Shown: one piece after another, positions 1 through 64,000 of the stretch
Position numbering within the stretch: the first letter of the stretch is position 1
Layout: each line of letters starts with the position of its first letter
Assembly (NCBI GenBank): GCA_015231825.1
Contig: JADGAV010000006.1
Span: 1-64,000, forward strand
Length of the DNA: 64,000 nucleotides
From: SAR324 cluster bacterium
GTDB taxonomy: Bacteria > SAR324 > NAC60-12
Reading direction: 5' to 3'
Translations under genes and position numbers: made by a program
The notes under the pieces: model-generated
Databases searched by the model: none
Told to the model about the DNA's origin: nothing
Seen by the model: only the letters and a program-made list of their open reading frames with translations

Positions 1-24
1 GTTCAAATCCGACCCCCGCCACCA
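1..24 (+). tRNA. 3' end of a tRNA cut by the window edge
   Basis: The first bases read as the end of a T-loop (TTCAAAT), the 3' strand of the T-stem (CCGAC), a 3' acceptor strand CCCCGCC, discriminator A and an encoded CCA. The matching 5' acceptor strand should be GGCGGGG and would lie before the window. The identity of the tRNA cannot be read because the anticodon is outside. A second copy of the same 3' end lies at 5030-5057, so this copy is probably the intact gene's end and the other its duplicate left by integration. Confidence 0.75.
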
Positions 25-48
25 GTAGAATCAAGGGATAGACGAGAT
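1..48 (+). repeat. Left copy of the tRNA-derived direct repeat (attL-like)
   Basis: These 48 bases recur without mismatch at 5034-5081 in the same orientation. The repeat starts in the tRNA T-loop and runs 24 bases beyond the CCA end. The left boundary cannot be defined because it coincides with the window start. Site-specific integrases commonly use tRNA 3' ends as attachment sites and leave such repeats, so this is read as attL of a small genomic island. Confidence 0.8.
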
Positions 49-139
49 TCCTTGATCCCTTAAAAATTGTCCTGCCGCAATACTTGCCGCATTAAATCCC
101 AATTTAACCTCCTTGCTCCTGTTGGAATTGGCAATGGAG

Positions 140-160
140 TTGCGACATATATAGTCGCAA
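140..160. repeat. Perfect 7-bp hairpin inside the left end of the island
   Basis: TTGCGAC (140-146) and GTCGCAA (154-160) form a perfect inverted repeat around the loop ATATATA. There is no T-run on either side, so it does not look like an intrinsic terminator. It sits about 90 bases inside the att-like repeat, where recombinase arm sites or regulatory operators are often found, but no function can be assigned from sequence. The rest of 49-256 shows no gene. Confidence 0.45.
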
Positions 161-256
161 GTTCGAAAGAAAAACTCCGACCCCTATCTTAAGGCGGCGG
201 GTAACATTTAGAACCCTTCTTTTTATAACGTTCCTGAGCTCTCTTGCTCAATTTGG

Positions 257-1558
257 TCAGAACTCCGAAAGACAAAACTTCCACGCTGGAATGATTTGAA
301 TCGTCTTTCCCTCTTTCTCAAGCATCCCGTCTTCGGCATGAGTGACAATCATCGAAAGATCCATTCCTGTCTCTTCCATCGCTTCAAAAAGGGCTGAAAT
401 CTCCCGTTTCCTGGTATTTTCATCACTCATATCCCAGGACACCTGTAACAAATTCAAACCCCCTGATTGTGATTTCCAAATAAAATCAACCTCTTTTCTG
501 GAGCGAGTCCGGTAGTAATAGATTTGCCGGTTTTGCCTCCTCAAATGAAGGTAAATCAGGTTTTCAAGCAAGATTCCGGAATTGACCAGCAGATTTGAAG
601 AGACTGAGCGTACCAGCGCATGATCAATCGCGTATATTTTCCGGGGATTCGCGTTTTGTATCGATAATGAGGGGGAGTAAATGGAGACCGGAAGAAAAAG
701 ATATGCGTCATGAAACCATTCCAGACACTCTCCCACAAATTGCTTGCTCGTTTTATATCCCAATGATTTCAAATACTCGGTTAAACGATTGAGCGAATGC
801 AGCGACGAGATATGATTCACAATACGGTGTCCCAAACGCACCACCGCTTGCGGATGTCTTGCATCAAAACGTTCAATGATATCCCGATGAAGGATCGCTT
901 TAAAATATTCCTGATGAATCATTAACTGAAGTTTTTCACTGGCAGAAAAGACTTCCGGAAATCCTCCTTTCTGAAGGTATTGTTCAAAGTGACTTTGGAT
1001 CAAAATTCGTTTTTGAGAACTTAAGCGATCATAGACGATTCCATGAAAATCCAGAAATTCCCTGAATGAAAAAGGGAACAATTCCCAGGCAAGGGAACGC
1101 CCCCCCATTTGAGTTGCAATTTCCCGCGACAACAACTTTGCGGATGATCCGGTAATGAAAACTTCGCAGTTTTCTGTCCGAAGTAAACGCTCAATGAATT
1201 TTTCCCAATCTGGAATCTCCTGCAGTTCATCAAAGAAAAAGTACACGGTTTCGTCATTCTTTTTTGCGGGATACAGCAGGTAATAGGCTTCGCTGATGAT
1301 TCCTATCTGCCCCTGTCTTAGTGCGTCCAGGCGATCATCAAAAAAGTTGATATAAACCACATTCTCTGCAGATATATTCCGGCGCTTCAATAAATTCTGA
1401 ATGATCTGCATCAACAAAGTGGATTTACCGCACCTCCTCACTCCAATGCAGATAAATGCTTTTTGCGAAACCAATTCATAATCAAGGTGCCTTGGCACAC
1501 CGCCACTGATAGCTTCTTCCTGAAAATCCAGGATCAACTCCTTGATCAATTCCAGCAT
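257..1558 (-). CDS. AAA-type ATPase with DUF4143 C-terminal region
   Basis: This 433-residue protein belongs to the archaeal-type ATPase family carried widely on islands and duplicated in many genomes. It has a Walker A GVRRCGKST at residues 39-47, a Walker B ending FFFDE near 107-111, a sensor-like FITGSS around 134-139 and the family signature GRS followed by ELFPFSFREF near 153-168. The C-terminal part has the restriction-fold-like sequence EVDFIW followed by LLQVSW, where the usual catalytic E-x-K is degenerate. The start has AGGAAC just upstream. Its role is not established; proposed roles include DNA-linked or toxin-antitoxin-like functions. It is transcribed toward the tRNA end of the island and has no operon partner. 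Confidence 0.8.
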   Translation of the reverse strand: MLELIKELILDFQEEAISGGVPRHLDYELVSQKAFICIGVRRCGKSTLLMQIIQNLLKRRNISAENVVYINFFDDRLDALRQGQIGIISEAYYLLYPAKKNDETVYFFFDELQEIPDWEKFIERLLRTENCEVFITGSSAKLLSREIATQMGGRSLAWELFPFSFREFLDFHGIVYDRLSSQKRILIQSHFEQYLQKGGFPEVFSASEKLQLMIHQEYFKAILHRDIIERFDARHPQAVVRLGHRIVNHISSLHSLNRLTEYLKSLGYKTSKQFVGECLEWFHDAYLFLPVSIYSPSLSIQNANPRKIYAIDHALVRSVSSNLLVNSGILLENLIYLHLRRQNRQIYYYRTRSRKEVDFIWKSQSGGLNLLQVSWDMSDENTRKREISALFEAMEETGMDLSMIVTHAEDGMLEKEGKTIQIIPAWKFCLSEF

Positions 1559-1669
1559 CGTTCCTGTTCAACTTAAATATGGCCTTAAAAACTTCCGAAT
1601 TTTGTAAAAATCAGTAAATTTAATTACCACTTTAAAAAGAAAGAGACAACTCCAATCGGGGATTGATCC

Positions 1670-1795
1670 CTACATCCCCAACCGTTCCTTAAACACCCGA
1701 TAGGCCGCTTTGTAATCCTCAATCCGGTCCACATGGGTGAACGGTGGCACAAAGGTTTTCGTAACCGTTTGATTGCCGTTATGGTCATCATGTGG
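1670..1795 (-). pseudogene. 3' remnant of an unidentified gene, antisense to the transporter start
   Basis: The minus strand is open here for 41 codons and ends with a protein-like tail that includes FVPPFTHVDRIEDYKAAYR and KERLGM before a TAG stop. The composition and amphipathic pattern look like a genuine protein C-terminus, but I do not recognise the family. The frame is closed upstream by TAA at 1796-1798, just where transporter homology on the other strand begins. I infer a rearrangement junction that fused the tails of two unrelated genes head-on. It could also be a chance open frame. Confidence 0.35.
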
Positions 1796-2551
1796 TTAGC
1801 CATCTGGTGTGGATGGCTTTTCACCTTCCCCCTGGCAATCTATCAACTCCTTTCCATCGGATTCAAGGAGGCAGTCACAGCAACGGGTTGGATTTATATC
1901 ATCGCCAGCGGGATCATTCACACCCCCTATTCGATCTTTTTGGCCCATGCATATCAGCATGGTGAGATTTCTGTAGTCTATCCTATCGCTCGAGGTTCAG
2001 GAATTGGGCTGACGGCTCTTCTCGGATGGAGCTTCCTGGAAGAAACCGGTTCGTTCCCCGGAACTGCTGGGATTGCGTTGATCTTTGGGGGGATTTTGTT
2101 TTTGGGAGTTCCCGCTTATCGCCAAAAAGAATCACTTCATAAAATCGGTCTTGCATTATCGGTAGGATGCACGATTGTGGCGTATTCATTGGTCGATAAA
2201 GTCGGGGTCCAATATGCAGACGCAGTCCCTTATCTCTGTTTTATGTTTTTTGTCAATGCCGTCTGTATGGGGCCTTATGTCTGGCGTAATCACCAGGCAA
2301 CGATTCTCCAAATTGCACGAAACTCTTATTCGTATATCCTGCTCATTGGTGTAGGAGCTGCCGGAACCTACTTGATCATCCTCTTTGCCTTCACGATGGG
2401 GCAGGTCGGCTATATCGTTGCGGTGCGGGAATTCGCTGTCGTGATCGGTGCTCTTCTTGGGATTATCTTCCTCAAAGAACAATTGACAATTCCCAAAGCG
2501 ATTGCGATTGCTGCCATCACTCTGGGATTGGTTTGTATCAAAGCGAGTTGA
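1733..2551 (+). CDS. DMT/EamA-family transporter, probably missing its first helix
   Basis: This is a 272-residue polytopic membrane protein of the drug/metabolite transporter superfamily, expected to export or take up a small solute across the inner membrane. The family signature HGEISVVYPIARG is clear near residues 76-88, and a second repeat ends with GIIFLKEQLTIPKAIAIAAI. Typical members have about 285-300 residues and ten helices. Here sequence resembling the family begins only around NRLIAVMVIMW, so roughly the first 25-30 residues (helix 1) seem absent. There is no convincing ribosome binding site before the ATG, and a remnant of another gene overlaps this start on the opposite strand. 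It is probably a 5'-truncated, non-functional copy; an unusual short start is the alternative. Confidence 0.65.
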   Translation: MGERWHKGFRNRLIAVMVIMWLAIWCGWLFTFPLAIYQLLSIGFKEAVTATGWIYIIASGIIHTPYSIFLAHAYQHGEISVVYPIARGSGIGLTALLGWSFLEETGSFPGTAGIALIFGGILFLGVPAYRQKESLHKIGLALSVGCTIVAYSLVDKVGVQYADAVPYLCFMFFVNAVCMGPYVWRNHQATILQIARNSYSYILLIGVGAAGTYLIILFAFTMGQVGYIVAVREFAVVIGALLGIIFLKEQLTIPKAIAIAAITLGLVCIKAS

Positions 2552-2825
2552 TCAGTTCTGCCTCTCCTCCTTAAAGTAGAGATCCATTGCAGCGAAATCA
2601 ATTCTCCTTCATATTTTTTTGTTTATCGTGACTGTCAGAAACTCCTAAGATGGGGATTGTGTTGACAAAATGATCTTCCGGAAATGGGAAAAGGGAACAG
2701 CCGATAGACAAATAGAGGAGGATGTTAAAGAGAAAGAAGGAATAGAATTGAGGCATTTATATCCTTTCTTTTTCACACTTGCTGAAATCCAGGGGTATGC
2801 TAAACTAATCCAACTCGAAGGGTAT

Positions 2826-3068
2826 ATGAAATTTACGCAATACTTTATAAAAAATCGCCAAAAAACCGACCATATTGTTATTCAATTAGAATGGATTCAG
2901 GAGGTTATCCAAAATCCTTTGAGGAAAACGATTCAGAAAGATGGACGAATCCGTCTCTGGGGAAAGATTCCTGAAGCTGATAACAAATTTCTCAGAGTCG
3001 TGTTGCTGGAAGATGAGGAAACGGTTCACAATGCTTTTTTCGATAGACGTTTTCAAGAGGAATTATAA
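2826..3068 (+). CDS. DUF4258-like small protein
   Basis: This protein of 80 residues begins MKFTQYFIKNRQ and ends with the conserved block LRVVLLEDEETVHNAFFDR. Together with DGRIRLWGKI in the middle, that is the pattern of small DUF4258-type proteins common in cyanobacterial and marine genomes. The ATG at 2826 is chosen because GAAGG precedes it and family similarity begins exactly there; the frame is open further upstream (from 2670), but that part looks unrelated. Its stop overlaps the start of the next gene by one base (TAATG), so the two are translationally coupled. In other genomes this type of gene travels with DUF2283 genes, suggesting a toxin-antitoxin-like unit, but no activity is established. 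Confidence 0.7.
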   Translation: MKFTQYFIKNRQKTDHIVIQLEWIQEVIQNPLRKTIQKDGRIRLWGKIPEADNKFLRVVLLEDEETVHNAFFDRRFQEEL

Positions 3069-3262
3069 TGAAAATAGAATATTTTGAAGACACTGATACG
3101 GTGCAAGTTACCTTCAACGAAAACAGCATTGTGGATACCAAAGATATTGATGAAAACATTCTTGCCGAGTTTGATGAGAAAGGACATTTGGTATCCATAA
3201 CTGTGGAACATGCACAAGAACACACAAATCTGGATAGTTTTATCTATCAGAAAGTTTCATAA
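3068..3262 (+). CDS. DUF2283 family protein
   Basis: The 64-residue product begins MKIEYFEDTDTVQVTF and contains the acidic pattern DTKDIDENILAEFDEKG followed by ITVEH, the recognisable DUF2283 layout of a short beta-rich protein. It overlaps the stop of the DUF4258-like gene by one base and is probably the second cistron of a two-gene unit. If the pair is a toxin-antitoxin system, this small acidic partner would be the likely antitoxin; that is inference from size, charge and coupling. Confidence 0.75.
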   Translation: MKIEYFEDTDTVQVTFNENSIVDTKDIDENILAEFDEKGHLVSITVEHAQEHTNLDSFIYQKVS

Positions 3263-3400
3263 AGGTCCTTTATCCCCATCAGCTATTTCCGCAAAAACGA
3301 AACCAAATCTTCAATAGGTTCCGAAGCAATACATTGAATTCAATATGAGCTAGGTTATTTGTTTCATATTGGTTAAATCACTCCTTCCTTGCCCTAGTTT

Positions 3401-3811
3401 TTACCAGGGATCGGAAAAGGCCAGCTCGGTTTTGAGAGAATTGAGTATCAAGGCCAGTTTCTCCTCAATTTTTTGATCCATTTGCGCCATCTGCGTCTTT
3501 AATGCGGTGATTTCCTGTTGCTGCTGCTCGATTTTTTTCTTCAGTTGTTCGATCTCAGATTCCTGCCTCGTTTTTAATGTTGAGATCTCTGCCTTTTGAT
3601 GGGCATGGCCCATCCTATTTTCTTCCTTCAACTTTCTTCCTTCAGCCTCTAGTTCTTTAACTGCTTCCAGCAAATAGGGAGTTAGAGACGCATATTGCAC
3701 CCCTAAATATCCATCGTCTATTTCTGAAACCATGAATGGCATTTGGGGCTGAACTTCCTGTGCTATTACTCCAACACCCTCACCGGTACCATTTTTCATG
3801 TCAAATTCGAC
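3401..3811 (-). pseudogene. Fragment of an S74-type intramolecular chaperone with coiled coil
   Basis: The fragment begins with EFDMKNGTGEGVGVIAQEVQ and continues VQYASLTPYLLEAVKEL, the distal half of the peptidase S74 chaperone domain that ends phage tail spikes and related adhesins. About 70 residues of coiled coil follow, rich in Q, K and E. The catalytic N-terminal part of the S74 domain and the whole spike are missing: an in-frame TAA at 3812-3814 closes the frame just upstream. It is therefore a decayed 3' end rather than a working gene, and it points to phage-like or tail-fibre-like ancestry for part of this island. A second, shorter copy of the same C-terminus lies at 4982-5032. Confidence 0.7.
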
Positions 3812-4003
3812 TTAGCTTTGGCATGAAATGGTTTTAACCTTCTAAGCAGAAGCAAATTAACTAGGAGATAGACTTACCCCCCTAATGTTTTAGATGAAAC
3901 AGAGAGATTGGAAGCCAAACGAAAAACATTCAGCATCTAACATGAATTGGTTTGTTAACGATTTAATGCGCTTTCTATTTTTTTTCGTATTTCCCATGAT
4001 ATC

Positions 4004-4043
4004 ATCCTTGTAATTCGAGAATTAAGGTAAAAATTACAAGGAT
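4004..4043. repeat. 12-bp perfect inverted repeat upstream of vapBC
   Basis: ATCCTTGTAATT (4004-4015) is repeated in reverse complement at 4032-4043 with a 16-base spacer. Neither side has a terminator-like T-run. It lies in a stretch of roughly 360 bases (3812-4170) with no gene. It could be an operator, a small element end or a recombination site; nothing in the sequence decides among these. Confidence 0.5.
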
Positions 4044-4170
4044 AAAGATTTCAAACGAGTGACTAAAGCATCATCACCACAATATTTTCTTTCCATTTCA
4101 GCAGCGTTGTAATATATTTTGATATATCACATAATTTCAGAAATTTTTTACATCAGGGAGATGATTCAAG

Positions 4171-4413
4171 ATGAAACACACTGCTAAACTGTTTATGAAC
4201 GGTCGTAGCCAAGCTGTCAGACTTCCTGCGAGCTTCCGATTCGACTGCGACCAGGTATACATTCGTAAGGATTCGGAAACAGGCGACGTCATCATTTCAA
4301 AGAAACCTGGATCTTGGGATGATTTTTTTGACTTACTGGAAACGATTAATGTACCACAGAATTTTATGGCAGAAAGAGACAATAAAATCGAAGAAGAGAA
4401 GGAATTGTTCTAA
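4171..4413 (+). CDS. vapB: VapB-type antitoxin (AbrB/SpoVT fold)
   Basis: This 80-residue protein starts MKHTAKLFMNGRSQAVRLP, the classic DNA-binding AbrB-like N-terminus of VapB antitoxins, followed by FRFDCDQVYIR and a C-terminal GSWDDFFDLLE segment that normally wraps the toxin. It is expected to bind and neutralise the VapC encoded next and to repress the operon. GGGAGA lies upstream of the ATG. The palindrome GATATATC at 4121-4128 is a candidate operator, weakly supported. The stop overlaps the toxin start by one base. Confidence 0.88.
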   Translation: MKHTAKLFMNGRSQAVRLPASFRFDCDQVYIRKDSETGDVIISKKPGSWDDFFDLLETINVPQNFMAERDNKIEEEKELF

Positions 4414-4835
4414 TGAAAAAGCTGCTATATATGCTCGATACGAATATGGTTAGTTTCCTTATAAAAGGTGAACATATTGTTATAAAGGACTATCTTAGAA
4501 ATGTAGCGATGAGTGCCGTGTGTATCTCAGTAATAACTGAAGCAGAACTTCTACGAGGCTTGGCTAAGAAACCTTCAGCAAAAAATTTGCAGACAGCCGT
4601 CAAAGAATTTTTAATTCGCGTAGAAATATTGCCATGGGACTCCGGTGCCGCTCAAGCGTATGCTGATCTGAGAACGATCTGCGAAAAAGAGGGTAAATCA
4701 TTAGGAGCAATGGATATGCTGATCGCTGCTCATTCTGTTGCTGTAGATGCCATCCTAATCACAAATGATCAGGCTTTCTACAAATTAAAAAACCATTTAA
4801 CCCTTCAGGATTGGACAAAGTCCAAAATAATTTAA
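4413..4835 (+). CDS. vapC: VapC-type PIN-domain ribonuclease toxin
   Basis: This 140-residue PIN-domain protein is expected to cleave RNA (in characterised VapCs, often tRNA or rRNA) when not bound by VapB. The acidic Mg-binding residues are in place: D9 in MLDTN, E45 in TEAELLRG, D101 in GAMDMLIAAH and D119 in ITNDQ. Length and motif spacing are normal, so the gene looks intact. It is coupled to vapB by a TAATG overlap. Such modules stabilise islands and plasmids; here it sits just inside the right-hand att-like repeat. Confidence 0.9.
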   Translation: MKKLLYMLDTNMVSFLIKGEHIVIKDYLRNVAMSAVCISVITEAELLRGLAKKPSAKNLQTAVKEFLIRVEILPWDSGAAQAYADLRTICEKEGKSLGAMDMLIAAHSVAVDAILITNDQAFYKLKNHLTLQDWTKSKII

Positions 4836-4981
4836 AATTATACGTCAAGAGCCTACTCAAATTGTTCCGACTGGCTTCGGAGGATGATGGAAGACATAGA
4901 ACGCATCTCATCTACCGAACAGTCTTGTCAGTTGGTAATTGAAATCAGGATATGTTCCATCTTATTTTATGTTATCAGTAC

Positions 4982-5032
4982 TTATTCGCTGACAATCTGT
5001 TCGGTTTTGAGGGAATTGAGAACCAGGTCGTC
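4982..5032 (-). pseudogene. Short second remnant of the S74 protein C-terminus
   Basis: On the minus strand the reading frame ends DDLVLNSLKTEQIVSE then stop, which parallels the tail LILNSLKTELAFSDPW of the fragment at 3401-3811. At DNA level 5001-5020 and 3426-3445 differ by one base in 20. Upstream of this tail the frame runs into the duplicated tRNA end and stops. I infer that a related tail gene was cut at this attachment site, or that the tail was copied locally. The match is short and could be partly chance. Confidence 0.4.
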
Positions 5033-5033
5033 G

Positions 5034-5081
5034 GTTCAAATCCGACCCCCGCCACCAGTAGAATCAAGGGATAGACGAGAT
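5034..5081 (+). repeat. Right copy of the tRNA-derived direct repeat (attR-like)
   Basis: The sequence is identical over 48 bases to 1-48. In this copy the T-arm is complete: GTCGG at 5030-5034 pairs with CCGAC at 5042-5046 around TTCAAAT, followed by CCCCGCC, A and CCA at 5047-5057. No GGCGGGG 5' acceptor strand or D-arm is present in the preceding 100 bases, so it is a tRNA 3' fragment rather than a gene. Downstream the imperfect hairpin ATCAAGGG/CCTTTGAT follows. This is the expected attR scar of integration into a tRNA. Confidence 0.8.
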
Positions 5082-5426
5082 CCTTTGATGGTCCTGTTTA
5101 GTGGTCCGGTACAATCCTCGACAATTGAAAATTAATTGGAAGAGAATTGTTCAAACTCATTCCGCAAAATCCTCCGCGCACAAGTTCACTCCTTCGTCTA
5201 AACAAACACCTGTCTCTTTCCAAAATTCTGATTCGCGAACAGTGAAAAATAATTTTACTGTTTGTTTTCATGGACATTCTTCTATAAGCTGTTCTGATCT
5301 TATTGGTAAAGGTGACCATTGGGTATTTGACCAGGGATTCATTTCAATAAAAAAGGTAGGCTTCCGGTGCAGGCAAAGCACGACGTTTGCAGGTTTGAAT
5401 AAATCACTGTGAGAATAGGGCCTTTG
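5082..5426. other. Gene-poor stretch after the right att-like repeat
   Basis: No protein family, RNA gene or strong terminator could be recognised here. Open frames exist on both strands but overlap each other, have no ribosome binding sites and have low-complexity, Ser/Arg-rich composition, so I treat them as chance. Confidence 0.5.
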
Positions 5427-5606
5427 ATGAAATACAGGAAATTTGTTCAGCTGTTCATTCAAGTGTTGGCTGTTCTGATTGCGCTTGGTTTTTGGGCGAT
5501 ACTGTTCCACAAAGGGAATGCTGATATTGCGACAATCTACCGGGACCATCCAGACGATTTCTGGAAGGCATTAGGGCAGTATTTAATCACAAATCTTGCC
5601 AGATAA
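5427..5606 (+). CDS. Small single-helix membrane protein, unknown
   Basis: The 59-residue product has a basic N-terminus (MKYRKF), one strongly hydrophobic segment (residues about 6-25, including VLAVLIALGFWAILF) and a soluble tail with YRDHPDDFWKALGQYL. That is a plausible inner-membrane anchored small protein with the tail outside or inside the cell. A GTG at 5409 would add six residues. I do not recognise a family. The AGGGCC before the ATG is a poor ribosome binding site. An imperfect hairpin (GGGAAA at 5631-5636 with TTTCCC at 5659-5664) follows the stop and might end transcription. Confidence 0.45.
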   Translation: MKYRKFVQLFIQVLAVLIALGFWAILFHKGNADIATIYRDHPDDFWKALGQYLITNLAR

Positions 5607-5673
5607 TTACCAGAACTCAACCTAAGAAATGGGAAAGCAACCGATTAACGCAAATCGTTTTCCCGCTTCCATT

Positions 5674-5909
5674 AAAAGGGGACGGATTTATTTTTCTTTT
5701 GGGTATTGCCACTTCCTTCTTTTTCCGCATTTATTTCTCCTCAATATGTAAATCGTTTCTCATTAAATCTCTGACTGCATCGCGTCCTCTTCATCACACA
5801 AGCACAGCATGCGTGAGATTCCATAAATCCTTTGGTTTGCAAACAGCACGTTCCAGTAATGAAGCTAAAACGGTTCATGGTAATGCAGAAAATAAATCCG
5901 TCCCCTTTT
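5674..5909. mobile_element. Putative 236-bp MITE/REP-like element bounded by 21-bp inverted repeats
   Basis: The 21 bases at 5674-5694 recur as a perfect reverse complement at 5889-5909. The core of the repeat, GGGGACGGATTTATTTT, resembles the terminal motifs I associate with REP-type elements mobilised by Y1 (REP-associated) transposases. The interior has no convincing gene. A 24-base segment at 5840-5863 is repeated at 5911-5934 with two mismatches, so the right end may carry a partial tandem copy. The imperfect hairpin 5631-5664 lies just outside the left end. No transposase is encoded nearby, so it would be non-autonomous. Confidence 0.5.
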
Positions 5910-6106
5910 ACAAACAGCACGTTCCTGCAATGAAAATTGAATTTCAGCGTGATCGTCAGGCGGACTTTTTGTCAACATTTCCACAATAGGAGTGTTCTCA
6001 GTAAGAACGCATCGACGAATGTGAAACTATTTTTGGTAATCGCAAAAGAAATTTGTTATTGTTCCCATTCGGCATTTATTATGCGTTTTTTTCAATCGGG
6101 ATTGAT

Positions 6107-7096
6107 ATGACTACTTTAGAAACACTTATACCGTATCTTAATGAAATTATGTCTCGATTTTATAAAGATATGCTCTCGCACGAGCAATTTTCGATATTTT
6201 TCAAAAATCAAATCGAGATCGATAATTTAATTGAAAAACAAAAACGCAACTTCATTGATTCATTAAACGATACTCCTCAACAACTGCAAGCACGTTATTT
6301 GAGGTTGGGGGAGCTACACTATAATTTACGCGTTCCCAGTTCTGATTTTCTGAAGAGTACGAGAATTTGGCGCGGTTGTTTTATCGACTACGCTATCGAT
6401 ACAATCAAAAGCACAAAACTTGTCCAGGATATTGAAAGCTACTTCAAAAAAGTAGATTCCTGGATGTCGAACGGTTATTTAAAAAAACAGCTTGAAGTCG
6501 ATAAAGATGACCTGGAAAAATTGATCAATCACTACAAAAACATCAAATCCGGGACATCCGATCAAACTCTGGATCATTTGAACTGGCTCCTTCAAATTTT
6601 GATTGCAATCCAGTCAGGGAGTGTGAAATCAGCGCCTGAACTGGATGTTGAAAAATGTTCAGTTCATCCTGAAATGTTCTGCTCCGTTGGTGATGCCGAT
6701 CCGATATTCACCAAAGAACATTTTGATGATTTGCATCATCGTCTCCATATCGACGCGAGAAGCCTTTTTTATTTTATTGATATCAATGACTACATTGAAG
6801 TTTTGTCATTGTATTCAAGTTTACTGAGTGTCTACAAAATTACTTTAGTGGTTTTGGGGAATGCGAACCTGCACCAAACGGTGAAAATGCTGGAGCAGAA
6901 TCTTTCAGACGCAAAAGAAGAAGTCAAGCAATTGAGGGGAATCCTTCCGATATGTTCGCATTGTAAAAAAATTCGCGATGACAAAGGCTTTTGGAATCAT
7001 CTAGAAGAATTTATTTCGGAACGCACAGAAGCAGAGTTCAGTCATGGTATTTGTGACAAATGTGTCAGTGAGCATTATTCGGGTTTTTCGCGATAA
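6107..7096 (+). CDS. Globin-coupled sensor without a recognisable output domain
   Basis: This cytoplasmic protein has 329 residues. Residues about 1-150 fit a sensor globin: RYLRLGELHYNLRVPSSDF places H71 as the proximal haem ligand in the F-helix pattern seen in globin-coupled diguanylate cyclases and aerotaxis receptors. A helical middle domain follows with WLLQIL and the Cys/His cluster CSVHPEMFCS. A coiled coil leads to the C-terminal block LPICSHCKKIRDDKGFW and HGICDKC, with C283, C286, C316 and C319 as a likely metal site; that block usually caps PAS- or receiver-containing sensors. No GGDEF, kinase or methyl-accepting domain is present. The ATG at 6107 is preferred over an in-frame TTG at 6053 because globin similarity starts there. 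It probably senses O2 or redox state and signals through protein contacts. Confidence 0.7.
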   Translation: MTTLETLIPYLNEIMSRFYKDMLSHEQFSIFFKNQIEIDNLIEKQKRNFIDSLNDTPQQLQARYLRLGELHYNLRVPSSDFLKSTRIWRGCFIDYAIDTIKSTKLVQDIESYFKKVDSWMSNGYLKKQLEVDKDDLEKLINHYKNIKSGTSDQTLDHLNWLLQILIAIQSGSVKSAPELDVEKCSVHPEMFCSVGDADPIFTKEHFDDLHHRLHIDARSLFYFIDINDYIEVLSLYSSLLSVYKITLVVLGNANLHQTVKMLEQNLSDAKEEVKQLRGILPICSHCKKIRDDKGFWNHLEEFISERTEAEFSHGICDKCVSEHYSGFSR

Positions 7097-7239
7097 AAAA
7101 TATCCTGCCGCAGATGATCTGGAAATTGAAAGAACGAGGTTTTTAATGCCAGGAAAAAGGATCTTCCAGGATGGAATTTGTTCCATCATTGGAAAAACGG
7201 GGAGGACATTTTTTCAGGTTCTGAAGGTCAGGGAGGATG

Positions 7240-7563
7240 ATGTCTGAATCGGGTCAATATCTTTATGTTATTCGTCCGGAGAGAACCGCGATGCTGTTGG
7301 AAGGACCCAGCAGTGAAGAAGAGGAAATCTTAAAAGGGCACATTTCTTATCTGAAAGAGCTGACAGAACAAGGTGTGGTGATTCTTGCAGGACGAACTCA
7401 GACGGCAGATGAGAAAACGTTTGGAATAGTCGTTTTTCATGCTGACTCTGAAGAATCGGCACACAGGATTATGCAGGAAGATCCCGTGGTGAAACAGGGG
7501 GTGATGCGTGCTGAGCTTTTCCCTTTCAAGGCAGCCTACCAGGGAAAAGCGTTTCCGGAATGA
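7240..7563 (+). CDS. YciI-like protein
   Basis: The product of about 107 residues has the YCII ferredoxin-like layout: YLYVIRPERTAML, an H in LKGHISYLKELTEQG, VVILAGRTQ, then FGIVVFHADSEESAHRIM and a terminal AELFPF. The conserved His and the pattern around EDPVV match the family, which is structurally related to muconolactone isomerases and whose enzymatic role is mostly undefined. GGGAGG directly abuts two consecutive ATGs (7237 and 7240); the second has slightly better spacing. It lies 140 bases after the globin sensor on the same strand and may be co-transcribed. Confidence 0.75.
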   Translation: MSESGQYLYVIRPERTAMLLEGPSSEEEEILKGHISYLKELTEQGVVILAGRTQTADEKTFGIVVFHADSEESAHRIMQEDPVVKQGVMRAELFPFKAAYQGKAFPE

Positions 7564-7624
7564 TTGGATGAATACAGATGGAACGATTATAAGATCCGGG
7601 AGCGTCTCCTAAATTTTTCAAGGT

Positions 7625-8047
7625 TTATTTTTTTGCGTAATACTTGGCAAGTAATCCGATTTCTATTGCCAACTCGCCACTGAGTGGAAACGGGTGGTAC
7701 AGGGACTTTTCCGATGAGTCAAATAGTGCGGCATCCAGATTCTGAATCGTGTCGACGTTGAATAAGAGCATGAACCAATCTGAAAAAAAACGATGTTCAA
7801 TTGGATTCAGGGATAGAAGAAGAATCTCACTATGCCGTGGGTCCTGACAAATTCTTTTGAATGTCTGATTGATCTTGATCAAATCTCCTTCCAAGACCTG
7901 TAAAAAGGATCGATTGCTGTACAAAAGGATTCCGGAAATATGATCTGATTTGTTTTTTTCCTCTGCGGTCTGAATAATACTTTTTATATCAGCCGTTGCC
8001 AGTTTTTCCTGGCGTTTGCTGACGTAAACAAGGCGATATTCGTTCAT
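7625..8047 (-). CDS. Stand-alone BLUF-domain blue-light photoreceptor
   Basis: The 140-residue protein is one BLUF domain with a short helical tail. The flavin-binding hallmarks are present: Y8 in YRLVYVS, N32 in KNKSDHISGILLY, Q50 in FLQVLEGD, and DWFMLLF, where W91 and M93 sit in the switching strand. The Tyr-Gln pair is what drives the light-induced hydrogen-bond change in this family. There is no attached effector, as in PixD/Slr1694-type BLUF proteins, which act by binding partners. The gene is convergent with the yciI-like gene and monocistronic; no obvious partner is encoded next to it. Confidence 0.85.
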   Translation of the reverse strand: MNEYRLVYVSKRQEKLATADIKSIIQTAEEKNKSDHISGILLYSNRSFLQVLEGDLIKINQTFKRICQDPRHSEILLLSLNPIEHRFFSDWFMLLFNVDTIQNLDAALFDSSEKSLYHPFPLSGELAIEIGLLAKYYAKK

Positions 8048-8273
8048 CGCGTTCTCCCAAAGAAACCAGTTTTAAATGGATTTCAAACAATTTTTTTGAA
8101 ATCTGTGAAACGGTGATAGTCTTAAAAAACTGACAGATTGACGACGGTCAAGATTTCAGTTGGCAGGTGATCCCGCAAAATTCAAAGTTGTTCCGAAATC
8201 GGTGTTATTGAGTTTTCGATTTACGAGTTTGAGCTTCGGAACCGTGCACCCATCCCTCTGCAGGTTATTTTGA

Positions 8274-10835
8274 TCAAGCTTTGATTCGCTTCAAGCCCAT
8301 TGGCAGCTGATAGTGTCGCTTGCCTTCATATTGGTAGAGGGCGTTTGCCACGGCTCCTGCTGTGGGAACCAGGCCAATCTCTCCAACCCCTTTGGCACCA
8401 TGGGGGCCGTTGGGATCATTCACTTCAATGCCGATCACTTCCATTTTTGGAGTTTGTTTGGCACGCAAAATTCCGCATTTTCTCAGATTGGTGCTTTCGA
8501 AAAGACTGTCTTTCATTGCCAGATCTTCTGACAATGCGTACCCCAATCCCATATGAATCGATCCCTCAATTTGCCCTTCAAAGAGCGTCGGATTGATAAT
8601 CTTTCCAGCATCATGAGCGGCATAGACCGTGTCGACATTGCCGTCGTCATCGAGGACCACGACCTGGGCTGCATAAGCATAAGAATAATGAGTAACAATT
8701 TTTTCAACATCGGCACCCAATTTTGTCGTCCAGTCACAAATCCAGTGACCTTCATAGACTCGGCCCACCAGCTCTTCCAGTGTCTGTGTTTCCAGATCTT
8801 GTTTCAGCTTTTTTGCCCCGTCAATGATGCAATGTCCCAGCACCGAAGTTCCCCGGGAACCGGTAGTCATGCCGGCGAAAGCTTTTTCAGGAGTTTCTAC
8901 ACGGACTTCAATCAATTCTGGAGAAAGTCCGGTGTTTTCGCAGAGAAACTGCACTCCCATTGTATGGACTCCCTGTCCCATCTCTGTCCAACCATGATGA
9001 AGAACCACTTTGCTGGCGGATTCAATCACAATTTTTATCGTTCCCTCATCCGGCATTCCATTGCCCAGGCCGGTATTTTTAATCCCGCAGGCGAGTCCTG
9101 CGTATTTGGCATTTTCGAAATGCTCTTTAACGGCCAACAGAGCTTTCCTTACGCCGACACCCGCTTCCAGGACCTGTCCGGTGGACGTCGCTTTTCCTTC
9201 TGTCAGAGCATTGTCATACCGAAACTGCCAACGGTCAAAATTCCCCTGCTCGCATAAATCATCAATACAGCTTTCGAGGGCGAAAGTGACTTGATTGACC
9301 CCGAATCCCCGCATTGCACCACAAGGAACATTGTTGGTGTAGACCGCTCGGCTTTCGACATCAACACAGGGAACATAGTAAGCTCCGGTGGCGTGGCCGG
9401 CAGAGCGTTCCAGAACCTTCATTCCAACGGATGCATAAGCTCCGGTGTCTCCGATGATTCGTGCTTTCACCAGGGTCAGCATCCCCTGCTGGTCGCATCC
9501 CAATGTGTATTCCATTTCGAGGGGATGTCGTTTGGGGTGCATGATGATCGATTCCTCCCGAGTCAAAAGCACCTTGACGGTTTTTTTCAAAAGGAACGCA
9601 AAGAGGCAGGCATGTCCCTGGACGGAAAGGTCCTCCTTGCCTCCAAATGCTCCGCCGTTGGGGACAAAAACACCTTTGGTCTGCTCCAGAGTGAGGCCGA
9701 GGAGTTTCGCAATTTGTTTTTGATCCTCGTAGATACCCTGCCCTTGAGAAAAAAATTCGATCCCTTCTCCCCAGGGTTGGGCAATTGAACATTCCGGTTC
9801 CAGAAATCCCTGCTCGATCCGTTGGGTTTTGTATACACCATGACTGATGTAGGCAGTTTGTTTTTCCGCGTCAGCAAAGTCCCCCCGTTTGGTGATCGTT
9901 TCTGAAAGAAGATTTCCTTTTTCATGGATCTTCGTGTTTGCTTTTGCCAGGGATTCATGGGGATCCGTGAGCGGGGACAGCACTTCATATTCAACACGAA
10001 TCAATTGGGCAGCTTCGCGGGCGATTTCCTCACTTTCTGCGACAACTCCTGCCAAAACATCACCGAGATACCGGGTTTCCTCTCCAATATCAACCATCAG
10101 GGGCCAATCGGGCACGATTATGCCCTGAAAACGCTCTCCAGGAATATCTTTTGCGGTGAAAACACGAAGGACTCCCGGAAAGGTTTCCGCATTTTTTGTT
10201 TGGATGGAAAGGACTTTCGCCCGGGGATGTTCGCTCCATTTCAAGGCTCCATAGACCATCCCTTCAAAACGCATATCATCAATGAAAGGACGGTTTCCCA
10301 TTACGGCACGTTCAGCTTGGTAGCGCGCTTGCCGTTCCCCGACTTTTCCTTGGGAAATCATGGCAGGAATCCCCCGATTTTCCTGAAATGCTTTTGCCGC
10401 ATAGAGGATGGAATCGACTATTTTTTTATATCCCGTGCATCGGCATAGATTGGGATTGATTGCTTTTTCTACCTCCTCGCGGGAAGGATTGATGTTTCTT
10501 TTCAGCAACGCTTCCGCCTGCATAACAAATCCCGGCGTGCAGTAGCCACATTGTACGGCTCCTTTTTCTACGAATGCATTGGTGAAAACCTGCTGTCGGT
10601 ACTCCCCCAACCCTTCGGTGGTCGTGACTGTTTTTCCCGCGACCTTTTTCATTGGTATGACACAGGAAAGCAATCCGCGGCTGTCCACATCGACAGCACA
10701 GCACCCGCAGGTTCCCTGGGGGGCACAGCCGTTTTTTGGTGAAAGGATCCCTTCTTCTTCACGCAGGTAATGCAGCAGAGTCGCTTCCGGGTCTCCTTCG
10801 TAGTTTTTTTCGATACCATTTAAAATAAATTTCAT
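8274..10835 (-). CDS. xdh: Selenium-dependent-type xanthine dehydrogenase (fused 2Fe-2S and Mo subunits)
   Basis: The 853-residue fusion matches the selenium-dependent xanthine dehydrogenase group and would hydroxylate xanthine or related purines. The N-terminus is a plant-type ferredoxin (C37, C43, C46, C58 in GCAPQGTCGCC and LLSC) followed by the second 2Fe-2S helical domain (C96, C99, C131, C133 in QCGYC and CRC). The rest is the molybdopterin part: GGAFGGKED, the group-typical AMRGFGVNQ, EMGQGVHTMG, GSRGTSVLG, and the catalytic-Glu segment KGVGEIG. There is no FAD domain in the polypeptide and no FAD-subunit gene beside it, so electrons must leave via another partner, possibly the YgfK relative upstream. 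It is the last gene of ssnA-ygfK-xdh, after a 292-base gap in which I see no gene. Confidence 0.88.
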   Translation of the reverse strand: MKFILNGIEKNYEGDPEATLLHYLREEEGILSPKNGCAPQGTCGCCAVDVDSRGLLSCVIPMKKVAGKTVTTTEGLGEYRQQVFTNAFVEKGAVQCGYCTPGFVMQAEALLKRNINPSREEVEKAINPNLCRCTGYKKIVDSILYAAKAFQENRGIPAMISQGKVGERQARYQAERAVMGNRPFIDDMRFEGMVYGALKWSEHPRAKVLSIQTKNAETFPGVLRVFTAKDIPGERFQGIIVPDWPLMVDIGEETRYLGDVLAGVVAESEEIAREAAQLIRVEYEVLSPLTDPHESLAKANTKIHEKGNLLSETITKRGDFADAEKQTAYISHGVYKTQRIEQGFLEPECSIAQPWGEGIEFFSQGQGIYEDQKQIAKLLGLTLEQTKGVFVPNGGAFGGKEDLSVQGHACLFAFLLKKTVKVLLTREESIIMHPKRHPLEMEYTLGCDQQGMLTLVKARIIGDTGAYASVGMKVLERSAGHATGAYYVPCVDVESRAVYTNNVPCGAMRGFGVNQVTFALESCIDDLCEQGNFDRWQFRYDNALTEGKATSTGQVLEAGVGVRKALLAVKEHFENAKYAGLACGIKNTGLGNGMPDEGTIKIVIESASKVVLHHGWTEMGQGVHTMGVQFLCENTGLSPELIEVRVETPEKAFAGMTTGSRGTSVLGHCIIDGAKKLKQDLETQTLEELVGRVYEGHWICDWTTKLGADVEKIVTHYSYAYAAQVVVLDDDGNVDTVYAAHDAGKIINPTLFEGQIEGSIHMGLGYALSEDLAMKDSLFESTNLRKCGILRAKQTPKMEVIGIEVNDPNGPHGAKGVGEIGLVPTAGAVANALYQYEGKRHYQLPMGLKRIKA

Positions 10836-11127
10836 AAGATTCTCTTTTCCATTAACGACTTTTGCGGTTTGTCCAGATGATCACAATTGCTTCGGGAGAA
10901 TTTCCCTTGTTATCATTTTTTTTCAAATTGTACAAAATGAGATTTCATCTCCTCATTTCTTTCTCACTTTTGATGGATCAGGGGGCAATTTGACTCCCTG
11001 AGAAGAGAGGCTTTTTCAAATTTGGCAAAATGCAATTCGGGCTGTTTGTAAAACAGAAACATCCAATGTGTGGAATATCCTCGGTTTTTAAGGCGAACCC
11101 GGTTGAACACGAAAGATTATCTCCAGA

Positions 11128-13083
11128 TCATTTTCCTCGCAACATGATTGCCGGGTAAGACAATGGTTGATCAATAATGCCATGCAAAAGCGATTTCATC
11201 ACATAAAAGGGATTCATGTCGATGATGCTCTGATCTTTCAAGATTTTGTTTGTTTCCCCCTGCAGTAAGTGGTTTTCGTGATCCAGGGTCATGTCGACTT
11301 CATCAGATTGCCACTTGTAGGTCTCGGCTTGCGTGTCAAAAGAGAGCAAATATTCCTTTCCCTGGAATCGTCCTTGAAGGGAGTTGGGGTTTGGAAAATA
11401 AAATCCGTCATGATCGGGATAAGTGTCGTAGGTGGTCTGATTGAAGAAAAACCGCGGTTTTTCCTGGTAGGGACCGCCATTTTCTGGACAGTATGGGTCA
11501 CAGTCTCCACATTCGTTGCAAAAATCTGCCAAATTGGCAATTTGCGTTTTTTGTTTGAGGACAAAATCATTCCCGGGAATCGGAAGCAGAGATCCCTGTT
11601 CTATTTTAAAATTTGTGGTGGCAGTGCTTGCAGCACCGACCGCGATGTAAAAATTTGCAGCATTGGGGCAGACGGGGAGACACTTGTTGCAGGTAATGCA
11701 GTCAAAAAATCCCAATTGGCTATCGACTCTTGGGGGTTCTTTTTTGTTTGATTCAAAATGGTAATAAGGATTTTCAATCAATCCAGGAACAATTTTTTCG
11801 CTGTTTGCAAAACCGGCATCATTCCTATTTGTAATGTTCTGATCTGCTGCTCTTTTGATAATAAATTCCGCAAGATTTGAAGCGCCGAGTTTTTCCATTT
11901 CCTGTTTCAATGTCTTTAAATAACCTGACATTCGTGTGTACCCTCCCGTTTTGAGCAAATCCGTACAGACTGAAACCGGTTTCATGTTGCAGCTGACGGC
12001 ATCCGCAAAATTTTTGTTGGATATCCCTGCAGAAAATGAAATATGGTAATGTTTCCCCATTGCCATACGAAATTGGTGCATGGCGTTCATGGCGAGAACA
12101 TGGAGGGGTGTTCCGGAAAGATACATGGTCTTGTCTTTGAAATAGGTCTGATTGTTTTTCAACACCAGCGTATTGGTAAATTTGGAACCGATGCTCACCC
12201 CGTGCTTTTCCGCAAATTGCTCCAGTCGTTTCATCATTGCCACACCTTCATCAAATTGAAGATCAACAGGGAAGGCATCAGGATCGACGATTATGTTGGT
12301 GTAGCCTAAATCCTCGCAAAGAGTCTGATTGACAAATTCGTATCCCAACAGAGTCGGGTTTTTTTTAACAATCGTATGAAACTGGTGTTCACTGATCAAA
12401 TGTTCGGTAATCGCTTCAATCTCTTGAGGCGGACAGCCATGGAAAGTCGAGAGGGTGCATGTCTCTGAAATGTGCGGATCGATGGAAAGATTTCTATATT
12501 GCTCAAATTCAGGAGGCAAACTTTGGAGCATGCTTCCAATCGCTTCACCGGCATCTTTCATTTTCTTTAACCAGTTGTGGACCGGAGGCGATGAAATTCC
12601 TTTTAGGTCGTATCCAACAGAAATATCAAAAACGGTGTTGTAAAAGCTATCGCCCCTGGGAACCCCCAGCAATTCCATCTCCTCGATAATCTTCAATAAA
12701 ACCCACGCCATTACATATTCATTGTAGGAATCCTCAAGACGCAACTCCTGTGACCATTCGATATTGTACCCGATATTGCGGGCATCAATGCAGGGACGGC
12801 TGATTTCCAACTGATCCAGAATTTGAATCGTCTTGAGCTCCATGATCCTTCCTCCTCCTAAAAAAGAAAGGATGATATTCTGCACCATCTGCGTATGGGG
12901 GCCTGAAGCAGGTCCAAGCGGAGTAGCTGCCTCTTTGTGATGAAAATCGACGGAAAAATCGATTCCCGGATAACCCCGGTAAAACTTCTTTTTAGGATAA
13001 CCATAAATACTGCCGAAGTTTTCGTATTCAGCCAAGATGGCACCAAGATGGGTTGCCAGCTTCAATCCTGTCAGTTCAGCCAT
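11128..13083 (-). CDS. ygfK: YgfK-like Fe-S protein (putative selenate reductase subunit family), lacking the flavin module
   Basis: The 651-residue protein starts MAELTGLKLATHLGAILAEY at 13083, 13 bases after ssnA. The first ~490 residues are the TIM-barrel-like, dihydropyrimidine-dehydrogenase-related domain of YgfK, including TCTLSTFHGCPPQEIE. Two 4Fe-4S motifs follow: CITCNKCLPVCPNAAN and FCNECGDCDPYCPENGG, then a family-typical C-terminus. E. coli YgfK has about 1,030 residues with an FAD/NAD(P)-binding module between barrel and clusters; here the barrel is joined almost directly to the clusters, so that module is absent. Despite its selenate reductase label, the family clusters with purine degradation genes. 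A longer frame extends upstream into ssnA but without family similarity. Electron transfer to or from the Xdh is inferred. Confidence 0.85.
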   Translation of the reverse strand: MAELTGLKLATHLGAILAEYENFGSIYGYPKKKFYRGYPGIDFSVDFHHKEAATPLGPASGPHTQMVQNIILSFLGGGRIMELKTIQILDQLEISRPCIDARNIGYNIEWSQELRLEDSYNEYVMAWVLLKIIEEMELLGVPRGDSFYNTVFDISVGYDLKGISSPPVHNWLKKMKDAGEAIGSMLQSLPPEFEQYRNLSIDPHISETCTLSTFHGCPPQEIEAITEHLISEHQFHTIVKKNPTLLGYEFVNQTLCEDLGYTNIIVDPDAFPVDLQFDEGVAMMKRLEQFAEKHGVSIGSKFTNTLVLKNNQTYFKDKTMYLSGTPLHVLAMNAMHQFRMAMGKHYHISFSAGISNKNFADAVSCNMKPVSVCTDLLKTGGYTRMSGYLKTLKQEMEKLGASNLAEFIIKRAADQNITNRNDAGFANSEKIVPGLIENPYYHFESNKKEPPRVDSQLGFFDCITCNKCLPVCPNAANFYIAVGAASTATTNFKIEQGSLLPIPGNDFVLKQKTQIANLADFCNECGDCDPYCPENGGPYQEKPRFFFNQTTYDTYPDHDGFYFPNPNSLQGRFQGKEYLLSFDTQAETYKWQSDEVDMTLDHENHLLQGETNKILKDQSIIDMNPFYVMKSLLHGIIDQPLSYPAIMLRGK

Positions 13084-13096
13084 GCTTACTCTTTGA

Positions 13097-14443
13097 TTAA
13101 TTGTTAAACCGATCCCAAACACGCTGAGCGCATTTATGAGATTCAATAGCGATTTTTTCTTCGTCAATTCCAGGCAGGTGTTTATTCTGCATGACCACTT
13201 TTCCGTTGATGATGCCAGTATCCACAACAGCATCACAGATTCCAAACAGAAAATGTCCCCAAAAATTTTCTGAAGTCAAAGGAGTCGGGGGGTAGTAATC
13301 AACGAGAATCAGATCAGCCTGGAAACCGGGGGCAATTTTTCCGACGTTTTGTCCGGACACACGTTTCATGATTGCAGGGTTGTTGCTCAAGACCATCTGC
13401 CGGGTTTCGTTCCAGGCCAGCGTGTTATCTTTCAAGTCGTGCTTTTGCAGCAAAAGTGCGGTGCGTATATCGGGTTTGAGATCCGGAGACATTCCGTCGG
13501 TTCCCATTCCCAACAGGACCCCACGCTTCAAATATGAAAAAATATCGGTGCGGCCCACGGCGTTGTTCATATTCGATTGAGGATTGTGAACGAGCATGGT
13601 GTCTGTTTGAGCGAGGCCATCTTTTTCCTGGTCCGTCAAATGAATACCATGAGCGGTGATGCTCGAAGTTCCTAATATTCCAAACTGCTGCAGCCGATCA
13701 ACCAGTCCTGCATCGTATTTTTCTTGAGTGATCATCCGGTCCTGCGGATCCTCACCGAGGTGAATATGACATCCCTTTTGAAGTGATTGACTGATCGCTC
13801 CGGCTTTTTCCAAAGTGTCATTGTGCAAAGTAAATGATGCATGCAGTCCAATCATTGCGTCGAGAAGGTGGTTTGGGTCTTGAGTTTTGGCCTGTTGACA
13901 TTTTTTGATGTAACGCTCATTTTCCCGCAATCCCTGCTGCGCGACCTCGTTTCCATCCCGATCTGAAATTTCGTAGCAAAGGACACCCCGCATTCCAAGC
14001 TGCTGCAGGGCTTCTTCGATCCGGTCAAGACTGCCATCTACAGCGTTGGGACTGGCGTGGTGATCAATGATGGAGGTGACCCCCTGCTTGATAGCGGTAA
14101 TTGAAGAAAGGAGGGCGCTATAATAGATGGAGTCTGGATCCAGCGCCCGGTCGAGTTTCCACCAAAGCATCGAAAGAATTTCTGAAAAATTCTGTGGAGA
14201 ACCACTCAAGGCGATCCCTCTGGCAAACGTGCTGTAGAAATGCATATGGGCATTGACCATCCCAGGCATCAGCAGGCGTCCTTTACCGTCGATCCGGGCA
14301 TAATCCTGATACTTTATTTTCAAATCCGCCTCGTTCCCCAACTCGTGGATTTTGGACCCCTGAATGGCCAGGGCCTGATCATTTAAAATTCCCTGTTGGG
14401 GGTCATTGGTAAAAATCTTGGTATTGCAAATAAGAATGTTCAT
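13097..14443 (-). CDS. ssnA: SsnA-type metal-dependent amidohydrolase (aminohydrolase)
   Basis: The 448-residue protein belongs to the amidohydrolase superfamily, SsnA branch, next to guanine and cytosine deaminases. Metal ligands are visible: HMH in VNAHMHFYSTFARG near residue 68, H in CHIHLGEDPQD, H in SITAHGIHL and D in LGMGTDGMSPD. The probable activity is hydrolytic deamination of a purine or a purine-derived ring. The ATG at 14443 is preferred to a TTG six bases earlier; no strong ribosome binding site is seen. It is the first gene of ssnA-ygfK-xdh, an arrangement known from selenium-linked purine-degradation loci, and is divergent from allantoicase with a 243-base gap that must hold both promoters. 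Confidence 0.87.
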   Translation of the reverse strand: MNILICNTKIFTNDPQQGILNDQALAIQGSKIHELGNEADLKIKYQDYARIDGKGRLLMPGMVNAHMHFYSTFARGIALSGSPQNFSEILSMLWWKLDRALDPDSIYYSALLSSITAIKQGVTSIIDHHASPNAVDGSLDRIEEALQQLGMRGVLCYEISDRDGNEVAQQGLRENERYIKKCQQAKTQDPNHLLDAMIGLHASFTLHNDTLEKAGAISQSLQKGCHIHLGEDPQDRMITQEKYDAGLVDRLQQFGILGTSSITAHGIHLTDQEKDGLAQTDTMLVHNPQSNMNNAVGRTDIFSYLKRGVLLGMGTDGMSPDLKPDIRTALLLQKHDLKDNTLAWNETRQMVLSNNPAIMKRVSGQNVGKIAPGFQADLILVDYYPPTPLTSENFWGHFLFGICDAVVDTGIINGKVVMQNKHLPGIDEEKIAIESHKCAQRVWDRFNN

Positions 14444-14686
14444 GAGCAAATTTTTTGAAGCGTTGATTTTACTTGATTAAGTTGGGAAATCATTCAGAGT
14501 CGATACTCTAGCATCTACCTAGCCTCTTTTCTAATGATTTGCAAGAAAACTATGTTTGAGTTTTATCGATATTTTTTGTAGGCTTTTTCAAAATATAATG
14601 GCATTTTATTCTTTGTTTTGAGGGTTCAGATCGATTTATTTGTGCACAATATATTGACGGGCTCTTCATTTGAACTGGTAAAATTT

Positions 14687-15736
14687 ATGGCGACTGAGAA
14701 CGACAATGATCACTATGACCTTTTTTCCAGCAAGTGGGTCAGTTTGGCAGACGAGGCACTTGGCGCGCAGGTGCTTTCTGCCACTGATGAATTTTTCGGA
14801 GAAAAAGAAAACCTTATTAAACCGGGAAGAGGAATTTTTATCCCGAATAAATACACCGACCAGGGAAAATGGATAGACGGCTGGGAGACCCGTCGGAAAC
14901 GTGGTCCTGGATATGACTCCTGCGTCATTCGACTGGGGGTTCCCGGAACGATACGGGGTGTTGATATCGATACGAATCATTTTAAAGGAAATCATCCTCC
15001 ATTCGCTTCGCTGGAAGCATGTTGTATTCAGGACGATCCGACAGAAAAGACCGAGTGGCAGGAAATCCTCCGAAAAACACCCACTCGCCAGGGTTGTCAG
15101 AACCTGATTGAAGTTCATAATAACAATCATTGGACGCATGTCAGATTGAATATTCATCCGGATGGAGGAGTGGCTCGATTGAGAGTGTATGGGGACGTTT
15201 TCGTCGATTGGTCCAAATTGGATGCAAACGAAATCATCGATTTGGCCGCTGTCCAAAACGGCGGTAAAGTATTGGCCTGCAACAATATGCGTTTCAGTTC
15301 TAAAGATAACCTGATTCAGCCTGGGCGGGGAAAAAATATGGATGATGGCTGGGAAACCCGCAGACGCCGCACTCCTGGTCATGATTGGGCCATTCTTAAA
15401 CTCGGCAGAAAAGGAAGCATTAAAAAGGTTGAAGTTGACACCAAACATTTTAAGGGGAATTATCCGGAAAGCTGCAGTTTGGAGGGAGCGGTGATCAATC
15501 CTCATGAATCGGATGTGACGGCAGGCGGAATAGTCTGGAAGACCTTGCTTTCTCGCCACAAATTGAAGGCGGACCATCAACACTTTTTTGAGTTGGCCCT
15601 CCAGGATATTGGCCCCGTCAGCCATGTCCGCTTGAATATATTCCCTGATGGCGGGATCAGCCGCTTGCGACTGTTTGGCGTGATCGAAACGGTAAAATTG
15701 ATTGAATTGAATGATGTTCCCCAAATCGAAGGCTGA
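14687..15736 (+). CDS. alc: Allantoicase
   Basis: The 349-residue protein has the internal duplication typical of allantoicases. Each half carries a GWETRR motif (DGWETRRKRGPGYD, then DGWETRRRRTPGHD), a (V/I)D(I/T) HFKGN strand (DTNHFKGNHP and DTKHFKGNYP), and a closing HVRLNI(H/F)PDGG(V/I) motif. It hydrolyses allantoate to ureidoglycolate and urea. The ATG at 14687 is used because family sequence (LFSSKWVSLADEALGA) begins shortly after; a frame extension to 14618 lacks similarity. Its divergence from ssnA-ygfK-xdh ties it to purine breakdown. The product's next enzyme may be the ureidoglycolate lyase relative at 58603-59259. No allantoinase or urate oxidase is in the window. Confidence 0.92.
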   Translation: MATENDNDHYDLFSSKWVSLADEALGAQVLSATDEFFGEKENLIKPGRGIFIPNKYTDQGKWIDGWETRRKRGPGYDSCVIRLGVPGTIRGVDIDTNHFKGNHPPFASLEACCIQDDPTEKTEWQEILRKTPTRQGCQNLIEVHNNNHWTHVRLNIHPDGGVARLRVYGDVFVDWSKLDANEIIDLAAVQNGGKVLACNNMRFSSKDNLIQPGRGKNMDDGWETRRRRTPGHDWAILKLGRKGSIKKVEVDTKHFKGNYPESCSLEGAVINPHESDVTAGGIVWKTLLSRHKLKADHQHFFELALQDIGPVSHVRLNIFPDGGISRLRLFGVIETVKLIELNDVPQIEG

Positions 15737-15760
15737 CTTGTAAACAAAAAAGAGGAAATG

Positions 15761-16510
15761 ATGACCAAACTGAGTGTGAATCTGAACAAATTTGCTTTGC
15801 TGAGAAACTCAAGAGGACGCGACTATCCAAATGTCCTCACCATGGCGAAACGATGCCTCGATTCCGGAGTTGACGGAATCACCATCCATCCAAGACCGGA
15901 TCAGCGGCACGCAAAATATTCTGATGTCTATGAACTGGCGGAACTCCTCAGGCAGTACCCCGAGGCGGAGCTGAATATTGAAGGAAACCCTGTTCCCGAA
16001 TTCCTGAACGTTGTCAAAGAAGCAGTCCCGCATCAATGCACCTTGGTCCCGGATGATCCGAATCAGCTCACATCTGATCATGGTTGGGATTTGAAAAAAG
16101 ACGGCAATTTTGTCAGTTCCATCGTCAAAGATTTGCAGGAAAATCAAATTCGGGTCAGTTTGTTTATGGATCCGGTTTTGGACCAAATTGAGCTTGCAAA
16201 AGGGCTTGGCACGGACCGGATTGAACTTTATACAGAAGCGTATGCCCGTCAGTTTGCAGAAGGCAATAAAGAAAAAGCGGTCCAGGACTATCAAACAGCG
16301 GCTGCCAAGGCTCAGGAACTCGGTTTGGGGGTCAATGCCGGGCATGATCTGGATCTGATGAACCTTGAATTTTTTTTAAAGATTCCCGGGGTTCTGGAAG
16401 TTTCCATTGGCCATGCTCTGGTTGTCGAATCCTTCGATCACGGTCTGGAAGAGACAATCAGGCAGTACTTAAAAATTATTTCGAGGAAAAAAGATGCCGG
16501 AACTGAATGA
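15761..16510 (+). CDS. pdxJ: Pyridoxine 5'-phosphate synthase
   Basis: PdxJ condenses 1-deoxyxylulose 5-phosphate with 3-amino-2-oxopropyl phosphate in the DXP-dependent vitamin B6 pathway. The ~249-residue sequence shows the expected (beta/alpha)8 landmarks: SVNLNKFALLRNSRG, ITIHPRPDQRHA, LNIEGNP, VSLFMDP, RIELYTE, NAGHDLDL and the C-terminal VSIGHALV. GAGGAAATG precedes the second of two adjacent ATGs (15758, 15761), which favours the second. It follows allantoicase by 24 bases and overlaps the next gene by 17 bases, so the three are probably one transcript although their functions are not obviously linked. Confidence 0.93.
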   Translation: MTKLSVNLNKFALLRNSRGRDYPNVLTMAKRCLDSGVDGITIHPRPDQRHAKYSDVYELAELLRQYPEAELNIEGNPVPEFLNVVKEAVPHQCTLVPDDPNQLTSDHGWDLKKDGNFVSSIVKDLQENQIRVSLFMDPVLDQIELAKGLGTDRIELYTEAYARQFAEGNKEKAVQDYQTAAAKAQELGLGVNAGHDLDLMNLEFFLKIPGVLEVSIGHALVVESFDHGLEETIRQYLKIISRKKDAGTE

Positions 16511-17174
16511 GGATTTCAAACAATATTTATCCCCGACTCCCCTGTTGGATTGCGATCATCACGAGGTCATCAATTACGCGAATCGTGTGACGCACAATAC
16601 GTCATCTCAGGAAGAAAAAGCGATCGCTCTTTATTATGCAGTGAGGGATGACATTTTTTATGATCCCTATCGGGTCAGTTTAGCGCCTGAAGATTTGAAA
16701 GCCAGCGTGACACTTGAGCGAAAATTCGGATTTTGCGTGTCCAAAGCGATTCTTTTAGCGGCCGCACTCCGCGTTCTGGGAATTCCCAGCCGGCTCGGGT
16801 ATGCTGATGTCAGGAATCATATCACGACAGAAAGAATGAAGGAAAAATACATTGAATCCGATTTGTTTGTGTATCATGGATACACCGATGTTTTTTTAAA
16901 TCATCGCTGGGTCAAAGCAACTCCCGCTTTCAACCTTTCCCTCTGTGAAAAATTCCACATCAAGGCGCTGGAGTTTGACGGAAAAACCGATTCTATTTTT
17001 CATGAATATGATGAAGGGGGAAACAAGCATATGGAATATGTCAACGATCATGGCACCTATGCTGATGTTCCACTGGACGATATCCGAGCAGCATTTTATC
17101 GGGAATACCCCAATCTGATGGCGCAGGCGGCCCAGCCTGAAGGCAGCTTTGAAGAAGAAGCCAAGCCGATCTAG
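16494..17174 (+). CDS. Transglutaminase-like cysteine domain protein
   Basis: The 226-residue protein carries a transglutaminase-like core: Cys in FGFCVSKAILLAAALR, His in VYHGYTDVFLNHRW and Asp/Asn replaced by the segment WVKATPAFN. Proteins of this type act as peptidases, amidases or protein cross-linkers; which applies here is not clear. It has no signal peptide. It starts within the last codons of pdxJ. A separate set of transglutaminase proteins lies 2 kb away in the ATP-grasp operon, but sequence similarity is limited to the fold motifs. Confidence 0.78.
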   Translation: MPELNEDFKQYLSPTPLLDCDHHEVINYANRVTHNTSSQEEKAIALYYAVRDDIFYDPYRVSLAPEDLKASVTLERKFGFCVSKAILLAAALRVLGIPSRLGYADVRNHITTERMKEKYIESDLFVYHGYTDVFLNHRWVKATPAFNLSLCEKFHIKALEFDGKTDSIFHEYDEGGNKHMEYVNDHGTYADVPLDDIRAAFYREYPNLMAQAAQPEGSFEEEAKPI

Positions 17175-17213
17175 CCGGCTGGAAATTTACGTCAGAATCG
17201 CCATCACATGATT

Positions 17214-17606
17214 TCATCCCATCAAAGGCGCGAGCTCCGGACAAAGTTCAATGACGGAATTCTTCAGGAAATCTCTTTCATAAACCTCATCGTCGACAAT
17301 TTCCTTGTTCCAAACAACAATATCCAGATCAATGGTTCTTGGACCAAATTTGTCTGCACCCCGCACTCTTCCCAAATTGTCCTCTAATGCTTTCAGCCAT
17401 GCTTTCAGCTGCCGGGCATCGAAGCGGGTCTCGATCAAAAAAGCACCGTTGATAAAGTCTGGCTGGTCCGTATTTCCGATCGGAGTTGTTTGGATAAACT
17501 GCGATTCGGCAAGCAACATTTTTGCTTCGTTGAGTTGTATTCGCGCCTGTTCGATGTGGTATTGCGGTTTTATATTGGAACCTGCAGCAATGATTGCCTG
17601 ATTCAT
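17214..17606 (-). CDS. folK: 6-hydroxymethyl-7,8-dihydropterin pyrophosphokinase
   Basis: FolK transfers pyrophosphate from ATP to 6-hydroxymethyl-dihydropterin in folate synthesis. The 130-residue protein shows the family motifs AAGSNI, TTPIGNTDQPDFINGA, LEDNLGRVRG and FGPRTIDLDIVVW, with the terminal helix LKNSVIELCPELAP. It is about 30 residues shorter than E. coli FolK but all substrate motifs are present. Its ATG overlaps the stop of the folX-like gene by four bases, giving a tight folM-folX-folK operon. Confidence 0.92.
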   Translation of the reverse strand: MNQAIIAAGSNIKPQYHIEQARIQLNEAKMLLAESQFIQTTPIGNTDQPDFINGAFLIETRFDARQLKAWLKALEDNLGRVRGADKFGPRTIDLDIVVWNKEIVDDEVYERDFLKNSVIELCPELAPLMG

Positions 17607-17953
17607 GAACGTCTCTCTGACGTGACAATGCTGACAGAATCTGCAAAACGAACAGAATGGGGTTTGCCCAGTTCTACCTGGGCATATTCCACTTTGGGAT
17701 CCTCCATCACGATACTCAAAATATGGGATGCCAGTTTTTCGAGCATGAAAAACTGGGATTGCTCCACTTCCTTAATGATTCTTTTGGTAATGGTCCGATA
17801 ATTGACCGTATCTTCAATACTGTCGCTCTGAGCCACTCGCTTCCCATCGAAATCAATCTCTACATTGATGATCACATCCTGGAGCTTTGTCCGTTCTGAA
17901 TCATTCATTCCGATGATGGTTCTCAAACGAAGATCGATAATTTTTATGCGCAT
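17603..17953 (-). CDS. folX: Dihydroneopterin triphosphate epimerase / dihydroneopterin aldolase family
   Basis: The 116-residue protein has IKIIDLRLRTIIG at the start, DVIINVEI, NYRTITKRII, LEKLASHIL and KPHSVRFADSVSI at the end. This reads closer to E. coli FolX (epimerase making dihydromonapterin triphosphate) than to FolB, notably the LRLRT(I/F)IG and RFADSVS segments. The start at 17953 is used; an open extension upstream overlaps the folM-like gene. Between a FolM-like reductase and FolK it could serve tetrahydromonapterin synthesis, folate synthesis, or both. Confidence 0.83.
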   Translation of the reverse strand: MRIKIIDLRLRTIIGMNDSERTKLQDVIINVEIDFDGKRVAQSDSIEDTVNYRTITKRIIKEVEQSQFFMLEKLASHILSIVMEDPKVEYAQVELGKPHSVRFADSVSIVTSERRS

Positions 17954-18006
17954 AGTACTGTCCTTAAATCCAATTGTTTCAGAAACACAGTTTGACCTGT
18001 GTTTTT

Positions 18007-18735
18007 TTAGTCCGTTTGGTGTAAAAGATGTTCCCCGCCGTCGAGAAACAGGCAATCGCCTGTGATGAAGGAGTTGCTCAATAAAAAACGAAGAGCCTGG
18101 ACAATCTGATTGAGATCTCCATACCGCTGAAGCGGAACTTTTTTGCTTTTTTCTGCAAGATAATCCATACCGCTTCCCTCTGGAGGAAGGATCAATCCCG
18201 GGCTTATTCCGTTGACGCGAATCCTCGGAGCGAGCTCCTTTGCCGCCATTAAAGTGAAGTCATATAGGGCTTTTTTGCTCAAGGAATAGGCAGAATGGGT
18301 GCTAGAATTGTTTTTAATGCGGGTATCGAGCAAATTGATGACTGATCCTTCGGATCGGCAGCATCGGGCAAAACCCTGGGTGAGAAAAAACGGTGCTTTT
18401 AGATTGATTGCAAAGTGCTGATCAAATTGGGCTTCTGATGTGTTCATCAGAGAGTTCTCTTCAAAGATTGAGGCGTTGTTGATCAATACATTGCACTCAG
18501 GGGCTGCCTCAAAGGCTTGCCGGACAAGTTCTCTCATCTGGAGAGAATCTGAAAGATCCGATTTGAATAAAATGCAGGTTGAACCGATCTTTTCTATGGC
18601 GTCTGCCGTTTCTTCTGCTTCCTGGCGAGAGTGGCGGTAGTGCAGCAAAACCTTGTAACCTTCCTGCGCCATCCCTAGTGAAAGTGCCTTTCCGATCCGT
18701 TTGGAGGCACCTGTAATCAAGACTGCCGGGGCCAT
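18007..18735 (-). CDS. folM: Short-chain dehydrogenase, FolM/pteridine reductase-like
   Basis: The 242-residue SDR protein has the NADP-binding TGASKRIGKALS, NNAS after LIN, and the catalytic pair in YSLSKKALYDF. RIGKALS and the HYRHSR segment, where Arg supports NADPH, match pteridine reductases and FolM, which reduces dihydromonapterin to tetrahydromonapterin. A C-terminal GDCLFLDGGEHL is typical for the subgroup. It is the first gene of folM-folX-folK. Assignment rests on both sequence and neighbours; a generic SDR cannot be excluded. Confidence 0.8.
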   Translation of the reverse strand: MAPAVLITGASKRIGKALSLGMAQEGYKVLLHYRHSRQEAEETADAIEKIGSTCILFKSDLSDSLQMRELVRQAFEAAPECNVLINNASIFEENSLMNTSEAQFDQHFAINLKAPFFLTQGFARCCRSEGSVINLLDTRIKNNSSTHSAYSLSKKALYDFTLMAAKELAPRIRVNGISPGLILPPEGSGMDYLAEKSKKVPLQRYGDLNQIVQALRFLLSNSFITGDCLFLDGGEHLLHQTD

Positions 18736-18846
18736 CTGTTCCTCATTTTTCAGTTGAGCGGGTTTTCTGTTATTTGTGCCGGTAAAAACTCAATGTGTCT
18801 TTTTCTGTGCAATTCATGACAATTAGAAAACTTAGAATAGTGCCGG

Positions 18847-19731
18847 TCAATTCGCATTCATTCGCATCACATCAACCGAAACCTGCAGTTTGTGATCACC
18901 TCCTCCGAACAGGATCCCCTTGAGCGGACTGATGTCGCTATAATCCCGTCCCCATGCGGTGGTGATATGCTGCTGATTGGGCATCAGATCGTTGGTGGGG
19001 TCGAAGTCTACCCATCCGTGGGAGGGGCTATAAGCCGAAAACCATGCATGAGAAACATCTGAGCCGACCAATTTCGGTTTTCCGGGCGGGGGAATCGACT
19101 CGAGATACCCGCTTATATAACGAGCCGCCAGACCGTAACTGCGCAGACAGGCAATAGCGAGATGTGTGAAATCCTGACAAACTCCGCGTCGTTTTTTGAG
19201 AACTTTGGCAATCGGAGTTGAGACCGTTGTGGCTTTGGGATCAAAAGTAAAATCGGTGTAGATCCGGTGAGTCAGATCCATGACAGCCTCCAGAAACGGA
19301 CGCCCTGGAAAAAATGAAGGGGCTGCATAGTCCTTTAGTTCCCGGAATAATGGAATATTGGGAGATTCAAAAACAAACTGAGCGGCATCCCAGTCTTCCG
19401 GTGAAACCGCTTGCCGCAGCGATTCCTGTACCCATTCCCAGTTGGGTGATTGTTCCAGGGAGGGCAGCGAGCGTGGCTTGACGTCTACGGTGCTCTGAAA
19501 GGTCACAGTCAAGGAGGTGTGCGGATCCTGAATATCAAAATAAGTTGTCTGATTGCCAAAATAATCCAGACGATCCAGGCAGACATTCGCCTGGGGCAAA
19601 ATCGAAATTTGCACATCAAGGCATTGTTGGTGTGTAAAATTTCTAGGAATCAGATGAGCCACGTTATGGCAACGGGCGACTTCCTTTTTGTACTGATATT
19701 GAGTTTGATGAGTAACCTGGTATTGGGTCAT
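18847..19731 (-). CDS. Bacterial transglutaminase-like protein, last gene of the ATP-grasp operon
   Basis: The 294-residue protein combines an N-terminal beta-domain typical of this family (YQVTHQTQYQYKKEVARCHN) with a transglutaminase core: C185 in RRGVCQDFTHLAI, H228 in SHAWFSAY and D244 in GWVDFDPTN. The catalytic triad appears intact. Members linked to circularly permuted ATP-grasp and alpha-E proteins are proposed to cleave or transfer peptides made by the ligases. Its ATG overlaps the stop of the preceding ATP-grasp/alpha-E fusion by four bases, so it is the fifth and final cistron. Confidence 0.87.
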   Translation of the reverse strand: MTQYQVTHQTQYQYKKEVARCHNVAHLIPRNFTHQQCLDVQISILPQANVCLDRLDYFGNQTTYFDIQDPHTSLTVTFQSTVDVKPRSLPSLEQSPNWEWVQESLRQAVSPEDWDAAQFVFESPNIPLFRELKDYAAPSFFPGRPFLEAVMDLTHRIYTDFTFDPKATTVSTPIAKVLKKRRGVCQDFTHLAIACLRSYGLAARYISGYLESIPPPGKPKLVGSDVSHAWFSAYSPSHGWVDFDPTNDLMPNQQHITTAWGRDYSDISPLKGILFGGGDHKLQVSVDVMRMNAN

Positions 19732-22250
19732 TCTTCTCCCTGCAGTTGATAGGAAGGTTCAGATTTCATGAGGTACTTTCGAGTGATTGCATCTGAAAAA
19801 GCATACAGTCGATTCGTCAAATCATTCAGAAGATACTGGAAGTTGTTGAATGTTTCCCGGGGTGACATATTTTCTGAATACGGATCGAGTTGTGCCTGCT
19901 TCAGCATACTCAAAGCTTCAAGGATGAGTTGCTTTTCTTCAGTCTCTTCTTCATCGGACTGCAATTGAGAAATATGTTCGTATAATATCATCAATTGTGT
20001 CTGTACTGCCCTCGGGTTGTCTGCATTTTTGAGGATCAATTCCAGAATGGCAATCGGATTGAGAGTGAAGGAATAGTGATCCCGATAGATCACATGAAGG
20101 TCTTCCATATCCAAAATGAATTCCCAAAAAGACTCCGGCAAGCTCTCTGAATCCCGCAATGCCGAATGCAGCAGAGTCATGGTATTGAGTGCCCATTCGA
20201 TACGGCGTCCGATGTCCCAGAATCGCCAACCCATTCCCTGACTCATCGAATCAGTGGAAATTCCGCGCAGGGCGGCAAAAGCGATCTTCATCCGGTTGAG
20301 ACTTTCCAAAACCTGGACTGGATCGTTCATCATGCTGAAGGCAAAGTTCAAACGATTGCAGACGTACCAGATGTCCTCTGAAAGCTGATCCTGAACAGCA
20401 CGGGCAACGCGGGTCATGGCCTTGATATTGAAGCTCAGGCTGCCGGTCATTTGCTCATCGAGCAGAATGGAGCGCAACCCCGATTCTGGAGCGGTCAGTT
20501 TTTGATCGGCAAACTCGAGAAACATCCATTCCAGTTCTGTGCGGCTGGTGGCTGCCTGCAGGATCCGGATTACCGAAGGATCGTCATCCGGGATCTGGCT
20601 CCCCATCCTCAGGAGTACGACCTGACGGAGCCAGCGGATCATACTTTCTGATCGTTGGGCGTATCTGCCCAACCAAAAAAGATTGTCAGCCACACGGTAA
20701 GAAACTCGGCGATCATGGCGTACTGACGCCGTGTAGTAAGACAAGTGGGAAAATAAACTGACAGGGCGTTCAGGCTCAGATGCCAGGATCCATGTGTCTT
20801 TGCTGAATCCCCGATGATGATTGGAAACCACGAGGTCTCCCATTTTGGGGGCAACTCGGGTCAGCCCGCCCGGCATGACCGCGTAATCGCGTCCATCCGA
20901 TACCAGAAAGCTGCGCAAACCCATATGGCGGGCTTCCATTCGATTTCCCTGCCAAAAGGGAATCGTGGAAAAAGTGATCTGTTCCTGACCGACAAAAAGG
21001 TGAGGTTGCCTTTGGATGCGCTCGATCCATTGCTGTTTCTTTGCCGAGCTCAGGTTTCTGCCAAAAACGTAATGTTCTGCCAATTGAGGATAGATTGGTT
21101 TGATTACCATGTTGTCAAGGTGACTGAGCACATGCTGACGATGCCGGGCATCACCACACCAGAATGTAGGAACCGAGGGAAGCAGCAGTTCCTCTCCCAA
21201 AAAGTACTGTGACAGCGCCGGGAGGTAAATCGACAAGGCAGGATTTTGCAGCACCCCCGCTCCCAGAGGGTTGATCACAGTCAAATTACCGCTGCGCACT
21301 GCCTGAAGCATGCCGGGAACTCCTAAAAGAGAGTCGCTGCGCAGTTCAAGCGGATCGCAGTAGTCTCCGTTGACGCGGCGCATCAGCACATCGACTTTCT
21401 GGAGTCCTTTCAGAGAACGGAACCATAGACACTGGTCTTTGAATACCAAATCCCCTCCCTGTACGAGAAATACTCCCAGATAGTTTGCCAGATAGGCGTG
21501 CTCAAAATATGTCTGATGTCCCGGGCCGGGAGAGAGTATTACGACAAAGGGATCGTCGGTTTCTCTGGGAGCCGATTTTTTCAGCGAATTTCGCAGTGTG
21601 CGGAAATATGGCTCTAAACGATGCACCTGCGCATCCCGGAACAAGCTGGGCATGATCCTGGAAATGGTAACGCGGTTGGCCAGAGCATATCCGGAACCGG
21701 ATGGAGTCTGGGCCCGGTCGCCCAGCACATACATATTTCCGTCGGACTGACGAACCAGATCTGCCGCGTAGGAAACCAGGGCCCGTTTTGAAGAAAGGGT
21801 GCCCGAACAGGGGCGAAGAAATCCGGGGTTGGCAAAGACCAGTTCAGGAGGCAGCAGTCTTTTAGAGATCACCTGCTGATCCGAATACAGGTCCATCAGC
21901 AATTTGTCCAGGACTTCAGCGCGTTGAATCAAACCCAATTCGAGGCGGCCCCACTCTTCGCTGGGAATAAGCGCAGGGATCGGGTCCAATCCCCACAAAT
22001 TTTCGATTCCCTTGGAATCTTCATAGACCATGTAGGTGACCCCATCCTGCTGCAATTGATTGTGGATCGCCTCTTTCCGGTTTTGAAACTCCTGCGGTCC
22101 CATTTTCTGCAGAGTCTGCATCAGGAACTGCCAGTGTGGACGGAATTCTCCCTTTGTGGTCAAGAGCTCATCAAAAACTGCTCCAGACGGAGCATAATCA
22201 TTCCAGATTGCTGGAAAGGAAGATTCCATATTCATGGTCAAATCAGGCAT
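19728..22250 (-). CDS. Circularly permuted type 2 ATP-grasp protein fused to an alpha-E domain
   Basis: The 840-residue fusion has an ATP-grasp N-terminal part (about residues 1-490): KRALVSYAADLVRQSDG, VILSPGPGHQTYFEHAYLA, MRRVNGDYCDP, NPLGAGVLQNPAL and the terminal VMPGGLTRVAP. The remaining ~330 residues are the helical alpha-E domain, with RRVSYRVADNLFWLGRYAQRSE cut here at its key portion LFWLGRYAQRSE, and MSQGMGWRFWDIGRRIE. It presumably forms an amide bond with ATP and an unknown substrate. A separate ATP-grasp gene and a separate alpha-E gene lie upstream, so the operon holds one fused and one split version of the same pair. Confidence 0.87.
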   Translation of the reverse strand: MPDLTMNMESSFPAIWNDYAPSGAVFDELLTTKGEFRPHWQFLMQTLQKMGPQEFQNRKEAIHNQLQQDGVTYMVYEDSKGIENLWGLDPIPALIPSEEWGRLELGLIQRAEVLDKLLMDLYSDQQVISKRLLPPELVFANPGFLRPCSGTLSSKRALVSYAADLVRQSDGNMYVLGDRAQTPSGSGYALANRVTISRIMPSLFRDAQVHRLEPYFRTLRNSLKKSAPRETDDPFVVILSPGPGHQTYFEHAYLANYLGVFLVQGGDLVFKDQCLWFRSLKGLQKVDVLMRRVNGDYCDPLELRSDSLLGVPGMLQAVRSGNLTVINPLGAGVLQNPALSIYLPALSQYFLGEELLLPSVPTFWCGDARHRQHVLSHLDNMVIKPIYPQLAEHYVFGRNLSSAKKQQWIERIQRQPHLFVGQEQITFSTIPFWQGNRMEARHMGLRSFLVSDGRDYAVMPGGLTRVAPKMGDLVVSNHHRGFSKDTWILASEPERPVSLFSHLSYYTASVRHDRRVSYRVADNLFWLGRYAQRSESMIRWLRQVVLLRMGSQIPDDDPSVIRILQAATSRTELEWMFLEFADQKLTAPESGLRSILLDEQMTGSLSFNIKAMTRVARAVQDQLSEDIWYVCNRLNFAFSMMNDPVQVLESLNRMKIAFAALRGISTDSMSQGMGWRFWDIGRRIEWALNTMTLLHSALRDSESLPESFWEFILDMEDLHVIYRDHYSFTLNPIAILELILKNADNPRAVQTQLMILYEHISQLQSDEEETEEKQLILEALSMLKQAQLDPYSENMSPRETFNNFQYLLNDLTNRLYAFSDAITRKYLMKSEPSYQLQGEE

Positions 22251-22363
22251 CGGTAAAATCTTGAAAAATTGAGACTTCGGTCCCCATTTCCTGAAAACAG
22301 GGTGAATTCATTTTCTACCGTGTTTTTGAAACAAGCTCAATCTGGAAAGCCGAGAGAAATAAA

Positions 22364-25300
22364 TTAGGTGTTTTCAGGTGCGACCCGCAGATCCAGGGTA
22401 TAAGGACACCATGGATTCGGCTTTTCATCTGAGACTTTGATACGCCCCGCAGTATGACCTGAAGGCATAAATCGGGATACCCGCCGGGCTTCTGCTTCAT
22501 TGGCATTGACAGGTCGGGTTTCATAGTTGCGCCCACCCGGGTGAGAAACATGATAAGTGCATCCGCCGATGGATCTCAAATTGAGTGCATCCACGAGGTC
22601 AAAAATGAGAGGAGAGTGGACGGGAATGCGGGGATGCAGCGCTGAGGGGAGGTCCCAGGCTCGAAAACGAATTCCGGCCACATACTGCCCTCGTGTCCCA
22701 GTGGGACGCAGCGGGACTTTACGCTGATTGCAGGTCAGAAAATATCGGGATGGTGTAAAACCTTCCAACTGAATCTGTAAGCGCTCCACCGAGGAATCAA
22801 CAAAACGGGAAGTTCCCTGGAGAGTGACCTCTTCTCCTAAAACATTCCAGGGTTCAAGTGCCATTCGCAATTCCAGACGCGTGTCTCCTATTTGAACAGT
22901 CCCATAAGAGGGAAAGCGGAATTCATAAAAAGGAGCAAACCATTCCGATTTGAATGGGTAGCGCTGACTTTTGAGATAATTCAGGACATCCTGAAAATCC
23001 TCTCTGACAAAGTGGGGGAGCATGAATCGATCATGCAGCTCAGTATGCCAGGGAATCAGTGCTTGCCGGTAAGGTTTTTTCCAAAAACAGGCAATCAGTG
23101 CCCTCAACAGAAGCATCTGAAGCAGGCTCATTCGGGGATGCGGCGGCATCTCAAACGCCCGCATTTCCACCAGGCCCTGGCGGCCGCTGTAGCTGTCTGG
23201 AGAAAAAAGCTTGTCAATACAGAATTCTGCACGATGGGCATTTCCAGTGACATCAATCAGAAGATGCCGAAAACTGCGGTCCACAAACCAGGGAAGCGGG
23301 TTTTCTTCCGCGTCAATCTGTTGAAAAGCGATATTCAATTCGTATAAACTTTCATCACGGGCTTCATCCACTCGAGGAGCCTGGCTGGTTGGTCCGATGA
23401 ACATACCGGAAAAAAGATAGGAAAGGCTCGGATGATTCTGCCAGAATGTCACCAGGCTGCGAAGCAGATCAGGCCGAAGCAGAAAAGGGCTTTCTGCAGG
23501 AACGTTGCTCCCCAGTGTGACATGATTCCCGCCACCAGTGCCGGTGTGTCGGCCATCAACCATGAATTTTTCTGTTGCCAATCGGTTGAGACGTGCTTCC
23601 TCATAGAGAATCTCCGTTGTTTTGACCAATTCACCCCAATTTTGAGATGGATGGATATTCACTTCAATTACGCCCGGGTCGGGAGTAATTTTGAATTGGA
23701 GCAAATTGTTATTTTTTGGGGCTTCATAGCCTTCCAGGCGGATGGGCAGTTTCAAGGAATTGGCAGTTTTTTCAATAGATGAGATCAATTCCAGCCAGGC
23801 GTTGAAATGGGAAACAGGAGGCAGAAAAATACAGAGGAACCCGTTGCGGACTTCAATACAGAGCGCAGTGCGGACAAAAACGTCTTCGTCATCAGATTGG
23901 TTTTCTTGATGAGAAGGGGCCATCGGATCTTCCTGCTGCTGTTTTTGACGCTTTTCCGGAGGCTCCCAAATCAGTGAATTCAATGGCAGTCGATAACCCA
24001 TCGCGGAGTCACCAGGGAGAAGATAGAGCCGTTTTTGGCGGAAGGTCCACGGATTGCTGAGCCAAGTGGTGTTTGACGCTCCGCTCAGATTTGTCAGAGG
24101 CAAGGCATATCCTTTGACCGACCCCAATCCCTGCTGCAGCAGTTGCCGCAAGCGCTGTCGTTCATCATCCTTTTCCAGATCATGCTTCAGCGGATCGATA
24201 TTTTCTGGAAGTGTTCCTTCCTGCCATAGGGAATGAAAGATGTCTTCGTAGGCAGCCTCTATGTTTTCTTTTGAAACAGAAAGATTGTCCGCCAGAGTTT
24301 CTGCAAAGCGAAATGCAGTCTCCGAATTCAGGTTTTCATTTTCAGTATCCGCCAGCAGTTTGGAATTTTTCCAGACCGCTTTGCCGTCCCTGCGCCAGAA
24401 ACACCCCAGGGCCCAACGGGGCAATGCTTCTCCAGGGTACCATTTTCCTTGCCCATAATGAAGAACACCCCCGGGAGCAAACTGGGTATGCAGGCGTCTC
24501 AGCAGTTCCATAGAAAGATTCCATTTGTGTTTTCCATGGGCGGCAATATTCCATTCTGCAGCATCGGGTTCATCAATTGAAACAAAAGTAGGTTCTCCTC
24601 CCATGGTGAGGCCCACCTGCTCCGCTTCCAAGAATTGATCCACCTTGCCTGCGAGCGCTTCAACCGATTTCCATTGCTCTTCGGTATAAGGTTTGGTGAC
24701 TCTTGGGTCTTCATGAATCCTCTGTATTTCCATGTGAAAAGAAAATTCAGTCTTACACGGCTCTGCAGATCCTGTGATCGGAGCTGCATCGGTGGGATGA
24801 GGCGTGCAGGCTAGAGGAAGATGTCCTTCTCCGGCAAAAAGCCCTGAGGTGGAATCGAGTCCGATCCAACCTGCCCCGGGAAGGTAAACTTCTGTCCAGG
24901 CATGCAAGTCGGTGAAATCCACTTCTGTTCCTGAAGGCCCGTCCAGAGCTTTTACATCCGGTGTCAATTGAATGAGATATCCTGAAACAAACCGAGCTGC
25001 CAGTCCAAGATGACGAAGAATTTGGACCAGCAGCCAGGCTGAATCCCGACAGGACCCTTTTGCCGAAGAAAGGGTTTCTTCACAGGTCTGAATCCCCGGC
25101 TCGAGGCGGATCACATATTCGGTGTCCTGCTCCACTTTTTTGTTCAGCGCGGCGAGCACGTTGATGGTTGAATCTGAAGCAGTGTTGGCACTCTTCCATT
25201 CTTTCAACCATTGCTTCAGTCCGCTTCCTGACTCCTGGATTTCCAGGTATGGAGCCAGTTCCTTGTGCAGGCTTGGTTCATATTCAAACGGAAACTGAGA

Positions 25301-25597
25301 GGCTTTTTCTTCAAGAAAAAAATCCAGAGGATTGATCACAGTCATTTCAGCAATGACGTCGACCGTGATATGAAATTCTTTGACTTTCTCTGGAAAAATC
25401 AGGCGAGCGAGAAAATTGCTGAAGGGGTCCTGTTGCCAGTTGATAAAATGAGGTTGCGGAGCAATTTTAAGAGAATAGCCGTGCACGGGTGTCCGGCAGT
25501 GAGGAGCCGGTTTGAGTCGAACGATCTGCGGGGATAACTCAATGGCTCTTTCATATTGATAACGGGTTTCGTGTTTCAGGGCGACTTTAATGGTCAT
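22364..25597 (-). CDS. Large transglutaminase-like protein with DUF2126 C-terminal region
   Basis: The 1,077-residue protein starts with a beta-domain (MTIKVALKHETRYQYERAI) and a transglutaminase core with C183 in KGSCRDSAWLL, H232 in LHAWTEVYLP and D248 in GLDSTSG. The rest is a DUF2126 region with GLTMGGEPTFVSIDEP, GQGKWYPGEALPRWALG, DGRHTGTGGGNHVTLG and GRNYETRPVNANEAEARR. GTGGGNH and EPTF are family hallmarks, and DUF2126 has been linked to amidoligase-like, glutamine-synthetase-type folds. It overlaps the alpha-E gene upstream by one base and precedes the ATP-grasp/alpha-E fusion by 113 bases. It is likely the second ligase or processing component of the pathway. Confidence 0.87.
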   Translation of the reverse strand: MTIKVALKHETRYQYERAIELSPQIVRLKPAPHCRTPVHGYSLKIAPQPHFINWQQDPFSNFLARLIFPEKVKEFHITVDVIAEMTVINPLDFFLEEKASQFPFEYEPSLHKELAPYLEIQESGSGLKQWLKEWKSANTASDSTINVLAALNKKVEQDTEYVIRLEPGIQTCEETLSSAKGSCRDSAWLLVQILRHLGLAARFVSGYLIQLTPDVKALDGPSGTEVDFTDLHAWTEVYLPGAGWIGLDSTSGLFAGEGHLPLACTPHPTDAAPITGSAEPCKTEFSFHMEIQRIHEDPRVTKPYTEEQWKSVEALAGKVDQFLEAEQVGLTMGGEPTFVSIDEPDAAEWNIAAHGKHKWNLSMELLRRLHTQFAPGGVLHYGQGKWYPGEALPRWALGCFWRRDGKAVWKNSKLLADTENENLNSETAFRFAETLADNLSVSKENIEAAYEDIFHSLWQEGTLPENIDPLKHDLEKDDERQRLRQLLQQGLGSVKGYALPLTNLSGASNTTWLSNPWTFRQKRLYLLPGDSAMGYRLPLNSLIWEPPEKRQKQQQEDPMAPSHQENQSDDEDVFVRTALCIEVRNGFLCIFLPPVSHFNAWLELISSIEKTANSLKLPIRLEGYEAPKNNNLLQFKITPDPGVIEVNIHPSQNWGELVKTTEILYEEARLNRLATEKFMVDGRHTGTGGGNHVTLGSNVPAESPFLLRPDLLRSLVTFWQNHPSLSYLFSGMFIGPTSQAPRVDEARDESLYELNIAFQQIDAEENPLPWFVDRSFRHLLIDVTGNAHRAEFCIDKLFSPDSYSGRQGLVEMRAFEMPPHPRMSLLQMLLLRALIACFWKKPYRQALIPWHTELHDRFMLPHFVREDFQDVLNYLKSQRYPFKSEWFAPFYEFRFPSYGTVQIGDTRLELRMALEPWNVLGEEVTLQGTSRFVDSSVERLQIQLEGFTPSRYFLTCNQRKVPLRPTGTRGQYVAGIRFRAWDLPSALHPRIPVHSPLIFDLVDALNLRSIGGCTYHVSHPGGRNYETRPVNANEAEARRVSRFMPSGHTAGRIKVSDEKPNPWCPYTLDLRVAPENT

Positions 25598-26613
25598 CAG
25601 TTATTCTCTACGAAGATTTGCTTTTGCGACTGGCTTTGAGTCTGCACGGAAGTAAAATCTGGAAATTCCTTTTTTGCAAAAAAGGTATTGTGGATTTCAG
25701 TGTCAATCTGATTGAGGTTGAGCTCAATTCTATCGAGAAATTCGTGCAGTCCTGCTTCCAAAATCTCCTCGATATCGCAGTAGTCCATTTCTGAGTGAAG
25801 CTTTCCCAAATAGCGTTCTGCCTTGTTTCGGAAACGTTTCCCCTGGTCAGGACCCGAAAGAATCCGCAATGATTGCTGGGCACGGATCAGGCAATGATGA
25901 ATCGAACGGGGAAAATCAGAATCCAGGATCAGGAACTCGCAGATCCTTGGGGTGGAGATTCCGCGGTATCGCTGGCGATACATATCGAGTGCACTGACGG
26001 ATTTCAGCACAGCCAGCCACTGGATTGTTTCTAAAGGGGTGCTGCCTGTCGGGATGTTGAGCACCGGCATAAAATGCAAAACATCCAGAATCCTGGCAGT
26101 TTTGTCTGCCCGTTCTAAGAATCCGCCAAGTTGGCTAAAATGCCAGGCTTCTCCCTGTGACATCGTCGAAAGCAGGGCTCCATGAAAACGGAAGCATTCT
26201 TTTTTAATATTGGAAAAGAAATTGTGAGGTGCATGTTGGACCGAACCGATTTTTGCTTCCTTGATCACCAGGTAAAAAGTGTTGATTTGCTCCCACATGT
26301 CCGAGGAGATGGTTTCTCGGATCGAACGGGCATTTTCTCGAGTTGCACGGATGGACGAGAAAATCGAACTGGGATTGTTTGAATCAAAAGTCAGAAACCG
26401 AATTACGCTGGCTTGGTCTGCCTGCTTGTAATTTTGATGAAACAATTCAATATCCCCCGTGGTCATTGTCAGAGCCTCCCAATGGAGAGCGGTAACCTCG
26501 GGTAAATCCATCATAAGCAGCAGATTTACATCAATAAAACGAGCAATACTTTCGGCACGTTCTATATATCGATTCATCCAATAAACAGCATTTGCGGTGC
26601 GACTTAGCATCAT
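25597..26613 (-). CDS. Alpha-E domain protein
   Basis: The 338-residue, almost wholly helical protein opens with MLSRTANAVYWMNRYIERAE, the signature of alpha-E proteins, followed by ARFIDVNLLLMMDL and NARSIRETISSDMWEQIN. MSQGEAWHFSQLGGFLERAD marks the second half. No enzymatic residues are known for this family; it always accompanies circularly permuted ATP-grasp ligases and probably forms part of their complex. It begins seven bases after the upstream ATP-grasp gene and overlaps the downstream transglutaminase gene by one base. Confidence 0.88.
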   Translation of the reverse strand: MMLSRTANAVYWMNRYIERAESIARFIDVNLLLMMDLPEVTALHWEALTMTTGDIELFHQNYKQADQASVIRFLTFDSNNPSSIFSSIRATRENARSIRETISSDMWEQINTFYLVIKEAKIGSVQHAPHNFFSNIKKECFRFHGALLSTMSQGEAWHFSQLGGFLERADKTARILDVLHFMPVLNIPTGSTPLETIQWLAVLKSVSALDMYRQRYRGISTPRICEFLILDSDFPRSIHHCLIRAQQSLRILSGPDQGKRFRNKAERYLGKLHSEMDYCDIEEILEAGLHEFLDRIELNLNQIDTEIHNTFFAKKEFPDFTSVQTQSQSQKQIFVENN

Positions 26614-26620
26614 GTTCTCC

Positions 26621-28057
26621 TTATCTTGGCAATACCCATGTGTCTTTGCTTCCTCCTCCTTGAGAGGAATTAACCACTAATTCTCCCTTTTTCAATGCGA
26701 CCCGGGTCAAGCCTCCGGGTACGACGTAAATCTCAGGTCCATAGAGAATGTAAGGACGGAGGTCGACATGACGCCCCTCCAAAATATCCTCTGCAATCAG
26801 AGTAGGAACCCGCGATAGAGAAAGGATCGGCTGGCCAATATAGTTGCGGGGGTTCTTTTCGATTTTTTTCGCGTAGGACTGCAGGTCTTTTTTAGAGGCT
26901 TTGTTCCCGATTAAAATCCCGTATCCTCCGGATTCATTGGCCGGTTTTACGACCATTTCTGCGAGGTTTTCCAGAACATGCTTTCGCTGCTTCTTATCGG
27001 CACAGATGAAAGTGGGCACATTGGGCAGGATAATTTCCTCATCCAGGTAGTATTTTATGATTTGGGGAACATAGGCATAAATTACTTTGTCATCTGCCAC
27101 TCCTGTTCCGAGAGCGTTGGCAAGTGCCACGCGGCCCTGACGGTAAACATCGACTAATCCCCGAACACCCAGTAAAGAGTCGGCCCGGAAAACCTTGGGA
27201 TCAATGAAGTCATCGTCTATGCGCCGATAAATGACGTCAACTTTTTGAAATCCCTGGGTGGTGCGCATCTGCACGAACCCATCCTTGACCACTAAATCGT
27301 CTCCCTCCACCAGCTGCACTCCCATTTGTTGAGCCAGGTAGGAATGTTCGAAATATGCCGAGTTGTGGATTCCCGGAGTAAGGACGACTACAGTGGGATC
27401 ATAAATTTCTTCAGGTGCAAGGTACTGGAGGGTTTCCAGCAGCCGACTCGGGTACAATTCAACGGGTTCAATATGAGAGGTGCCGAAGATTTGCGGCCAA
27501 ACCCGTTTCATAACCTGGCGATTCTGCAAAACATAGGAAACTCCGGAAGGACATCGCATGTTGTCTTCCAGCACGTAGATCTGTCCGTCTTTGTCGCGAA
27601 CCAGATCAGTGCCGATAATGTGGCACCAGATTCCTTTGGGAGGGTTCACCCCCGCGCAGGCTTTGCGAAATCCTTTGCTTGAGCGGAGGACTTCTCCTGG
27701 AATCACCTTGTCTTTGAGGATTTTCTGCTCGTGGTACATATCGTCAATGAACAGGTTAAGGGCGTAAATTCTTTGCTTGAGCCCCTGTTCAATTGTTTTC
27801 CACTCCCTGGATGCGATGATGCGGGGAATGATATCAAAAGGAAGGATCTTTTCGGTACCGGCACTGTCTCCGTAGACATTGAAAGTGATACCCATGTTCA
27901 TCAGGGCTGCTTCTGCCGCTTTTTGCCGACTGTTCATTTCTCCTTCGGGCAGCGCTTTGATCCTTTGAATCAGGAGCTCTGCTCCTTTGCGGGGGGAGAG
28001 GTCGCCTTGGAACAATTCATCATAAAATCCTTCCGTGTCGTAGTCTCTAAACATCAA
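26621..28057 (-). CDS. Circularly permuted ATP-grasp ligase
   Basis: First gene of the five-gene operon, 478 residues. Family segments include DIIPRIIASREW near 110, GIWCHIIGTDLVRDKDGQIY, EDNMRCPSGVSYVLQNR, VVVLTPGIHNSAYFEHSYLA, YRRIDDDFIDP, ANALGTGVADDK, VVKPANESGGYGILIG and the closing VVPGGLTRVALKKGELVVN. The KPANESGGYG loop is the ATP-grasp nucleotide-binding signature. It would ligate a carboxylate to an amine using ATP; the substrate is unknown. The 214 bases upstream, before the TPR glycosyltransferase gene, should contain the promoter; I see no clear box there. Confidence 0.9.
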   Translation of the reverse strand: MMFRDYDTEGFYDELFQGDLSPRKGAELLIQRIKALPEGEMNSRQKAAEAALMNMGITFNVYGDSAGTEKILPFDIIPRIIASREWKTIEQGLKQRIYALNLFIDDMYHEQKILKDKVIPGEVLRSSKGFRKACAGVNPPKGIWCHIIGTDLVRDKDGQIYVLEDNMRCPSGVSYVLQNRQVMKRVWPQIFGTSHIEPVELYPSRLLETLQYLAPEEIYDPTVVVLTPGIHNSAYFEHSYLAQQMGVQLVEGDDLVVKDGFVQMRTTQGFQKVDVIYRRIDDDFIDPKVFRADSLLGVRGLVDVYRQGRVALANALGTGVADDKVIYAYVPQIIKYYLDEEIILPNVPTFICADKKQRKHVLENLAEMVVKPANESGGYGILIGNKASKKDLQSYAKKIEKNPRNYIGQPILSLSRVPTLIAEDILEGRHVDLRPYILYGPEIYVVPGGLTRVALKKGELVVNSSQGGGSKDTWVLPR

Positions 28058-28271
28058 ATCTCCCTTTGGTCAGTATGTTTCATGAATTATCCATTTCCGT
28101 AATATTGGCCTTTACCCAATTTTCTGCAAGCATATCAGGGAGACCGGACCATGTCAAAGAAACCGGCAATGGAGGCTTGGTTCGAATCAGATTTTAATTT
28201 TCGGACAGGAACCACAAAAAATCGGGTGGCAACGACGACTTAATGAAAATCTGAAAAATTTAATAAAATGA

Positions 28272-29969
28272 TCATTCCTGTTTTGATTCCTTTGCCAGGC
28301 GTTCCAATTCCCTGACAACCAAAGATCGATTTTTAGAAATGCCTGCGAGCATGGGATTGAGAGAAAGGGCTTGATCGTAGTTGGCAAGCGCCTGCGAAAA
28401 ATTGCCTAAGCGAAAATGAGCACTGCCGATGTTCGAATAATAGATGGCTTCATTTGGTTCGATTTGTAAGGCTCGTTCAAAATCACTGAGTGCTTCTCTG
28501 TTGCGATTCAGACGAAAAAACGCTTCTCCACGGTTGTTGTAGGCTTTGGCGTGGTTGGGCAGCAGTTCCACTGCACGATTGAAATCTTGGAAAGCCTGAC
28601 CGTATTTTCCCTGCCTGTTCAAAAGAAGCCCGCGATTGTTCAGTGCAAGCGGATAATCCGGATTGATGGCCAATGCCCGGTTGAAATTTTCCAGTGCGGA
28701 ACTCGGGTCGCTTTTGATTTGGGTGTAGCCCAAATTGTAGTAAGAAAGCCAGGCTGAGGGGTTTTTTGCAATCGTGTCTCGGGATAGAACTGCCAAATCT
28801 TTAAAGTTCGCTGCATGATTCCGGGACAGGTCTCCTCCAACTATAACGACGGCTGCTCCAATTCCCCCGAGCTTCCATAGTATGCCTGTCTCTTTTGATG
28901 AAGGAAATAAGCGGTGCAGCCCTCGGCTGATCAGGAGGCAGATGGGAATAAGCGCAGGGAGACTCCAATGATCTGCCACATAAGAATAGCGCATGCCGCC
29001 AAAGCCGACAATGCCCGTCACTGGAAAAATCAAAATCAGGTAGGCAGCAATTCCGAGCAGCAGTCCTGAAGCCCAGTCTCGACGGAGCCGCAGCAGAAAC
29101 AGGAGGCAAGTGATCCAAAAAATCGCGGGCAGGATCAAACTCCATGAATTGTCAGAAAAGTCCCATTTGGGGTAATTGAATGAAAGCGGGTAGGGGAGGA
29201 AAAATTTTTTTAGATAAAAAAAAGGTGTTTGTGTCGCCAACAGAAGATGATCACTCCATTTCAAATCCAGAGACATCTGATGTCCCATTGAAGAAAAGAC
29301 TTCATTGTAGGCTTTGGCAAGAGACACGGAAAAAAATGGAAGCAGCCTCAGAAAATTCTGCAGCCGAAACTTTTTTCGCAGCCAGAATCTGCTCAGAATC
29401 AGAAGCAGCGGTGCCGTAATCACAGAGGATTTGCTGAGGAGCGCAAGGACAAACAAACCAAGGGATGCAAAATAATGAAGCTTCTTTTCGCTTTTTTCAT
29501 AGTTCCAGTAGGCCCAAATCATGCCGAGCATCAGGAGATCGGCCAGTAAGCCCCGTCGCTGGGAGATCCATGCGACTGATTCAACCTGCATGGGATGGAA
29601 CCAAAACAGCAAAGCAGATAAAAAAGCACCCTGCATCTGAATCGAACGCAGGCTTCGCCACAGTACTATTCCTGTCAGGAAGTGCAGGAAAAGGTTACTC
29701 AACCGGTATCCAGTCGTGTTTTCTCCCCATAAACGCCATTCCAACCACAAGCTGCTCCTGGATACAGGCCAGTAGGGCCAGGCGCTGTGATAGGGCTGGA
29801 ACCAGATCTTGAATATTCCTCCCGGGTTGATGATGAAAGGATCGTTGTATAAATGAATGTCGTCATCCATCAGAAAACCGCCCTGAAAAGACGGCCAGTA
29901 AACAAAGAGCAATGCGCCGGCGAAAAAAGCACAAAGCGTCCATTGGAATTTAGAAGAATGCAGCAACAT
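28272..29969 (-). CDS. TMTC-like membrane glycosyltransferase with C-terminal TPR repeats
   Basis: The 565-residue protein has about ten hydrophobic segments through residue ~390, then four tetratricopeptide repeats (for example ALNNRGLLLNRQGKYGQAF and AYNNRGEAFFRLNRNREAL). The first loop has FLMDDDIHLYNDPF, where the acidic triplet is the kind of metal/sugar-phosphate site seen in GT-C glycosyltransferases, and FHPMQVESVAWISQRRG is a strong TMTC-type motif. Such proteins use polyprenyl-linked sugars to modify proteins or glycans on the periplasmic side, but no bacterial activity is assured. It is monocistronic, downstream of the acyl-CoA dehydrogenase on the same strand. Confidence 0.75.
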   Translation of the reverse strand: MLLHSSKFQWTLCAFFAGALLFVYWPSFQGGFLMDDDIHLYNDPFIINPGGIFKIWFQPYHSAWPYWPVSRSSLWLEWRLWGENTTGYRLSNLFLHFLTGIVLWRSLRSIQMQGAFLSALLFWFHPMQVESVAWISQRRGLLADLLMLGMIWAYWNYEKSEKKLHYFASLGLFVLALLSKSSVITAPLLLILSRFWLRKKFRLQNFLRLLPFFSVSLAKAYNEVFSSMGHQMSLDLKWSDHLLLATQTPFFYLKKFFLPYPLSFNYPKWDFSDNSWSLILPAIFWITCLLFLLRLRRDWASGLLLGIAAYLILIFPVTGIVGFGGMRYSYVADHWSLPALIPICLLISRGLHRLFPSSKETGILWKLGGIGAAVVIVGGDLSRNHAANFKDLAVLSRDTIAKNPSAWLSYYNLGYTQIKSDPSSALENFNRALAINPDYPLALNNRGLLLNRQGKYGQAFQDFNRAVELLPNHAKAYNNRGEAFFRLNRNREALSDFERALQIEPNEAIYYSNIGSAHFRLGNFSQALANYDQALSLNPMLAGISKNRSLVVRELERLAKESKQE

Positions 29970-30019
29970 TCAGTAATGCTTAAGATTTTGATGGTTTTAT
30001 CTGCTTCCAGACTGACTTT

Positions 30020-31216
30020 TTAGAGCCCAAGCACGGCTTTGGCGATGATTCCCTTTTGAATTTCATTGGAACCTCCGTATATGGAAGTTTTACGCATTCC
30101 AAAGTAGAGTTGGGCCGTGGAGGAATGCTGATGAGTTTTTAAATCCAAAGGTTCTTCATTGGCATCATTTTGGGGATCATGGAAAATAAACCCGCTATAA
30201 GCCGCCATTTCCATTCTCAGTTCCGCCAGTTTCTGCTGGATTTCTGTGCCTTTGATCTTGATGATGGAAGATTCCGGGCCGGGAGCACTTCCGGTAGAGA
30301 CTTCTGAGAGAATTCTCATATCGGTGTATTCAAGGGCGGTCAATTCAATTTCCACTTCGGCCAGTTTTTTCAGGAAGGCTGGATCCTGCATCAGTGTTGC
30401 ACCCCCGGCAGGGGTTTTTGCTGCCAGTTCTTTGATTTTCTCGATACTGCGTTTTGAAAAGGCGACCCCGCCAATTCCTGTTCTTTCATGAGTGAGTAGA
30501 TATTTGGCATAAGTCCAGCCCTTGTTTTCTTCTCCGATCAGATTTTCAAACGGAACTTTGACATTTTCAAAATAGACTTCGTTGATGCTGCTCATCCCGT
30601 CCATCATTTTGATCGGTCTAACTTCCACCCCGGGTGACTGCATATCGATCAGGAGAAAAGAAATTCCCATCTGTTTTTTGACGTGGGGATCGGTGCGTAC
30701 CAGGCAAAAAATCCAATCGGCGTGCTGGGCGAGAGTCGTCCATGTTTTTTGACCATTGACGATAAAGTGATTTTCCCCGCGGACAGCGCTCATTTTCAAA
30801 GAAGCCAGATCGGAACCGGCTCCCGGTTCCGAGTAGCCCTGACACCACCAAACGTTGGACTGCAAAATATCTGGTAAAAATCGCCTTTTTTGTTCCTCGC
30901 TGCCAAAAGTGTAAATGACAGGAGCCACCATGCTGTAGCCGAAGGGAATAAGCCTTGGCGCATCGTGTCGGGCTAATTCGTCAAAGAAAATCGCTTTTTG
31001 AATTGCGCTCCATCCGGTACCTCCATATTCTGCAGGCCAATTGACAGCCGCCCACCCTTTTTTGGCCAAAGCTTTTTGAAAGAGGATTTGGTCTTCTTTA
31101 AAAACAGGCAGTCCTTTGTTTAACTTTATTCTCAATTCTTCAGGCAATTCGCTTTCAAAAAAGCGGGCAACTCCTTTTTGAAAATCAAGTTCTTCCTGGC
31201 TATATTTGCTATCCAT
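30020..31216 (-). CDS. Acyl-CoA dehydrogenase
   Basis: The 398-residue flavoprotein would introduce a 2,3-double bond into an acyl-CoA thioester and pass electrons to ETF. Motifs include WWCQGYSEPGAGSDLASLK, VNGQKTWTTLAQHADW and the C-terminal RKTSIYGGSNEIQKGIIAK. The insert LLTHERTGIGGVAFSKRSI and the partial N-terminus KGVARFFESELP place it in the long/medium-chain-like or steroid-side-chain-like group. GAGGAAACACC lies before the ATG. It has no enzyme partner beside it; an alpha-methylacyl-CoA racemase gene at 62.2 kb could feed related branched acyl-CoA substrates. Confidence 0.9.
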   Translation of the reverse strand: MDSKYSQEELDFQKGVARFFESELPEELRIKLNKGLPVFKEDQILFQKALAKKGWAAVNWPAEYGGTGWSAIQKAIFFDELARHDAPRLIPFGYSMVAPVIYTFGSEEQKRRFLPDILQSNVWWCQGYSEPGAGSDLASLKMSAVRGENHFIVNGQKTWTTLAQHADWIFCLVRTDPHVKKQMGISFLLIDMQSPGVEVRPIKMMDGMSSINEVYFENVKVPFENLIGEENKGWTYAKYLLTHERTGIGGVAFSKRSIEKIKELAAKTPAGGATLMQDPAFLKKLAEVEIELTALEYTDMRILSEVSTGSAPGPESSIIKIKGTEIQQKLAELRMEMAAYSGFIFHDPQNDANEEPLDLKTHQHSSTAQLYFGMRKTSIYGGSNEIQKGIIAKAVLGL

Positions 31217-31622
31217 GGTGTTTCCTCTTGTTTCGTATACGGGTCGTCATCGGAAAGGCCAGGGCTCCCAAAACATCGGGATGTGGCAGAAACGATATTC
31301 CTACCATTTCTCGAAGTCATTTTCCATGTTTTGATGGGCAGAGTTGTTTTTTCGGCAGGAATAGATTCAGGTTCATTTTAAGTGACAGAGAAATAAAGCA
31401 GCAGGGAACGGTCTGCCAATAGTGCGGAATGGAATAAGGTTCACAGACAATGGTGTTTCCAATTGTTTTTACAATGCTGCCTAAAAAACTTGAAATGATG
31501 TGTCTGTTTTACGGATTCCAATTTTCTTCGGATGGGCAGTATTCTGATAGAGCTCGACATTTCTACAAAGCTGTCTGATACAGAAGATCATTTTTTAAGA
31601 ACCCGAAAGAAGAGAGTTTGCT
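31217..31622. other. Divergent intergenic region before the selenoprotein gene
   Basis: About 400 bases separate the acyl-CoA dehydrogenase and the selenoprotein, which are transcribed away from each other. It must hold both promoters. I see no additional gene, riboswitch or terminator; open frames inside have no family resemblance or ribosome binding sites. GAAGAGAG lies shortly before the selenoprotein ATG and can serve as its ribosome binding site. Confidence 0.5.
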
Positions 31623-32150
31623 ATGAAAATTCGAAAAGATTTGAAAATCGGTAATTTATTTCCGGAATTTGAACGTCGTGATCAGGACGGCAAAACCAGA
31701 ATACTGAGTGAATTGATGCAGGGATGGCCCACCATTCTCATTTTCTGGCGTGGAGGCTACTGACCCAAAGACATTCTCCAGTTGGAGAATTACAGCCGCC
31801 ATCTGCAGCCTGAATTGCAGGTGAACTATTGTCGGATGGTATCCGTTTCAGTTGATGATCAGGAAGAAACTCGGGAAACTCGTAAAAAAATAGGCGCAAA
31901 CTGGCCGTTTTTGATCGATCATGACCGCCAATTGATCAATGAACTGGATATTGCCGATAATACCGACCCTGTCCATTCACCTGTTCCGATTCCCTATACA
32001 TTTGTTTTGAATGGAAATCGTGAAATTTACAAAATCTACAATGGTTGGTGGTATGTTGGAAGACCTACTGTTGAAGAACTTCGGCAGGATTTGAGAGCTT
32101 TACTGGCAGGTCGGGAAGACTATGTTTACAATCGGGATTGGGATTCTTGA
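31623..32150 (+). CDS. Selenocysteine-containing peroxiredoxin-like redoxin (in-frame UGA read-through)
   Basis: Reading through TGA at 31761-31763 gives a 175-residue thioredoxin-fold protein starting MKIRKDLKIGNLFPEF. Sec would be residue 47 in ILIFWRGGY-U-PKDILQLENY, exactly where cysteine relatives have FWRG..CPKD, the peroxidatic position of AhpC/TSA-type proteins. Downstream similarity continues without a break: NYCRMVSVSVDDQEET, WPFLIDHDRQL, PIPYTFVLNGN and IYKIYNGWWYVGRPT. An ORF caller that treats UGA only as stop would split this gene and start it at a false ATG near 31782. A hairpin suited to SECIS function follows the UGA. It is convergent with an unrecognised gene. Expected role: peroxide or thiol-disulfide redox chemistry. 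Confidence 0.85.
31761..31790 (+). promoter_or_regulatory. Candidate bacterial SECIS element after the UGA codon
   Basis: After the UGA, ATTCTCC (31773-31779) pairs perfectly with GGAGAAT (31784-31790) around the loop AGTT. The loop begins 16 bases after the UGA and has G in its second position and U in its third, which fits the bacterial SECIS pattern (apical loop 16-37 bases from UGA, G among the first two loop bases, GU recognised by SelB). The stem lies inside codons for ILQLEN, so base choice there serves both protein and RNA. Confidence 0.75.
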
Positions 32151-32178
32151 AAAAACTGTTTATTCGAGAAGCTTCAGC

Positions 32179-33405
32179 TCAGATGGTTCCCATCAGTGAT
32201 TCGACATTGTTCTGCATTTTTACCAGTTTGGGAAGATTTTTGGATTGTGCCGTTGAGAGCGTATTTCTAGCCTTTTCCAGGTTTGATTTTTTCCATTCCC
32301 GGGGTGCCGGAATAAAACGGCAGACAAAAATTATGAAACTGATATATTCTGCCAGGATATTGTAGTTGAGTCCATCGTATCGGCTTCCCTGGATTAAAGA
32401 AAGGGATTGTCCGTAGTTTTCCAATGCCGATTTGATGTCACTGATCATTGATTCCTTGATTCCCTTCGGTTTGTAACCGGCTCTTTCCAAATCAAATTTC
32501 AATTCACCGCTTGCGGCAATGATATGACCTTTCAAGAAAGAGCCTAAAGGATGGGAATCGTCCAGTTTTGATACCAGATCGGCAATATCCATTGCTTCTT
32601 TTCTAAGCAGTGGAAAACACCGCATAATTCCGACGGCAAAGTAGGCGGAACGCAGCATGAGGTTTTTTTTCTCTTCAGCATTCTCCTGGCTCGTATCAAA
32701 ATTTTTCAATTCATTGTTGTCGACATGAAGCTGCTTTATCTGTGGCAATATTTTAGGAACTCTTCGGCCGACATAGATTTTGTAGACCATCACCATTTTT
32801 TTATTGAGGTGAATTTTTTTTTCTATTTCTTTTGGAAACTTTCCTTTCAACGCTTCATTGACGGCATTTTCATTCCGGGCTCCTAACTGCTCCATATAGG
32901 AGTTATAAATTTGGTACAAGGTCAAGAGACTGGGTAGGGTACGTTCTTCAAAGGAGTTTGCGAGAAAGGCGTGAAGGAGCAGAGAACGCATCTGCAGTAA
33001 AGAAATTTCACGTCCCCGGCTCACTGATCGTTTGAGTACGTATGCAACTAAATGGGTGCGTTCGTTGCAGTCATTTGGTTTTGAATTGAGCGCTTTTGTG
33101 GAGTTGTTCGATTTCAAATTGGGATCAATGATGCTCAGCAATTCGGATCCGTTGACGGTTGGCAGGGTCGTGTTGCTGAAGAGCCGGGTGGCTTTCTTGG
33201 CAAAACTGATATTCATGGTTTCGGAAATTTCTTTTTTCCGTTTCAGCAGTTCTCCCTTCCAATGGGGCAACAGGCCTGGAACTCCAGACAAATCATCGAC
33301 GCGAATTTCGGTATTGGGCAATCCCAGAGCGGGGTCTCTATCGGTTATGAATTCAACCTTTATTTTCCCGGTAGTGGACACTAACTTACTGTCGGTGCTT
33401 GCCAT
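32179..33405 (-). CDS. Protein of unknown function, mostly helical
   Basis: I do not recognise a family. With a start at the Met of MASTDSKLVSTTGKI the protein has 408 residues; the frame is open up to 33534, but the extra 43 residues are low in protein-like character. An N-terminal part with IKVEFITDRDPALGLPNTE looks beta-rich; after about residue 110 it is predicted helical, with YFAVGIMRCFPLLRKEAMD and NILAEYISFIIFVCRFIPA. No signal peptide or confident membrane helix is seen. No catalytic motif is visible. It is convergent with the selenoprotein and lies between it and recO, both of which face other promoters. Confidence 0.6.
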   Translation of the reverse strand: MASTDSKLVSTTGKIKVEFITDRDPALGLPNTEIRVDDLSGVPGLLPHWKGELLKRKKEISETMNISFAKKATRLFSNTTLPTVNGSELLSIIDPNLKSNNSTKALNSKPNDCNERTHLVAYVLKRSVSRGREISLLQMRSLLLHAFLANSFEERTLPSLLTLYQIYNSYMEQLGARNENAVNEALKGKFPKEIEKKIHLNKKMVMVYKIYVGRRVPKILPQIKQLHVDNNELKNFDTSQENAEEKKNLMLRSAYFAVGIMRCFPLLRKEAMDIADLVSKLDDSHPLGSFLKGHIIAASGELKFDLERAGYKPKGIKESMISDIKSALENYGQSLSLIQGSRYDGLNYNILAEYISFIIFVCRFIPAPREWKKSNLEKARNTLSTAQSKNLPKLVKMQNNVESLMGTI

Positions 33406-33667
33406 AACGATTAATGTTCGAATGTCTTTTCCAAGAATAAGACAGGTGGCAGTATGGAAGGGCTTCAGGTTACTGTGGCTCCGGCGATGATGCGGTGGTT
33501 GTTGCCGGGTCTGTCCCGCATAGTCTATTGGCAATATTCTCGAAGCATGCCAAAGCGATTATTGCGCTCATAATTTTCATTTTTTCAAAGTAAGTACAAG
33601 TTTAAACTTTGCCTGAAGTTTGTCCACAAAAACAATAGACCCCGCATTGAATTTAGTCCTTCATCAG

Positions 33668-34438
33668 CTAGTGTTTTAACATGACGTGGGATTTGGGTGT
33701 TTTTCCAATTTGATTTTGGAAATATGTTAAAAAGGCGGCATTCAATTCGTCAATGTTTTGTGAAGTGGCGCGGATCATTAGATCATTGTGCTCCTCCAAA
33801 TAACGCAGAAAGGAAAGTGTGCCTGGTGACAAATCGCTGGTTGTCGAAAGTCGAATGAGGCATTTCGGGCATCGAATGCCGCCTTCAACGCAATCCAGTT
33901 GATGCGTTTCAATCTGAACCAATTTCGGCAGCTTTCCCAGGGATATCTGCCACAAGTCGCAGCGGCATTTTATACACCGCTCCAAGTTAGGCGAGATGCC
34001 GAGAATAGCGAACAGATTCTTTTCAAATATTATTTTGGTTTGGGCCAGAGAGTTTGGTCCCTGGAGGGCGTGCAGCGCTGACACCAGAATGTGGAAGAAA
34101 CGGGGAGATTCCTGCGGGTCAATAATACAGAGGTGAATCAGTTCCGTAAAATAGGTTGCGTAGAGGATTTTATCGTAGCCCTGACGAATTGGATAAAAAC
34201 TGTCGATGAGTTCAAATTTTCGAACACGAACAAGTTCCGCGCGGGGACTTTCTACATAAAAAATCCTGACTTGGGTGAATGGCTCGGAAATACCGACATT
34301 TTGGGAATTGATTTTTTTTGCTCCTTTGACAATCCCTGATTTTTTACCTTCGTCACGGGTTAAAAAAGTAATAATCTTGTCATTTTCCTTAAAATCCATT
34401 TGTCTAATAATTAGACTTTCTGAAGATTGGAGAGTCAT
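33668..34438 (-). CDS. recO: DNA repair protein RecO
   Basis: RecO loads RecA onto SSB-coated DNA with RecR and anneals complementary strands. The 256-residue protein has the N-terminal OB fold (IIRQMDFKENDKIITFLTRDEGKKSGIVKGAKK), here represented by IVKGAKKINSQN, a helical middle with FEKNLFAILGISPNLERC and a zinc site with CIKCRC and CPKC. Length and order fit typical RecO. It is divergent from the comFB-like gene with only 37 bases between the start codons. Confidence 0.88.
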   Translation of the reverse strand: MTLQSSESLIIRQMDFKENDKIITFLTRDEGKKSGIVKGAKKINSQNVGISEPFTQVRIFYVESPRAELVRVRKFELIDSFYPIRQGYDKILYATYFTELIHLCIIDPQESPRFFHILVSALHALQGPNSLAQTKIIFEKNLFAILGISPNLERCIKCRCDLWQISLGKLPKLVQIETHQLDCVEGGIRCPKCLIRLSTTSDLSPGTLSFLRYLEEHNDLMIRATSQNIDELNAAFLTYFQNQIGKTPKSHVMLKH

Positions 34439-34475
34439 ATTTTAAAACAATGCAGACTTTTCGGAAGGAGGTTCC

Positions 34476-34760
34476 ATGGAAGAAAAATATCAATTAGGTA
34501 CTGTCTCGTTAGCCAAAATTCGCAATAAAAATGAATTGAGAGTGATTTCGCTGATGCCGGAAGTGCTGAAAACACTCGAAAGAGAGTTCAAACCCGATAT
34601 TATGGACATCGAAGATATTTATGCTTTAACCCTCAATAACTTGGCGCCGCGATATGTTCAGAATGGGAGCATTGTTATGAATGAAGTACTCAAAGATGAA
34701 ATCATTTGCGACCAAATCAGAGCGGCAGTGAGAGTTGTTTCCGAACGTCCGAAACATTAA
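34476..34760 (+). CDS. comFB: ComFB-like late competence family protein
   Basis: The 94-residue protein has the ComFB pattern of an N-terminal acidic segment followed by DIEDIYALTLNNLAPRYVQNGS and a helical end with IRAAVRVVSERP. The usual C-x-x-C cluster before DI is missing (FKPDIMDIEDI), so zinc binding is unlikely here. AGGAGG sits at ideal distance before the ATG. ComFB proteins are small dimers of unclear function, found in competence operons in Bacillus and as c-di-GMP or c-di-AMP linked proteins in cyanobacteria. It stands alone, divergent from recO. Confidence 0.72.
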   Translation: MEEKYQLGTVSLAKIRNKNELRVISLMPEVLKTLEREFKPDIMDIEDIYALTLNNLAPRYVQNGSIVMNEVLKDEIICDQIRAAVRVVSERPKH

Positions 34761-34922
34761 GCAAAGATCGTTCAGAAATGAAATTCTTTTTGCTCAAATG
34801 ACTTTTTAGGATTTAGACAGCATTCTGCGAGTGCTTCTCAATGAATGCTAATCGGGGAAGACAGGCTATTCCATATTCCAATCACCCCTCCCATGCAATT
34901 CATTTCATATAGAAAAAATAAT

Positions 34923-35765
34923 TTAGCCTTTTTGGATCAGGAGGGCGTGTTGGATTTCTGCACGGGAAGTATAGCCCAATTTTGTCAGAACCGCTCCCAG
35001 TAACAGTTGATGCTTTTTTTGCAGCATGAGTGCAATAATCAACTGTTCTGAAGAAATATTTTCGTTTTTTAGAAGAATTCCCCCCAATGCCTTCATTTGC
35101 CTCCTGCCAAGTTCAATTCGCTGATAGATTCTTCGAATTGGAGACAGGATAGGCGACCAGAAGGACGCATCCATGTCTTTCAAATATTTAATTATTTGAA
35201 TCCGATTGGCCGGGTTCATCAACTCCAGTGATTTTACCGTTTCGAATGCGACTTCCGGTTCTTTGGCCGCAATCCAAGAAAATAAAGCGGAGCCGACTTG
35301 GTGCAGTTTGTATTCTCCCATGATGCGGATTATATGACATTTCGTTTCCAGATCATTGTGATGAAGGAGATTGAGCAGATAACTGTTTGCCAATGCATTT
35401 TTCTTCATGGCCAGAGCCTTGATGGCAATCATCCGGACATGGGGATTGTCGGTGTTGTCCAGAAAGCGGATCAGTTGGTCGACCGGCATTTGGGCCGTAA
35501 CTTCGTCAAGTTCGACATGAAAGTAGTTGCTTTCTTTCGCTGCATGCCCGGGAGAAGAAGGTCCGTTTTGGCGACGGGTGTGAAACTTTTTTTCTTTTTG
35601 GCGTTTCAGCGTTTCGTAGGCCTGTACGACTTTGTTAAATTTTTCCGGGTTCCCAAGACCGGAAGCTGAATCGGGGTGGTATTTCAAAACTGCTCGCCGA
35701 TAGGCTTTTTTCAATTCTTCCAATGAAGCAGCGGAACTCACGCCTAATTCACTGTATGGATTCAT
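34923..35765 (-). CDS. J-domain protein with HEAT-like middle and MshEN/GspE-N-like C-terminus
   Basis: The 280-residue protein begins with a J-domain of about 60 residues: YSELGVSS, KYHPDSA with the HPD triplet, and FNKVVQAYETLK, able to stimulate a DnaK partner. Residues ~85-200 look like HEAT-type helical pairs (HVRMIAIKALAMKKN, LETKCHIIRIMGEYKL). The last 60 residues carry two tandem motifs of the type LGxxL...I...QL..AL..Q (LGGILL...LIIALMLQ and LGAVLTKLGYT...ALLIQ), resembling the N-terminal domain of GspE/MshE ATPases that can bind c-di-GMP. The domain combination is unusual. It is divergent from tldD across a 457-base gap. Confidence 0.7.
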   Translation of the reverse strand: MNPYSELGVSSAASLEELKKAYRRAVLKYHPDSASGLGNPEKFNKVVQAYETLKRQKEKKFHTRRQNGPSSPGHAAKESNYFHVELDEVTAQMPVDQLIRFLDNTDNPHVRMIAIKALAMKKNALANSYLLNLLHHNDLETKCHIIRIMGEYKLHQVGSALFSWIAAKEPEVAFETVKSLELMNPANRIQIIKYLKDMDASFWSPILSPIRRIYQRIELGRRQMKALGGILLKNENISSEQLIIALMLQKKHQLLLGAVLTKLGYTSRAEIQHALLIQKG

Positions 35766-36222
35766 TTTTTCTCCTAAAACCGATTGTTCCTGGTTTTGTC
35801 AGGTAAACTGTTCATGGCTTTGACTGGCAAATAAAACTTCTGAATCCAAAAACAAATTTTGGACGAATTTTGAATTTTTCTGATGAGAATAAAATATACC
35901 TATGAAATCAAACGCTTATCTTACATTCTTTGTGCACCGTCAAATCAAGCTCCGCACTTCACGAGGAAGAGTTTTGACCTTTCCGCTCATGCATAAATCG
36001 TCCCAACACCAAGTAAAAATCAGGGATTCCTTTACCTCAGAATTGATTGTTGCATAAATCCAATCGGAAACAAAATGTGACCATCAACTTAAAAAACCCT
36101 GCGGGAAGAGTTCCTGAACGGTTTACAACTTGATTTCAAGTGATTGGATCAGTAAAATTTTAATTTAGAAAAATTAAAAATACCACAGTACAGTTGAAAA
36201 AGACACTCAATCTGAAAGTATT
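35766..36222. other. Long divergent intergenic region before tldD
   Basis: About 457 bases with no convincing gene. It is AT-rich. ACTTGA TT TCAAGT at 36128-36141 is a near-perfect palindrome about 80 bases before the tldD start and could be an operator; the octamer GCATAAAT occurs twice (near 35991 and 36051). Promoters for both the J-domain gene and tldD-tldE should lie here. Confidence 0.45.
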
Positions 36223-37668
36223 ATGACAAACGATTTTGATATTCAAAAGTGTCTGGCAGGCATTGATCTCAATGCGGAGTGGATTGGCTTGCGCGAGGTT
36301 AAAGAAACAGGCACCCACCATTTTATTCGTGATGGACATCCTGAAGGAAATTCGAAAATTTCTTCTCACGGCGTGATGGTAGAAGTTTTGACAAATGGGC
36401 AGTTTGGTTACTATGGAACCCATCGGCTGGACCAGGAAAGCGTTCGGAAAGCTGCTGAAATGGCTTTTCAACAGGCGCGAGAGGCCTCAAAATGGGCCAT
36501 TCATGCATTCACGGAAAAGACTCGCCCGCGGGCGAACGGAAATTATCATTCTCCATTCAAATCTCCGAAGGATGCCATTTCTCCCGGGGAATTGAATCAT
36601 CTGCTGGTCAAGATGTGTCAGGCGTTGAAAGTTTCTGACAAAATAATCAGTACCCATGCTTATGCTCGCCTGGTCGAGTCCGAATTTCGATTTGTAAGCA
36701 GCAATGGCAGCAATGTTTTTCAAAAATTCCTGCTGCTCGCTTCCGACTATACGGCCACGGCTCAGGAAGGAAACCTTATTCAACATCGCAGCGATGGAGG
36801 CTCCCTCTGTCGCTGTTATCAAATTGGGATGGAATTTTTTGAGGAAGAAAAATTGCTGCAGAGAGCCGAAAATATCGGAGCCCAGGCTGTAGAGTTGCTG
36901 TATGCAGAAGAATGTCCGTCCGAAAAAACGACCTTGGTGCTCGCACCCGATCAGATGATTCTGCAAATTCATGAAAGCGTCGGTCACCCCTTGGAATTGG
37001 ATCGCCTGTTGGGGGATGAACGCAACTATGCCGGCTGGACCTTTGTAAAACCGGAAGACTTTGGTCATCTTCAATATGGATCGGAACTGATGAATATCAC
37101 ATTTGACCCCACAAAAGAGGGAGAGTATGCCAGCTATGCCTTTGATGACAGTGGCATGAAGGCTGAACGAGAATTTCTCATCAAAGAAGGAAAACTCGTA
37201 AGGGGGTTGGGGGGAACCGAAAGCCAGGCACGGCTCAAAATTCCCGGAGTCGCCAATTTTCGTTCCAGTTCGTGGAACCGGGCTCCCATTGACCGGATGG
37301 CCAATTTAAACCTGGAACCTGGCCAAAGCACACGGGAGGAGCTGATCGGTTCGGTCGAAAAAGGAATCTTCATGGAATCCAACCGCTCCTGGTCCATTGA
37401 TGACTACCGCAATAAATTCCAATTCGGCTGCGAATATGCCAAACGTATTGAAAATGGAAAGTTGACAAATACCTTGCGCAATCCCAATTACCGGGGGATT
37501 TCGACCCCATTTTGGAACAATCTTAAAAAGATAGGGGACTCATCAACAGTGGAGCTCTATGGCAGCCCATATTGCGGTAAAGGAGAGCCCAATCAGGCCA
37601 TCCGGGTTGGGCATGCCTCTCCCTTGTGTCTTTTTGAAGAGATTGAAGTCTTTGGAGGCACGGCATGA
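36223..37668 (+). CDS. tldD: TldD-type zinc metalloprotease subunit
   Basis: The 481-residue protein is the catalytic half of a TldD/TldE heterodimer, which degrades unfolded peptides and matures some ribosomal peptides such as microcin B17. The zinc-binding H-E-x-x-x-H is present as H250-E251-S-V-G-H255 in QIHESVGHPLELDR, followed by the expected third ligand region NITFDPTKEGEYASYAFDD. N-terminal GYYGTHRLDQESVRKA and C-terminal MESNRSWSIDDYRNKFQFG match the family. It overlaps tldE by four bases (ATGA). Substrate is unknown; the neighbourhood includes no obvious precursor peptide. Confidence 0.9.
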   Translation: MTNDFDIQKCLAGIDLNAEWIGLREVKETGTHHFIRDGHPEGNSKISSHGVMVEVLTNGQFGYYGTHRLDQESVRKAAEMAFQQAREASKWAIHAFTEKTRPRANGNYHSPFKSPKDAISPGELNHLLVKMCQALKVSDKIISTHAYARLVESEFRFVSSNGSNVFQKFLLLASDYTATAQEGNLIQHRSDGGSLCRCYQIGMEFFEEEKLLQRAENIGAQAVELLYAEECPSEKTTLVLAPDQMILQIHESVGHPLELDRLLGDERNYAGWTFVKPEDFGHLQYGSELMNITFDPTKEGEYASYAFDDSGMKAEREFLIKEGKLVRGLGGTESQARLKIPGVANFRSSSWNRAPIDRMANLNLEPGQSTREELIGSVEKGIFMESNRSWSIDDYRNKFQFGCEYAKRIENGKLTNTLRNPNYRGISTPFWNNLKKIGDSSTVELYGSPYCGKGEPNQAIRVGHASPLCLFEEIEVFGGTA

Positions 37669-39020
37669 AAATACAAAATAATGAGTCCCTCAAGAAGACA
37701 GAAGAGGCGTTTGAAACAGTTTCTTCACGACTTTTTGAAATGCTGGGAAACAACGAATGCCTGACGATCTCGATCGATGGTGAGTCGAGTCATTTTATCC
37801 GGATAAACCAATCGAAAGTCCGTCAAGTCGGTTTGGTCGATGAGGTGAGGTGTTCTTTGGAACTCAAGATCAATCGACGTCAAACTCAGGTAGTTTTTCC
37901 GTTTACTGGAGAAGATGCAACAGATTTTGCAAAAGCTGGTCTGGAACTGTCCCGGATGCGTGAAGAAGTAGCTCAATTTCCTGAAGACCCCTATCTTGTT
38001 TTGCCGGAGAACCATGGATCCAGTCGTGAAGTTCATTCGGGGGATTTGCTTCCGGTAGAAAATGCGGTCGACTCATTGCTGCCGATCATGCAGGGTGTGG
38101 ATTTGGCAGGCATCTGGGCTTCCGGCTGCATCTTTCGTGGTACTTCAAATTCGGCTGGTCAAAGAAACTGGTTCAGTACAGATACATTTTCTCTTGATTA
38201 TTCTCTGATCGCTCCCAACGAAAAGATGGTCAAAACTATCTTTGCCGGGACTTCATGGAATCAGGATAGGTTCGAAAAGCAGATGCGGGAATCCAAAAAG
38301 CAGTTGGAAGTGATGGAAGCGACGCCCAAAACACTCGCACCCGGACACTACCGGACTTGTTTTGCTCCTGCAGCAGTGGCCAGCTTTATTGAAATGTTTT
38401 CCTGGGATGGAATCAGTGAAGCCTCGCTCCAGCAGGGAAAAAGCGCCCTGGGAAGAATGCGTCAGGAAGGGGAAAAACTGTCACCGAAATTCAATCTGTC
38501 AGAAGATTTTAGAGACGGAACAGTTCCTCGGTTCAACAATAACGGGGAAATTGCTTTGGAATGGCTTCCTTTGATTGTGGATGGCCGATTGGAAAATACG
38601 CTCATCAGCTCCCGGACTGCAAAAGAATACGGAAAGGAATCAAATTTTGCTGCCAATGGCGAATCCATGAGATCCCCGGTGATGTCAGGAGGCGACCTGG
38701 ATGAAACAAAACTCCTCCAGACCCTGGATACCGGTTTGTTTCTTTCCAATCTGCACTATTTGAATTGGAGCGATCGGATGGGAGGGAGAATTACAGGCAT
38801 GACCCGTTATGCGTGTTTTTGGGTCGAGGATGGAAAAATTGTGGCGCCCATTGAAAATATGCGGTTTGATGACAGTTTGTACCGGATTTTTGGGGAGCAT
38901 TTGGAAGCTGTTTCCGAATCTACCCAATTCATTCCTGAAATTGGAACCTATGAAGGGCGCCAACTGGGAGGAATAAGATGCCCCAGCATGATCGTGGATG
39001 CTTTTGAACTGACGTTATAA
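37665..39020 (+). CDS. tldE: TldE/PmbA-type partner subunit
   Basis: The 451-residue protein has the TldE/PmbA organisation: an N-terminal IRINQSKVRQVGLVDEVR strand region, LAGIWASGCIFRGTSNSAGQ and a C-terminal half with NNNGEIALEWLPLIVDG and TGMTRYACFWVEDGKIV. It lacks H-E-x-x-x-H, as TldE subunits do, and would form the heterodimer whose active site sits on TldD. The four-base overlap with tldD fits equimolar expression. Its stop codon overlaps that of the convergent acyltransferase gene (TTATAA serves both strands), so the two 3' ends share bases. Confidence 0.88.
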   Translation: MKIQNNESLKKTEEAFETVSSRLFEMLGNNECLTISIDGESSHFIRINQSKVRQVGLVDEVRCSLELKINRRQTQVVFPFTGEDATDFAKAGLELSRMREEVAQFPEDPYLVLPENHGSSREVHSGDLLPVENAVDSLLPIMQGVDLAGIWASGCIFRGTSNSAGQRNWFSTDTFSLDYSLIAPNEKMVKTIFAGTSWNQDRFEKQMRESKKQLEVMEATPKTLAPGHYRTCFAPAAVASFIEMFSWDGISEASLQQGKSALGRMRQEGEKLSPKFNLSEDFRDGTVPRFNNNGEIALEWLPLIVDGRLENTLISSRTAKEYGKESNFAANGESMRSPVMSGGDLDETKLLQTLDTGLFLSNLHYLNWSDRMGGRITGMTRYACFWVEDGKIVAPIENMRFDDSLYRIFGEHLEAVSESTQFIPEIGTYEGRQLGGIRCPSMIVDAFELTL

Positions 39021-40448
39021 AGGCTGTCGGTCATTATTCCCAACCCAATGAGCAATAGAATTGGCATAATAGGTTAAAACGTCCAGAGCTTCCGGCGCCA
39101 TTTTGTAGCTGTCTTCGGACTTGAGAATCAGGTGTCTCAAGTGGAGCATATTTATTGTTGTTTCGATTGTAAAATCGTGTGAGGTGGGAAATGAAATCAA
39201 AGCGTTTTGATCGCTCAGGTTTTCCAGCAAGTGATGAACGCGGGCATTCAGGTCAAAATGATTGAACCAGGTTTCTGGGTTTTTCACCAGAATAGTGGCG
39301 ATTATGGGAACGGGAAGTGGTGGAATGATTTGCTTGATATTGGAGAGTAGTTGCCGGGCCAGCACTTCTACCTTCACAAATCGGAGGCTGGAGTCCATTT
39401 GACTGAAATTGATTCCATGTTCCTGGCAAAACGACCTTGTCGAGATTGGATTTCCGAAATTGACGCAGGCAAATCCGAAACGGCGCCAGCGATTTCTCGC
39501 CATTAAAAAGAAAACTTGAGCGTTGAATTTTATGACCGTCTTGACGACAAACCATTTGCTTCGTCTTTCGGCATTGGGATTGAGCTTTCGGAGCAGGCTG
39601 CGATCTTCCAGTGTTCGGTCATAATTGAGACCGATTGGGATAAACACAATATCCCGATCTTTGTCAGGATCAAAACCCCGCAGCATATAATCCAGAAATC
39701 CCAGTTTCGGTGGACGCATCAAACCGTCTTTGCTCAATCCCCCCTCAATAAAAACTGCCTGACATACCCCTTCGCGAGTGGCCATGTGAACATAGCGTTC
39801 TAAAACTCGTCGATAGAGCTTGTTGTTGGATTGACGGCGCACAAAAAATGCTCCGGTTGCTTTGATCAAGGTCTGTAATGCCCAAATCCTGGCCCATTCT
39901 CCGACCGCATAGGAGAGGGCGGTGCGTTCTGTTGTCAGATAGGAAACGAGAATATAATCCATGTTGCTGCGGTGATTCATGACAAAGACAACGGTGCTTT
40001 TCGGGTCAATAGCAGCGATTTTCTTTTCATCAACAAATCCCAACCGAACACGATAAAGCAAACGGGCTATTTTTTTTGAAAACCAGTATCCGAACCGGAA
40101 ATAGATGTAGGCATTGAAGGCCGGTACAATTTCTTCTGCATAATTGACGACTTTTGCCTGTGCGGCTTCACGGGATATTTGCTGTTCAAGGGCATATTCC
40201 TGAATGGCTTCGATCACTTTGGGATCATAGACAAGTCGGTCGATAAGGACCTGGCGCTTGGTCAGTTGAAAAGGTTTGATTTCAATATCGAGAAGGGTAC
40301 TGATTTCATCCAGCACACGATTGACTCGACGGCGTAAAAACCAGCGTACACTGGGAAATAGAATTCGGCTGAGAAGCGCCCATCCTGTAATGAGGATCAG
40401 GATTGCGAAAACCCAAAGAGGAATACTGATGCTGGTGTTCATCTTCAA
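39015..40448 (-). CDS. PlsB-like glycerol-3-phosphate/lysophosphatidate acyltransferase
   Basis: The 477-residue protein has one N-terminal membrane helix (IPLWVFAILILITGWALL) and acyltransferase motifs of the GPAT branch: VVFVMNHRSNMDYILVSYL (H-x4-D), AVFIEGGLSKDG with the EGG-S-x-x-G block and VFIPIGLNYDRTLEDRS. This is closer to PlsB-type glycerol-3-phosphate acyltransferases than to PlsC, though it is about 330 residues shorter than E. coli PlsB because the N-terminal helical extension is missing. It would make lysophosphatidate or phosphatidate at the inner membrane. Alone on its strand, convergent with tldE. Confidence 0.8.
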   Translation of the reverse strand: MKMNTSISIPLWVFAILILITGWALLSRILFPSVRWFLRRRVNRVLDEISTLLDIEIKPFQLTKRQVLIDRLVYDPKVIEAIQEYALEQQISREAAQAKVVNYAEEIVPAFNAYIYFRFGYWFSKKIARLLYRVRLGFVDEKKIAAIDPKSTVVFVMNHRSNMDYILVSYLTTERTALSYAVGEWARIWALQTLIKATGAFFVRRQSNNKLYRRVLERYVHMATREGVCQAVFIEGGLSKDGLMRPPKLGFLDYMLRGFDPDKDRDIVFIPIGLNYDRTLEDRSLLRKLNPNAERRSKWFVVKTVIKFNAQVFFLMARNRWRRFGFACVNFGNPISTRSFCQEHGINFSQMDSSLRFVKVEVLARQLLSNIKQIIPPLPVPIIATILVKNPETWFNHFDLNARVHHLLENLSDQNALISFPTSHDFTIETTINMLHLRHLILKSEDSYKMAPEALDVLTYYANSIAHWVGNNDRQPL

Positions 40449-40626
40449 CGCCGGGGTCTAAATAGAGAAGAAGGACAAATCATCGAATGCTTCGATCAGT
40501 GGGGATCATCTCAAAGATCAAACCTTTATGCAAGCAGTAGAATCCATATCAATTTTCACGGAAATTACGCGTGTACATGTCTTTTTGAACGTTTTTAAAA
40601 TGGTGGGATGGGTGGGGAGGAGACAA

Positions 40627-41370
40627 TTACTTCTGATCCATGACAGATTTCATGGCGACACGCAGTTTGACAATCACTTTGGTTCGGATTTGTGAGACTC
40701 GAGATTCGGAAACGCCAAGAACTTCTCCGATTTCCTTGAGGTTCATTTCTTCCATATAGTACAGCGATAAAATCAATTGTTCCTGTTCCGGGAGGGTTTT
40801 GATGGCCCCTGCCAATTTTTGCTGCATCTCTCCGGAAGAAAAAGTGGCAAAAGGATCTTCGACATCGGGATCTTCGATGACCTCCAGCATGTCCTGGGAA
40901 TCTTCATCCCCTGCTTTTCCGTAGTTGCTCAGGGAAACCAGCGGGATCGGGCGGGATTTTGCCAGAAATTGGTAGTATTCCTTGGTGGACATGTCCAGCT
41001 CATGTGCCATTTCCGCATCAGAAGGTTCTCTTCCCAGGGTGTTGGTCAAAGTCGTATGGGCATGTTCCATTTGAGTCGCTGCGCTGCGCACCGAACGCGG
41101 GATCCAATCCATTGACCTCAATTCGTCAATGATCGCTCCCTTGATTCGAAATTCAGCATAGGTTTTAAATTGAACTTCTTTACCGGGATCAAATTTATCG
41201 ACTGCGTCCAGCAATCCTAAAGAACCCGCCTGATAGAGTTCATCCTTATCGACTTCCGAAGGAAGACGTGCCGACATCCTACTAACAATGCGCTTGATCA
41301 GGTGTGCGTTTTCCAGCACCAGATCTTCTCTGCTTTTTTGGGCCTGTTGAGCATAAGGATTAGGATTCAC
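40627..41370 (-). CDS. fliA: Flagellar sigma factor sigma-28
   Basis: The 247-residue protein contains sigma regions 2 to 4: LVLENAHLIKRIVSRMS, DELYQAGSLGLLDAVDKFD, FKTYAEFRIKGAIIDELRS, MDWIPRSVR and LSLYYMEEMNLKEIGEVLG with VSESRVSQI. The DELRSMDWIPRSVR pattern is specific for FliA/WhiG sigma factors that direct late flagellar genes. It is the last gene of flhB-flhA-flhF-flhG-fliA. No FlgM anti-sigma is in the window. Confidence 0.95.
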   Translation of the reverse strand: MNPNPYAQQAQKSREDLVLENAHLIKRIVSRMSARLPSEVDKDELYQAGSLGLLDAVDKFDPGKEVQFKTYAEFRIKGAIIDELRSMDWIPRSVRSAATQMEHAHTTLTNTLGREPSDAEMAHELDMSTKEYYQFLAKSRPIPLVSLSNYGKAGDEDSQDMLEVIEDPDVEDPFATFSSGEMQQKLAGAIKTLPEQEQLILSLYYMEEMNLKEIGEVLGVSESRVSQIRTKVIVKLRVAMKSVMDQK

Positions 41371-41403
41371 AAGCTCTCCTGGATATTTATCACGTTGACC
41401 GAT

Positions 41404-42360
41404 CTATCGTTTTCGTTTCCAGTGCATCAATCGATCCCAAAATCCGGTTTGAGGTTCGTCCAGATCCAGAATCGGAAGCATGCCGGCATTTTGATCCAGT
41501 TTTCTTGCCAGGACAGAAAAGCATTTCCCTGCGGGAGATTTTGGATAAACTTCCAGCAATGGTTTCTGCATGCGCACTGCTTTTGTCAGCATCGGATCCT
41601 TATAGACAAAGCCGGTGTAATTGAGTTTGATTTGCAAAAAATCATAGACCACCTTGTTGAGGCGGTCATAGACGGCAAGGGCTTCTTTTTGTGATTCTAC
41701 TGCATTGGTGATCAGGTTGAATTTTCTTACATGGTATTTGGTCGCCAGAATTTTAATCACCGAGTAAGCGTCAGTCATTGAAGTTGGTTCCGGAGTCGCA
41801 ATCAGCATGATTTCATCAGCAGTCGCGTTGAAGCGCAAAACATTGGATGCGATACCGGCTCCGGTGTCAACAAACAAATAGTCCATTGTTTGGTCAATTT
41901 CACCCAATTTGCGAAATAATTTGACCTGTTCATCGCGGTCCAGTTCCGCCAATTCGCTCAAGCCGGAACTGGCTGGCAAAATTTTGATGTTCGCGGGCCC
42001 CTCGACGATTATCTCATTGATGCTCTTTTCTCCGGAAAGCACATGTTCAATATTGAAGGGGGGCGAAATATTCAAGAGCACATCAATATTGGCCAGTCCG
42101 AGATCTGCATCGAGAATGAAAACTCGCCGTCCGAGGAGGGAAAGCGCATATGCCAGATTGATTGTTACATTGGTCTTGCCGACACCACCTTTGCCGCTTG
42201 TGATGCTGATCACGCGAACCCGGCGTTTCTTTTTTTGCTTGGGGCGGGCTTGCCCGGCATTCGGGTCTTTGTTTACGAGTCGACGTAATGTACTGGCCTG
42301 ATCCACTGTTTGTCCTGTGTCCGAAGTTGAAAGCGTGATGAGGGACTCAATTTCCTGCAA
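41404..42360 (-). CDS. flhG: FlhG, MinD-type regulator of flagellar number
   Basis: The 318-residue ParA/MinD ATPase has the deviant Walker A SGKGGVGKTN, ILDADLGLANIDVLL and LFVDTGAGI. The N-terminus carries DQASTLRRLVN at residues 20-30, the D-Q-A-x-x-L-R motif through which FlhG activates the FlhF GTPase, followed by a basic patch (PKQKKKRR). The C-terminal end should contain the membrane-targeting helix. It overlaps the flhF stop by 14 bases. It limits flagellar number in polar flagellates. Confidence 0.95.
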   Translation of the reverse strand: MQEIESLITLSTSDTGQTVDQASTLRRLVNKDPNAGQARPKQKKKRRVRVISITSGKGGVGKTNVTINLAYALSLLGRRVFILDADLGLANIDVLLNISPPFNIEHVLSGEKSINEIIVEGPANIKILPASSGLSELAELDRDEQVKLFRKLGEIDQTMDYLFVDTGAGIASNVLRFNATADEIMLIATPEPTSMTDAYSVIKILATKYHVRKFNLITNAVESQKEALAVYDRLNKVVYDFLQIKLNYTGFVYKDPMLTKAVRMQKPLLEVYPKSPAGKCFSVLARKLDQNAGMLPILDLDEPQTGFWDRLMHWKRKR

Positions 42361-43633
42361 TATTCAGTAAAAGATCTACCAGACGTTCCTTCGTAGCGAT
42401 TTCTATATCCTCAGGAACTTTTTGGCCGGTCGTTAAAAAAGCAATGGGTTTTTTAAAACGAATCACATGGTTGAAGATACATCCATAGGTTGTGCTTTCA
42501 TCCAGTTTGGTGAAGATTACACCATCAATGCTGAGTTCTCCAAATTTTCGAGTGATTTCAGAAATTTCATGATCCTTCGTTGTCGTACTCAAAACAAGAA
42601 AATTTTCTATTCTTTTGTTATTGTTCTCCAGCAGTTCGCGGAGTTCATACATCTGTGCCTCATCCCGTTGTGACCGTCCTCCTGTATCGATCAAAATGAC
42701 GTCATAGTCAGAAAATTTTTCAATTGCCTGATTGATTTCAGATTTACTGGAGGTGACTTCAAGAGGAACATTCATGATCTTGGCATAGGAACGGAGCTGT
42801 TCAATTGCGCCGATTCGAAAAGTATCCACTGTCAGCAATGCAACTTTTCGTTTGTATTTCAATACCTGTTCAGAAGCAATTTTTGCGATCGTTGTGGTTT
42901 TCCCTACCCCGGTTGGTCCGATCAAAGTGACAATTTTCTGTTTTGCGCCATCTTTTTGAATCCCATTGGAAACTCTCACAATCTTCATCAACATACGAGC
43001 GATAAAGATTTTCACGTACGGAAAATTGTTCAATTCTTCCGGGGGAATACTTTTTTTCGCCTCTTGAATCAAACGCCGCGCAAATTTTTCTTCCAATCCA
43101 TTAAAAACCATTTGCTGAAACAAAACGACCAGATTTTCAGATAAATCTTCATTACGCAGCTGGCTGGATTGTGCGGCCAGGCCCTGGACCATGGTGCGAA
43201 CTTCTGAAATTTCATGATGGAGCTGTGTCGTTGCCTGGTTTTTACGCGAAGGTCGGGTCTCCATACTAACGATAATATCTTTCAGTTCCTGAATTTCCTG
43301 ACGAATCGGCAGCAGCATCCGCTGTACCTCTTCCTGGCTCTTGAAAGCAGACTCCAGGGCAAGCTTGGGCTTGGTAGCGAGTGCTACATCGGGAGCACCG
43401 TATGGAGACGATTCGACATTGTTCTGCCTCGGAACTGGCGGAGCGGGAGCTTTTTTGGCGGTTTCATCACGGGCGGCGGTTACTTCAAGCATGCTCTTTC
43501 CAAAAAGACCGAAGGTACCGCCGCCGTCCTTGACTTGGCGTGTGGAGACGATGATGGCATCCGGTCCCAAATCTTTTTTGATTTGCTGAAGTGCTTCTTG
43601 AATATTGTTGACGCGGTATCGTTTCAGATTCAT
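42347..43633 (-). CDS. flhF: FlhF, SRP-type GTPase for polar flagellum placement
   Basis: The 428-residue protein has the variable B domain, starting MNLKRYRVNNIQEALQQIK with IIVSTR, a proline/charged linker, and an SRP-type NG domain: G1 GPTGVGKT at residues 239-246, DTFRIGA 270-276, DTGGRS 316-321 and FTKLDES. It marks the cell pole for the first flagellar components and is switched off by FlhG. It sits between flhA and flhG in the usual polar-flagellum order. Confidence 0.95.
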   Translation of the reverse strand: MNLKRYRVNNIQEALQQIKKDLGPDAIIVSTRQVKDGGGTFGLFGKSMLEVTAARDETAKKAPAPPVPRQNNVESSPYGAPDVALATKPKLALESAFKSQEEVQRMLLPIRQEIQELKDIIVSMETRPSRKNQATTQLHHEISEVRTMVQGLAAQSSQLRNEDLSENLVVLFQQMVFNGLEEKFARRLIQEAKKSIPPEELNNFPYVKIFIARMLMKIVRVSNGIQKDGAKQKIVTLIGPTGVGKTTTIAKIASEQVLKYKRKVALLTVDTFRIGAIEQLRSYAKIMNVPLEVTSSKSEINQAIEKFSDYDVILIDTGGRSQRDEAQMYELRELLENNNKRIENFLVLSTTTKDHEISEITRKFGELSIDGVIFTKLDESTTYGCIFNHVIRFKKPIAFLTTGQKVPEDIEIATKERLVDLLLNIAGN

Positions 43634-43673
43634 GGCATTGGTTTCTTATAAAAAGTCCTCAGATCGTCCTGCA

Positions 43674-45758
43674 TTACTCAATGACTCCCATGCTTTCAAT
43701 ACGAACATCGGCTGCAATTTCGTTGTGGGAAAGCACAACTAAATTGGGAATAAATCGTTCTGTCAATCTCTTGACATGCGGACGGATTAGGGGCGAAGAG
43801 AGCAGAATCGGTTGATAATTGTTGATGGAGAACGGTTCCATCAGTCCTTCAATTTTGTTGATGATCAATTGAGCCGTTTCAGGGTCCAGTCCGAGATAGG
43901 TCCCATGTCCGGTATCTTGAATTGCGTGAGCAATTTGATCCTCTATTTCCTGACTCATCGTGATCAGGGGCAACTGGCCGTCCGGTGTCTGATATTGTCG
44001 CGTGATCGGGCGCGCCATGGATTGCCGGGCATATTCGGTCAGGAGATCAGGATCTTTGGTGAGCGGAGCCATATCTGCCAATATTTCGAGCGTTGTGTGA
44101 AGATCCCTGATCGAGACCCTTTCTCTCAACAGGTTTTGTAACACTTTCTGAACTGCACCAAGGGAGAGCAATCCCGGGACCAATTCTTCCACCACTTTCG
44201 GTTCATTCTGTGCGAAGTTGTCCAGTAAGCGTTGTGTTTCCTGCCGACCCAGAAATTCATGGGCATAGTTTTTCAAAATTTCTGTCACATGTGTTGCCAA
44301 AACCGTTGGAATATCAACTACGGTATAGCCTGCAAACTGAGCATCTTCTTCATCGTCGGGAGAGATCCAGATGGCTGGCAGACCAAAGGCCGGTTCCACA
44401 GTATCAACTCCTGAAATTTCTTCGTCCACCTCTCCGGTTTTCATTGCCAAATATTGTCCCACCATCAGTTCTGCCCGGCCAACTTCAATCCCTTTGATTG
44501 TGATGGAATATTCACCAGGCGCCAATTCCAAATTATCCTTGATGTGCAGAGGAGGAACGATAAATCCAAAGTCCAGGGCCATTTGACGCCGGATGGATTT
44601 GACCCGTTTTAAAAGTTCCCCATCCTGTTCTTCGTCAACAAGCGGTATTAAGCCATATCCAAGTTCCAGGCCAAACACATCGATTGGCAGCAAAGAGGCA
44701 ATATCTTCCGGTTCCTCATCGATTTTTTGTTGAGCCTCTGCTTCTTCCTGGACCAGTATTTCTTGTTCAGCCCGTTGATTGTTCTGCCTCGCATAAAGGG
44801 CCAGGGCTCCTGTTGCAATTGAAATAACCAGAAAGGGCACAGTCGGCAATCCTGGAACAACTGCAAAGGCCAGCAGGACGATGCTGGCGACAAACAGAGC
44901 CTGGACGTTGTTGAATACTTGTTTTTGCAGGTCAATCGAGAGTTTGTTTTCTGCGGAAGCTTTGGTCACCACCATACCGGCAGCTACTGAAATGATCAGC
45001 GCGGGGATCTGCGAGACTAGCCCGTCTCCGATGGTCAAAGTGGTATAAGTGCCAAAGGCATCACCGGCCGACATTCCGAACTGGGTGGTACCAACCAGGA
45101 GTCCCCCTACAATGTTGATGGCGCTGATGATCAAACCGGCAATGGAATCTCCACGGACAAATTTACTGGCTCCATCCATCGCTCCGTAAAAATCTGCTTC
45201 TCTCTGAACTTGCGAGCGGCGGCTTTTGGCCTGCTGTTCGTCGATCAAACCTGCATTCAAATCAGCATCAATGGCCATTTGTTTTCCAGGCATTCCGTCC
45301 AAGGTGAAACGTGCGGCTACTTCCGCGATCCGTCCTGCACCTTTCGTGATGACGATAAAGTTGATCAATACCAGGATCAGAAAGATGATAATCCCCACAA
45401 TCTGATTCCCTCCAGCAACAAATTCCCCAAATGCATTGATCACGGCTCCGGCTGCCTTCGGACCCTGATTTCCGTTGAGAAGAATCAGACGGGTTGAAGC
45501 GACATTCAAAGAAAGTCGGAAAAGGGTAGAAATGAGAAGGACGGTAGGAAATGAAGAAAATTCAAGGGCACTGCTGGTAAAAAGAGCCACAAATAAAATC
45601 AGGACTCCAATCGTGATGCTCATTGCCAGCAGAAGATCGATGACGACTTCGGGTAACGGAAGCACCATGATCAACAAGATGCTGATCACTCCTGCAGCAA
45701 GCAGGAAATCTGAATTTTTTGTGAGACGTCCGATGGATAGATCTGTTTGTACTGCCAC
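43674..45758 (-). CDS. flhA: Flagellar export gate protein FlhA
   Basis: The 694-residue protein has eight N-terminal membrane segments and a cytosolic C-domain that docks chaperone-substrate complexes. The FHIPEP-family signatures are clear: NFIVITKGAGRIAEVAARF, DGMPGKQMAIDADLNAG and ADFYGAMDGASKFVRGD. The C-domain includes LEILADMAPLTKDPD and LSHNEIAADVRIES. No fault in frame. A 197-base gap with no recognisable gene separates it from flhB upstream. Confidence 0.95.
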   Translation of the reverse strand: MAVQTDLSIGRLTKNSDFLLAAGVISILLIMVLPLPEVVIDLLLAMSITIGVLILFVALFTSSALEFSSFPTVLLISTLFRLSLNVASTRLILLNGNQGPKAAGAVINAFGEFVAGGNQIVGIIIFLILVLINFIVITKGAGRIAEVAARFTLDGMPGKQMAIDADLNAGLIDEQQAKSRRSQVQREADFYGAMDGASKFVRGDSIAGLIISAINIVGGLLVGTTQFGMSAGDAFGTYTTLTIGDGLVSQIPALIISVAAGMVVTKASAENKLSIDLQKQVFNNVQALFVASIVLLAFAVVPGLPTVPFLVISIATGALALYARQNNQRAEQEILVQEEAEAQQKIDEEPEDIASLLPIDVFGLELGYGLIPLVDEEQDGELLKRVKSIRRQMALDFGFIVPPLHIKDNLELAPGEYSITIKGIEVGRAELMVGQYLAMKTGEVDEEISGVDTVEPAFGLPAIWISPDDEEDAQFAGYTVVDIPTVLATHVTEILKNYAHEFLGRQETQRLLDNFAQNEPKVVEELVPGLLSLGAVQKVLQNLLRERVSIRDLHTTLEILADMAPLTKDPDLLTEYARQSMARPITRQYQTPDGQLPLITMSQEIEDQIAHAIQDTGHGTYLGLDPETAQLIINKIEGLMEPFSINNYQPILLSSPLIRPHVKRLTERFIPNLVVLSHNEIAADVRIESMGVIE

Positions 45759-45955
45759 GTTACCTTATTTCCAAAGAAAGTTGCTTTTTCAACCCGACAC
45801 CTTGGCCGGGAACTACCGACCTTCTTTTCAAAAGGTGGAAAGAGGACTCTCCCCATTCCTGTTCATTAGAAAGAAAGAACCAGAGAAAGTGAAAATACTA
45901 GGAATAAATTTCCCTATAGGGGCATTCAGATTAAGCAGGATGGATTCCGAGAGAA

Positions 45956-47029
45956 TCAGGTAGAACGCTGTTTTTTCTTGATACGGTAAACGTAGGCAAG
46001 GATTTCAGCGATGGCTTTGTAGAATCGATCCGGAATGGTTTCCCCTATTTCCACATCTCGATACAATTCGCGAGCCAAAGCAGGACGTTCCAGAACAGGA
46101 ACATTATTCTCCCTGGCAATTGTCCGCATTCGAAAGGCAATAAAGTCGGCTCCTTTGGCGGTGATCTCGGGAGCAACCATGGTTTCACGATCATATCGAA
46201 TAGCCACTGAAAAGTGGGTTGGGTTGGTCACTATCGCGTCTGCTTTTGGAACTTCCTGCATCATACGGGCGCGCGACATTTCGCGCTGGACCTGACGAAT
46301 TCTGTTTTTGAGCTGAGGATCACCCTCGCTTTGTTTCATTTCATCCTTGACCTCTTGTTTGGTCATTTTCATCTTCTGCTCATTGAGCCATTTCTGGTAG
46401 AAATAGTCGAGAACCGCGAGGACAACCAAGGCGAGTATTATCTTTGCGACGACTTTTGCAACTACAGAAAAGTTGTAGTTGACGATGGATTCTACTGAAA
46501 TGATTGACAATCCGGTTAAAGCTTCCATTTCGGTTTGGAATGTCAGGTATGCAATATACCCCAGGACAAACAATTTGAACAAACTCTTGAACAGTTCTGC
46601 CAGTCCTTGTGTCGAAAAAAGCCGTTTGATTCCGCTGAGGGGGCTGATCTTGTTGAATTTTGGCTGCAGCGGCTTGATTGTTGGTCGGAAACCGACCTGG
46701 AACACAGAAGACAATATTCCAAGGACGATTGCGACGAAAGCAAATGGCAGAAAGATCGGGAGTGCAAAATCCAGAACTTCGCGAAAGATTTGAGAGATAA
46801 TGGATACCGTAAATTCCGGTCGCTGCAAATGGGTAAAGGAGTCCGCTAAAAAAGCTTCGCTTCTTCTCAAGATAAGGGAACTCATCGCGTAAAAAATAAG
46901 TCCAATCCCTGCCAGGATTGCTGCGGAGGTCGCTTCTTTGCTAAAGGCCACCTGCCCTTCTTTTCTGGAATCCTCCCTCCGTTTGTCTGAAGGGGCTTCG
47001 GACTTTTCCTGTCCTTCCTGCTCAGCCAT
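45956..47029 (-). CDS. flhB: Flagellar export switch protein FlhB
   Basis: The 357-residue protein has a charged N-terminus (EKSEAPSDKRREDSRKEG), four membrane helices and a cytosolic part with the autocleavage motif N269-P-T-H in VTNPTHFSVAIRYD. Cleavage there switches export from hook to filament substrates. The linker NEQKMKMTKQEVKDEMKQSE is typical. It lies 97 bases after fliR in the same direction; fliP and fliQ, which often precede fliR, are not in the window. Confidence 0.95.
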   Translation of the reverse strand: MAEQEGQEKSEAPSDKRREDSRKEGQVAFSKEATSAAILAGIGLIFYAMSSLILRRSEAFLADSFTHLQRPEFTVSIISQIFREVLDFALPIFLPFAFVAIVLGILSSVFQVGFRPTIKPLQPKFNKISPLSGIKRLFSTQGLAELFKSLFKLFVLGYIAYLTFQTEMEALTGLSIISVESIVNYNFSVVAKVVAKIILALVVLAVLDYFYQKWLNEQKMKMTKQEVKDEMKQSEGDPQLKNRIRQVQREMSRARMMQEVPKADAIVTNPTHFSVAIRYDRETMVAPEITAKGADFIAFRMRTIARENNVPVLERPALARELYRDVEIGETIPDRFYKAIAEILAYVYRIKKKQRST

Positions 47030-47126
47030 AACAAATCCTTCTGTCAGTCATTAAAATGCATTTTTCTATTGAATGCGAATCAATACTTTCTATCCTAACA
47101 CAATTTTGATCGAAACCCAAAGATCC

Positions 47127-47912
47127 CTAGGGCTGTTTCAACAAATTCAATACGGTTACAATTTGATTGTCAAAAAGTTCAAAAAGGATTCGCAGGGCAT
47201 GAATAAAAAATGGAATTCCTGCCGAAAGCATGACAAACCCTAAAAGTATTGAAAAAGGGAATCCGACAACAAAGATATTCATTTGCGGCACTGCCCGTGC
47301 CATAAATCCCATGATGATATTGGCCACAAAGAGAGCAATAATCAACGGTGCACCGAGCTGAAAACCCAGTACAAAAACTCCTGCAGAGAGAGTGATGATT
47401 TCCTGAGTGAGTTTTGCCCCTAATTCGACACTTCCTGGAGTGAGGATGGTATAGCTGTGCACCATTGCGTTTATCACGACATGATGAGCATCCATGGCCA
47501 GAAAGATCAATGCGGCAAAGGCATATTCGATTTGGGCGACGATGGAGACTTGCTGCTGGGATTGAGGGTCCATCACATTAGCCATCCCGAGTCCCATTTG
47601 TAATCCTGCCATTTCTCCTGCCAATTGGACTGCGGCAAACAGCAGCTGACCAACCATCCCCAGCACCAGACCGATCAACAGCTCCCCGGCGACCAGGAGT
47701 AAATAATACGAGACGTTGTCAAGCGGAATGGAAAAAGGAGGAACAAAGGGATAAATGATCAACGAAAAACCGAGGATAATAACGATTTTGATCTGGGAGG
47801 GAATGTTGGCGTCACCAAAAATCGGAGCAGTTGCGACTATTCCGCTAATTCTGATCACGACCAGAATGAACGCTAATAATTGTGAAGCGTCGTAATTCAG
47901 CAGATTAGCCAT
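47127..47912 (-). CDS. fliR: Flagellar export gate protein FliR
   Basis: The 261-residue membrane protein shows FliR landmarks: RISGIVATAPIFG near the N-terminus, GELLIGLVLGM, GEMAGLQMGLGMANVMDPQ, FLAMDAHH and RAVPQMNIFVVGFPF. It forms the export gate with FliP and FliQ at the centre of the basal body. It heads the fliR-flhB-flhA run; the preceding gene is the DksA-type zinc finger protein on the same strand. Confidence 0.93.
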   Translation of the reverse strand: MANLLNYDASQLLAFILVVIRISGIVATAPIFGDANIPSQIKIVIILGFSLIIYPFVPPFSIPLDNVSYYLLLVAGELLIGLVLGMVGQLLFAAVQLAGEMAGLQMGLGMANVMDPQSQQQVSIVAQIEYAFAALIFLAMDAHHVVINAMVHSYTILTPGSVELGAKLTQEIITLSAGVFVLGFQLGAPLIIALFVANIIMGFMARAVPQMNIFVVGFPFSILLGFVMLSAGIPFFIHALRILFELFDNQIVTVLNLLKQP

Positions 47913-48003
47913 TGCGGCTCCTGATTTTTATAGTGACCGTGACCGATGTCCGGAGTCATCAGCAAATTTCAATTTCCGGGAAGTTCCTGTCATCAGGATG
48001 GGC

Positions 48004-48384
48004 TCAATCCTCCATGTACCGGAGAGAATTTTCTGGCTCATCATTGACATTGAGGCCTTTTAAACGTTCTTCTTCCTGTTGGCAGTTGATACAGAGTTTC
48101 GTGAAAGGAACAATCATCAGGCGTTTTTTTGCAATGGGTTCTCCGCATTCCTCGCATTCTCCATAATTGTCGTTTTCAATCCGGACGATCGCTTCTTCTA
48201 TCTTTTCCAGTTTTTCACGTTCCCGATCCTGGAGAAGCATTAGCAGCTTACGTTCCTGCTCTTCAACAGAACTGTCGATCTCATCCCCGATTTCATGCTC
48301 AAAAGCGCTTTTTCCCTGGCTTTTAAGAATTTCATCGATCAGTTTTTCTTTTTCTTTCAGCAACATAGCTTTGATTTCTTGCAT
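48004..48384 (-). CDS. dksA: DksA/TraR-type zinc finger protein
   Basis: The 126-residue protein starts MQEIKAMLLKEKEKL after GGAGAATCAGG; a TTG 21 bases earlier is less likely. It has a long coiled coil with GDEIDSSVEEQERKLL and the four-Cys zinc site CEECGEPIAKKRL and LCINCQ near the C-terminus. DksA binds RNA polymerase's secondary channel and works with ppGpp. The acidic tip normally reading D-x-x-D-x-A is not a perfect match here, so the exact effect on polymerase is uncertain. It lies between rsmB and fliR on the same strand. Confidence 0.85.
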   Translation of the reverse strand: MQEIKAMLLKEKEKLIDEILKSQGKSAFEHEIGDEIDSSVEEQERKLLMLLQDREREKLEKIEEAIVRIENDNYGECEECGEPIAKKRLMIVPFTKLCINCQQEEERLKGLNVNDEPENSLRYMED

Positions 48385-48542
48385 ACCTGATTCTCCTGAT
48401 CTCAAATGATCGTGATTTCTGTTAAATGACCCGCTTCCAGATCTTCAAGATTGATAAACCTTGCGGGCTCATTCAACCGAATGTTGTCTCTGTTGAAGAT
48501 GTTCTCAAAAGCGTGCTTTTCTAGTGACTTTTGACTAGGAAG

Positions 48543-49880
48543 TCAAGCGAAATTGTTTTCAGTTCTCTCCCCTCTATGCAATAATACTGCCGCAAAAAAT
48601 CCCATCATCTCAGGTGATGGAAGAGAACGAAAGTATCCCTCTTTAGTCAAATAGGGAGAATAGTTTTGCGGGACATTGGGTAGCTGAAAGAATGGCAGCA
48701 ACTCAAATTCTGGATGATTCTCAAGGAATTGTTTGATTTGAAGATCGTTCTCTTCTGTTTCAAGAGAGCAAGTTGAATAGACCAGTGTTCCCCCCGGTTT
48801 TAAATGTAAAACCGAATGCTCGAGCAACCGACGTTGCAGATCTTCTTGCTTCAATAGCGTCGCCGGCTGGGCAGTCCATTTCAAATCAGGGTTTTTGCGG
48901 ATGGTCCCTGTCGCAGAACAGGGAACATCCAGCAAAATCACGTCAAACGGTTTTAGATAGGGAAGTCGTCGACTATCAGAAATCGTCAGCATCTGGGAAT
49001 TTAAATTCAGTCGTGCAATATTTTGACTGATTTTCAGCAGTCGGTTTCGGGAGATGTCATTGATGACGAGGTGGCGAAGCTGCGAGGATTCCAGAATTTG
49101 GAGTGATTTTCCTCCGGGTGCTGCACAGGCATCCAGAACATCGCCCTTCCAGAGCGATTCCGTCAGTTCTAAAAAAACTTGGGAAGAACTGTCCTGGACA
49201 TAAAAGGCTCCCTCATGAAAAGCGTTAGTTCGAAAACATTCTGAAGCATTTTCCACAATCAGGGCCTGATCCGCGATAGGATGAAGCCGGCTTTCAACCC
49301 CTTCAGCGCGGAGCTTCTTCTGGAGCTGAGCACGGTTCCAGGGTTTCTTTGTGCGGATCGTGATTCCTTCAAAAACGTTGTTTGCTTCACAGATGGATTG
49401 GACCTCGCTTTTCGAATACGAATTTTGCCACCTTGCTACCATCCAGTCCTGATGTGAGGTGCGGACAGGCAAGGGATAATTAAGCAATCGACTTTTTTTG
49501 TCCGGATCCCGCTGCAGATTTCTTAAAACTGCGTTGATCAGTCCTTTTTGTTGAAAAATCCTAAAGGGAACAGCCAACTCAACTGTTTCGAAAATCCCGG
49601 CTCGTGCCGGAACTTTATCCATGAAATACAGTTGAAAAATACCCAGGGAAAGAATGCCGACCACACTGTCCTGCAATTTGTGGAATGGCTTTTTGATTCG
49701 GCTACGGATTTCTTCTTCCAATAGTCTTTGATGTCGAATCATCCCCTGCAGGAGGTGAAAATAAAAACGGCGGTCAATGTTTTTTGTCAGTTGCTCAGGT
49801 GCTTGTTCCGCCCATTGATTCGTTTTTTTAAAATTTAAAAAATCGCGCACCACTAAAAAACGGACTGGATCGTATGCCAT
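48543..49880 (-). CDS. rsmB: 16S rRNA m5C967 methyltransferase (RsmB/Sun)
   Basis: The 445-residue protein begins with a NusB-like helical domain (RFLVVRDFLNFK, DRRFYFHLLQGMIRHQRLL), then the SAM-dependent methyltransferase domain: VLDACAAPGGKS style motif DACAAPGGKSLQIL, LLDVPCSATGTIRKNPDLKW with the first Cys and YSTCSLETEEND with the catalytic Cys. QDSSSQVF is typical. It methylates C967 of 16S rRNA before 30S assembly. It is often found with fmt and def; those are not here. Confidence 0.92.
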   Translation of the reverse strand: MAYDPVRFLVVRDFLNFKKTNQWAEQAPEQLTKNIDRRFYFHLLQGMIRHQRLLEEEIRSRIKKPFHKLQDSVVGILSLGIFQLYFMDKVPARAGIFETVELAVPFRIFQQKGLINAVLRNLQRDPDKKSRLLNYPLPVRTSHQDWMVARWQNSYSKSEVQSICEANNVFEGITIRTKKPWNRAQLQKKLRAEGVESRLHPIADQALIVENASECFRTNAFHEGAFYVQDSSSQVFLELTESLWKGDVLDACAAPGGKSLQILESSQLRHLVINDISRNRLLKISQNIARLNLNSQMLTISDSRRLPYLKPFDVILLDVPCSATGTIRKNPDLKWTAQPATLLKQEDLQRRLLEHSVLHLKPGGTLVYSTCSLETEENDLQIKQFLENHPEFELLPFFQLPNVPQNYSPYLTKEGYFRSLPSPEMMGFFAAVLLHRGERTENNFA

Positions 49881-50115
49881 TTAAAAATTTATTTTGCTAA
49901 AATGATTTCCTGTTTGGAGGAAAGTGCATGGGTGGATCAGTATTTCAGAATTTCAAATTTCAATTGACCTCATGACCTTCTACCGATATGATTTGCCCCT
50001 GCTTTCCTGATCTAAGTATTCCTAGTCCGCCGATTGACCCGACCTGATTTAGACAGAAGATTTTTCGACCTTTATGATGTTCACTCAAACATAATTTTTC
50101 TTGATGGAATTTACG

Positions 50116-51435
50116 ATGAAAACATACTTTAACAGCCGATGGAATTGGATGACCCTGCTCGGAGTCATTTTACTTGGAGTTTGCTTCACTAGCAAGCCTG
50201 GGAATCTGAAAGCCGCTGATGATTCTTTCTTCTGGATAAGTGCTACGGGTGATTTGAGGGGCGAAATAAAACCCTGCGGCTGCAGCACCGATGGGGATAT
50301 GGGTGGTTTGTTGAGGCGCGCCACTTATTTGAAACAAATGCGGTCTTCTCATGAATCTGTCGTTTATCTCGATTTGGGGAACAATTTTCCGGTTCCTTCC
50401 GAACAAGGTCGATTGAAAGTCGATTTGATCCAAAAGGCCATGCTTGAACTTCGGCCGGATGCAATATTGGTAGGACCGAATGAACTGCTCTATGAACGTC
50501 CTTTGTTAAACCAGAATCTTCCTTATTTTTTGAGCAACCTTCGCGGGGACTGGTTGGTAAAAAAATCTCTCTTTGTTGCTGCGGGAGAAAAAAGAGTAGG
50601 ACTTTGGGGGTATCTGTCTCCAGCTCAGATTTATCAGAATAAGCACGAGGAACTCGATGTTTTTCCGGTGAGCTCCCAATTCATCGAAGACCTGCAAAAA
50701 CAGCTGGAGGAAACTCATCCGGATTTTGCGGTGCTCATGTTTCGCGGTGATGAAAAGGAGCTTCAAAAATTCGAGAAAAGCCAATTGTTTGATTTGATAA
50801 TTACGGGGAGCAACAACGATGATGAATTGAATCAAATTTTGGAAATGAAAACAAGCGAGGGGAGCTTTATCTCTATTCCCACCAAAGGGCAGGGAGCGTT
50901 CCACGGAAGGGTCGATCTCAATAATAAAAAAAAGGTGAACCTGGAACTTGACTGGTTTCTGGCCAAATACGAGGATGACCAGAAAATGATGGCTTACTTC
51001 GATGTTTACGATCAATCCGTTCAGGCATTATTTTTTTCCAATCTGGATCGAATGGAAAAGCATGAGCTTGAGGCTCCCTATGCTGGAGAAGAAACCTGTA
51101 AGACCTGTCATATTGTTCAACATCAGATCTGGAGTACGAGTCGACATTCCAATGCTTTTGCCACCTTGGAAAACGTGAATAAACATTTTGATTTGGAATG
51201 CCTTCAGTGCCATGTTGTTGGTCTGCAAAAAGAAGGATTTCTCAGCCCGGAACTGACGCCTAAATTGCTCAATGTTCAATGTGAAAACTGTCATGGACCG
51301 GGAAAAGCACATAGCAGCAATCCTAAAATTCGCACTCCCAATGCTGCGGTTAAAGAAGTCTGCAGTTCCTGTCACCAGGGAAGTCATTCGCCAAAATTTG
51401 ACTATTCTCTTTACTATCCGAAAATTGCTCATTAA
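50116..51435 (+). CDS. Exported four-haem c-type cytochrome with UshA-like N-terminal region
   Basis: About 440 residues beginning with a signal peptide (MKTYFNSRWNWMTLLGVILL) so it should be periplasmic. The first ~280 residues start ISATGDLRGEIKPCGC and GGLLRRATYLKQM, the layout of a 5'-nucleotidase/metallophosphoesterase-like domain, although clear metal-binding D-x-H or GNH motifs are missing. The last 110 residues hold four C-x-x-C-H haem sites (CKTCH, CLQCH, CENCH, CSSCH), resembling the cytochrome c554 family. Proteins of this shape occur in Deltaproteobacteria and related groups; their redox partner is unknown. An ATG 15 bases upstream is the alternative start. Confidence 0.8.
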   Translation: MKTYFNSRWNWMTLLGVILLGVCFTSKPGNLKAADDSFFWISATGDLRGEIKPCGCSTDGDMGGLLRRATYLKQMRSSHESVVYLDLGNNFPVPSEQGRLKVDLIQKAMLELRPDAILVGPNELLYERPLLNQNLPYFLSNLRGDWLVKKSLFVAAGEKRVGLWGYLSPAQIYQNKHEELDVFPVSSQFIEDLQKQLEETHPDFAVLMFRGDEKELQKFEKSQLFDLIITGSNNDDELNQILEMKTSEGSFISIPTKGQGAFHGRVDLNNKKKVNLELDWFLAKYEDDQKMMAYFDVYDQSVQALFFSNLDRMEKHELEAPYAGEETCKTCHIVQHQIWSTSRHSNAFATLENVNKHFDLECLQCHVVGLQKEGFLSPELTPKLLNVQCENCHGPGKAHSSNPKIRTPNAAVKEVCSSCHQGSHSPKFDYSLYYPKIAH

Positions 51436-51465
51436 TTTTTGCACCTGCCATTGAAGGGAGTCCTC

Positions 51466-52290
51466 ATGAAAAGTCATTCGTCTGCATCAGGAAACATGAA
51501 TTCGGCACAGGAGGTCAGAGATTCTGAAGGCCGACAATATCATATTGCGACTGCACCGGGTGAGGTGGCGGACTACGTTTTGCTCTGTGGAGATCCGGAT
51601 CGGGCGGATCGAACCGCGAAGAAATTTGAACGGATTGAAATTGAAAATCGTTATCGAGAATATGTTACCATCACCGGTGTTTACCAAGGATCCCGCATCA
51701 CGGTCTGTGCGACGGGAATCGGCTGCGATAACACGGAAATAGCCGTTGTCGAACTTTCGCAATGCGTCAAACGCCCGACCTTTCTGCGCATCGGTACCTG
51801 CGGGGCGTTGCAGGATTTCATCAAGATCGGCGATTTGGTGATCAGTACCGGGGCCGTTCGTCTGGAAGACACTTCGTTGAACTATGTTCCGGCAAGCTAC
51901 CCGGCAGTCGCCCACTATCAAATGGTTCAGGCATTGGAGGAAACCACCTCTGAAATGAATAGCCGGGCTCATGTTGGTATCACGGCAACCTGCTCTGGAT
52001 TTTATGGAGCGCAGGGGCGCAACGTGGGAGGATTTCGCAGCAGAAAACCTAAGCTGGTTGAAGAATTACAAGCGATCAATGTTTACAACCTTGAAATGGA
52101 AACCAGCACGCTGCTGACCCTTTCTTCAATTCAAAACTTTCGAGCAGGTGCTGTATGCGTTGTTTTTGCCAACCGGGTGGAAGATCAATTCATTTCAATG
52201 GATAAAAAAGATGAAACCGAAGATCTTTTGATCGAAACCGGTTTGCAGACCATCATTCGTTTGATCAACTGGGACCGGCAAAAGCAATAA
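51466..52290 (+). CDS. Nucleoside phosphorylase (uridine phosphorylase family)
   Basis: The 274-residue protein cleaves nucleosides with phosphate. It shows GDPDRADRTAKKFE near the start (phosphate site), GIGCDNTEIAVVEL, FLRIGTCGALQD, VGITATCSGFYG and NLEMETSTLLTLSS, where the E-M-E pair positions ribose. The sequence is nearer to uridine phosphorylases than to purine nucleoside phosphorylases, but substrate choice is not certain. Start at 51466 is preceded by AAGGGAG. It is probably co-transcribed with the cytochrome gene 30 bases upstream. Confidence 0.85.
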   Translation: MKSHSSASGNMNSAQEVRDSEGRQYHIATAPGEVADYVLLCGDPDRADRTAKKFERIEIENRYREYVTITGVYQGSRITVCATGIGCDNTEIAVVELSQCVKRPTFLRIGTCGALQDFIKIGDLVISTGAVRLEDTSLNYVPASYPAVAHYQMVQALEETTSEMNSRAHVGITATCSGFYGAQGRNVGGFRSRKPKLVEELQAINVYNLEMETSTLLTLSSIQNFRAGAVCVVFANRVEDQFISMDKKDETEDLLIETGLQTIIRLINWDRQKQ

Positions 52291-52336
52291 ACGTGTTTTC
52301 CCTGTTTTCAAATTTTAACAAACAGAAAAAATTTCC

Positions 52337-54070
52337 ATGCAGGAAGAAATATTGAAGAAAGCCCGTGCCTGGGTTGAAAATCCTTATATTGATGACAATT
52401 CGAAGGAAGAAATCAATCGGCTCATCGAAAGCAGTCAAGAAGAGGAATTGGTCTCCCGGTTTTACAAAAACCTTGAGTTCGGTACCGCAGGGATGCGGGG
52501 GAAAGTTGAAGCGGGAAGCAACCGATTCAATGTTTACGTGGTCCGTCAAGCCTCTCAAGGACTGGCTGATTACCTGAAACAGAACGCAGAGGATGCTCCA
52601 GCGAGCATTGCCATTGCCTTCGACAACCGCACCCATTCGGAAGTGTTTTCGCAAGAAGCGGCCAGTGTTTTTGCCGGAAATGGAATCAAGGTGTACATTT
52701 TTCCTTCTCTGCGTCCTACTCCAATGCTCTCTTTTGCAGTCAGAGAATTGAAGACAAATGCTGGAATCGTCATCACTGCAAGTCACAACCCACGGGAGTA
52801 CAACGGATACAAAGTGTATTGGTCTGATGGCTGCCAGATCAACGCTCCCCATGACTCAGGAATCATGGCCGCAATTGAATTGATTCAGGATTATTCTAAA
52901 ATCAGGAGCACGAATTTCGAAACTGCCTTAAAAGAGAAACAAATCGAGATTATCGAAGATCAGCTGGATCAAAAGTATTACGGACAGGTGGAACAACTTT
53001 GTTTGGGAGACCGGGAAAACAACAAAAATCTCCATTTTGTCTATACCCCATTGCATGGCACAGGAAATATTCCAGTGCGAGAAATACTTCAGCGTCGGGG
53101 ATTCCAGAATGTTTCGGTCGTCGAGGAACAAGAGCTTCCTGACGGTAATTTTCCCACTGTACGCTCTCCCAATCCAGAAGATCCTGCGGCCTTCACGCTG
53201 GCTAAAAAAACAGCGCGGGAAAATGAAAAGCTCCTTCTCGCCAATGATCCTGACAGTGACCGTTTGGGGGCATTGGTCCGGCAAAATGGTGACTGGATCA
53301 ATCTCAACGGAAACCAGATTGGTCAACTGCTCCTGGATTATTATTTGAGAAAATTAAAGGAGGTAAACCGACTCCCTTTGAACGGGTTTGTCGTCAGCAC
53401 CATTGTGACTTCTGAACTGACTCGAAAAATCGCAGAGGGTCACGGACTCAGATATTATGAAACTCTCACTGGATTTAAAAATATTGGCCAAATCATCAGA
53501 ACGCGTCAGGACCAGGGAACAGGCCAATTTGTCTTCGGGATGGAAGAAGCCAACGGGTATTTATTAGGGGATTTTGTGAGAGACAAAGATGGGGTCAGTG
53601 CCCTGGTTGTTTTCGCGGAAATGATTGCCGAATTGGCAGCAGAAGGACACAAGGCGCTGGATCAATTGGAGTTGATTCATCAAAACTTTGGTTTCCATGA
53701 GGACTCTTTGATCAATCATGTTCTTGAAGGAAAATCGGGAGCGGAGCAAATTCAGAATATTATGAAAGAACTGAGGACAGATCCTCCAAAAACTATTGGG
53801 AGATACAAAGTCAATCTTCTCAAGGATTATCAGCAGAATCTGATGACAGATCCTCAAACCGGGAAGGTTTTGGGAAGTTTGGGACTTCCGGTTTCCAATG
53901 TGCTGGCTTTCTACATGGAGGATGGCAGTCGTATTACCGCTCGGCCTTCCGGGACAGAACCCAAAATAAAATTCTATTTTAATCTCTGTGGTGACGGGAA
54001 AAAAGCGCTTTCCGAAGCAAGAAAGCACTATGAACAAAGTTTCATGTCTCTGATTGAAAATTTTGGATAA
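52337..54070 (+). CDS. Phosphohexomutase (phosphoglucomutase/phosphomannomutase family)
   Basis: The 577-residue alpha-D-phosphohexomutase has the phosphoserine loop TASHNPREYNGYK with S149, the Mg-binding DPDSDR at 304-309, EANGYLLGD for sugar specificity and the phosphate-binding RPSGTEPKIKFY. An N-terminal extra ~50 residues, with FGTAGMRGK, marks the PgcA/PMM2-like long subgroup. It interconverts hexose 1- and 6-phosphates for cell envelope or glycogen metabolism. It follows the nucleoside phosphorylase by 46 bases and precedes tdk by three. Confidence 0.92.
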   Translation: MQEEILKKARAWVENPYIDDNSKEEINRLIESSQEEELVSRFYKNLEFGTAGMRGKVEAGSNRFNVYVVRQASQGLADYLKQNAEDAPASIAIAFDNRTHSEVFSQEAASVFAGNGIKVYIFPSLRPTPMLSFAVRELKTNAGIVITASHNPREYNGYKVYWSDGCQINAPHDSGIMAAIELIQDYSKIRSTNFETALKEKQIEIIEDQLDQKYYGQVEQLCLGDRENNKNLHFVYTPLHGTGNIPVREILQRRGFQNVSVVEEQELPDGNFPTVRSPNPEDPAAFTLAKKTARENEKLLLANDPDSDRLGALVRQNGDWINLNGNQIGQLLLDYYLRKLKEVNRLPLNGFVVSTIVTSELTRKIAEGHGLRYYETLTGFKNIGQIIRTRQDQGTGQFVFGMEEANGYLLGDFVRDKDGVSALVVFAEMIAELAAEGHKALDQLELIHQNFGFHEDSLINHVLEGKSGAEQIQNIMKELRTDPPKTIGRYKVNLLKDYQQNLMTDPQTGKVLGSLGLPVSNVLAFYMEDGSRITARPSGTEPKIKFYFNLCGDGKKALSEARKHYEQSFMSLIENFG

Positions 54071-54073
54071 CTT

Positions 54074-54652
54074 ATGGCCAAGCTGTATTTTTACTATTCC
54101 TCGATGAATGCAGGAAAATCCACCGCCTTGCTGCAATCCAGTTACAACTATTTCGAACGGGGAATGAACACGTTGATCTTTGTACCAAAACTGGATAATC
54201 GTTATGGCGTGGGTAAAGTCAAATCCAGAATTGGTATTGAAGCCAACGCGACAATATTTGACGAAAACGATGATCTATTTGAGATGGTCAATGAGAAATT
54301 GGAAAGCACTCCCCTGCATTGCATTTTAGTGGATGAAGCTCAGTTTCTTAATAAAAAACAAGTCTTCGAACTGGGCGAGGTGGTAGATCGCCTGGATATT
54401 CCGGTGCTTGCCTATGGATTGCGTACCGATTTTCAGGGAGAACTTTTCCCCGGCAGTTTGTATTTGCTGGCCTGGGCGGATAACTTGAAAGAAATCAAAA
54501 CAATTTGCCATTGCGGCAGCAAAGCCACCATGGTGGTTCGTGTTGATGAAAAAGGCAACCCCGTCAGAGAAGGGGCGCAGGTTGTCATTGGCGGCAATGA
54601 TCAATACATTTCGATGTGTCGAAAACATTTTAAAGAAAATATTTACCGATAG
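54074..54652 (+). CDS. tdk: Thymidine kinase
   Basis: The 192-residue type II thymidine kinase phosphorylates thymidine for salvage. It has the P-loop [29 protein letters not shown] and a zinc-ribbon region with CHCG and a terminal CRKHF. All expected motifs are in place. It begins three bases after the phosphohexomutase gene, so they are one transcript with the nucleoside phosphorylase, giving a partial nucleoside-salvage set. Confidence 0.95.
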
Positions 54653-54687
54653 AATTTTTTGCCTCAAAAATTGACAATATAGAGTTT

Positions 54688-55635
54688 ATGTTGCATCCAA
54701 AAATCGACGATATCAAAGTAGCCCATCAGAGAATTAAACCTCATATTCATAATACACCCGTCTTGACTTCCCAGGCCATCAACGGGGTCTGCGGGTCGTC
54801 ACTGTTTTTTAAATGTGAAAACTTCCAAAAAGTGGGCGCCTTTAAAATAAGAGGAGCGACCAACGCAGTGCAGCTATTGAGTGATGACGAAGCGGCCAAA
54901 GGGGTCGCAACTCATTCTTCCGGTAACCATGGAGCTGCCCTTGCATTAGCGGCTCGAACCCGTGGTGTTAAGGCCTGGGTGGTGATGCCTGAAAATTCTT
55001 CAGAAATTAAAAAGCAGGCGGTCGCTGCCTACGGGGCTGAAGTGATTTTGTGTGAATCAACCCTTGAAGGCAGAGAACTTGCGTTAAAAAAAGTTGTTGA
55101 AAGCACAGGAGCGAATTTTATTCATCCGTTCAATGACAGCAGGATCATTGCAGGGCAGGGTACAGCGGCATTGGAACTGTTGGAAGAAATTCCGGATCTC
55201 GATGTCGTCCTTGCTCCGGTCGGAGGAGGAGGCTTAATCAGCGGCACGGCCTTGACCGTGTCTGCCATTTCCCCAAAGACCAAAGTGATTGCCGCCGAAC
55301 CCGAAGAAGCGGATGATGCCTATCGATCTTTTCAGCAGGGAACTTTAATTCCCTTGACCCATTCCAATACGATTGCGGACGGTTTGCGAACTTCGCTGGG
55401 CGACTTGACCTTTGATATCATTCAGAGTCATGTCGCTGAGATCATCACAGTTAGCGAAAAAAAAATTATTGAGGCAATGCGTTTAATTTGGGAACGAATG
55501 AAGATAATTGTGGAACCGTCTGCTGCTGTGCCGTTGGCAGTCCTCCTGACGGAACGGGAAATTTTTCAAGGTCTACGAATCGGCCTGATTTTGTCTGGAG
55601 GCAACCTCGATTTGGAGAAACTTCCCTGGAATTGA
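54688..55635 (+). CDS. PLP-dependent threonine/serine dehydratase (or serine racemase)
   Basis: The 315-residue fold type II enzyme has K53 in GAFKIRGATNA, which binds pyridoxal phosphate, SSGNHGAALALAAR for the phosphate pocket, APVGGGGLISG for the glycine loop and LSGGNLDL near the end. The lack of an ACT regulatory domain and the length fit serine racemase or catabolic threonine dehydratase; deamination of serine or threonine is the safe call. IHP and EPEEADDA variants do not decide. It follows tdk by 35 bases. Confidence 0.88.
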   Translation: MLHPKIDDIKVAHQRIKPHIHNTPVLTSQAINGVCGSSLFFKCENFQKVGAFKIRGATNAVQLLSDDEAAKGVATHSSGNHGAALALAARTRGVKAWVVMPENSSEIKKQAVAAYGAEVILCESTLEGRELALKKVVESTGANFIHPFNDSRIIAGQGTAALELLEEIPDLDVVLAPVGGGGLISGTALTVSAISPKTKVIAAEPEEADDAYRSFQQGTLIPLTHSNTIADGLRTSLGDLTFDIIQSHVAEIITVSEKKIIEAMRLIWERMKIIVEPSAAVPLAVLLTEREIFQGLRIGLILSGGNLDLEKLPWN

Positions 55636-55714
55636 TCCTCCTTCATAATCAATTGGTGCTGCTACGAAACCGAATGAACGGATCTCGAAAATACTCTAAT
55701 TGGGAGTAGACTTT

Positions 55715-56935
55715 ATGCAGGCATGTCCTGAAGAAATCGGGCTTTCATCCCGACAGCTGGAAAACATTGGTGCTCACATCGAACGCAGTTATCTGAAACC
55801 AGGAAATTATCCAGGAACACTAACCCTGATAGCGCGTCACGGTAAAATTGGCTACTGCCAGGCACAGGGAAAGATGGATATCGAAAGGAATCGGCCGGTG
55901 ACCGAAGATACTATTTTTCGAATTTATTCGATGACCAAGCCAATCACATCAGTGGCCATGATGCAGTTGTACGAACAGGGGTATTTTCAGCTCAATGATC
56001 CGGTGGAGCATTTTATTCCTGAATGGAAAAACAGGAGAGTTTATTCTTCAGGGAATTATCCGAACTTTGTGACAACTCCTGCTTTGCGCCTGATGACAAT
56101 TCGGGATCTCCTGACGCACACATCAGGATTGACTTACGGTTTTATGGAGCGCACAAACGTGGATGCAGCGTATCGAAAGTGTGATTTGATTGGCGGAAAT
56201 GAAGGTTTTTCGAACAAAGAACTGGTCATGCGTCTGGCAGAACTTCCCCTTGAGTTTTCTCCAGGTACGGCGTGGAATTATTCTCATGCCACGGATGTCA
56301 TCGGCTATCTTATAGAACTTATTTCTGGACAAAGTTTGGATCAATATTTTAAGGATCATATTTTTGGACCTTTAAAAATGCAGGATACAGGATTTTCTGT
56401 ATCTTCAGAAAATCTGGATCGTTTTGCTGCCTGCTATCTTTACCATCCGGAAAAAAAATTCATCCTTCAAGATGACCCGGAAATTAGCCCCTATACCGGA
56501 TTCAAGACATATTTTTCAGGCGGGGGCGGTTTGGTCTCTACTGCAGGAGATTATCTGAAGTTTTGTCGAATGCTGCTCAATGGCGGGGAATTGGACGGGG
56601 TTCGAATATTAGGTCCACGGACCATCAATTTTATGACATCCAATCATTTGCCTGATGCTCAGGACCTCCCCTCTTTGTCCATCGGTACATTCAGTGAAAC
56701 GCCTTATGAGGGAGTCGGTTTTGGTTTGGGATTTTCTGTAAAAACGGATGTGATCAAATCACAAACTATCGGTTCGGCAGGCGAGTATGGATGGGGCGGC
56801 ATGGCAAGCACCGTTTTCTGGGTGGCTCCCAAAGAAGATCTGATTGCGATATTCATGACTCAGTTGATCCCTTCCAGTTCCTACAACATTCGTTCAGAAT
56901 TACGATCTTTGGTATATTCATCACTGCTCGATTGA
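55715..56935 (+). CDS. Serine hydrolase of the beta-lactamase (class C)/EstB type
   Basis: The 406-residue protein has S72-M-T-K in [12 protein letters not shown] as nucleophile and base, Y189 in [13 protein letters not shown] and the HTSGLT segment of class C-like esterases. The usual K-T-G third motif is replaced by sequence around [15 protein letters not shown]. There is no signal peptide, so it is likely a cytosolic esterase or peptidase rather than a resistance enzyme. GGGAG precedes the ATG at 55715; an upstream in-frame ATG at 55700 is possible. Confidence 0.87.
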
Positions 56936-56976
56936 GCGCGTTTCATTAAAAAGTCATCTTCGATTTGCAGGAAAAA

Positions 56977-58560
56977 ATGGCAGCGACAAAAAACATTCTT
57001 TTCATCATGTGTGATCAGCTCCGGGCAGATTATCTGGGTTGTTATGGACATCCGAGCATCAAAACTCCTCATCTTGACCGTTTGGCGGAAAAAGGGGTTG
57101 TTTTTACCCGTGCCTATGTGCAGGCACCTATTTGCGGACCCTCGCGAATGAGCTTTTACACGGGACGCTATATGATGAGTCATGGTTCCGTCTGGAACAA
57201 TGTTCCTTTATCTTTGGACAACCACACTATTGGTGACTATTTGCGGCCGGAAGGCATGCAGGTGGCATTGGTCGGGAAAACCCATATGTCTGCCGATCTG
57301 GAAGGAATGGAAAGAGTTAGGCTCGACCCGAATTCACTTGAAGCAATTCGGTTGAGTCAGTGCGGATTTGACCCGGTTGAACGGGATGACGGGCTGCATC
57401 CCAGCGAATTTGTAAAACCATTGGCCTACAATCAGTACTTGAATCAGATGGGTTATCCGGGTGATAATCCCTGGCATGATTTTGCAAATTCCGCGGAAGG
57501 TCCAAACGGGGAAGTTCTCACAGGGTGGTCTGTGAAAAATTCGGCATTTCCGGCAAGAGTCAGGGAAGAGCATTCCGAAACACCCTATATGACAAATCGA
57601 GCGATTGATTTTATCCGAGAAAAGGGAGAAAACCCCTGGTGTCTGCATCTGAGCTACATCAAGCCACACTGGCCTTATATGGCTCCTGCACCGTACCACG
57701 AAATGTACAACGAAGATGATATGCTTCCTGTCAATACCAGCTCCTCCGAAGCGAAAAATCCCCATCCAGTTTACCAGGCATTCCGGGATCAGGAAGAAAG
57801 CATCACTTTTCGCCGTGAAGACGCCCGCAAAACAGTCATTCCCGCTTACATGGGTTTGGTCAGTCAAATCGATCATCATCTGGGACGCTTGTTTAAATTT
57901 CTTGAAGAAGAAGGAAGGATGGACGATACGATGATTGTTTTTACCAGTGATCATGGTGATTATTTAGGGGATCATGGTTTGGGAGAGAAGCAGTTGTTCC
58001 ATGAAGAAAGCGTTCGGATCCCGCTGATTATATATGATCCTTCCAATGCTGCCGATCCCACGAGGGGCAGGCAGGATTCGCGTTTTGTTGAATCCATCGA
58101 TTTGATTCCAACTTTCATTGAATCGGTAGGAGGAAAAGTCAAATCTCAACGCCTGGAGGGCCGGTCACTCCGGCCACTCCTTCATGATCAGGATGTTTCA
58201 TGGCGTCAGCTTACATTCAGTGAAGCAGACTATTCCTTTTACCTTGCCCGTGCCAAGCTGGGGGTTGATCCTCATCGGGCCAAAGCCTACATGGTGAGAT
58301 CAGAAGAATGGAAATATATTTTTTATGAGGGATATTCCCCTCAATTGTTTGACCTGAAAAATGACCCGAATGAATTGCATGACCTTGGAGAAGATAATGA
58401 CTGCGAAGGGGTGCGACGGGAAATGGCAGAACATTTATTTTCCTTCTTCCGCAATCGCCGGTCTGTGATCACTCTTTCTGAAGAAGAAATCATAAAAAGA
58501 GCAGGGACTGCAAAAAAGAGAGGAATTTACATTGGAGTATGGGATTGTGATCAGGAATAA
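56977..58560 (+). CDS. Sulfatase (formylglycine-dependent)
   Basis: The 527-residue alkaline-phosphatase-superfamily hydrolase has ILFIMCDQLRADYLGCYG with metal ligand Asp near the start, the formylglycine motif C53-G-P-S-R57 in PICGPSRMSFYTGR and VFTSDHGDYLGDHGL with the metal ligands D-H. Maturation would need a formylglycine-generating enzyme or anSME, not seen here. The motif and length fit aryl- or choline-type sulfatases and phosphonate monoester hydrolases; substrate unknown. AGGAAAAA ahead of the ATG at 56977 favours that start over an upstream TTG. Confidence 0.9.
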   Translation: MAATKNILFIMCDQLRADYLGCYGHPSIKTPHLDRLAEKGVVFTRAYVQAPICGPSRMSFYTGRYMMSHGSVWNNVPLSLDNHTIGDYLRPEGMQVALVGKTHMSADLEGMERVRLDPNSLEAIRLSQCGFDPVERDDGLHPSEFVKPLAYNQYLNQMGYPGDNPWHDFANSAEGPNGEVLTGWSVKNSAFPARVREEHSETPYMTNRAIDFIREKGENPWCLHLSYIKPHWPYMAPAPYHEMYNEDDMLPVNTSSSEAKNPHPVYQAFRDQEESITFRREDARKTVIPAYMGLVSQIDHHLGRLFKFLEEEGRMDDTMIVFTSDHGDYLGDHGLGEKQLFHEESVRIPLIIYDPSNAADPTRGRQDSRFVESIDLIPTFIESVGGKVKSQRLEGRSLRPLLHDQDVSWRQLTFSEADYSFYLARAKLGVDPHRAKAYMVRSEEWKYIFYEGYSPQLFDLKNDPNELHDLGEDNDCEGVRREMAEHLFSFFRNRRSVITLSEEEIIKRAGTAKKRGIYIGVWDCDQE

Positions 58561-58602
58561 ATCCCCAATTTTTTGCTTTTCCTGAGAAATGCGGCTGTGT
58601 TT

Positions 58603-59259
58603 TCAATTATTTTTGAGGGGAATTTCGAGAAGACAGCCAAATTCCCGGGGAAAGTCAACTGATACACGAGCGTGAACCGCTCCCTGTTTGTCAAAAAAGC
58701 GATGCTTTCCGCTTACTGCAAAGACACCGTCATGCCAAATATTAGGATGGATGTACAATCCTTTGCTTCCATCAAAGGAAAAGCAGACAAAATCTTCGGG
58801 TTTTACATCGTCTCCGGGTTTTGCTAATGGAACGAGGAAGGGTTTTTTTTCTTGTGGAAAAAATAGCTGGCCCCCATCGGGATGGTAATTCGCATGCCAA
58901 AGCAAAAGGGATTCCGGATCGCCTTGGTGACGATCGTCAGCATCTTCGGGTTCTGTTGCGTAACCTAAAATATAGCGGCCACCAACCGCCTCATTGGAAC
59001 CATAAAGAATATCTCCCTTCCATTCACTAACAAAAATTCCTTCCGTGGTCCCTCCTTCATCGCCGCAGTCAGAATCCACGGGCCGCCAACCCTGGGCAGG
59101 CCATCTCGTGATTTCGATCTCAATATCATCCGGACGGTCAAACAATTGTCCATAGCCTGCGATTGTTTTCGAATCGGCTTCAAGCACAGGAATTTTGACT
59201 CGAGCCATGCCTGGCGGAATTGCAGGATTGAGATAATCGGGAGCATTTGATGGTTTCAT
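58603..59259 (-). CDS. Ureidoglycolate lyase (AllA-like)
   Basis: The 218-residue cupin-like protein shares the ureidoglycolate lyase pattern: KTIAGYGQLFD, IEITRWPAQGWRP, GDILYGSNEAVGG, a central LLLWHANYHPDGGQLFFP and the final KGLYIHPNIWHDGVF, where His and Glu residues would bind metal or substrate. It would cleave ureidoglycolate to glyoxylate and urea, the step after allantoicase. The start is placed after AGGAAA at 59259; an upstream ATG gives 233 residues. It is far from alc and its nearest same-strand neighbour is a membrane protein. Confidence 0.75.
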   Translation of the reverse strand: MKPSNAPDYLNPAIPPGMARVKIPVLEADSKTIAGYGQLFDRPDDIEIEITRWPAQGWRPVDSDCGDEGGTTEGIFVSEWKGDILYGSNEAVGGRYILGYATEPEDADDRHQGDPESLLLWHANYHPDGGQLFFPQEKKPFLVPLAKPGDDVKPEDFVCFSFDGSKGLYIHPNIWHDGVFAVSGKHRFFDKQGAVHARVSVDFPREFGCLLEIPLKNN

Positions 59260-59401
59260 TGCATTTTCCTGTGGAATCGGATGAAAATTTGGCAGACAGT
59301 TCATGAATTGTTATTTTCACTACCACACCATTGCTGGCTGAATCGTTCTTGAGTGGTTGGACCTAGTTGTTCAATTTGAAGCTCAAAGTTATTGACTTCT
59401 C

Positions 59402-60394
59402 TTAAGTTTTTCCTTTTGAAACAGTTTTTGTTTCTTCGTTCGCAAAAAGATACCATATAGCACTGGGAATAATAATAAAACTCAATGGCAGCATTTGCCT
59501 TGATTCATGAATAACACCGGTCAAAAAGTGAATAATAATGAACAAAGGAATCATCCAGGACGAACGTTGCAAAAAAAAGGGTTTACTGGAAAAGTTAAAG
59601 AATGCATAGAGCCAAAATACACCAAAAAGAAAAATCAGATAAAGGTATCCTGCCTGCCAATAAAACAATGGAGATTTCATGGATTGTTCAATTAATCCGT
59701 TGATATTGTCCGGCAAATGCCAGGCCCCTCCCAGGTGAGGCCGATCACGAGTGATGTATCGAATCATTCCTGTGTAGAAAAATGCAGGAAGGCATGTTCC
59801 GATGGTGAGGGTCGACACTTTGAGGATATGTTTTAATTCAAGTGTGCGAATGTTATAGAAGAAAAATACAGCAGGGAGAATCAGGACGGTTTCGTTGTTG
59901 ATCGCTCCAATCAGCAAAACAACCCCATACCGGTAGAATTGATGTTCACGAATTGTCCATAGCCCCAACAAAAAAGTGAGCATCAATAGCGGAGCGCTTT
60001 CCTGGAGGGCGTTTGAATATGTCAAAGGCATGACAGCACTGAGAAAAACGACTCCGGTGAAGGCAAGTTTGCTGTCAAACCATTTTTTCAGGTAAATATG
60101 AAAACAGAGAAATGTCAAAAAAACGAAAACCCAGCGCTGTATTTGATAAGCGTCCTGAACCGAAAATCCGAAGATTTTAATGAGTGCTTCTGGTACGTAA
60201 AACTGAAGAATTCTTGACTGCTCATTGTTGGTGTTTTGAAATTGAAGAAAAAGAGCGTGATTTTTTGCTAACACATCAACGTGCCAAAAGGGAGTCAACC
60301 AAAGTTTTACCCGCAAATTGATGAGCGCCAAAACCAAATATACCCACGAAATTTTAAACAATTCATTTGTGTATATTTTGTAAAATACGCTCAT
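59402..60394 (-). CDS. Polytopic membrane protein, possible GT-C glycosyltransferase relative
   Basis: The 330-residue protein has about eight hydrophobic helices. It begins MSVFYKIYTNELFKISWVYL and carries RILQFYVPEALIK, AVMPLTYSNALQESAPLLML and INNETVLILPAVFFFYN. Layout and the first extracellular loop resemble dolichol-sugar-type (GT-C) membrane glycosyltransferases, but the expected acidic dyad is not clear. No assignment of substrate can be made. It runs in the same direction as the isomerase gene upstream and allA-like gene downstream. Confidence 0.6.
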   Translation of the reverse strand: MSVFYKIYTNELFKISWVYLVLALINLRVKLWLTPFWHVDVLAKNHALFLQFQNTNNEQSRILQFYVPEALIKIFGFSVQDAYQIQRWVFVFLTFLCFHIYLKKWFDSKLAFTGVVFLSAVMPLTYSNALQESAPLLMLTFLLGLWTIREHQFYRYGVVLLIGAINNETVLILPAVFFFYNIRTLELKHILKVSTLTIGTCLPAFFYTGMIRYITRDRPHLGGAWHLPDNINGLIEQSMKSPLFYWQAGYLYLIFLFGVFWLYAFFNFSSKPFFLQRSSWMIPLFIIIHFLTGVIHESRQMLPLSFIIIPSAIWYLFANEETKTVSKGKT

Positions 60395-60441
60395 TTCAGA
60401 ATCTCTTTGTGATTGGCCGAAAAACTTTCAATTCAATTTAG

Positions 60442-61026
60442 TCAATATTTCAATTCCTCTTCTACATGGTGCATCCGATCACGACCCCAGAACATTTCGT
60501 TGCCGACAAAAAAAGTCGGTAACCCGAACGCTCCCCGGTCCACAATTGATTGAGTATTGGATTTCAGCTTTTCTTTGATTGCTTCTTCTCCGATTCTTGC
60601 CATAATTTTTTGTGCATCAATGCCTGCGTCACTCAGCACTTTGCTAACAACACTTGAGTCCGCCATATTCTTGTTGTCCACCCAGACGGCTTTATAAATT
60701 GCATCCGTGTATTCAAGAAATCCTCCTTCTTCTTGTGTCACCAATGCACCGCGCAGCAGAGCGACTGAATTGACGGGAAATCCGCTGTTCATTACAAAAG
60801 GTACCCCGAGTTCTCTCGACACTCGAGCCAGATCGACAGGGACATAGTCAGTTTTTTGGGAGATCGGTACGACTGGAATCCCAAGAGTTTTATAGATTCC
60901 GCCCAGTAAAACCGGATAATATTTTACCTGACAGTTGGTACGTTCAATCAGTTCTGGAATCTGCGTCCATGCCATGTAGGCATTGGGGCTGCTGAAATCG
61001 AAATAGAAATCCAATTGTTTTGCCAT
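60442..61026 (-). CDS. 2-hydroxychromene-2-carboxylate isomerase family (kappa-GST/DsbA fold)
   Basis: The 194-residue protein starts MAKQLDFYFDFSSPNAYMAW with Ser12 in the position that activates glutathione in kappa-class GSTs and HCCA isomerases, and continues GGIYKTLGIPVVP, FPVNSVALLRGALV, WGRDRMHHVEEEL. It would isomerise aromatic degradation intermediates or act as a glutathione-dependent thiol enzyme. There is no aromatic degradation operon beside it. It is divergent from the thioredoxin-TPR gene with 286 bases between starts. Confidence 0.85.
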   Translation of the reverse strand: MAKQLDFYFDFSSPNAYMAWTQIPELIERTNCQVKYYPVLLGGIYKTLGIPVVPISQKTDYVPVDLARVSRELGVPFVMNSGFPVNSVALLRGALVTQEEGGFLEYTDAIYKAVWVDNKNMADSSVVSKVLSDAGIDAQKIMARIGEEAIKEKLKSNTQSIVDRGAFGLPTFFVGNEMFWGRDRMHHVEEELKY

Positions 61027-61312
61027 TTTATTCTCCCTGTTTTAAATGTCATTGCTCTCTGTTTGCATCTCTTTTTGATCTTGTATCCGACACTTTCTAT
61101 AGACTGTTTTGCTCCTTTGCATTCTTCACCTTTTTGAGGTAAAATGAACGGCGTGAAAGGGCTTGAAAAAGAGATCAAGAAATAGCGTTCGTCATCCAAA
61201 GTTGTCAAGTTATTACTGGCTTCCAGTGGTGCTGTTGCTGTTTCTATCTCAAAAATCAATTATCAGCAGATAGCAGTCATCTTATAGTCGGCTAAAATAA
61301 GGATTATTAGCA

Positions 61313-62143
61313 ATGAGTTATGAAATGAATGATTTTCAGACTGACGTTTTGGAGCGAAGTCTTCAAAAACCGGTCTTGGTAGATTTTTGGGCAGAATGGT
61401 GTGCCCCGTGTCGGCAATTAGGACCAATTCTGGAGAAAATTGCAGAAGAGCACAAAGATCAGTTGGAACTGGTGAAGATCGATACTGAAAAATTTCCGGA
61501 AATTGCCGGGCACTTCGGTATTCGCAGCATTCCCAACGTGAAGCTTTTCATGAATGGCCAGGTCCATGATGAATTCTCGGGGGCACTCCCTGAAGAAGCG
61601 ATTATGCAATGGTTGGAGAAATCAATCCCGGAACTGGCGCCTGAGGAAAACCCGGTGGATCAGGCAAGAATGCTGCTCGCTTCAAATAAAAATGCTGAAG
61701 CGATTCTAACCCTGACCCGGATCCTCAAGGAAGATTCGGAAAATCAGGAAGCGAAGGTTTTACTTGCACAAATTGAAATCTATTCGGACGATCCTGTTGA
61801 ACAGCAACATGCCCTGGAACTGGTGAAGGAGATTCGGGCGGATTCGGATTTTTTTCAGCAGGCAGATTCAGTCCGATTATTTGGAAAGCTGTTTCAAGCG
61901 GAATACCAGGACAAATTGATGGAAAACGAAGTCAGGCCTGTTTTTCTGAAAGGTATTCAAGAATTGCAGCATAGAAATTTTGCAGAGGCTCTCGAAAAAT
62001 TTATTGAGGTGATCCGTCTGAATCGGGCATATGACGACGATGCTTCACGTAAAATATGCATTGCTATTTTTAAGTACCTGACCGAAAGCCACGAGATTAC
62101 CAGACAATATCGTCCCTTATTTTCCCGGACCCTGAATGCCTGA
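61313..62143 (+). CDS. Thioredoxin-domain TPR chaperedoxin (YbbN/CnoX-like)
   Basis: The 276-residue protein has an N-terminal thioredoxin domain with C30-A-P-C33 in FWAEWCAPCRQLGPIL and a cis-Pro region FGIRSIPNVKLF, then tetratricopeptide-like helices (NKNAEAILTLTRILKE, NFAEALEKFIEVIRL). This matches CnoX (YbbN), which protects proteins from oxidative aggregation. The C-A-P-C sequence keeps both redox cysteines, unlike E. coli CnoX, which is redox-inactive in its usual form, so thiol-disulfide activity is plausible. It precedes the CoA-transferase/racemase gene by 105 bases. Confidence 0.9.
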   Translation: MSYEMNDFQTDVLERSLQKPVLVDFWAEWCAPCRQLGPILEKIAEEHKDQLELVKIDTEKFPEIAGHFGIRSIPNVKLFMNGQVHDEFSGALPEEAIMQWLEKSIPELAPEENPVDQARMLLASNKNAEAILTLTRILKEDSENQEAKVLLAQIEIYSDDPVEQQHALELVKEIRADSDFFQQADSVRLFGKLFQAEYQDKLMENEVRPVFLKGIQELQHRNFAEALEKFIEVIRLNRAYDDDASRKICIAIFKYLTESHEITRQYRPLFSRTLNA

Positions 62144-62248
62144 GCGAAACATCTCCTTAGAGCATTAGTTAATTTCTCCAGTTGTCTGAGGGGAATAAGT
62201 CATCCCCGGTTTTTTGCCTTCCGAAAAAAAAATAATCGAGCTTTTCTG

Positions 62249-63385
62249 ATGGGACCTTTGCACGGTAAAAAAATTATTGAACTCGCGGGAATCGGACCTG
62301 GGCCCTTTTGCGGAATGATGCTTTCAGATATGGGCGCCGAGGTGGTTCGTATTGACAGAATAGGAAAGGCGGATCGTAACCTTGCCAAGGATGTTTTGTC
62401 CCGCGGCCGACTTTCCGTTGCTGTGAATTTGAAAAGCCCTGAAGGAAGAGGAGTCATTTTGAAGCTTTGTGAAAAAGCAGACGGACTCTTTGAAGGATTT
62501 CGCCCTGGCGTGACCGAGCGTCTTGGTATTGGACCGGTGGATTGTATGAGCAGGAACCCGAAATTGGTCTATGGACGGATGACCGGTTGGGGGCAGGATG
62601 GTCCGCTTGCCCAGGCGGCAGGCCATGATATAAACTATATTGCTCTTTCCGGTGCACTTCATGCGATTGGTTTCAAAGGAAGCCGGCCGGTCCCTCCATT
62701 GAACCTGGTTGGAGACTTTGGCGGGGGAGGGATGTATCTCGCCTTTGGAATCGTCTGCGCGCTGTTGGAGGCACAAAATTCAGGGAAGGGGCAGGTCATT
62801 GATGTTTCAATGGTGGAAGGTTCTGCTTCACTCCTTTCGATGTTCTATGGTTTGAAGGGAACACCATTTTTTGCTTCAGAGGAACGCGGCAGCAACCTGT
62901 TGGATGGGGGAGCTCATTTTTACAATACTTATGAAACAAAAGATGGAAAATACATCTCGATTGGTCCGATTGAAGCCCAGTTTTATTCTTTGCTGATCGA
63001 GAAAACGGGCATTGATCCAGACCGATTTTCAGAGCAGATGGAAATGTCCCAATGGCCGGAGAAAACTAAGGAACTTGCAGAAGTTTTTAAGACAAAAACT
63101 CAGAAAGAATGGTGCCGAATCCTGGAAGGCAGCGACATCTGCTTCGCTCCAGTGCTCTCTATTTCTGAGGCTCCTCAGCATCCACACAACAAAGCCAGGG
63201 GGTCGTTCATTGAATTGGAAGGGTTGGTTCAGCCCGCACCCACTCCTCGTTTCAGCCGCTCAGTTCCTGAAGTGAAACATGCCGGTCGCAATCCAGGGGA
63301 AGACACCCGTTCAGTTCTCGAGGATTGGGGCTTTTCAGAGTCCGAAATCGAACAGCTGCAATCAAAAGAAGCCATCAACCACTAA
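62249..63385 (+). CDS. Alpha-methylacyl-CoA racemase (CaiB/BaiF family)
   Basis: The 378-residue protein starts [20 protein letters not shown] and matches the racemase branch of class III CoA-transferases. The catalytic pair is present: H126 in [15 protein letters not shown] and D156 in [15 protein letters not shown], with E242 in GPIEAQFY as in characterised mycobacterial enzymes. It would epimerise 2-methylacyl-CoA from branched fatty acids so that acyl-CoA dehydrogenase can act. The acyl-CoA dehydrogenase at 30.0 kb is a candidate partner but not linked. Confidence 0.9.
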
Positions 63386-63408
63386 TACTGCAGACTTTGG
63401 AGGAAACA

Positions 63409-64000
63409 GTGAGCGAAGATAAAGCAGGAATTGAACGCTTGAGAGAAATGATTGAAGAAAGCCGACGGATTGTGGTTTTCACAGGGGCAGGTATCAGCAC
63501 TGAATCAGGCATTCCAGATTTTCGCAGTCCTGGCGGGGTGTGGGATAAATACCAACCAATTTACTTTCAGGATTTTCTCGCCTCTGAAGAAATGAAACGA
63601 GAATCATGGCGCCGCAAATTCGCCACAGATGCTCTAATCGGACAGGCTGAACCGAATTTGGGACATGTCGCTGTTGCAAAATTGGTAAAAAGGGATCAGG
63701 TCAACAAGGTGATTACTCAAAATATTGATGGATTGCACCAGAAATCAGGAATCCCGGATCATAAAGTAATTGAGCTTCATGGAAATGCAACCTATGCTTC
63801 CTGTCTGGATTGCGGAAAACGCTACGAATTGGAAGAAATTCGCGTAATTTTTGAAAACAATGAAACCCTTCCCCATTGCTCGGAGTGTGATGGAATCATA
63901 AAAACTGCCACAATTTCCTTTGGTCAGCCGATGCCGGCGGAACCGATGCAGCAGGCAGAAATTGAATCCAAAGCCTGCGATTTGTTTTTAGCAATGGGCT
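63409..64000 (+). CDS. Sirtuin NAD-dependent protein deacylase, cut by the window end
   Basis: A GTG start preceded by GGAGGA opens a frame of about 197 codons that runs off the edge. It reads VSEDKAGIERLREMIEESRR, then FTGAGISTESGIPDFRS (NAD site), KVITQNIDGLHQKSG, IELHGNATYASCLDCGKRY with the catalytic His and first Cys pair, and HCSECDGIIKT with the second Cys pair for zinc. It removes acyl groups from lysine using NAD. It begins 24 bases after the racemase gene and is probably in the same transcript. The C-terminal NAD-binding part is outside the window. Confidence 0.92.
   Translation, partial: MSEDKAGIERLREMIEESRRIVVFTGAGISTESGIPDFRSPGGVWDKYQPIYFQDFLASEEMKRESWRRKFATDALIGQAEPNLGHVAVAKLVKRDQVNKVITQNIDGLHQKSGIPDHKVIELHGNATYASCLDCGKRYELEEIRVIFENNETLPHCSECDGIIKTATISFGQPMPAEPMQQAEIESKACDLFLAMG

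Follow-up and report, generated by a model that had tools for sequence, protein, structure and literature searches.

The window, i.e. the whole stretch of 64,000 nucleotides of SAR324 cluster bacterium DNA that was analysed, carries a gene for a predicted redoxin near its middle (Table 1). The reading frame extends from an ATG at position 31623 to a closing TGA at positions 32148-32150, and its sole internal stop is a TGA at codon 47. As described in the initial annotation, this TGA lies within RGGY-TGA-PKD, in a thioredoxin-fold frame that is otherwise continuous. With U for the product of the TGA codon, the N-terminal part of the protein would read MKIRKDLKIGNLFPEFERRDQDGKTRILSELMQGWPTILIFWRGGYUPKDILQLENY... 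Mechanical ORF calling at this locus yielded just a fragment of 122 residues, which is located after the UGA and has its start at TTG 31782. Ordinary gene calling would therefore truncate the gene, just as the initial annotation had warned.

Table 1. Positions of the redoxin gene, its predicted functional elements and a second selenium-related locus in the window.
Feature	Position	Strand	Remarks
UxxD selenoredoxin gene (predicted)	31623..32150	+	175 aa plus stop; PF00578 AhpC/TSA fold; full-length homologues 67-75% identical
Active-site codons G44-G-Y-U-P-K-D50 (UxxD)	31752..31772	+	R43 adjoins upstream, 31749-31751
UGA codon 47, predicted to be read as selenocysteine	31761..31763	+	TGA/TGC/TGT at the same codon in homologues; selA/B/C/D in genome
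Bacterial SECIS hairpin (predicted)	31773..31790	+	7-bp stem 31773-31779/31784-31790, apical loop AGUU 31780-31783
Pro124, predicted cis-Pro facing the active site	31992..31994	+	invariant in 35 sequences
Family signature YNGWWYVGRPT, codons 139-149	32037..32069	+	Y139, N140, G141, G146, R147, P148 and T149 invariant
Xanthine dehydrogenase (XDH) cluster	8274..14449	-	
YgfK-like ORF in the XDH cluster	11128..13245		705 aa

The protein matched the Pfam model PF00578 (AhpC/TSA) with 63.1 bits against a gathering cut-off of 26, and PF08534 likewise scored above its cut-off. The AlphaFold model shows a confident thioredoxin-like fold (pLDDT 91.8), in which the selenocysteine (Sec) position directly precedes the helix of residues 48-60. 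Among solved structures, ResA was the best match by sequence (3c71, E 1.8e-6), and BcpB, Bcp4 and ResA were the best matches by fold. In an alignment of 35 homologues, R43, G44, U/C47, P48, P124 and the signature YNGxxxxGRPT were invariant and K49 was nearly so; judged by the alignment to ResA, Pro124 probably represents the cis-proline of the thioredoxin fold. Asp50, encoded by GAC in the window, is present in all Sec members of the UPKD clade and in most homologues with Cys at codon 47.

The AhpC/TSA assignment proposed earlier holds at the level of the Pfam superfamily, but not in the sense of a canonical peroxiredoxin, since the peroxidatic motif PxxxTxxC/U is absent from the redoxin. The corresponding residues are I-F-W-R-G-G-Y-U, with Ile40 instead of a proline at -7 and Gly44 at -3. 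The second Cys or Sec at +3 by which UxxC and UxxU proteins are recognised is also absent, this position being taken by Asp50, and the protein is thus best described as a UxxD redoxin. None of the NCBIfam models gave a score above its curated cut-off for the window protein or for six homologues. Membership in the SelL family was rejected, because the SelL-related model NF040769 reached only 21.5 bits with the window protein, far under its cut-off of 120, and because there is no UxxU motif.

Homologues were collected with an alignment-based scan of genome contigs, in which the best 80 of 427 relatives were retained. At least 23 further homologues from about ten phyla were found to have TGA at codon 47 within RG-x-(Y/F)-U-P-K-D, and about 60 others have TGC or TGT at this codon, so that Cys lies exactly where the initial annotation had placed Sec. 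Other codons were not seen; while one of the pattern searches required U or C, a separate listing of 42 loci also had no third residue. Among the matches listed, the closest were from Poribacteria (71-75% identity), followed by a Gemmatimonadota MAG (67%). The TGA form occurs in Poribacteria, Gemmatimonadota, KSB1, Neomarinimicrobiota, Acidobacteriota, Nitrospirota, Chloroflexota (Anaerolineales), Planctomycetota, Rokubacteria, an alphaproteobacterial MAG and other genomes of the SAR324 order. The TGC/TGT form occurs in Rhizobium, Bradyrhizobium, Acidobacteriota and Bacteroidota, and Cys at codon 47 is also found in plasmid records of Rhizobium, Paracoccus and Calothrix (e.g. RGSFCPKD). A search of 52 genomes from the phylum of the window genome retrieved homologues in which codon 47 is TGA (RGNYUPKD) and, from a neighbouring family, a sister group in which TGA occurs twice (UPKU). 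A phage origin was rejected, as no match to the redoxin was obtained in the phage records searched. Outside the Poribacteria, the redoxin loci compared had no conserved neighbour genes, and the neighbourhoods gave no hint of a substrate.

One base parts TGA from TGC or TGT, and the window belongs to a single draft assembly of 81 contigs. The TGA could therefore be viewed as a nonsense mutation that has turned the gene into a pseudogene, or as an assembly error in a gene for a Cys protein. This view is contradicted by the presence of TGA at codon 47 in at least 23 independent genomes, in genes of 51-75% identity whose frames are otherwise intact, and also by the Sec machinery of the genome and the selectively maintained hairpin that are described below. 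We consider it refuted by the recurrence of TGA. One UPKD homologue (L032/L034; G039 C331) is broken by a frameshift and a TAA in its assembly.

A hairpin with a 7-bp stem and the loop AGTT had been noticed before, and was confirmed at 31773-31790. It starts 9 nucleotides past the UGA and its loop lies 16 nucleotides past the UGA. The 40-nucleotide stretch containing it folds at -8.2 kcal/mol (z -2.3), and 7 of 200 shuffled sequences were equally stable; taken as a single sequence, the hairpin is therefore weak. The published constraints for bacterial SECIS elements are a loop of 3-9 nucleotides, a stem of 4-16 bp, a distance of 16-37 nucleotides between UGA and loop, a G among the first two loop positions and a minimum free energy of at most -7.5 (PMC13188914). 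The window hairpin lies within all of these limits, with a loop of 4 nucleotides that has G at its second position, and with a distance of 16 nucleotides, the smallest that the published range allows. An Rfam search gave no relevant match, apart from one sub-threshold chance match to a snoRNA. The possibility that the hairpin is an intrinsic terminator was rejected, as the region contains three weak terminator sites, about as many as chance would give, and 31773-31790 is not among them.

Closer examination of 23 distinct UPKD-type Sec sequences revealed that the AGTT loop is located exactly 16 nucleotides past the UGA in all 23, and that AGTT is present at the aligned place in 2 of 60 Cys homologues. 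The two sides of the stem covary, with 28 double-changed cells and a covariation value of 0.412 (0.168 +/- 0.027 after shuffling, with none of 500 shuffles as high); these shuffles take no account of relatedness, and the synonymous recoding and the comparison with Cys homologues represent separate lines of evidence. Sliding the stem partner by 1-3 columns abolished the covariation. The compensatory changes include TCTCC/GGAGA, TCGTC/GACGA, TCGCC/GGCGA, GCGTC/GACGC and CCGTC/GACGG. On average, 5.74 of the 7 stem pairs are formed, compared to 3.64 (sd 0.20) under synonymous recoding, where the maximum in 2000 trials was 4.26. In the Cys homologues the average is 2.48 of 7 pairs, and nearly all of these genes are without the hairpin. 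The stem of one Sec homologue (L064) pairs only after a slip of one base, giving the loop AGTTG, and the outermost pair is formed chiefly in the window redoxin's own group. Since the TGA codon and the hairpin both recur across the homologues, and the stem has undergone compensatory changes, their combination goes beyond chance. By these comparisons, the downstream hairpin is under selection and represents a conserved SECIS element.

All four genes for the synthesis and insertion of Sec, the search for which had been suggested as a check, were found in the window genome (5.8 Mb, 81 contigs, 93.5% complete). selA (538.8 bits), selB (382.9 bits) and selD (379.4 bits; L020 1468-2540, G000 C48) scored above their curated cut-offs, and tRNA-Sec (selC; 59.3 bits) scored above its gathering score and was also called by ARAGORN as tRNA-SeC with anticodon TCA. 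In selD, too, the frame is interrupted by a TGA, at codon 21 (KTCGUAAK), and a stable hairpin with the loop GGUC lies downstream of it. This is the position at which Sec is known from SelD, listed as UxxK (PMC9312934). Because selD carries TGA at this site together with a hairpin, it is very probable that the window genome decodes UGA as Sec in other genes too. Among the genomes with the Sec form of the redoxin, 22 of 23 have selB above the cut-off and the 23rd has a piece that scores below it; the corresponding number for Cys-form genomes is 9 of 19.

These results also bear on a different reading of the codon, in which UGA would specify Trp or Gly, or would be generally read through in the lineage. 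Some other bacterial lineages do read UGA as Trp or Gly. In the window, on the other hand, TGA is an ordinary stop codon outside codon 47 of the redoxin, and it ends 17 of the 33 long ORFs. Moreover, the alternative residue in the homologues is always Cys, selB and selC are present in the genome, and the hairpin accompanies the UGA, which makes reassignment or general read-through extremely improbable. Several of the Sec-form homologue genes also terminate with TGA, and the decoding of UGA must therefore depend on its context. The machinery, the recurrent TGA and the covarying hairpin thus all favour the earlier proposal that UGA is read as Sec. Almost certainly, the redoxin is a selenoprotein with Sec at position 47, a prediction for which the comparative support covers the reading of UGA, the SECIS element, the complete decoding machinery and the exchange between Sec and Cys.

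The XDH cluster of the window had been put forward as an independent hint of selenium use. It encodes a protein matching the model for selenium-dependent XDH (TIGR03311; 932.9 bits against a cut-off of 830.45) and an SsnA protein above the cut-off of TIGR03314, so that by family the cluster would be a locus for a selenium-dependent molybdenum hydroxylase. Enzymes of this type contain a labile selenium cofactor rather than Sec. The usual marker yqeB was not found in the 93.5% complete genome. The cluster agrees with the hint as regards its family, but for these two reasons represents side evidence at most. Its YgfK-like ORF scored well below the cut-off and has 705 residues as compared to 1012 for its family; read-through of its TGA as Sec was rejected, because more stops follow soon after.

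In a maximum-likelihood tree, the window redoxin groups with the Poribacteria (100/86), apart from L024 and L064, which belong to another SAR324 family. This placement suggests that the gene was acquired by horizontal transfer. The Sec clade also contains three Cys sequences (L047, L048 and L061), which is a sign of at least two conversions from Sec to Cys. L048 (3042-3086) has a TGC codon and yet keeps a 5-bp hairpin with AGTT, L061 (1255-1299) keeps a partial hairpin, and in L047 (4133-4177) the hairpin is lost. Judged by their sequences, these three genes represent a series of SECIS decay, in which a relic fades after the conversion of Sec to Cys.

We propose that SelB carrying Sec-tRNA(Sec) binds the hairpin with the loop AGUU, 16 nucleotides downstream of UGA-47, and thereby inserts Sec. 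The product would be a thioredoxin-fold redoxin of 175 residues, probably cytosolic, with the active site R-G-G-Y-Sec-P-K-D. Sec47, which lies at the N-terminal end of the active-site helix, would attack either a peroxide or a thiol substrate in its oxidised form, giving a selenenic acid or a mixed selenosulfide. Because Asp50 occupies the usual position of the resolving Cys, completion of the cycle would call for an external thiol, either glutathione or a thioredoxin-like protein. Asp50 and R43 may tune the selenol or serve as acid/base. Homologues that make do without selenium use Cys at the position of Sec47. Such chemistry with one selenol seems somewhat better than an even bet, with the peroxidase or reductase activity, the reductant and the role of Asp50 as its conjectural parts. 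Alternatively, the selenoprotein could act as a thiol:disulfide oxidoreductase with two redox residues, in which Sec47 pairs with Cys70, a residue that is near-invariant among the 35 homologues. Position 70 is, however, occupied by Tyr in the Sec homologues L024 and L064 of the SAR324 order and by Thr in a few Cys homologues. In addition, the topology of the AlphaFold model would place Cys70 just before the parallel strand 71-76, at the end of the sheet remote from the active site. A resolving role of Cys70 is therefore unlikely, and the two-residue mechanism is a doubtful alternative. Overall, a selenoprotein gene that is decoded through SelB and an AGUU-type SECIS element, and that encodes a redoxin with one selenol, is the best explanation of the data, to which we assign a probability of about 0.88.

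Among known proteins, the redoxin shares several features with the selenoproteins of the Prx-like thiol:disulfide oxidoreductase type, namely PF00578, the thioredoxin fold, Sec as the first residue of a CxxC-like motif and a SECIS element just downstream. It differs from their UxxC and UxxU forms in that every Sec member of the window clade has Asp as the second residue (UPKD). With SelL and SelL-related proteins (NF040769) it has the redoxin fold in common, with weak profile similarity. The 1-Cys and PrxQ/Bcp peroxiredoxins (M. tuberculosis BcpB, 5epf; AhpE) include the top fold matches and likewise have one catalytic chalcogen, but the redoxin is without their PxxxTxxC motif. A redox motif at the start of a helix and a Pro at the cis-Pro position are common to the redoxin and ResA of the ResA/TlpA group. 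ResA has a CxxC motif and is membrane anchored, whereas the window redoxin has UxxD and no N-terminal anchor in its reading frame.

The PF00578 selenoproteins in reviews have UxxC, UxxU, TxxU or UGC, and UxxS is given for a related family (PMC9312934, PMC13188914). 'UxxD' is absent from the main text of both of these reviews of prokaryotic selenoproteins, and a text search of the openly searchable literature, where a mention under another name is conceivable, never found 'UxxD' together with 'selenoprotein'. Nine new families are reported in the deep-Sep paper, whose main text mentions neither AhpC nor redoxin. It is thus likely that the redoxin belongs to an uncatalogued Sec-x-x-Asp subfamily from about ten mostly uncultured phyla, with a single selenol and no second redox residue in the motif, a strikingly uniform AGUU SECIS element and at least two independent Sec-to-Cys conversions, one of them with a relic hairpin. 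As the curated NCBI models miss this family, truncated gene calls are to be expected in the genomes that carry it; with corrected calls, about ten lineages, most of them uncultured, would gain a redox selenoenzyme. A biochemical question raised by the UxxD motif is what resolves a selenol redoxin whose motif offers no second Cys or Sec. Together, the UxxD, UxxU, UxxC and CxxD members and the fading SECIS elements would form a compact system for the study of Sec gain and loss.

The nearest Sec sister group of the UPKD clade is a UPKU/UPKC branch (L026, L027, L031 and L065). L026, L027 and L031, from the order of the window genome, have two in-frame TGAs in FYRGxWUPKU and are predicted to encode a redoxin of the diselenide type. 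Their best hairpin has a different sequence and lies farther downstream, with its loop about 30 nucleotides past the first UGA. L065 (4133-4177), from Rokubacteria, is an intermediate member with the active site UPKC. Finally, L028 and L029, from the class of the window genome, are distant Prx-like homologues with an aligned TGA in FYRGHWUPFC, and they are predicted to encode a Sec protein of the UxxC type.
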